A stretch of 27,522 nt of DNA from a virus. Below, piece after piece: positions 1-27,522 of this stretch. The number at the start of each line of letters is the position of its first letter. Position 1 is the first letter of the stretch. The stretch lies in the IMG/VR virus record IMGVR_UViG_3300030110_003152, positions 1 through 27,522 of that record, one strand, 5' to 3'. The notes beneath the pieces are model-generated. The model had not been told where the DNA came from, made no database searches, and saw nothing but the letters and a program-made list of their open reading frames with translations. The translations under genes were made by a program, and so were the position numbers.

Positions 1-3
1 TCC

Positions 4-2820
4 TTATGTTAATTGTGAGCCAGAAATTACAAACTCATTAGAAGCAGTACAAACAATTGTAGCCATTCCTTTCGATGCTATTGTTCTGGTATTTCCAGCG
101 TCACCATCTGCAGAATTAATTAATGTAACAGCAGAAGAAAGAACAGTCATATCACCAGAACTGGCAGCATTAAAGATTGTAATCATATCACCAGCGGTGA
201 ATACATCTGCAGGGACAGTAGCATTTCCCCCTGTTCTCCTTAATAGAGCGCCAGCATTTGCTGCAGTTAATGTAAAATCACTTGATTTACCTGCGACATT
301 TAGTCTTCTCAGTGGACCTACTGAGTCACTGACTGTGCCAGTTACTGTGACACCAGCAGAAGTAGTTTCAAATTTCTTGGAATTGTCGTGGTAAAGTTCT
401 ACTGCGCCGTCTGCCTCGGCATGAATTATATTTTCATTATTGGCAGCATTATTAACTCTAAATCCCGAAGTAAGTACAAGAAGACGACCTGTCCCCGAAT
501 CTTTAATGTATGAATTACTTCCATCATGATAAATCTCTAGGTCATCACCAGCACCAATCAATAATTTTTGATTATCGCCAACAAGACTCAGATTACCAGC
601 AGAAGTTATACGAACTCTTTCTACGCTATTTGCTCCAATACGAAATGAATTATCGGCATGACCATATTGAATTGAACCTGCGTATTCTCCTGTACCCGAT
701 GTAGCATCAGATAGATATATGGTCGAATAATTTGATGTGCCAGCTCTGATTGTCAATCCACAATCACCAGAGTCCTCAAGAGTGAGATTATCAGCAGCAG
801 GAGCTCCTTCAACCGTCGCACTTACCAATAACCGACCACTGGAATCTATACGAAGTCTTTCTGTTCCAGCCGTTGTATCAACGGCAGAAGCAGTCATGAA
901 CCTTAAAGTGGTTGCCGCATTGTAACTACTTGATCCTCCACCAAAAGTGAGTTGATTAGAAGAACCTTCATTTTCTGCAATATATACAGCAACTTTTTCT
1001 TCATTAGTGTTATGAGAAAGAGTTGAAAGAATAGCAAGTTTATTCTCTCCACCACCTGCTCTAAGTCCTGTATGTATGAGATGTCCACTTGAATCTATAC
1101 GAAGTCTTTCTGTTCCTGAAGATGCTCCGTCGGCTGTGGTGGAAAATATCAGTCTTCCCGGCATATCATTACTGCCAGGTGTGCCGTCTACTTGACATCT
1201 AATTTGTGCTGCCTCAGATGCTATGTCAGTTCCATCCGCTCCAGTAAAATTGATAAATCCAAGATCATCACCATCTTGAACGATGGTTTCATCACCAGCA
1301 GAACTTCCTCTGGTACGAGCGATATTGATTGCTGATGCTTGAGTTGCACCCGTCGCATTACGTACAAGAATTAAATTGTTCCCAGCATTACCTTCAACTT
1401 GAACGCCACTGCCAAGTTCACTACGAGCACTCGTTGCTCCAACTAAAAAGTTTTGACTGGAATCAATACGAAGAACCTCTGTGCCACCAGTCTCTACTGT
1501 AAATGTATCAGCAGCAGGGAATCTGATGGCAGTATTAGTGTCACCAGAATGAATAATTTTGTCTACAATGGTTAGGTCACTAGCAAAAAACGCAGCGCCT
1601 GCTTGATCGATTGACGCATAAAGATTGCTACTACCATCAAAAGCAGCAAAAGCATAGTCAGTGCCATTTACGTTAGTACTTAATGCGCCATTTACTGTGA
1701 AACGAGAGCTCGTGACGAAACTAGTGAAAGTTGCTTCAGAACCACCAACTGTTCCACCAGTTATATTACCAGCAAATGATGTGGCAGTTAGTGCTCCAGA
1801 TGAGGAATTAAAGGTTAAATTAGATCCACTCTTAGGTGGTAAATTACCTGTCGCAGCAGTAGCAAATAATGGGAAACAAGTTGTATCACTGGATTCATCA
1901 GCAACAGTAACCTGACTTGCTGCTCCAGTTACATTACCAGTGAAACTGCCATCGAATGAAACTGCTGTAACAACACCAGTATGACCAGCATATATTCCGC
2001 TTCCAGCAACAACAACCAATCCAGTTGCGGTGGCAATACCAACAAGACCTACATCACCAGTAGAATCTATGCGAAGTCTCTCAACACCAGAAGTCTCTAC
2101 TGTGAATGTATCATTCGAGGGGAATCTAATGGCAGTATTGGTGTCACTAGTGTGAACGATTTTATCAGCAATTGACAAATCTGCTGCCAACGTGCTTACA
2201 CCGGCATTGACAACTAAACCATTTGCTGTGACTTCTATACCAGTTCTGGCAGTTACAATACCAATAGAATCAATATTAGTTACATCTTCGTATGTTAAAA
2301 CACCACCAATTGTTGCAGCACCACTGACATTAATATCTACAGCAGACAGTAAATCTACACTTATGTTAGGTGTGCCACCAAGATTGAACGCAGTATTGGC
2401 AAATCCAACAGTGGTTCCTGTTCCAAGAGTTGAAATTCCAGTAACAACTAAGTTAGTTACTGTTGTGCCACCAGTTACACCAAGGGATCCACCTAATGTT
2501 GTATTTCCAGATACATCAAAATTACCAGTAATATCTCCAGAGACAGCAGCAGCATTAAATGCCTTATATGCAACAGCTTCTACAGTGCTTCCTGCACCAA
2601 CGCCACCCTGAAGCACATCAAATGTTGATCCATCAGTTGCCGTAAATTCATCAGCAACTCTTTTCTTTACGCCATCAACATAGACATCAAGATATCCAGT
2701 TAGATATCCAGATGCAAAAGTGAATGCTGTTGTTACACCAGATGCAGTAAAAAATTGCCTAGCAACTGTAACTGCAGAATCATTTGGATTTCTGCCGATA
2801 TATCCTGTCTTATCTGCCAT
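4..2820 (-). CDS. Tail-fibre-like virion protein with RLRIDSSG repeats (938 aa)
   Basis: Probable distal tail-fibre or adhesin subunit that would act on the outside of the virion. The N-terminus (about residues 1-75, ending near DGVKKRVADEFTATDGSTF) looks like the attachment domain seen at the start of marine-myophage fibres. The rest is low-complexity beta-rich sequence. It has five copies of an ERLRIDSSG-type unit, near residues 247, 450, 570, 655 and 735, each usually ending a block such as DTNTAIRFP...DTFTVET. A DDLEIYHDGSNSYIKDSGTG segment follows near residue 775, and VELYHDNSKKFETTSAGVTV after it; both are very common in cyanophage and pelagiphage fibres. The C-terminal ~60 residues form a separate small domain. 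No S74 chaperone or enzymatic motif is visible. The ATG overlaps the upstream stop (TGATG), so translation is probably coupled. The TAA is 3 nt from the window edge. The fibre role is inferred; virion location is likely. Confidence 0.75.
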   Translation of the reverse strand: MADKTGYIGRNPNDSAVTVARQFFTASGVTTAFTFASGYLTGYLDVYVDGVKKRVADEFTATDGSTFDVLQGGVGAGSTVEAVAYKAFNAAAVSGDITGNFDVSGNTTLGGSLGVTGGTTVTNLVVTGISTLGTGTTVGFANTAFNLGGTPNISVDLLSAVDINVSGAATIGGVLTYEDVTNIDSIGIVTARTGIEVTANGLVVNAGVSTLAADLSIADKIVHTSDTNTAIRFPSNDTFTVETSGVERLRIDSTGDVGLVGIATATGLVVVAGSGIYAGHTGVVTAVSFDGSFTGNVTGAASQVTVADESSDTTCFPLFATAATGNLPPKSGSNLTFNSSSGALTATSFAGNITGGTVGGSEATFTSFVTSSRFTVNGALSTNVNGTDYAFAAFDGSSNLYASIDQAGAAFFASDLTIVDKIIHSGDTNTAIRFPAADTFTVETGGTEVLRIDSSQNFLVGATSARSELGSGVQVEGNAGNNLILVRNATGATQASAINIARTRGSSAGDETIVQDGDDLGFINFTGADGTDIASEAAQIRCQVDGTPGSNDMPGRLIFSTTADGASSGTERLRIDSSGHLIHTGLRAGGGENKLAILSTLSHNTNEEKVAVYIAENEGSSNQLTFGGGSSSYNAATTLRFMTASAVDTTAGTERLRIDSSGRLLVSATVEGAPAADNLTLEDSGDCGLTIRAGTSNYSTIYLSDATSGTGEYAGSIQYGHADNSFRIGANSVERVRITSAGNLSLVGDNQKLLIGAGDDLEIYHDGSNSYIKDSGTGRLLVLTSGFRVNNAANNENIIHAEADGAVELYHDNSKKFETTSAGVTVTGTVSDSVGPLRRLNVAGKSSDFTLTAANAGALLRRTGGNATVPADVFTAGDMITIFNAASSGDMTVLSSAVTLINSADGDAGNTRTIASKGMATIVCTASNEFVISGSQLT

Positions 2821-3359
2821 CAGTTAACTCCTGTAAGAAGGCTGAGATTTACGTCGATTGCATTATTTGAATCACAATATACTCTTACCTCATCTGTTCC
2901 CTCAAGAAGAGTCTTACCAACATCAGTAATAACAAAAGAACTTCCTGCGGGAACAGGTATCTTACTTGCTATCGCAGCAGATGCACCAGCACTTGAGTCT
3001 CTTACCTCAACGGTTAGATTAACAGAACTATCTGTGTTATTTGCAAAAGTTCCGCCAATCAAAATTGTTTTTGTTGCTGCAGCAGATGTAAATGATGTTG
3101 TTGGACCAAGGAACTTAACTACTTGATTAGTGTTTGCTGCAGTATTAGTTGAGTCTCGATCAACAGTGACAGAACTTACACCAATAATCGTTACTTTAGA
3201 TCCAGCAATATAATTAGCATTTACAACCAAATCACTGACGCCAATACCAGTGGTTGAAATACCAGTAATTAAGTTAGTGGTAATACCGATTAAACCGCCA
3301 GTGGCTGTAGTAACAATACCCGCCGCTCTTGTTAATGAATTTGAAAAAGCTTCTGCCAT
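2820..3359 (-). CDS. Small virion structural protein (179 aa), function unknown
   Basis: I do not recognise a named family. The first ~60 residues are Thr/Gly/Ile-rich (AAGIVTTATGGLIGITTNLITG), like the stalk segments in neighbouring fibre genes. The second half (about residues 100-179) reads as a compact beta-sandwich: NNTDSSVNLTVEVRDSS, then IPVPAGSSFVITDVGKTLLEGTDEVRVYC, then VNLSLL. That pattern of a variable strand, PVPAGSS turn and LLEGTDEVRV strand recurs in small phage decoration or fibre-associated proteins. There is no signal peptide or membrane segment. It sits between two fibre-like genes, has its own late promoter element upstream and overlaps the next start by one base, so it is probably co-expressed with the 938-aa fibre as an accessory or connector subunit (inference). 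Confidence 0.65.
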   Translation of the reverse strand: MAEAFSNSLTRAAGIVTTATGGLIGITTNLITGISTTGIGVSDLVVNANYIAGSKVTIIGVSSVTVDRDSTNTAANTNQVVKFLGPTTSFTSAAATKTILIGGTFANNTDSSVNLTVEVRDSSAGASAAIASKIPVPAGSSFVITDVGKTLLEGTDEVRVYCDSNNAIDVNLSLLTGVN

Positions 3360-3379
3360 TTTTCTTAATGTGTTAAGTG

Positions 3380-3387
3380 TATTTATT
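3380..3387 (-). promoter_or_regulatory. Late promoter element AATAAATA
   Basis: The minus strand reads AATAAATA just after the TAA stop of the 421-aa gene and about 20 nt before the ATG at 3359. It resembles the T4 late -10 element (TATAAATA), which is read by the gp55-type sigma factor and needs no -35. It would start the transcript for the 179-aa and 938-aa genes. The assignment rests on the motif and its position only. Confidence 0.5.
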
Positions 3388-3389
3388 AA

Positions 3390-4655
3390 TTAACCGCCAA
3401 GAGCGATTGCGAGTCCAAGAGAAACACCGGTTGTTACGGTGACTGTTGCGATACCTGCAGTGGCATCGAAATCAACAGTATTATTTGAGCTTGATGATTT
3501 AAAATCAACCATCGTGACACCAGTGCCAATAAAAGTGCCTTCAGATCGAACACCAATTTGACCTCCACCAACAAATGATGCAGCAGTAACTACACCCACT
3601 ACATTTACATCAGTGCTATCAAGACGAGTAATCGTGCTGACGCCTGTTGCATTAAGGTTTTTGCCTAGAGTAAGAGTAGATCCATCAAATGTGAAATTAG
3701 CATCATCTTCAAGTTCACCTGAAGCACCAGCAATAACAACACGGTTATCAGTAAGGTCACTAACAGCAGCAGAGTTAGCAACTAACCCACCAGCAATGTT
3801 CGCACCACCATTTGCATCAATGGCACCAGTAATTGTGGTTAAACCAGTTAATGTAGTATTACCATCAACAACAAAATCAGTAGTTACACCGACTCGATGA
3901 CTGAAAGTCGTGATACCAGAGAACGTTGATAGACCAGCAACAATTAAGTTACTAGAAAGTGTAGCAGCACCAGTGACACCCAGTGTGGCACCAACTGTGG
4001 CACTACTTGATAGTGTTGTTGCTCCTGTGACTGTTGCCAGTCCTGCAACAATCGCATTGCTTGATAATGTTGCTGCTCCTGTAATGGTTGTAAAACCAGT
4101 AAGAGTAGTGTTACTTGATACTGTAAGGTCTTTGGTGACAGTTGCAATACCTGCAACAATCAAGTTATCTTCAATATCAACACTGTCATTAAAGTCTACT
4201 CTACCACTAAAAGTAGAAAGACCACTGTTTGAAACATTTAATGCTTCAGTAACAGTTAGGTTTTGAATGGTTGCATCATCAAGATTAATATCGTCAAGAT
4301 CGATATCACCAGTGACACGCATGTCACCATAAACATATAATGCCGTTTGTCCAGTGGAGACTGGAGAACGAACATCTAATCTAAACTGCGGACTTGCGGT
4401 ATTAATACCAACAAATTGATCACCGGTTCCCAATACTGTTAATACAGTTCCACCGAGACCAACATTCAGTTCATTAAGGATGGTGGTCATGCCTGAGACA
4501 TGAACATCCGTAGCACCAATCCCTCCCAATACGTGGAGTTCAAAGCTAGGAACGGAGGTGCCGATGCCAACCTTATTATTCGTGGCATCTGCCCGAATAA
4601 GTTTAGTGTTGACTTCTAAACCATTTTTGACAACAAAATTCTTATTTACTGCCAT
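3390..4655 (-). CDS. Fibre-like virion protein with VGIGT head and internal tandem repeats (421 aa)
   Basis: Probable trimeric fibre or whisker-like structural protein. The N-terminus has NFVVKNGLEVNTKLI followed by NKVGIGTSVPSFELHVLGGI, the VGIGTxxPxxxLxVxG unit typical of phage fibre shafts. Residues ~155-285 are degenerate repeats of (A/T)TLSSNxIVAGLATVTGA or TTLTGxTTITGA, visible in both protein and DNA, as expected of a beta-structured shaft whose length can change by recombination. The C-terminal ~55 residues (GTFIGTGVTMVDFKSSSSNN to the end) form a conserved-looking cap. No enzyme motif is seen. A strong GGGGGAG ribosome site lies about 11 nt before the ATG and a late promoter element lies at 4690-4697. 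It belongs to the fibre gene cluster; which fibre it forms cannot be told from sequence. Confidence 0.75.
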   Translation of the reverse strand: MAVNKNFVVKNGLEVNTKLIRADATNNKVGIGTSVPSFELHVLGGIGATDVHVSGMTTILNELNVGLGGTVLTVLGTGDQFVGINTASPQFRLDVRSPVSTGQTALYVYGDMRVTGDIDLDDINLDDATIQNLTVTEALNVSNSGLSTFSGRVDFNDSVDIEDNLIVAGIATVTKDLTVSSNTTLTGFTTITGAATLSSNAIVAGLATVTGATTLSSSATVGATLGVTGAATLSSNLIVAGLSTFSGITTFSHRVGVTTDFVVDGNTTLTGLTTITGAIDANGGANIAGGLVANSAAVSDLTDNRVVIAGASGELEDDANFTFDGSTLTLGKNLNATGVSTITRLDSTDVNVVGVVTAASFVGGGQIGVRSEGTFIGTGVTMVDFKSSSSNNTVDFDATAGIATVTVTTGVSLGLAIALGG

Positions 4656-4689
4656 TCGGGATCACTCTCCCCCGTTAAACTATTTTTAT

Positions 4690-4697
4690 TATTTAGT
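4690..4697 (-). promoter_or_regulatory. Late promoter element ACTAAATA
   Basis: The minus strand reads ACTAAATA, with its first A being the last base of the TGA stop of the 560-aa gene. It lies about 35 nt before the ATG at 4655, and a GGGGGAG ribosome site (4667-4673) lies between. It matches the TAAATA core of the other late elements in this window and would drive the 421-aa gene. Confidence 0.5.
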
Positions 4698-6379
4698 CAA
4701 GTAACAAGTCTAACTATAACTTTCGCAGCATCAGTGCTGCCACCCTGTTGAGTTGAGACTACAGTGACTGATCCATCATGATACCCTGATCCTCCACCAC
4801 CTCCACCAGATCCACCGGCATTTCCTCCAGTAGCACCGTTTCCACCATTTCCACCATCGCCAGTTGTGCGATCACCGCCAGTTTCCATTATATTGTATCC
4901 TGCTTTAAATCCTCTTTCAATCTCACCAGTGTTTGTAACTTCAGTGCCATCAGACAATCTAAATTTTACCGTTCCAACATCCTGGCATGACGTAAATCCC
5001 TCATCTCTATAGTAAATTCCCTTTGTGCATTTAACACTTCTACCACCACGAGTATCACCTTCAGAGTATCTTGAGTCTTCGGCATATAATGGTTGCCCTG
5101 CACCAAACTCAAATTGTGTTCCAAAAATACCACTATCTGTTAAATCTCCTGCATCTATACCATTACCACCATTACCAGCATCAACTCCAGATCCATTTTC
5201 TCCTCTAATATTCACACCACCACCATCTCCACCTTCACCAAGTTGTCCACCATCACCACCTTCACCTACACATGCAATTAAATTTGATTTTCTATAGAGA
5301 AAAGGTGCATTGACTGTATCATATAAACCAGTAATAATATATTCTACATTTTTATCCATAGTAAATTGTATTTTTGAATATCCACCCTCACCTGCACTTG
5401 TATTTCCTCCAGGAAATTGTCCATTTACATTGGTCCCCTCATTAAAGGTAAGTCCACTTCCTCCAAACATTTCAACTTCAAGAGATAAATTCTGCTCCGG
5501 TGAATAAATGCATATTTGATTATTAGGATAGGTTGCATCAGTAAAGGTTATATCACCATCTTCATTAGGATCTAAATTATGTTGAGATAAATCTGCAATA
5601 CTTGAATTGACTATTTGTTCAATCTTAATTATTGGTCTTGATGGTAAAACTGTTATATCTTTTGTGTTAGATGTAACTGGAGTATTAAAGGCATTTGGGT
5701 TAGATACAACAACTTTAGTTGTAAGAAAAGTTGTTGCTTCAATTGAATTAGCAGTAAGAGTTACTACATTATTGGTTGATCCAGATACAGTTAAATTTGC
5801 ATCTCCAAAATCAGCAGTGCCATCAGTTAAATCAGTGCCATTGATTGACCACTGATAACCAAATCCGTCCGTTGAGTTATTACTTAAAGCAGCATTAACA
5901 CCAATAGTAACTGCTGTTCCTACCGCAAAAGTTACATCCTCTGGTTGAGTTACAATTGATAATTCTGGTGTCACTGTTAAAACAGCAGATGCAGATCTTA
6001 CAGGTTCATTAATTGCATTACCAGTTGATCTAGCACTACCTACAGTTACAGCAACACCAGGTAAACCATATGCACTGGGAATATAATCTGCCTCACAAAA
6101 AACAGTTCTTCCAACAGTGTTATTAGCAATCTGTAAGGTTGTAGTCCCCGTGCCAGTAAAAACACTATTATCAAAAACTTGAGCATCATCTACATACCAT
6201 CTAAATGTAATAATTCCAGTATTTGTAGCAAATTGTGCTGGAATATTTACATCATAAGTTGCTGTCCCAATAGCAAAGAAAGTTGCTCCTGTTCCTGTAT
6301 TTACAGTAAGGTTTTGTGGATCCGTGGTGAACCCAAGTTTGGGTCCACCTAAATCAAGAGTCGTTTGCTTGTTAAACAT
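4697..6379 (-). CDS. Ig-like / glycine-rich adhesin-like virion protein (560 aa)
   Basis: Probable host-recognition or surface-decoration protein. Residues ~15-140 and ~145-250 look like two Ig-like beta-sandwiches; the second opens with LSIVTQPEDVTFAVGTAVTI and has the central YQWSINGTDL core Trp of phage Ig domains. Residues ~255-370 form another beta region. From about residue 370 to the end the chain is strongly glycine-rich (GEGGDGGQLGEGGDGGG, then TGDGGNGGNGATGGNAGG and GGSGGGGGGSGYHDGS) and ends in VTVVSTQQGG...KVIVRLVT. Such glycine-rich tips recall polyglycine-sandwich adhesins of T4-like phages (gp38-type), but the resemblance is in composition only. The ATG follows a strong GAGGTGGG ribosome site (6384-6391) that overlaps the upstream TGA, so it is probably coupled to the 1978-aa gene. 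Confidence 0.7.
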   Translation of the reverse strand: MFNKQTTLDLGGPKLGFTTDPQNLTVNTGTGATFFAIGTATYDVNIPAQFATNTGIITFRWYVDDAQVFDNSVFTGTGTTTLQIANNTVGRTVFCEADYIPSAYGLPGVAVTVGSARSTGNAINEPVRSASAVLTVTPELSIVTQPEDVTFAVGTAVTIGVNAALSNNSTDGFGYQWSINGTDLTDGTADFGDANLTVSGSTNNVVTLTANSIEATTFLTTKVVVSNPNAFNTPVTSNTKDITVLPSRPIIKIEQIVNSSIADLSQHNLDPNEDGDITFTDATYPNNQICIYSPEQNLSLEVEMFGGSGLTFNEGTNVNGQFPGGNTSAGEGGYSKIQFTMDKNVEYIITGLYDTVNAPFLYRKSNLIACVGEGGDGGQLGEGGDGGGVNIRGENGSGVDAGNGGNGIDAGDLTDSGIFGTQFEFGAGQPLYAEDSRYSEGDTRGGRSVKCTKGIYYRDEGFTSCQDVGTVKFRLSDGTEVTNTGEIERGFKAGYNIMETGGDRTTGDGGNGGNGATGGNAGGSGGGGGGSGYHDGSVTVVSTQQGGSTDAAKVIVRLVT

Positions 6380-6389
6380 TCAACCCACC

Positions 6390-9300
6390 TCAATTAGAGA
6401 AGTTTTGACCGACGACGACTGCATAAAGTCCTGCGGTTGCTATATTTTCACCATCAAATGTGCGGTATGCAAAGATGTCTGATCTGCTTGCCGTAGTTGT
6501 TACACCCGGTAAGACTCCTCCACCTGGCCAATACACTGGAATTGATGTTCCCGCACCCGTCTGGAAGTGATCAACGACTGCATAGTGATTTCCAGTAGAA
6601 TCTTGATCGATTCTTAAGGTAAACTCAGATGATCCAGGAGGTGCATTATTTAAGATGAAGTGATTAACATCAGCACTTGCCGTGCAAATAAAGTTTTGTG
6701 CGGAGGAAAGATCAACCGTAACAACATTAGAACTTGGAGATACAATGTCTACATTTCTAGATAGAGTTTCTAATCTAGTGTGTCCAATGACATCCAAATT
6801 AGATCTAGCGTTTGTAGTTCCTACACCTACTGATCCAATACCAGATACAGTGAATATTTGACCATCAGCAGATATTCCAAGAGTATTTGAAGAACCAACT
6901 TGGAACGATTGTAGGACAAACGTTGAACCAATACCAATAGAGGACGCACGAATAACACCAGAAGTTAAGTTCTCCAAATGATATTGACCAAGGGCAGTCG
7001 TTCCGCCACTGATGAATACATCTTTAGAAGTAACAAATCCAACAAAACTTGCTTCGCCATTGACCAACATGGAAGTAGATCCCATGCCCACGTATCCAAC
7101 TTCAAGATAATGTCTTGGAACTGTAGTACCAAAACCAACATTTACAAGGTCTAATGGATAGATGCCAGTGCCAATTCCCTGTCCAACCTGCTTAAACAGT
7201 GTGTCAGTTTCAAGGTTAGTTAACCCACGTCCATCTCCAGTAAATGCTGCAGCAACAATTGATCCACTGAATGTTGACTCACCGATAACACGAAGCGCAA
7301 ATTCATTTGCCGTAGAACCGATACCAACTCCACCAGTACCGTCAACAGAGAATTGTGTGCTACCAGATCCAACAAGAAGTGTGCTATCACCATTTGTTGT
7401 AGTTCCAATTCCAACACCATCAAACATCATGGTATTAGAGTTTTTATTAAGACTTACTGCACCAAATCTCTTCCAGTCATTTTGAACAGAGTAAACCCAA
7501 CCAACGTAAGAACCTTCATCTGGGTTAGCATCAAAGATTACATCACCAGGGTTTCCTGCTTGCGTGGGAGTAGCAATTCCAACGCTATACTTTCTAGAAA
7601 CCGTAGCATCACCTTGAATAAAGAGGTTGTTAGTTTCAGAGTCTGCATTAACCGTGAATTTGTTATTAACGATCAGTGGTCCGTTAAACTCTGATGCTGA
7701 CTTATTATCATCACCACCTTCAACGCGAATCGAACGTCTAAACAGTCCCTCCGTAGCAGCAGTAATATTAAGTGACGGTGCCTTACTAATGTCCTCACCA
7801 GTAACAGTTTGAACAGGAGTATCAAAGATTTCTTCTTTACCCGTAATTGTGCTTAATTTTTTATTACCAGCAAAAGAGATACCTCTATCATTCATTCCAG
7901 TGTAGAAGTTAATACCACCATCTCTCTTCGTAGACTGTGATAATAATTCTTCAGATGCACTAATTGCTCTATCTTGCTTATCAGGGAACGCAGTAGAGTA
8001 GTTACCAGGACCAAATCCAACATACTCAAATGTATGTCCAGAAGCACGAATGATAGAGTGTCTACGAAGTTCTGTAGGAGATACTTCAACTTTTCTAACG
8101 ATCGTATCATCTATATGGGTCTTTCTATTAGTTCCAAGAGCACCCCTAAAGACAGTAAGTGAGTTATCAGAAGGAGCAACAGTTGTCTTAACTCTGACTA
8201 ATTCATCATCAATTTCCAGGTAGTCACCAATGTTGATATCAAGATTACCAAGATTAGTGATTGAAACTGTCTCAGATGTTGCATCATTAATTGCAGCACT
8301 TAACGTTGTAGTAATTCCTGCATATGGAGCAATCATTCTTCCAGAAAGATTTTCATTATCAACAGTAACATTACCATCGTTAGATGTAACACCCTCATTG
8401 AAAGCAAATAACGTTCCATTCACACCAGGTGCTACAGTTCCAACACCAAGTCTTACAGAGAAAGTTGTTAGACCAACATTTTCAGTAACAACAAAATCAC
8501 CAACATAAGTGCTATTTGTGGCACCAGAAAGTCTTACTTTTTGATCAACACTAAATCCATGATTGACTTCAGTTTTAACAGTAGCAATTCCACTAATATT
8601 ATCATAATTAATTGTGGAGACACCAACTGCCTCGCCAGTAAGGTAGAAATAAGATTTACCTGCGTTAGCAGCACCAATACCTGTTGTTGTAAATCCAGAT
8701 ATTGCGGATGGAGACTCAAACGTAAACGAACTTGCTGCTCCTACTTCAACATCAGTAATTCTAAAGACATCATTGTAAGCAGCATAAGATGCAGATGCAA
8801 CACCACTCATTCTAATTGTGTCACCAACATTATTATAGATGTTAGTTACATTAACCACCGCTTGAATATGTCCTGTTGTGGTTCCGACACCAACAACGGC
8901 AAGAGTATTACCGATACCATATGCACTACCACCGTTCATAATCTTAACGGCACTTATCTCACCGTTAGCATTAAAGGTGATTTTACCTGTAGCGTGCTTA
9001 CCCGTTACAGATGCACCAATAGAAACTAATCTGGCGTTATAAAGACTTCCAGCAGCACCTGAACCATATCCAAAACCACCACTTGAAATACCAACTGTAG
9101 TTACTCTATTGAGACCATGATCAATATTAGTGGTAACAGTATGAGAAGTTCCAACAATAGTTGATACAATATTTGTTACTCCAATACCAATACCAATATC
9201 ACGCACATACTTAGTGATGTTTTCTTTAGTTGCACTATTTTGTGGTTCATCAATTACAACTTCACCAATTAGACTTGGAATAGCAAATGAAGTTGACTCT

Positions 9301-12300
9301 GGAGGATCAGATATAGGTGTGTCTCTATTAGTTTGTGGGAAGAGAGCAGTAACTGGTTGAGAGAACTTATTGTTTGTAAAAGGAGAAACTGATGGACTGT
9401 TAGTAGCATTTAGCAGAGTGATGTAATAGATACCATCTTGCTCACCTGCCTTATACTGCTGTTGCTCAAAGTTTCTATAAACATACATCGTGTCTTTGAG
9501 TCTCTTTCTCTTAAAGTAAGGAAGAGAAGTGTTTCTAGTCGATGTATCGTTTGTAAATGTGCCAGGATTAGTGGTAAGACCAACTCTAAAGGTGGTTGAA
9601 CTGGTTATACCAGCAACTCTATAATCACGGTTAAATGATGTTCCAGCAGTTCCTGCTGTATTCAATGAACCAGTTATGTTTAAAAGTTCAACTTGATCGT
9701 CCTGCTGTAACTGGTGAGGAAGTTCGGTAGTAACATGAACCTCACTACCATCCCACCTAACATCTCGAATAAATCTAAAGTTCCTTTGTTGGTTTACATT
9801 ACTAATTGAACCACTTCCAAAGTAAGTTTGAATTTCAGTAGTGTTAATGCCAATAGAAGAGTTAGACTCTTGAATAATAAATCCTTCTGTAGGTGGTCTT
9901 GCTACGGTTCCACCAGCAGAGGCAGGAATAACATATCTTGCTCTGTAAAGAGTGTCATTAGAGTTTCTATTATCACTTTTTCTATTAATAAATGTTCTAG
10001 CAGATGCAGAACCAAGACCGGTTATTCCTAGACCAACGATTGTAGAGAAGATACTGTTTTCTGTAGCAGCTGTTGAAACATTTACATACCAGTGATCATT
10101 ATTAACGTCATACTGAACTGGGTGACCAATATCTCCAGAATTTTTATCAGATGCTCTACTAATTACATTTAACACACCACCTTTTTCATTAATAGCAATT
10201 GCATTACCATTAATTGCATCATTTAGTGTTTTTGCCAGTTTAATATTAACATTCGTTGTAATGCCACCAGATGTATTAGAATCGGTGATCGCAAAATATA
10301 CAGTATTAGGATCAAGTCCATCAGGGAGATGAGCATTTTCGCTAATAACTCTAACTGACTCACCATTAATTAGTTCATGGGTAGATCTTAAAGTAATTTG
10401 ACGATCAGATCCACCTTGACTATAAGATCCAATGCTATTAATTCCCGTTGGACCTTGTTTAATGGAGTATTTCTTTTGGGATGATAACTGTGATCCATCC
10501 ATCACAATTCTTGCTGAATACTCTGTAACAGAACCAGCAGATGAAACGAGAACTTTTAAAGTGTCATTCTCTCTTGCACCAAATCTAAATCCATCAATGA
10601 CATTTTCAGGTGGAGTGTCTTGATTTTTTTGATTAAAGAGATAAAGATTACCAGTTGAACCAACACCAGCAACTCTATCTGTTTTTGCAATATCGATTGC
10701 TCCAAACTCAATAGATGTTTCCGTTAATGGAATTTCTTTTGGTGGAATGATATGAGTGATGTACCCAACATCATCTTGTGAGAAAGCATCATTTCTAAAT
10801 CCTTCTGATGCAAGTGATACTGCACCGAAGTTGGAGTTAGAGTTGGTAAGTGAAATATCACCACCATTGTCAGTCACAAAATGTTCTGCATATCCAATCG
10901 CAAAGATTGAAACTGCCTGAATGAATGAATTATTTGTTACCTTAATATGAAAGTTTTTATAATCTGGTTTATATCGTGCTCTTGAATTACTAGGAAGATT
11001 ATCAACAGAGGTATAGTCATCATATGCACCAGTTGGAATCGTATCAGTGTTATATCTGACAAATGCCTTTTCATCTTTTTGCAGACCAATTCCAGTGAAT
11101 TGTGCAACAACCATTGATTTAAATCCGGTTGCTCTAGCACCATCTGCGAGCATTCCAGACATTCCATAAACAGAACGAAGTGAAATATTGAAGATATACG
11201 GTGATGCAGACGTTACAGTATCTGAAACAAGAGCAAGAGATGATCCAGACACTGATGGGAGAGCATCCGTTGGTGCATTTTGAACTGTATATTTAATTTG
11301 AGTTGAATTTACCTTTTCAGTAACAACAAAATCACCATTATAATCAGAGTTTACGTTCTCAATTCTAAATGGCGTATCAACATCAAGTCCAGTAACTGTT
11401 GAGCTTGTTGTGACGGTGACAACTGTGGTTGAAGTTGCACCATCACCTGCTCTAATACTACTGATACCAACAGAATCTCCAGTTGAACCAACGATACGAT
11501 ATTCATCAATCTTAGGTTGGATATCAATACTCGAAGATGGATAGTCTGGTTCAATAGCACGACCAGAGGATTGACCATATGCTATGCCTACTTTTTCATA
11601 ATACATTTGAAGGTCTGATCGACCTCCATCAAAATTAGTGATGAACTCATCATTGATTTTTACGTTGTTGAGACCATCAGCATATTCAAAACATCTCAGT
11701 TTGTGGTGAGAGAAGTTAGGAACGAATAAGTTTGAGTTGTAGTCTTTATAGACCTGTCCGTTAGGATCTCCATCAAAGAATGAAAACTGCCAGAAGTAAC
11801 AAGCACCAGTTACTCTAAAAACAGAAGATGCCTCAATATTTGCGTTTTCTGGGTCTGGAATATACTTTGGTCTAATTTTTGTTTTACGAAGATCAAGACC
11901 TACAAGTGATGTCCCTCTAGGAACAATAACTCCACCATGAACACTATTGAGTTTATGGAGTTGGTTGTCTGATGACGCTAAGTCGAAATTTGAAGATAAG
12001 TCAAATTGAGAAAGATTATCTGTAGTCGATCCGTTTCTTAATCTATAATTATTTGAACCATCTGGAATATATCCTGGTCTATTATCTACAACATGGTCAC
12101 CTGGATATAATAAGACTGTGGTCTTACCAAATCTATCATTGTCAAGACCTCTTTGATATGAAAATCTAGATGCTTCAATCAAAGCACGTTGAATCGTTTT
12201 GAAGGGACGAGTCAGTGAATTGCCCTTATTTTCTATGCTGTCTGTGGCGTCTAAACTATTCGGGTCAACGTAAAGAATAGTACCACGAGTAGATTTCAGA

Positions 12301-12326
12301 AAATTATCTAATCTGGAAAGACCCAT
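6390..12326 (-). CDS. Giant virion structural / tail-fibre protein (1978 aa)
   Basis: Very large structural protein, first gene after the small-gene block. Residues ~15-75 (ILYVDPNSLDATDS, then RPFKTIQRALIEASRF and TTVLLYPGDHVVDN) match the opening of pectate-lyase-like right-handed beta-helices, where a 'parallel measurement' strand is followed by a helix and P-G-x-Y-x strands. The middle is thousands of bases of beta-rich sequence, including a GGFGYGSGAAG...KIMNGGSAYGIGN unit near residues 1079-1132 that recurs in cyanophage structural proteins. From about residue 1600 it has VGIGTT and VGIGST fibre-shaft units. The last ~100 residues (FTLRIDQDSTG, PVYWPGGGVLPGVTTTASRSDIFAY, FDGENIATAGLYAVVVGQNF) are a cyanophage fibre C-terminal domain. 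No catalytic residues are identified. A late promoter lies at 12355-12362. It could be a long fibre, a baseplate fin or a collar-associated fibre. Confidence 0.75.
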   Translation of the reverse strand: MGLSRLDNFLKSTRGTILYVDPNSLDATDSIENKGNSLTRPFKTIQRALIEASRFSYQRGLDNDRFGKTTVLLYPGDHVVDNRPGYIPDGSNNYRLRNGSTTDNLSQFDLSSNFDLASSDNQLHKLNSVHGGVIVPRGTSLVGLDLRKTKIRPKYIPDPENANIEASSVFRVTGACYFWQFSFFDGDPNGQVYKDYNSNLFVPNFSHHKLRCFEYADGLNNVKINDEFITNFDGGRSDLQMYYEKVGIAYGQSSGRAIEPDYPSSSIDIQPKIDEYRIVGSTGDSVGISSIRAGDGATSTTVVTVTTSSTVTGLDVDTPFRIENVNSDYNGDFVVTEKVNSTQIKYTVQNAPTDALPSVSGSSLALVSDTVTSASPYIFNISLRSVYGMSGMLADGARATGFKSMVVAQFTGIGLQKDEKAFVRYNTDTIPTGAYDDYTSVDNLPSNSRARYKPDYKNFHIKVTNNSFIQAVSIFAIGYAEHFVTDNGGDISLTNSNSNFGAVSLASEGFRNDAFSQDDVGYITHIIPPKEIPLTETSIEFGAIDIAKTDRVAGVGSTGNLYLFNQKNQDTPPENVIDGFRFGARENDTLKVLVSSAGSVTEYSARIVMDGSQLSSQKKYSIKQGPTGINSIGSYSQGGSDRQITLRSTHELINGESVRVISENAHLPDGLDPNTVYFAITDSNTSGGITTNVNIKLAKTLNDAINGNAIAINEKGGVLNVISRASDKNSGDIGHPVQYDVNNDHWYVNVSTAATENSIFSTIVGLGITGLGSASARTFINRKSDNRNSNDTLYRARYVIPASAGGTVARPPTEGFIIQESNSSIGINTTEIQTYFGSGSISNVNQQRNFRFIRDVRWDGSEVHVTTELPHQLQQDDQVELLNITGSLNTAGTAGTSFNRDYRVAGITSSTTFRVGLTTNPGTFTNDTSTRNTSLPYFKRKRLKDTMYVYRNFEQQQYKAGEQDGIYYITLLNATNSPSVSPFTNNKFSQPVTALFPQTNRDTPISDPPESTSFAIPSLIGEVVIDEPQNSATKENITKYVRDIGIGIGVTNIVSTIVGTSHTVTTNIDHGLNRVTTVGISSGGFGYGSGAAGSLYNARLVSIGASVTGKHATGKITFNANGEISAVKIMNGGSAYGIGNTLAVVGVGTTTGHIQAVVNVTNIYNNVGDTIRMSGVASASYAAYNDVFRITDVEVGAASSFTFESPSAISGFTTTGIGAANAGKSYFYLTGEAVGVSTINYDNISGIATVKTEVNHGFSVDQKVRLSGATNSTYVGDFVVTENVGLTTFSVRLGVGTVAPGVNGTLFAFNEGVTSNDGNVTVDNENLSGRMIAPYAGITTTLSAAINDATSETVSITNLGNLDINIGDYLEIDDELVRVKTTVAPSDNSLTVFRGALGTNRKTHIDDTIVRKVEVSPTELRRHSIIRASGHTFEYVGFGPGNYSTAFPDKQDRAISASEELLSQSTKRDGGINFYTGMNDRGISFAGNKKLSTITGKEEIFDTPVQTVTGEDISKAPSLNITAATEGLFRRSIRVEGGDDNKSASEFNGPLIVNNKFTVNADSETNNLFIQGDATVSRKYSVGIATPTQAGNPGDVIFDANPDEGSYVGWVYSVQNDWKRFGAVSLNKNSNTMMFDGVGIGTTTNGDSTLLVGSGSTQFSVDGTGGVGIGSTANEFALRVIGESTFSGSIVAAAFTGDGRGLTNLETDTLFKQVGQGIGTGIYPLDLVNVGFGTTVPRHYLEVGYVGMGSTSMLVNGEASFVGFVTSKDVFISGGTTALGQYHLENLTSGVIRASSIGIGSTFVLQSFQVGSSNTLGISADGQIFTVSGIGSVGVGTTNARSNLDVIGHTRLETLSRNVDIVSPSSNVVTVDLSSAQNFICTASADVNHFILNNAPPGSSEFTLRIDQDSTGNHYAVVDHFQTGAGTSIPVYWPGGGVLPGVTTTASRSDIFAYRTFDGENIATAGLYAVVVGQNFSN

Positions 12327-12354
12327 CTTATTACACTATAGTTCTGTTATGGAT

Positions 12355-12362
12355 TATTTATC
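12355..12362 (-). promoter_or_regulatory. Late promoter element GATAAATA
   Basis: The minus strand reads GATAAATA about 30 nt before the ATG of the 1978-aa gene and just downstream of the terminator hairpin. The same octamer occurs at 21051-21058 before the other giant gene. Its placement suggests that late transcription is re-started here after the early block ends. Confidence 0.55.
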
Positions 12363-12366
12363 ATAA

Positions 12367-12400
12367 GAAAAAAGGGCAACCCAAAACGGGTTACCCTTTT
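12367..12400 (-). terminator. Intrinsic terminator ending the small-gene block
   Basis: On the minus strand GGGTAACCC, a GTTTT loop and GGGTTGCCC form a nine-pair stem with one G-T wobble. It can be extended by A-T pairs and runs directly into a stretch of six or more T. The plus strand can form the same hairpin but has only four T after it, so the minus direction is the better terminator. It lies 26 nt beyond the stop of the last small ORF and just before a late promoter. Confidence 0.8.
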
Positions 12401-12425
12401 CGCACTTCCTTCACACCTTTATATA

Positions 12426-12596
12426 TTAGTCTTCTTTTAATTCGTTGTCAAGTATATATTCAACTGTATTCGCAACATCATTCATTGCATCACGCAATTC
12501 TTTTTGAGTTCCAGTATGCTGAGACATAAGTCCAGTTTCAGTAAGAGACCATCGCCACTGATTCATTTTTTCGTTACGCCACAAATTAATAATCAT
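12426..12596 (-). CDS. Small hypothetical protein (56 aa)
   Basis: Short ORF beginning MIINLWRNEKMNQWRWSLTE and ending VEYILDNELKED. The product is soluble, with three Trp in the first 16 residues and an amphipathic, acidic C-terminal helix (LRDAMNDVANTVEYILDNELKED). The ATG is 3 nt after the TAA of the upstream 90-aa gene, so translation is probably coupled, and the stop is followed by the terminator hairpin. The family is not recognised. The Trp-rich start and helical tail suggest a small folded host-takeover or regulatory protein of the sort common in early T4-like regions, but that is a guess from context. Confidence 0.6.
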   Translation of the reverse strand: MIINLWRNEKMNQWRWSLTETGLMSQHTGTQKELRDAMNDVANTVEYILDNELKED

Positions 12597-12599
12597 TCT

Positions 12600-12872
12600 T
12601 TAATCTACAGGTAAAAGTTCTGGATTTTCCAATTCTAACTCAAAACACATGGGATGACATTCTTCTGCCATCAAATACATTGAAGATTGATACATCTTCT
12701 CAGCATTCCATCGTGGACCTGAGTTAGCTAGTTGTATAACACTTGGATTTGCTCTAGCAAGTTCTGGGAGTTCATCAAAGGTAAATGGTATATTTTGAAT
12801 ACAATACAACATTACCAAGTGATCTCCCTCATGATCATACCAAGCATATTTCGTGTCTATGCGGTATTTCAT
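12600..12872 (-). CDS. Small hypothetical protein (90 aa)
   Basis: The product begins MKYRIDTKYAWYDHEGDHLV and ends in the acidic tail FELELENPELLPVD. It is rich in aromatics, Met and His, with no membrane span and no recognised motif; two Cys (one near residue 21, one at about residue 76) are not arranged as a metal site. The ATG is the only reasonable start. A GAGGG lies about 12 nt upstream, farther than ideal, and a CCTAAATA element lies at 12895-12902. It follows the tRNA and precedes the 56-aa ORF by 3 nt. Function unknown; probably an early, non-structural phage protein from its place in the block. Confidence 0.65.
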   Translation of the reverse strand: MKYRIDTKYAWYDHEGDHLVMLYCIQNIPFTFDELPELARANPSVIQLANSGPRWNAEKMYQSSMYLMAEECHPMCFELELENPELLPVD

Positions 12873-12894
12873 GGGTTTAAATTTACCCTCAAAA

Positions 12895-12902
12895 TATTTA
12901 GG
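12895..12902 (-). promoter_or_regulatory. Possible late-type element CCTAAATA upstream of the 90-aa gene
   Basis: CCTAAATA on the minus strand lies between the tRNA and the 90-aa ATG and shares the TAAATA core of the other late elements. It might let the last two small genes be expressed late as well as early. AT-rich spacers can contain this core by chance, so it is weakly supported. Confidence 0.3.
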
Positions 12903-12906
12903 GAAA

Positions 12907-12991
12907 TGCGAGTAGGGAGACTTGAACTCCCACGAGCATAATGCCCAACAGATTTTAAGTCTGGTGCGTCTACCGATTCCGCCATACTCGC
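12907..12991 (-). tRNA. tRNA-Leu (UAA anticodon)
   Basis: The 85-nt minus-strand sequence folds as a class II tRNA. The acceptor stem pairs GCGAGTA with TACTCGC. The D-arm region reads GGCGGAATCGGTAGACGC. The anticodon stem CAGA/TCTG closes the loop CTTAAAA, giving anticodon TAA. A long variable arm follows (TGGGCATTATGCTCG), then a T-arm with GGGAG, TTCAAGT and CTCCC. The discriminator base is A and no CCA is encoded. It would read UUA (and UUG) Leu codons, useful for an AT-rich phage in a host with different codon use. It lies inside the small-gene block and would be processed from that transcript. Confidence 0.95.
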
Positions 12992-12997
12992 AATAAA

Positions 12998-13168
12998 TCA
13001 GGTAATTAAGTTACCATTCATATCATGAGTTACTGGGTGAAGACTACAATATTCATTAAAAGTGATTTTCATCTCTTTATCAGTCAATCCTGCGTTTCGT
13101 GCTGCTTTTGGGATATTCCACTTTGCCACGAATAACATTTCCATAGACTGTCGGGTTTCTGGTCTCAT
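12998..13168 (-). CDS. Small hypothetical protein with helical HTH-like pattern (56 aa)
   Basis: The protein starts MRPETRQSMEMLFVAKWNIP and continues KAARNAGLTDKEMKITFNEY. It reads as real protein: an N-terminal helix, then KAARNAGLTDKEMKITFNEYC, which has the A-x3-G-L-T spacing of a helix-turn-helix. I have the impression that cyanophages carry similar short MRPETR proteins near tRNA genes, but this is from memory. The ATG lies inside the 3' half of the preceding ORF (89-nt overlap, +1 relative frame) and has no Shine-Dalgarno, so it would depend on coupling or on a frameshift from that ORF. The stop is 7 nt from the tRNA 5' end. Confidence 0.6.
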   Translation of the reverse strand: MRPETRQSMEMLFVAKWNIPKAARNAGLTDKEMKITFNEYCSLHPVTHDMNGNLIT

Positions 13169-13259
13169 AATTGTTGCAAATTAAAATTTCTTTGTAAAAC
13201 CCCTCAGGGTAAATTTTTGCCGGAATTTTTTCTCCGCTTTTATAGGAATTAAAGGTCAT
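13080..13259 (-). CDS. Small hypothetical protein (59 aa) overlapping the next ORF
   Basis: Starts MTFNSYKSGEKIPAKIYPEG. The first ~30 residues look protein-like (IYPEGFYKEILICNNYE); the last ~30 (TRNPTVYGNVIRGKVEYPK...KRRID) lie over the 56-aa ORF in another frame and look less constrained. The start is strongly supported: GAGG at 13264-13267 overlaps the TGA of the upstream gene and is 4 nt from the ATG. Either a short protein overlaps the next gene, or ribosomes shift +1 near its middle to join the two, or the frame was broken by a mutation or sequencing error. No function recognised. Confidence 0.45.
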   Translation of the reverse strand: MTFNSYKSGEKIPAKIYPEGFYKEILICNNYETRNPTVYGNVIRGKVEYPKSSTKRRID

Positions 13260-13263
13260 TTTT

Positions 13264-13267
13264 CCTC
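13264..13267 (-). promoter_or_regulatory. Shine-Dalgarno GAGG for the 59-aa ORF
   Basis: The minus strand reads TGAGGAAAAATG: the stop codon of the 60-aa gene is part of the ribosome site, and the ATG follows after four A. It is the best ribosome site in the small-gene block and is the main reason for accepting the ORF starting at 13259. Confidence 0.6.
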
Positions 13268-13448
13268 ACAGAGGACTAGCATACGCAAGTGTGTCTTCAT
13301 CAAGCACTGCACGGCACAATTCCAACACACTCATGAACTGGTCTACGGTTTCACAATCAAGAACCTTCTCGTCACCCTGCTCAGAGTACAGGTAGAACTT
13401 GCGCTTAACAGGGTCCACGACGCAGCGTGTGAGGTAGTCGTCTTGCAT
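13266..13448 (-). CDS. Small conserved-looking hypothetical protein (60 aa)
   Basis: First gene after the consensus early promoter. The product begins MQDDYLTRCVVDPVKRKFYL and ends DEDTLAYASPL. It is acidic and soluble, with an N-terminal beta-hairpin pattern (RCVVDP..RKFYLYSEQGDEKVLDC) and a C-terminal helix (VDQFMSVLELCRAVLDEDTL). I recall similar short proteins in cyanomyovirus genomes, always unassigned. By hand count its DNA is about 50% G+C, against roughly 33-40% in flanking stretches, which suggests different codon pressure or recent transfer. The ribosome site is weak, with the ATG about 17 nt from the predicted transcript start. Likely an abundant early protein, role unknown. Confidence 0.7.
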   Translation of the reverse strand: MQDDYLTRCVVDPVKRKFYLYSEQGDEKVLDCETVDQFMSVLELCRAVLDEDTLAYASPL

Positions 13449-13471
13449 GGGGGTCGTTTGATTACCTACGT

Positions 13472-13500
13472 ATTATAGCGCAGTCAGGACTCCTTGTCAA
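13472..13500 (-). promoter_or_regulatory. Consensus sigma-70 early promoter
   Basis: The minus strand has TTGACA (13495-13500), a 17-nt spacer and TATAAT (13472-13477): both hexamers are perfect and the spacing is ideal. Transcription would start near 13465, about 17 nt before the ATG at 13448. The -35 lies inside the last codons of the 207-aa virion gene (Val-Asp-Lys), and the spacer contains its TGA stop. Host RNA polymerase should read it without phage factors, so the downstream small genes and tRNA are probably made immediately on infection. Confidence 0.9.
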
Positions 13501-14107
13501 CCCCTGGTTCTACCTCAAGACGAGGAATGTCTTTTCTTGTGGCATAAATGTGATAAAAACAATCAATGGGCATCCCACCTTTTGATTGTAGATATACTTT
13601 ATTCTCATCAAATCTTTTCACGATCACATTTTGATGAGCACCAATTGGAGTCAAATTAACCGTAATCGTGGTCCAATCAACCAATCCTTCCCAATAATCT
13701 GGAAAAGAAATCTCTTCTCTATTTTTTACTCTCCCACGAATATACACACCAAACTCTGGTCCCTCTAAACATCCATGAATAAGTCTTCTATTATCCTTTG
13801 TGGGATGAGAGATATTAAATGTTTTTGAGGAAAAAGAACCAGTGCTTCCAGATACAGTTCCACTACAAGAAATATTGACGCCACCAGCAATATTCCCACC
13901 CATAGTGAGATCCTCAAGGATTTTAAAATTATCAATCTTTGCTCTTGAGTGGTATTTTGGAGGACAAATATCATTAGGATACTCATCCTCGGCAGGAAGG
14001 ATAGTTTTAACAATATAAGAATCTAAAGTTGACCCGCTCCCGTATGCAGCTCTATCTGTGCAGTCCTTATCTGGTGCTGTACCAGGGATAAATTCTCCAG
14101 CTGACAT
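13484..14107 (-). CDS. Virion structural protein with HPTK...LEGPE domain (207 aa)
   Basis: Shares its C-terminal domain with the 282-aa neighbour. Residues ~1-75 form a variable head, residues ~65-95 a Gly/Ser-rich repeat stretch (GGNIAGGVNISCSGTVSGS), and residues ~95-200 the common domain: FNISHPTKDNRRLIHGCLEGPEFGVYIRGR, then FPDYWEGLVD, TITVNLTPIG and a final beta strand. The motif HPxKxxxRLxHxCxEGPExxVYxRG recurs near the C-termini of marine phage and bacterial surface proteins, so it is probably a fibre-tip or fibre-cap fold. No catalytic residues are clear. The start overlaps the upstream stop by one base (TAATG). The 3' end contains the -35 of the early promoter, which may limit sequence change there. 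Confidence 0.7.
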   Translation of the reverse strand: MSAGEFIPGTAPDKDCTDRAAYGSGSTLDSYIVKTILPAEDEYPNDICPPKYHSRAKIDNFKILEDLTMGGNIAGGVNISCSGTVSGSTGSFSSKTFNISHPTKDNRRLIHGCLEGPEFGVYIRGRVKNREEISFPDYWEGLVDWTTITVNLTPIGAHQNVIVKRFDENKVYLQSKGGMPIDCFYHIYATRKDIPRLEVEPGVDKES

Positions 14108-14955
14108 TAGTTGTTCTCCTTACTAAAATTTTCAACAGTTTTACGAACTTCATCTCTAATTAAACTTTCAACATGATCATGCTCAAAATTAAATGAGTAA
14201 CCCTCATTTCCACCAGGGTAATCTTCATGAGATTCTCCCTCATATTCTACAATAAGATCATCATCTAGTCTACGTGCAACAATATAATAGTCACCCTCCA
14301 TCTGACCACCACCATTATTTTGAACTATAACTTGCTTACCCCAGCGAATTTCTTTTACAAACAGTTCTTGCCATCTGCCTCTTGGTGTCAAACTGATTGA
14401 CATGTCTTCAGGATCAACCAAACCATACCAGAACGAAGGTAAATCAATCACTCCGTTAGAAGGAATTTTGCCCCTACAATAAACAGCAATTTCTGGTCCC
14501 TCAATACAAACATGGCGAAGTCTCCATCCTTTTTTGTTAGGATGGGGCATATCAAACGGAAGATCTTTCTTATTTGAAAGACGATGCACTCCACAGAATG
14601 CCATCACCTCACCTTGAGCCTGAACTTGAAGCATTGCTGTGACATTACCAGCAACGTCAGTATTACCCATGAGTGCTGTTGGTCCAGCAACAGCAAGAGA
14701 ATATGGATTATTTAAACCATAACACATACCACCAGGAACAAGTGGTTTAAAAGGAGCATCACTATTTGATAAAGGTCCAATATTTACGGTTCCATATGGT
14801 ATGGGTGGGAACATAGTGGGTGTTCCCAAGACAACTGGACCCTCCATCATCGCAGAACCATTAATCTTGGTAGCACCTTCACCTGTGGTTGGACAGATAC
14901 CAGTTCCAACTTTTAACTGTCCACCAGTATTTACGTCGTCTAAATTAAATGACAT
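14107..14955 (-). CDS. Virion structural protein, paralogue of the 207-aa neighbour (282 aa)
   Basis: The N-terminal ~110 residues are Gly/Pro-rich (GGQLKVGTGICPTTGEGATK, then PTMFPPIPYGTVNIGPLS) and suit a baseplate- or spike-associated stalk. Residues ~140-245 carry the shared domain: FDMPHPNKKGWRLRHVCIEG, then PEIAVYCRGK, LPSFWYGLVDPEDMSISLTPRG and YYIVARRLDDDLIVEYEGE. The last ~35 residues form an acidic tail with His and a terminal helix (VESLIRDEVRKTVENF) absent from the smaller paralogue. The start is 2 nt from the upstream stop and its own stop overlaps the next ATG. Duplication followed by change in the N-terminal half explains the pair best; specific role unknown. Confidence 0.7.
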   Translation of the reverse strand: MSFNLDDVNTGGQLKVGTGICPTTGEGATKINGSAMMEGPVVLGTPTMFPPIPYGTVNIGPLSNSDAPFKPLVPGGMCYGLNNPYSLAVAGPTALMGNTDVAGNVTAMLQVQAQGEVMAFCGVHRLSNKKDLPFDMPHPNKKGWRLRHVCIEGPEIAVYCRGKIPSNGVIDLPSFWYGLVDPEDMSISLTPRGRWQELFVKEIRWGKQVIVQNNGGGQMEGDYYIVARRLDDDLIVEYEGESHEDYPGGNEGYSFNFEHDHVESLIRDEVRKTVENFSKENN

Positions 14956-14957
14956 TG

Positions 14958-15584
14958 TTAAACTGAACTACATTCTTTTTGAATTTTTTGACCACCAACT
15001 TTGGAGTCTTTAAGTGCAACTGCATCAGTCACACCTCTAATTAGGGATGAATAAATTATCATCCCAGAGTTCGCACATATTTCTGCATAACCGGGAGTTA
15101 CTATTTTATAGAAATTAGATGCATTAACAAGGAATTTTTTAGATTCCATTTTAATGTTCTCGCTTGCGGTAATAGTTACATTACCTTTATTAAGACTTTC
15201 CCCCGAAGCAGTGAGTTCAATATCCTTGGCATTCATTCTAATCTTACCATTTCTGGCATTCAAAACAATGTCACCATTAACTGCCTCAACGTAGATAGTT
15301 GTTTGACTTTCTACGTTTTTCTCACCTGCCTTAATTACAGTGTCACCAGGAGAGTTCATAATAGTATGACCTTTCCTCTGCCCTGATTTTTCAAGAGTTA
15401 CATGATGAAGTGCATCAGTTGTCTCAAGAAGAACACCAGAAGTTGTAGCCCCATCCTTGTGGATGTGACCAAACTTTATATTACCATGATCATTACCAAT
15501 ACGTTGACCAGTGTAATTAGTGTGTGCTGTGCCTCTATTATCTGCCCCTTTCGGGTCAGAGTTTGAATTTAAATGACTGGCCAT
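14958..15584 (-). CDS. Baseplate spike-like beta-repeat protein (208 aa)
   Basis: Probable needle- or spike-type baseplate component. After a polar N-terminus (MASHLNSNSDPKGADNRGTA) residues ~50-170 alternate short beta strands and turns: GVLLETTDALHHVTLEKSGQ, SPGDTVIKAGEKNVESQTTI, NGDIVLNARNGKIRMNAKDI, GNVTITASENIKMESKKFLV. This strand periodicity is that of gp5 C-terminal and VgrG-tip beta-helices (DUF2345-like). The chain ends with a possible helical cap. It lies two genes from the gp5-like OB-fold protein, which itself has no such tip, so the two may form a split spike (inference). Start and stop abut the neighbours within 2 nt. Confidence 0.6.
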   Translation of the reverse strand: MASHLNSNSDPKGADNRGTAHTNYTGQRIGNDHGNIKFGHIHKDGATTSGVLLETTDALHHVTLEKSGQRKGHTIMNSPGDTVIKAGEKNVESQTTIYVEAVNGDIVLNARNGKIRMNAKDIELTASGESLNKGNVTITASENIKMESKKFLVNASNFYKIVTPGYAEICANSGMIIYSSLIRGVTDAVALKDSKVGGQKIQKECSSV

Positions 15585-15585
15585 A

Positions 15586-18500
15586 TTATGTTAGGTTATC
15601 CGGGGTTCCTGGGATGTTAAGTCTAGGATCGTTACTACTTATGTCAGTACCCTGTCTGAGGATTGCGGAAGGTCTTGTGGTGACCTCACCGTCGATGCTC
15701 TCTTGTAGTGTATCATAGACCTGTATGAGTTGTCCAGGGGTTTCATAATATCCAGCGAGGCGAACACCATCTTTGTAAAATACTGCACCAAAGTATTCAC
15801 GACCATCAACATATCCAGTCCTCTTGAGACCAACAAGGTCTGTGACCTGCAGGATTTGATCTGGATCAACATCAAGAGGATCTCTACGAACCCTAAACAC
15901 AGGTCTAAATCTAGAATTAACACCAGTAGGCGATGATTGGAAAATGTTTGGATAATTTGTGGTAGTTACAGGTGGTATTTCTATTGGTAAGTTAGCACCA
16001 AAAGTATCTAAGTTTGGTGAGAAACATTCCTTACTTCCATCTTCTTTAATAATACAGACAGGATCATTTGGTCCATAATTAATACCTGGATTTACTGGGA
16101 TAAGTCTTATAATTTCAAGAACTGCAGGGTAACCAGGTCCAGGAGGAGCAACATAACCATTTCCGGGATCTAGTGGGACGATATCACATACTTTTCCAAG
16201 TCCTTTTGTCTCAAGTGGACATGGTGGTGGAATTAAAATAGCAGAAATTCCTATAGGATTCACTGTCCATGGTCTCTCTGCTGGCGTGATAATGTTATCA
16301 TCAATATCTATAATAACATTGAAAACTGTAGGATTTGTGGCAAAACCTCTTTGAAGATCAATATTGGTAAGTTCCATCTCAACTGTTCTACTACCTTCAG
16401 TGGCATTAAAATTAATTTCTTTTACACGATCACGGAATTTTGCTTCTGATATGAATACACCATCAATTTTTACACTAAGTATATCATCCGCCTCAGATCT
16501 AATTCTATATCTTCCACTAACAGGAAAATCTACGTTGGTCCACTTCATGATCCATGTGGTGCCATTAAAGTTTGCCAAATAGTCTTGTTCATCTTTAAAC
16601 ATGGGTGTTAAAAATGGACCCAAAGTTCCTGAACGATATGATGCTAATTTAGGTCCAGAGTAAGTTACTCCATCAATTGATTTTTTTCCTTTTTTTATTT
16701 GATTAGGAGATTCAGGAACTTTTCCTGACTCTGCACATATATCAACTGCTTTTGATTCCTTACCCGAATCGTCAATGTTAGGTCGTGGCAAAGGTACAAA
16801 TCCTTGCTCATCATCATCTCTGTCAACTTGCCAATATGAAGTACCACCATCACTCACCCTATCAAATACACCTTTTGACTGTTTATAAAGTCCAGGTGCA
16901 ACAAGAAGACTCTTATTATTCCTCCATCTTGTTTCCGTAATTATATCTTTTGAAAAATCTGAGAGTCCTCTAATGTCACCCGCATCATATGCTTCTTTAG
17001 CAGTTTTGTATTGAGATCCAGAGGATTGTTTTTTGCTCCAGTTTATTTTCCCAATAGAAATAGAATCTATTGCTATACCATATTTAAATGGATCATCATC
17101 ATATTTGAATTCAAGTGTTGCTTTTTTTCCAATCAACTTTTTACCATCATTGGAAAACACAGCATCACCAGATTTTATTTTAAAACTAGCATTTGAATCA
17201 TTACCATCACCATCAATAAAATCTATTCTTTTTTTATCACTAGAAACTTTTAGTTTTTTATTTCTAGGATGTAGACCCTTGTATACGATTAATGCTTCAC
17301 ATAGTTTAGAAACAGGAGGAGTTTGCTCAACCACCCAGTCTGCAGTATTAAATATAGTTTTTTTAATTCTTTTTTGTTTTGTTTGTGCTCTGTTTTCAAC
17401 CTCAACAGTTACTGTATGGTTTCCTTTAGTCAAAGGGAACTTAACAGTTTGTGGTGTCTCAGATCCAAAATGCTCTAAAGTTGTTTTACCACCTACAAAT
17501 GAAGATCCAGAAAAATATCCACCTTGAAGAATAACTTTTCCATCAATTAATACTCTACCACCATTATCAACAGTTCCCTTCATTCCATAGAAACCATCAT
17601 ATGGAACCTCTACATTCCATGAATTAGTAAAAATAATACCCCCATGAGCAGACCCTTTTGTAGAGAGTGGTGGAACTGGAGATATCGCAAAACGATTCAT
17701 AAATTTAGACCAAGTTTTTCTCCCATCTGGTGTAGAATGCGTGACAGGCCACCATTTCTTCTGTCCATCAGGGAATCTACTGGACCAAATAGGATTATTA
17801 GGACATCTGCCTGGTGCTCTAGGGATTGGTTCCTGGGGAATAGGTGGAAGTGGAGGATCAATTGTCAGGGCAACACCCATTGGATTTTGATTCCAACTTC
17901 TTCGCGATAAAACTTCTTGAACTACGGTGCTTGGAGATTTGATTTGAATCGCAATTGCCATAGGATTTCCTTTGGCAAGAGGTTTTCCTGGGATCTGCTC
18001 AAGTTCAACACGAATTCTATACTTACCCTTTTTAAAGAATCTAGTGTCTATACTTTTACCAGTGCTTGCACCCTGAGCAAATCCATTTTTTTCAATGATG
18101 ACTTCATCACCACCCTTTCCTACATTTCTAAGTCCATTACCTATTCCTTTTCTTCCAACACCATCGCGATTACCGATGTATATTGTAGCACTATCATCAA
18201 CCATAGTAGATATGGTATAGTTGCCATCAACAGGAAAATCAATACTCTCCCATCTTATAATGTGAATACCAGCATATGAGTCAGTTGAAGCATTTGGTTT
18301 TTTAGAATTTCTATTGACAACTTTATCAACTTTATTTTGTCTAGTAACGTATCTTGATTCTGACTCCTGTAATATTTTAACATTTGAAATTTTAAGCAAT
18401 CCATTTTGATCATATCCATCATTAATATCATCATCAAATCCAACTGTGGTCTTATCAATAGGTTTAAACCCACTCGTTGGACTACCACCAATTACTTTAA

Positions 18501-21021
18501 TAGGGTAAGTTTTACCGCCAGTAAAGGTGCCCGAACCTGTAATAGTTTCTTTTTCCTTACCAGATAAACGAGTTTGTCCTCTTCCTAAGTTTAACTCATT
18601 AATATCTCTTTGAAGTTTTAAATCATTATCATCAGTTTTAATTATAATCTCCTTAGAAAATACTCCTGACGTGAAGAGATTGTCATTGACTTTTAATTTA
18701 AAGTCAACTTTTATTCTGCCACCACCAGTAACCTTGAGAAATAATTCATCTCCATCTTTTACAATTGATGCTTTGGGTTTTGGTTGAGGTCTTTCAACCT
18801 TAACTTCTTCTCTCTCTACAGCAGTAGGATCAAAAGGTAGAACACCATATCTGTTTATAAAATTAGAGTCTCTACCAGCATTTGGATTTATTCTCCATAA
18901 TTTTCTATCTGCCTTATTAATGTAATCAAGAGTGTTGAATACAACTTCGGGTTTATCTCCCGTAGTTCTTGTAGAGCGTTGTGATTTTGAATCACTTTTA
19001 GATTTATTTGCTTTAACTGTAATTGTATCAGTATCTCTTCCGGGTTTATCCTTTTTAATATTTCTATTTGATCCAAGCAGTCTATCACCTATTCTAATTC
19101 TTTCTACAGCAAGACCAAACTTGTCAGGATCATCATCCCATCTAAATCTTACTTTAATCTGCCCATCTTTATTGGTATCATAAATTAATCTTTTTCCATT
19201 ACGAGAAAATCTTGCATTAACATCAGAACTGAGAATTTCAAGATGAGCATTAGGATCGTCCCCATCTTCATCATACAACTTTATTAGTAGACCATCTTTA
19301 CTGACATCTATTTCTTTATTTACTGGACTTAGACCTCTATAATCAATCAACAATTCTTGATTCCCTGTTGATGCAGGCGGTGTCTTCTCTATCTTTTCAA
19401 ACTGCGGTATGTTAAATACATCACATCTTATTTTATGGACACCTGCTTTAACATATTTCTTGAATACATCTGGTCCACCCTTGAATTTTCTAAATTGAAA
19501 AATTGATTGATTGTCTAGATAAACTTCACCGACATTATCTGCCATTGCCTTGAAGATATACTCACCATCGTAAGGAAAATCTTCTTGGTAAACAAATGAA
19601 TATTGAATTCCTGCAAAATCACTACCAGGCACGTTTGAAGGTGGCACTGGAGAGATAGCATATGAATTCATAAAAGAGTCATCAATTTTTTTAACAACTT
19701 TTCTCTCTGCCCTAAATTGACTAGAGTCTTCAACTTGATAAGTTAAATCATAAGTGCTATGTCCATCTAGTTTTCTTCTATTATCTGTTTTAAACTTACC
19801 TACAGTTGCCTCAATCTGTAAATCATCATTATCATTGGCAGATGCCGTAAAGTCTGCAAATATTTTAGTGCCATCAGTGAACTTCTTATCAAGTTCTTTT
19901 GCATTTGCACCAAAATTTTTCAGTAATCCCTGCTCAACACCTTTGCCTCTAAATTCTCCCGATGCATTAACAGTATAAACTGAATTTGCTTTTACTTTTA
20001 TTTTTACCTTTTGACCTTTAGCTTTATTTGGGAAACTATCTGCTTTAATTTTAAATCTATGATCACCATTCTTCTCAACAAAGGTGAACATTAAACCTCT
20101 GTCTTGACCACCAGCAGTAAAAACTTTAAACTCTACTTCTTTAAAGTTTTCTTTTTTGCTAGGGATTTTCTTTACTTCTCTTGAACCACCCCATGCCCAG
20201 TGCTGAACATCAAATTTAGATGTGCCTTTCTTATCATCACCAATTATTTCTATTGGTCTTGCTTTTCTTGTATTCCACCAACCATTTCTTAAAGAATTTA
20301 AAAATTGCTGGTAAGCAATAATTTCTCTTCTAATTGGGTCAACCTTTAAAGATGCATAAAGAGATGGATCCCACTCTCCTATATCTTCACCGTTAGCACC
20401 AACTCTTCTACCAAAATCTACAATTTCAGGAGCACAACTTGAGAAATCATATTCTTCAAAGTCATCTTCGTTTTCAAATGTTTGTAATGTTCCTACTTTA
20501 CTAGGAGGACAGAGGCTTGCAATAGCAACAGCACCAGCACCTACACCATCTAGATCAACAATATCTACTTGAGGTGCATATCTATATCCATATCCACCAT
20601 CTATCAAATCCACTGCAAGAAGTGAACCATCATTTCCAATGACTGGATTAGCAACCGCACCAACTCCACCACCACCATTAATGTAAACTCTAGGAACTCC
20701 AGGAGTTCCAGTGGCATCTGGTTTTAATGATCCATCTGGATTGTAAATATCTAATCCAAAAGTATTTTTACTACTATCATCACACCCACTTGTAGGTATG
20801 GTCTTTGGTAGAAGGTCATCAGGAGTAAGTTCGTTTACCTCATTAATATTAAGATATCTAATTAAATCTCTATTCTTAAAAATAAACTGAGTCCCAGGAT
20901 TTAACTGAGCATACTTATTCGCATCATATCTATTAACACCATCAACGTATCCTCTATCCGTCGAGATATACCCGACTTTGATGTCGCAGATAGTAGCAGG
21001 ACCAAAGAGGTTGAATGACAT
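15586..21021 (-). CDS. Giant virion protein with repeated PA14-like modules (1811 aa)
   Basis: Very large, probably baseplate- or fibre-associated and possibly sugar-binding. The N-terminus (~1-60) contains VGYISTDRGYVDGVNRYDAN; residues ~118-168 have a GGYGY...GVGAGAVAIA unit like one in the 1978-aa protein. Four PA14-like beta-sandwiches follow, recognised by F-P-(Y/V)-(D/S)-G-x-Y and D-(N/D)-x-x-x-(V/I) signatures, near residues 447-560, 900-1030, 1107-1230 and 1467-1560. Two of them begin MNxxAISPVPP and are each followed by a second repeated unit: YxGLxPxNK, DGDGxDxNA or DEDGDDPNA, then a DDDPxKxGxA strand ending IxIG (about 558-647 and 1245-1325). Proline-rich spacers (PLPPIPQEPIPRAPG) separate parts. 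PA14 folds bind glycans in other proteins; Ca-binding loops cannot be confirmed. A late promoter (21051-21058) precedes it. Confidence 0.7.
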   Translation of the reverse strand: MSFNLFGPATICDIKVGYISTDRGYVDGVNRYDANKYAQLNPGTQFIFKNRDLIRYLNINEVNELTPDDLLPKTIPTSGCDDSSKNTFGLDIYNPDGSLKPDATGTPGVPRVYINGGGGVGAVANPVIGNDGSLLAVDLIDGGYGYRYAPQVDIVDLDGVGAGAVAIASLCPPSKVGTLQTFENEDDFEEYDFSSCAPEIVDFGRRVGANGEDIGEWDPSLYASLKVDPIRREIIAYQQFLNSLRNGWWNTRKARPIEIIGDDKKGTSKFDVQHWAWGGSREVKKIPSKKENFKEVEFKVFTAGGQDRGLMFTFVEKNGDHRFKIKADSFPNKAKGQKVKIKVKANSVYTVNASGEFRGKGVEQGLLKNFGANAKELDKKFTDGTKIFADFTASANDNDDLQIEATVGKFKTDNRRKLDGHSTYDLTYQVEDSSQFRAERKVVKKIDDSFMNSYAISPVPPSNVPGSDFAGIQYSFVYQEDFPYDGEYIFKAMADNVGEVYLDNQSIFQFRKFKGGPDVFKKYVKAGVHKIRCDVFNIPQFEKIEKTPPASTGNQELLIDYRGLSPVNKEIDVSKDGLLIKLYDEDGDDPNAHLEILSSDVNARFSRNGKRLIYDTNKDGQIKVRFRWDDDPDKFGLAVERIRIGDRLLGSNRNIKKDKPGRDTDTITVKANKSKSDSKSQRSTRTTGDKPEVVFNTLDYINKADRKLWRINPNAGRDSNFINRYGVLPFDPTAVEREEVKVERPQPKPKASIVKDGDELFLKVTGGGRIKVDFKLKVNDNLFTSGVFSKEIIIKTDDNDLKLQRDINELNLGRGQTRLSGKEKETITGSGTFTGGKTYPIKVIGGSPTSGFKPIDKTTVGFDDDINDGYDQNGLLKISNVKILQESESRYVTRQNKVDKVVNRNSKKPNASTDSYAGIHIIRWESIDFPVDGNYTISTMVDDSATIYIGNRDGVGRKGIGNGLRNVGKGGDEVIIEKNGFAQGASTGKSIDTRFFKKGKYRIRVELEQIPGKPLAKGNPMAIAIQIKSPSTVVQEVLSRRSWNQNPMGVALTIDPPLPPIPQEPIPRAPGRCPNNPIWSSRFPDGQKKWWPVTHSTPDGRKTWSKFMNRFAISPVPPLSTKGSAHGGIIFTNSWNVEVPYDGFYGMKGTVDNGGRVLIDGKVILQGGYFSGSSFVGGKTTLEHFGSETPQTVKFPLTKGNHTVTVEVENRAQTKQKRIKKTIFNTADWVVEQTPPVSKLCEALIVYKGLHPRNKKLKVSSDKKRIDFIDGDGNDSNASFKIKSGDAVFSNDGKKLIGKKATLEFKYDDDPFKYGIAIDSISIGKINWSKKQSSGSQYKTAKEAYDAGDIRGLSDFSKDIITETRWRNNKSLLVAPGLYKQSKGVFDRVSDGGTSYWQVDRDDDEQGFVPLPRPNIDDSGKESKAVDICAESGKVPESPNQIKKGKKSIDGVTYSGPKLASYRSGTLGPFLTPMFKDEQDYLANFNGTTWIMKWTNVDFPVSGRYRIRSEADDILSVKIDGVFISEAKFRDRVKEINFNATEGSRTVEMELTNIDLQRGFATNPTVFNVIIDIDDNIITPAERPWTVNPIGISAILIPPPCPLETKGLGKVCDIVPLDPGNGYVAPPGPGYPAVLEIIRLIPVNPGINYGPNDPVCIIKEDGSKECFSPNLDTFGANLPIEIPPVTTTNYPNIFQSSPTGVNSRFRPVFRVRRDPLDVDPDQILQVTDLVGLKRTGYVDGREYFGAVFYKDGVRLAGYYETPGQLIQVYDTLQESIDGEVTTRPSAILRQGTDISSNDPRLNIPGTPDNLT

Positions 21022-21050
21022 TATTGATTATACTTTGTCTTCATATTGAG

Positions 21051-21058
21051 TATTTATC
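21051..21058 (-). promoter_or_regulatory. Late promoter element GATAAATA
   Basis: The minus strand reads TGATAAATA: the TGA stop of the 634-aa gene overlaps the element, which is identical to the one at 12355-12362. It is about 30 nt before the ATG of the 1811-aa gene and would start transcription of the block ending near 13484. Confidence 0.55.
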
Positions 21059-22961
21059 ACGATATATCTAATGCTCCAGAGACATCTTCGTCTGGAGCTC
21101 CAGGATCAAGATCGACACTAACTGTAGAGGAAGTAGATCCACTTGGAGCACGATCTTGCTGACCACTGGTAGGTTGAATATAACCAACATCTTCTTGACC
21201 TGCAGGAGTCTCAGTGCCATCATCTGCGACTGCTCTCTCAACTGCTGCTGGACTTGGAAGTTTAGCATCAGGTTGACCTGCACCACCACCCTGTAGTGTG
21301 TAGTAATCATCTACGGGACAATTTGGTTCAAGTTCACAACCAAAGATATTTAATTTGATATTTTCAAACCCAAATGCTGCAGTCAAACTACCGGAAATAT
21401 CTGGAACTTTATTCATAATGCCATCTAATGCTCCACTAACATTAGCAAGTTGTTTTTGAATATCATCAAGAAAATTATCCATGTTAGTAATGATGGAATT
21501 ATTTGCCTCTTCAATCTCTGGTTGAGCTGATTTGAAAACTTGTGCCGTAATATTTTCAGCGTAGCAAGCAGGAACTTTAGGTGCTAATCTTCTATAAAGT
21601 GCATCATCACCATTAGCACTCTCTGCTGCACGTTTTGCTTTATTTTCTAAATCATCCAATCCTAATGCCTTATTAAGAATACCCTTTAACAGTTCACTTA
21701 ATTTTCCTGTAAGTTTATTATAAAGACAAAGTATTAACTCATTGAGAATTTTTTTCATATCAGCAAACTGATATCTCAAACTAGATGGCATTGCTGCAAC
21801 AACTTTAGTCAATGCTTGATTTAATTTTTTAAGAACAAATTCCATCACTTTGTCCATCAAAGGTTTCATATATCTCGCAACTTCATTTGCTACATCATTT
21901 AAAACCTTACGAATATCATCGATTACATTTGATACTCTATCAATGTAACTTTGAAATGTGTTGATATATCCTTCTACTTTTTTTACAAGGTTATCAAGGG
22001 CAGTTTGAATTGCTTTTGAGTTTGATGTTGTGAAACTACAATTACTAAGGATAACACCTTTCTCTTGATACATGCTATGTCTTTTCGTATCACCTGCCGA
22101 AATGACTGTTACATCATCAACACCTTCAAGTGTAGGTCCTGGTTCAACTGGAGCAATTGGAGAGTTATTTTGTTTGCTTCGATTGCGAATACCCTGAGCA
22201 ACCCTTTTCTTTTTCAGATCCTCATATTCAGGACTACCCTTCTCATATCCAAGTGCTTCTGCTTCAGCAATAGCACTTCGCATATCAGCAAACTGCTCTT
22301 TTGTAAGAGATTTGCTTGGATCTAATCCATAATTATTATTAGCAGATAGTCCTCCATCTTTTTGTGCTGTTTCTTTAATTTTATCAGCAACAACATCCTC
22401 TTTCTGCTTATCAACAGATTTTGGTTTTGTGACTCTTAGGTCATCATCAGGAACAACTGGATTTGGACCACCCTCAGCAGGGATGTTAGGTGGTGGATTT
22501 CTACCCTCAGCAACACCACTAGTAGCTAAAGGTCCAGGTGTATTATTGCTGACTCTATTATCACCAATCTTTGCAGACAGTGGAACTTGAACATTATGTC
22601 CAAGCACTCCCATGATGACTGGAATTTGTTGATCCTGCCCATCAAGGAAGAATCCAAACACCATCATACCCTGTCTAAGGTTTGAGGTGTGAGTAGCAGA
22701 GGTTTGACCACCACCACCCGTAACCGGATACATTATCTGTGCCCAAGGCAGTTGATCAGAATCAATAGATTCTTCACCCTGGTCATGAAGACCAATGATT
22801 CTTACTTTATATCTTCTACCCCAACCATCAGGTTTTTGCGTATCTTTATGTTTTCCCGGCAGAATATTATCTCTCCAGGTGGCATCGTCAGCAATCTGAC
22901 CAATCCACCAAAGAAAACTTGATCCTAAAAATCCTGGGTTAAATAAAGATCCGCCTTCCAT
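21057..22961 (-). CDS. gp5-like baseplate hub / spike protein without visible lysozyme domain (634 aa)
   Basis: Probable central hub protein at the tail tip. Residues ~1-135 fit the gp5/VgrG OB-fold: FLWWIGQIAD, then GRRYKVRIIGLHDQ, LPWAQIMYPVTGGGG, GMMVFGFFLDGQDQQIPVIMG and VLGHN, the standard 'W-G-x-V, K-V-R-I, L-P-W-A, G-x-x-V-x-G-F, P-V-I-x-G' order. Residues ~140-310 form a charged low-complexity linker (LRVTKPKSVDKQKEDVVADK, ADMRSAIAEAEALGYEKG). Residues ~330-520 are long amphipathic helices (VEGYINTFQSYIDRVSNVID, KVLNDVANEVARYMKPLMDK), followed by an acidic, disordered tail. T4 gp5 has a lysozyme after the OB-fold; no lysozyme catalytic triad or beta-helix is visible here. Its start overlaps the stop of cp12 by one base. 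Confidence 0.75.
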   Translation of the reverse strand: MEGGSLFNPGFLGSSFLWWIGQIADDATWRDNILPGKHKDTQKPDGWGRRYKVRIIGLHDQGEESIDSDQLPWAQIMYPVTGGGGQTSATHTSNLRQGMMVFGFFLDGQDQQIPVIMGVLGHNVQVPLSAKIGDNRVSNNTPGPLATSGVAEGRNPPPNIPAEGGPNPVVPDDDLRVTKPKSVDKQKEDVVADKIKETAQKDGGLSANNNYGLDPSKSLTKEQFADMRSAIAEAEALGYEKGSPEYEDLKKKRVAQGIRNRSKQNNSPIAPVEPGPTLEGVDDVTVISAGDTKRHSMYQEKGVILSNCSFTTSNSKAIQTALDNLVKKVEGYINTFQSYIDRVSNVIDDIRKVLNDVANEVARYMKPLMDKVMEFVLKKLNQALTKVVAAMPSSLRYQFADMKKILNELILCLYNKLTGKLSELLKGILNKALGLDDLENKAKRAAESANGDDALYRRLAPKVPACYAENITAQVFKSAQPEIEEANNSIITNMDNFLDDIQKQLANVSGALDGIMNKVPDISGSLTAAFGFENIKLNIFGCELEPNCPVDDYYTLQGGGAGQPDAKLPSPAAVERAVADDGTETPAGQEDVGYIQPTSGQQDRAPSGSTSSTVSVDLDPGAPDEDVSGALDIS

Positions 22962-23188
22962 TAATCCTCATATACCAGACATTCGGGTTCCGAAGGATTT
23001 TGATCACAGAAAAGTTCTAAGTATGTGGGATCATGATGATCACCTGCCTCAATTTCTTTCTTGTGATGTTCTACATATTCTTCTAATTCATGTAGTTCTC
23101 CTTCAATATGACGACGTTGATTAGGAGAAATCATTGGATTGTCAAGGATTTCTTTGTCCTTTGCGATATGAGTTTCGATATTTTCCAT
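22961..23188 (-). CDS. cp12: CP12-like Calvin-cycle inhibitor (75 aa)
   Basis: CP12 is a small, mostly disordered protein that under oxidising conditions bridges GAPDH and phosphoribulokinase and shuts off the Calvin cycle. Here the C-terminus LELFCDQNPSEPECLVYED is the diagnostic CP12 tail: Cys61 and Cys70 with exactly eight residues between them, then the VYED end that binds GAPDH. The N-terminal half is a charged helix (MENIETHIAKDKEILDN...EGELHELEEYVEHHKKE). It lacks the N-terminal Cys pair and the AWD-VEEL motif of plant-type CP12, as I recall for phage and Prochlorococcus forms. Cyanophage CP12 is known as an auxiliary metabolic gene that should turn host carbon flow from fixation to the pentose phosphate pathway. 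It sits between two baseplate hub genes, 6 nt from the upstream stop and overlapping the next start. Confidence 0.88.
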   Translation of the reverse strand: MENIETHIAKDKEILDNPMISPNQRRHIEGELHELEEYVEHHKKEIEAGDHHDPTYLELFCDQNPSEPECLVYED

Positions 23189-23194
23189 TGGTTA

Positions 23195-24544
23195 TTAGTG
23201 TTTTTTTGGTTTTCTACCAAACGATTCTCTAACAAGGTTCATCTTAGTTAAAGATTTGGTTGTAGTAATTAAATGACATAGGTCTGATATAATATATAGC
23301 CCTCCTTGTTGACGGTCAACTGTGTCATTTTTATTATCTTTTATTTCAGGAGTGTCAACAAAGATAGCATCACCTGCATGAAGTGAAAAGTCTGCAGGTA
23401 TTGTAATTGTTATCTGCTGAGAGAATAACAGATTATATCTCATCATAGACTGATTATGTATCTTGGCAACCTCAAAGTTTTGATCTCCAGATTTTTCAAT
23501 TTGTTGTTTTGAGTCACCTGTTGGCATTGTACCAGTGTCTAACACATAATAAGTTGTTCTTGAAAAATCCTCGGTTGCATCTGGATTTTTAAATTTATCA
23601 TTTAATTCTGGAAGGTTTTTTCCACCTTTTTTATACGCAGAACTTTGCTCAAAATCTTTTGCCTTAAATTTTGATACTTCATAGTAAGTTGTAAAGGGAT
23701 CGAACGTAACTATTCTATTACTATAAGCACCTATTTTATTTTTTTGAACGGCATCAATCCTATTATCACTATTCATCGTGAGTGCTTTACCATCATATGA
23801 TTCTGGCACTGTCGTCCCTCTCGAATCAGGTGTTTCATTATATACAAAAGATTTTTTTGGTTTTTGATCTATAAGAGTGTCGATAGATTTAAAAAAGAAT
23901 CCATTGTAAGTTTCAAAGAAAAAATATCCAGCACTCTCTCCTAACTTTTGTGTGGTATCTGATACTGCTTGAGTGGAAAATTTATTTAACCAGAAATAAG
24001 GATGTTTATTATTTGGAATTTTATTACAAGAGTTTGTAGTTGTTTCTATATCCAGTTTCTTTTTGGTGCCAAGACCTTTAAAGTTACCTTCAGTTAAAAT
24101 ACGATTTACAGAGTCAGATATCTTACCATCAAATCTACTAGTGAGATTGACTTTTGTATTCATTATATCTTCAGCAGATACAAGAGTCAATCCAACCATC
24201 TCCTTTCTAGTATCCTCAGATATTGGAGTTGATTTTTTTACATATAGTTCATTGTTTTTCTTTGTGCTAAAATCAAGAACATTTTTATTATTATCCTCAA
24301 TCTTTAAAGAAACCATCTCCTCACCAACAATTGGAAGACCTGATCTAGCAGTCTTTCCATCGATAGTATCACCAGAGTCAGAGTACATCACAGTTGCTTT
24401 GACAGTATTATCCATGATACTCTCATAATATCTCAACTCAATAAATCCAAGCAAAAGACTTACACTTTTACCATCTTTATTTGAAGCAATTGTCAAATCT
24501 TTTATGAAACTTGCTTCTGCTGCTTTTCCTACGTTTGCTGTCAT
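23195..24544 (-). CDS. gp27-like baseplate hub protein (449 aa)
   Basis: Probable trimeric hub linking the tail tube to the gp5-like spike. The N-terminus has SFIKDLTIASNKDGKSVSLL and a beta-domain typical of tube-like hub folds (FIELRYYESIMDNTVKATVM, GLPIVGEEMVSLKIEDNN). The middle (~140-250) contains YFWLNKFSTQAV and ESAGYFFFETYNGFFFKSID, the 'process-the-tube-domain' pattern of gp27/gpD/gp44 proteins. The C-terminal domain ends ITITIPADFSLHAGDAIFVD, then GGLYIISDLCHLITTTKSLT and MNLVRESFGRKP, matching the second tube domain of hub proteins. Length fits gp27 (391 in T4). A clear AGAGGT ribosome site lies 8 nt before the ATG. The match is by fold pattern and by its neighbour, the gp5-like protein, two genes on. 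Confidence 0.7.
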   Translation of the reverse strand: MTANVGKAAEASFIKDLTIASNKDGKSVSLLLGFIELRYYESIMDNTVKATVMYSDSGDTIDGKTARSGLPIVGEEMVSLKIEDNNKNVLDFSTKKNNELYVKKSTPISEDTRKEMVGLTLVSAEDIMNTKVNLTSRFDGKISDSVNRILTEGNFKGLGTKKKLDIETTTNSCNKIPNNKHPYFWLNKFSTQAVSDTTQKLGESAGYFFFETYNGFFFKSIDTLIDQKPKKSFVYNETPDSRGTTVPESYDGKALTMNSDNRIDAVQKNKIGAYSNRIVTFDPFTTYYEVSKFKAKDFEQSSAYKKGGKNLPELNDKFKNPDATEDFSRTTYYVLDTGTMPTGDSKQQIEKSGDQNFEVAKIHNQSMMRYNLLFSQQITITIPADFSLHAGDAIFVDTPEIKDNKNDTVDRQQGGLYIISDLCHLITTTKSLTKMNLVRESFGRKPKKH

Positions 24545-24552
24545 TTGATATT

Positions 24553-24558
24553 ACCTCT
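24553..24558 (-). promoter_or_regulatory. Ribosome binding site for the gp27-like gene
   Basis: The minus strand reads AGAGGT, 8 nt before the ATG at 24544. It fixes this start and shows the gene is not simply coupled to the preceding stop at 24566. Confidence 0.6.
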
Positions 24559-24562
24559 ACAC

Positions 24563-24570
24563 TATTTAAC
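24563..24570 (-). promoter_or_regulatory. Late promoter element GTTAAATA
   Basis: GTTAAATA on the minus strand contains the TAA stop of the 791-aa gene and lies 18 nt before the ATG of the hub gene. Its TAAATA core is shared with the other late elements. It would drive the hub gene, cp12 and the gp5-like gene. Confidence 0.45.
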
Positions 24571-26941
24571 CTTGGAACTCAAGGAATTCAAACGGATCAT
24601 CAGAACTTGTAGCAGAAAATGATCCCATCATGGCAGGTTCGGGTTGCTGATAATTAGATTGTTGTTGGGGCATTGGAATTGGAATGTTGATCATTTGCTC
24701 TCCTCCCTCGTATGAAGCGCGTCTTTCAATCGATTTCATATTATACTTACCTCCGACATATCCACCGCCCTCATATGCTATGTGAACGTGATCATTATGA
24801 TATGTTGGATCATTTCCTTCATGTATAAACTCAACCGGAGTTACTCCTTTCATTTTATTCCACTCGGAAATACCAGCAATAATCTTTGTTTGATCATCAG
24901 TACCAGTCATTCCTTCTCTACGAAATCTCTGAGGACCCCATCCACCGATGTCAATAGCACGATACCCTTGTTCTTTATAATGATAAGATCCATCAGTATG
25001 AACTGGTTTGACTCCACCATGCTCTGGGTGCTCAGTAACACCAGAACCCCATCTCAATCCCCTTTGATTAAGAAATCTTCCAAGTTCTCCTGAAAGTTTA
25101 GATCCTTCAGTTTGTTCTCTAGAACCTGATGATGTTGTCTGTACATCCGCCTGAGTTATAGAAGATTTAACAAGTTTGTCTGACGCTGCGGGTGCCGCAG
25201 AACCATCAGTCGCACCGCTTGTTGTAGATGCAATCTGTGATGGTGATTTTTGTTCTACATCTTTTCCTTGGAATTTTGCGACAATGGTGCCAAGGTCAGG
25301 TAGTTTAGATGCCATCGAATCTAAGTTAGATTTTAGACCTCCCAACCCTAAAGAGTTAATTGCTTTCTCCTCACCCTCTTGCAGAATAGGAACAAAGTCT
25401 CTGGCAAACATATATGCATCAATACCCAGGGATATACCAGGACCAGGAACAAAACCAAACAGACCTGAGATATCAAATCCAGCAGACATTAATTCAAGTA
25501 AAGCACCGAAGGTATCACCACCTGCAAGTCTATCATATGCAAAAAGTAAATTAAATAATCCACCTACAATTGGTAATGCTTTAGCACCAACTTTCTTTAA
25601 TAATCCAGCAGCATCTCCAATTCCACTTACTCCTTTCTTCTTTAAAACTTGTAAGACATTATCAAATCCAGGTATCTTCTTCAAATTATCCATCAAAGCA
25701 TTACCAATACTCTTTGCCTTATCAATAACTGGATCAAGAAAAGGTTTAAGTGGTTCAATAATTTTTTGAACGATAGCATTCTGTGCAGACTTTGCCATGT
25801 TTCCAATGGCACCTTTCACACTTTCCATGGCAGATCCAAACTTTCCTTTCAAGGTATTACCAAGACCAGCAACTCTATCAAATGCTGTTCTGGCACCCTT
25901 TGAAACATTATTATATTGTTTACCAAGAAAGTTTCCAAGTTTACCAAGGTTACCGCCAGAAATTTTATTAAGTCCGCCACCAATTGCCTTAAGACCACTT
26001 TTGCCTATATCAACAGCAGACTGTCCTGCTTTAGCAAGACCCTCACCTGCTTTTTGAAAACCTTCTCCAATTCTACCAAAGAAACCTTTGCCTTTAGGTT
26101 TGGGTTTTGGTTTTACTTTTGTCTTAGGTTTTGGTTTTACTTTTGGATCTTTCTGTGGTATAGCACCAGCAAGAAGAGAAATTGCAAGACCAACTGAGAA
26201 GACAGTATTTAATACCTTATTAAGTGTGCCCGAGAGATTGTCAAATTGTTCTTGTGCTCCCTCGCCAAAATTATCACCTACAGATTTTCTAAATCCATCA
26301 TAAAAATCATACGCTTTATCAATAAAGGTTACTAAACCATCTAATATTTTACCACCAACATCTAAAACAAAATCACCTATCTTACCAAGCACTGGCAAGA
26401 TGCCACTTTTTGCAAGAGTATCTGCAAAATCAATGAGTTTCATCACCAACATACCCATCAACACAGTGCCAATGAACTTAAAGATGCCATCAAGTAAACC
26501 AGTCTTGGGCATCTTCAAACCCTTTAGATTCTTGGGTTTTTTATCAATCTTTGGTTTTTCTAATTTTGTTTCTTGATCTGCCTTTCTATCATCACTTTCT
26601 TGTTTCTTTCTTTTTTTAATTTCCTCTCTTTTTGCAGCAAGAGTTCCTTTGTAAAACTCATCAATCTGTTTTACATTTGCTCTTATAGTCTCAAGTATAC
26701 CAATAATTCCAGAACCTGTTCCTGTTTTTATATCAGGTGATTTTTTTACTGGAACAAGTGCAGAAGATGGAACAGATACAACCTTTGATTTAATTATTGC
26801 ACCACCACCACTACCACCAGATCCACCTCCAGGTGCCATCATTTCTGGTTTTATTTTTTTCTTTTGTCCACCAATTGCTTTTTTAGCAGCACCCTTAACT
26901 AAACTACCTCCAACTGCTCTTGCTAGTAATGGTAATGCCAT
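24566..26941 (-). CDS. Tape-measure-like tail protein with C-terminal zinc-peptidase-like domain (791 aa)
   Basis: Probable inner-tail protein that helps the phage cross the cell wall. The N-terminus is Lys/Gly-rich, then a charged coiled segment (~95-150). A hydrophobic helix follows (GLLDGIFKFIGTVLMGMLVMKLIDFA, near residues 145-175), and long Gly/Ala/Lys-rich helical sequence runs to ~560, with a PKVKPKPKTKVKPKPKPKGK linker near residue 270. This resembles tape-measure proteins. Residues ~625-730 form a separate domain: LNQRGLRWGSG, then GSYHYKEQGYRAIDIGGWG and HNDHVHIAYEGG. The order H654...D664...HxH (718, 720) matches the zinc site of M15/hedgehog-type peptidases, though the His-Asp spacing is three residues longer than the usual HxxGxAxD. 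It may cut peptidoglycan peptides, replacing the lysozyme missing from the gp5-like protein. The start overlaps the upstream stop (TAATG). Confidence 0.65.
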   Translation of the reverse strand: MALPLLARAVGGSLVKGAAKKAIGGQKKKIKPEMMAPGGGSGGSGGGAIIKSKVVSVPSSALVPVKKSPDIKTGTGSGIIGILETIRANVKQIDEFYKGTLAAKREEIKKRKKQESDDRKADQETKLEKPKIDKKPKNLKGLKMPKTGLLDGIFKFIGTVLMGMLVMKLIDFADTLAKSGILPVLGKIGDFVLDVGGKILDGLVTFIDKAYDFYDGFRKSVGDNFGEGAQEQFDNLSGTLNKVLNTVFSVGLAISLLAGAIPQKDPKVKPKPKTKVKPKPKPKGKGFFGRIGEGFQKAGEGLAKAGQSAVDIGKSGLKAIGGGLNKISGGNLGKLGNFLGKQYNNVSKGARTAFDRVAGLGNTLKGKFGSAMESVKGAIGNMAKSAQNAIVQKIIEPLKPFLDPVIDKAKSIGNALMDNLKKIPGFDNVLQVLKKKGVSGIGDAAGLLKKVGAKALPIVGGLFNLLFAYDRLAGGDTFGALLELMSAGFDISGLFGFVPGPGISLGIDAYMFARDFVPILQEGEEKAINSLGLGGLKSNLDSMASKLPDLGTIVAKFQGKDVEQKSPSQIASTTSGATDGSAAPAASDKLVKSSITQADVQTTSSGSREQTEGSKLSGELGRFLNQRGLRWGSGVTEHPEHGGVKPVHTDGSYHYKEQGYRAIDIGGWGPQRFRREGMTGTDDQTKIIAGISEWNKMKGVTPVEFIHEGNDPTYHNDHVHIAYEGGGYVGGKYNMKSIERRASYEGGEQMINIPIPMPQQQSNYQQPEPAMMGSFSATSSDDPFEFLEFQG

Positions 26942-27522
26942 TATCTAACCACTCCTAAAATTTTAGATTTGTTAGGATCACCAAATCCAGCATCAAAATT
27001 AGGGAGATCCGATCCAGATGAATCACTAGAACCTTTACTACCAGATGAAGGTGTTGGAATCAAATTGATTAGTGGTTGCATCGGCATTGGTGGTCCAACC
27101 TGCGGAGTTTCTTTTGATCTCATTCCTATCTTAGCTGGAGTTGAATTACTATCTGTTTGTGCAACCAATCTATCAAGTTTTCCAGGACCACCAAGATTAT
27201 TGACGGTATCAGCAGGCAACATATACTCGCCAGGTTGTGCCTTAATTAACTGTCGGTCAGCAGTAGCACCTTTTACATTTTGACCTGATGATTCTTTTAC
27301 TTCACCACCACTTCTCTTCATGTCTGCCAGGACTGCTTCCCTCATTTCAGGAGGTAGAGCCATGACCCTCTTCATATTTTGTTCTTGACTGTTGCTGTCT
27401 ACAACAGTTCCACCCATTGATTTAACAAAAGATTTGGGATCATTTATAGCGCCCTGTGCTTTATCAAACATCCCACCAAACATACTCTTTGCTCCTGAGA
27501 GCATATGATTCAATACACCTTT
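26941..27522 (-). CDS. Tail-associated protein, 5' end beyond the window (partial)
   Basis: The reading frame stays open to the right edge, so the gene is probably truncated at its start. Possible internal starts are a TTG at 27513 and an ATG at 27504; neither has a convincing ribosome site, which favours truncation. Visible residues include MLSGAKSMFGGMFDKAQGAI, a helical segment (EQNMKRVMALPPEMREAVLA), and ADRQLIKAQPGEYMLPADTV followed by NNLGGPGKLDRLVAQ. The last resembles the 'x-x-GEyvlpaxaVxxlG' segment found near the ends of phage tape-measure proteins. The Ser/Pro-rich C-terminus ends SKILGVVR. Its stop overlaps the start of the 791-aa gene, so the two are probably made together; it may be a companion or the C-terminal part of the tape measure. 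Confidence 0.6.
   Translation of the reverse strand, partial: KGVLNHMLSGAKSMFGGMFDKAQGAINDPKSFVKSMGGTVVDSNSQEQNMKRVMALPPEMREAVLADMKRSGGEVKESSGQNVKGATADRQLIKAQPGEYMLPADTVNNLGGPGKLDRLVAQTDSNSTPAKIGMRSKETPQVGPPMPMQPLINLIPTPSSGSKGSSDSSGSDLPNFDAGFGDPNKSKILGVVR

Follow-up and report, generated by a model that had tools for sequence, protein, structure and literature searches.

What does a short cassette headed by a host-type promoter do amid the late virion genes of a T4-like cyanophage? The question is raised by a 27.5-kb virus fragment (27,522 nucleotides, analysed as a whole and called the window below) from a marine T4-like cyanophage (Kyanoviridae), which carries its late virion genes on the minus strand. 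Around the cassette, its nearest relatives are the Synechococcus phages Bellamy and S-SM2. Sequence comparisons lead us to consider it moderately probable that this early, exchangeable cassette ends in a small RNA gene, the antisense product of which would disable the host tRNA-Val(CAC).

The cassette and its surroundings

A preliminary description of this DNA had named a perfect TTGACA-17-TATAAT promoter with its -35 box embedded in a structural gene, a tRNA-Leu, a terminator and, past the latter, a late promoter. All of these are present (Table 1). The promoter, P1, is the sole 12/12 sigma-70 site within 10 kb; it reflects more than chance, because 73 of 89 related loci have a sigma-70 site of at least 10/12 lying 49-94 nt ahead of the first ORF, and the position is about -52 in nearly all of them. 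The stem of the terminator shows covariation, with 8 double-change cells, a value reached by 0 of 500 shuffles; the calculation was made on an alignment restricted to class A, as mixed terminators (RNAalifold) amount to unrelated hairpins aligned together. The published form of the cyanophage late promoter is NATAAATA (PMC2984593). That the cassette is expressed early is a prediction from promoter type.

Table 1. Features in and around the cassette (positions in the window)
Feature	Position	Strand	Remarks
Structural gene, upstream edge of the cassette	13484..14107	-	phrog_28536; homologs in related loci
P1, host-type early promoter TTGACA-17-TATAAT	13472..13500	-	12/12 consensus; -35 within the end of structural gene 13484-14107
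o1, 60 aa, DUF7294 (PF23966, phrog_662)	13266..13448	-	third-position substitution bias 150/120/510
o2, 59-aa ORF, probably no gene	13080..13259	-	no family match; no third-position bias; overlaps o3
o3, 56 aa, phrog_1308	12998..13168	-	T4-GC 160 in S-SM2 and Syn19; third-position bias
tRNA-Leu(UAA) gene	12906..12992	-	ARAGORN; Rfam tRNA
o4, 90 aa, phrog_4134 (PHROG without known function)	12600..12872	-	third-position bias
o5, 56 aa, phrog_2818 (PHROG without known function)	12426..12596	-	third-position bias; 3' end contains the -35 of P2
P2, second sigma-70 promoter TTGACA-17-TAATAT	12423..12451	-	about 25 nt ahead of the terminator stem
Predicted antisense small RNA, about 50 nt	12368..12417	-	fold and dimer predictions: unpaired 5' antisense arm, then terminator hairpin
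Antisense core GUGUGAAGGAAGUGCG	12401..12416	-	perfect 16-nt complement of host tRNA-Val(CAC) CGCACUUCCUUCACAC (anticodon arm)
Intrinsic terminator	12368..12400	-	13-bp hairpin and T6; common to cassette and small RNA
Late-type promoter GATAAATA	12355..12362	-	upstream of the fiber ATG (12326)
Tail fiber gene, downstream edge of the cassette	6390..12326	-	phrog_529

The five short ORFs of the earlier account come down to four supported genes. A third-position substitution bias is seen for o1, o3, o4 and o5, whereas o2 is probably spurious because it fails this codon-position test, matches no family and overlaps the conserved o3 in another frame. The gene behind P1 is always o1. The PHROGs matched by o3, o4 and o5 are of unknown function, and a search of the cassette ORFs against NCBIfam gave no convincing match.

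The idea that the interval is an exchange hotspot amid the late genes proves right in outline, because its size and its plug-in genes vary among relatives. Our comparison set comprised 80 IMG/VR loci anchored on the fiber N-terminus and 23 stretches from named cyanophages; since these loci are related to each other, the counts given here and below are not independent and, like the percentages, are descriptive. The distance from o1 to the fiber gene ranges from about 240-310 nt, where o1 stands alone, up to 3.7 kb. Its cargo includes HNH and GIY-type (NUMOD3) endonucleases, a Mom-family protein, 2OG-Fe(II) oxygenases, CpeT, denV, a Phd-like antitoxin and varying tRNAs. The flanking virion genes are conserved, and the downstream edge is the fiber gene in every locus. 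Despite a syntenic backbone shared by close relatives and seen in many loci (o1-o3-tRNA-Leu-o4-(tRNA-Thr)-o5), the same five ORFs are not common to all relatives. Islands of early and host genes are a known feature of T4-like cyanophages (PMC3037559, PMC2984593), and in the hyperplastic regions or mobile gene cassettes of these phages (Millard 2009; Sullivan 2010, PMC3037559) conserved virion genes likewise flank a changing set of accessory genes and tRNAs. The present cassette differs from them in its site before the fiber gene, in its defined frame (P1-o1 at one end, terminator and late promoter at the other) and in the predicted antisense RNA at its end.

A predicted small RNA complementary to tRNA-Val(CAC)

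One part of the earlier picture has to be given up. The cassette is not a closed unit with a single promoter and a single terminator, because a second promoter, P2, adjoins the terminator and defines a separate RNA of about 50 nt. Alignment of the sequences upstream of the fiber gene revealed P2 together with a conserved block, GTGTGAAGGAAGTGCG, between P2 and the stem. In the window, the -10 box of P2 reads TAATAT rather than TATAAT, and the free 5' arm of the predicted RNA measures 16 nt. Looking across promoter-antisense-terminator units, we found a promoter-like site ahead of the core in 88 of 123, as against 27 of 369 displaced windows. Several of the 35 units without a recognised promoter near the core have a -10-like site farther upstream, and in some units a late promoter precedes the core instead. 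When 59 units were seeded on the -10 box and the core, with the terminator not required, 50 had a terminator within 70 nt and 53 had an extended -10 or a -35 matching at least 4/6. Conversely, capsid-gene loci lacking the core had a 6/6 TATAAT or an extended -10 in 0 of 70 cases, though terminator and late promoter were kept. No Rfam family matches the predicted small RNA. A tiny leader ORF within it (beginning with GTG) was considered and rejected, as neither its frame nor its length is conserved in the alignments.

On tRNA-Val(CAC), the antisense core is complementary to the anticodon loop and to the 5' strand of the stem that carries it. Whereas this match extends over 16 nt for the window RNA, the next best among the 41 tRNAs of WH7803 reaches 8 nt. 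For host genomes besides WH7803 the search covered short patterns and tRNA-Val(CAC); the exact complement of the 12-nt core has one match per genome in five of seven picocyanobacterial genomes, and all five matches are tRNA-Val(CAC). The same tRNA is the best match for all 127 unique units (12-20 nt), whose seeds were parts of the core, and for 43 of 46 units in the fiber-anchored set, whose selection did not use the core. Of 40 dereplicated fiber-anchored units, 100% have the complement of tRNA positions 33-37 (the anticodon CAC plus AC); for the anticodon stem the share is about 40-80%, and for the remainder it is mostly below 25%. With the anticodon complement kept in 40 of 40 units and the flanks variable, selection appears to maintain it. 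The variants of other phages are antisense to the whole anticodon hairpin (CUUCCGUGUGAAGGAAG) or to its 3' side (CCCUUCCGUGUGAA); some extend into the 5' half or D arm of the tRNA, others into the T arm or acceptor, and the one thing that all have in common is complementarity to the anticodon loop. Matches to host tRNAs of at least 13 nt in 103 loci are antisense for Val-CAC exclusively (42 loci), all others being sense tRNA genes. With the tRNA taken as unmodified, the predicted gain from pairing is 16.7 kcal/mol for the window RNA and 12.9-21.9 kcal/mol for other variants. The tRNA is present in Synechococcus/Cyanobium genomes and in some Prochlorococcus; a search of four other Prochlorococcus genomes did not find it, and phages of hosts lacking it would therefore have no target.

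What the RNA might do

The codon usage of phage and host bears on the possible role of such an RNA. GUG makes up 4.4 per thousand codons in the window phage and 36.0 in WH7803, or 6% and 53% of valine codons, respectively. The carriers examined encode tRNA-Val(UAC), which is able to read GUG via wobble, and do not encode tRNA-Val(CAC). The overall pattern suggests interference, by way of an antisense RNA, with a host tRNA for which the viruses themselves have hardly any need. Counting against this role is the fact that CGG, CGC and CTG are more host-biased than GUG; no antisense to the tRNAs for these codons was found at the fiber site.

One can picture a sequence of events in which host RNA polymerase transcribes the roughly 50-nt RNA from P2 early in infection. 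The single-stranded 5' end of this RNA, or a GUGUGAA loop in other phages, would pair with the anticodon loop of tRNA-Val(CAC), and the RNA would then invade the anticodon stem, removing the tRNA from use. Inactivation might result from blocked codon reading and blocked recognition by valyl-tRNA synthetase, from cleavage of the duplex, or from both. Host mRNAs rich in GUG would be slowed; phage mRNAs, which avoid GUG and would be served by tRNA-Val(UAC), would be spared. Both the synthesis of the RNA and its effect on the tRNA are what we infer here. If tRNA-Val(CAC) is indeed disabled, this would be a codon-specific host shut-off needing just about 50 nt. The cassettes in addition supply tRNAs for codons preferred by the phage (Leu-UAA, Thr-UGU), so that a cassette, taken together, would reshape the tRNA pool. 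Supply and removal of tRNAs within one cassette would bear on the old question of what purpose phage tRNA genes serve. As for the broader proposal, namely that T4-like cyanophages carry a family of antisense RNAs against the anticodon arm of tRNA-Val(CAC), turning GUG decoding off while supplying tRNAs for phage codons and so remodelling the tRNA pool, we find ourselves evenly balanced between belief and doubt.

The main functional rival to disabling is protection, in which the antisense RNA would cover the anticodon loop of tRNA-Val(CAC) against a host anticodon nuclease fired as a phage defence. Conservation is centred on the very loop where anticodon nucleases cut, and expression ahead of the late genes would fit. 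No Synechococcus nuclease with tRNA-Val(CAC) as its specific target is known to us, however, and saving this tRNA seems of little use because GUG is scarce in the phage and tRNA-Val(UAC) is encoded by the carriers examined. Defences that deplete tRNAs, and phage counters to them, have been proposed (PMC10264068). All told, protection strikes us as unlikely. The combination of P2, antisense and terminator might alternatively act in cis, as a T-box-like, tRNA-sensing attenuator of the next gene, a tRNA-complementary leader being indeed followed directly by an intrinsic terminator. Yet in fold predictions the 5' arm folds apart and the leader contains no competitor for the terminator stem, the downstream genes vary by location and each has its own late promoter, and the search for a T-box yielded neither an Rfam match nor an antiterminator alternative. 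We regard such an attenuator as very improbable.

The conserved block might also matter as DNA, either left behind by integrative elements that attach at the tRNA-Val(CAC) gene or serving them as a target, with the RNA incidental. RCC307 holds a partial 3' copy of this tRNA (positions 27-72), as integrative elements leave, and some phage variants resemble the 3' half of the tRNA. But the orientation of the block is fixed relative to promoter and terminator, with 0 sense matches; promoter and core are gained together; many units match just 16-20 nt around the anticodon (most 12-20); and one variant with a broken stem retains the anticodon complement. Nor do the units show the identity across the 3' part of the tRNA by which an attachment site could rebuild the gene. 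Attachment-site history may explain the origin of the block, though not its orientation, its promoter or its anticodon-centred conservation, and a DNA-level site is in our opinion improbable. A further possibility is that the unit is just a mobile promoter/terminator module of the PeSL type, insulating early from late transcription, its core having another role, for instance protein binding or pairing with the host sRNA Yfr1. As outlined in PMC4503421 (citing Arbiol 2010 and Comeau 2014), PeSL cassettes cause shuffling in T4-like phages and likewise combine a strong early promoter with a terminator hairpin in exchange regions; the unit, too, has a sigma-70-like promoter and a terminator stem-loop. 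It does not share the repeated copies per genome that would serve recombination: named genomes have the core once as a rule and twice at most, for which reason we rejected the notion of a dispersed within-genome repeat. Compared with PeSL cassettes as that outline presents them, it also differs in what is transcribed ahead of the hairpin, a conserved stretch antisense to a single host tRNA. With regard to Yfr1, the core pairs with its motif with two bulges, and the 5' motif GUGUGAGGAGUGC of the Yfr1 partner Yfr2 (Cyano-1, RF01701), a cyanobacterial RNA, resembles the phage core GUGUGAAGGAAGUGC. The structures of the two RNAs differ, however, the RF01701 covariance model does not match the phage RNA, and shuffle tests of Yfr1 pairing are weak (median p 0.09). 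A Yfr1 sponge or Yfr2 mimic (PMC2190773, PMC2518516, PMC6778093) was rejected on account of these statistics and the bulges, the match to the tRNA being perfect. A PeSL-type module would leave that 12-20-nt perfect match and the anticodon-centred conservation unexplained, and we give it little credence.

Related systems and distribution of the unit

If the RNA disables tRNA-Val(CAC), as we favour, it would have a functional counterpart in CreT, the host-encoded, CRISPR-associated small RNA of CreTA systems, which removes one tRNA species from use. CreT targets tRNA-Arg(UCU), acting through codons, whereas the phage RNA is predicted to sideline its tRNA as a direct antisense to the anticodon arm. 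A host tRNA-Leu (CUG) is reportedly lost after T2/T4 infection, a phenomenon that Sueoka and co-workers are said to have described as cleavage or modification. There, likewise, a T-even phage removes a host tRNA for a G-ending, host-favoured codon; the cyanophages are predicted to do so by means of an antisense RNA. Phages more generally are known to import tRNAs of their own, and to trigger or withstand the cleavage of tRNAs. To our knowledge, a phage RNA gene antisense to a host anticodon has no prior description, and none was found in Rfam or in the open-access literature searched. CfrI of cyanophage S-PM2, an antisense RNA of about 225 nt transcribed in cis to psbA and a homing endonuclease gene (PMC2984593), also comes from a T4-like cyanophage, but its target is not a tRNA.

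The promoter-antisense-terminator unit is found before the fiber gene, directly after the capsid gene g23, and in the tRNA cluster of S-SKS1, where a perfect promoter stands ahead of the antisense. Core, T-run and late promoter occur in this order in at least 119 stretches of IMG/VR contigs, compared with 0 for a scrambled core and 0 for the sense orientation; matches to a bare 15-mer in IMG/VR are near what chance would give in a collection of such size. The exact 12-mer core was not found in phage P-HM2. An unbiased capsid-gene set holds the unit in 2 of 72 loci: most relatives of that query lack it, but it is frequent in named cyanophages, of which 157 records match the after-g23 unit. Isolated phages carrying it include S-RIM2, S-RIM8, S-CAM8, ACG-2014a and Bellamy, and with many isolates at hand the proposed role can be tested at present. 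At the fiber site, the antisense goes together with cassette tRNA genes (36/37 with, 1/23 without), and the antisense-free loci are lower in G+C.

Constant and variable contents of the cassette

At its smallest, the site holds only o1, the first cassette ORF, which encodes a DUF7294 protein. Because it persists where everything else has been lost, o1 may represent the cassette's core gene. Insertions in the cassette include homing-endonuclease-like genes of the HNH and GIY (NUMOD3) types, and it is plausible that such genes drive exchange at this site.

A protein of the Mom family (PF25680, DNA-modification type) is common cargo, present at 17 loci, and may shield phage DNA from restriction. 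In the S-SKS1 cassette (L097), o1 is followed by a 57-aa Phd/YefM-like antitoxin ORF, with no evident toxin partner. At locus L022 a tail-fibre-like ORF within the cassette takes the place of the antisense unit, which shows that virion genes too enter the site.

Promoters of the antisense units

Some units carry a late-type promoter, TATAAATA/CTAAATA, in place of TATAAT ahead of the antisense block. Judging from this promoter sequence, the predicted antisense RNA may be synthesized late in the phages concerned.

Resemblances to tRNA-Val(CAC) in host genomes

The genome of Synechococcus RCC307 contains a partial copy of tRNA-Val(CAC), of the kind left by an integrative element using that tRNA gene. 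In Synechococcus WH7803, the 5' motif (GUGUGAGGAGUGC) of the host sRNA Yfr2 looks like an antisense both to its partner sRNA Yfr1 and to the anticodon loop of tRNA-Val(CAC); the likeness to the latter may be coincidental.

Loci and coordinates of the features compared
Feature	Locus	Coordinates	Remark
o1 as sole content	L028, L035, L036, L040, L041, L062		minimal form of site
Homing-endonuclease-like insertions	L026, L067, L071, L072, L076, L080
Mom-family genes (those named)	L020, L017, L021, L026, L063		in cassette, upstream of fiber gene
Late-type promoter before antisense block (examples)	L229, L337, L344, L363, L373
Partial tRNA-Val(CAC) copy, RCC307	L568	623876-623921 (genome)	positions 27-72, 98%
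Yfr2 5' motif, WH7803	L324	1497-1566
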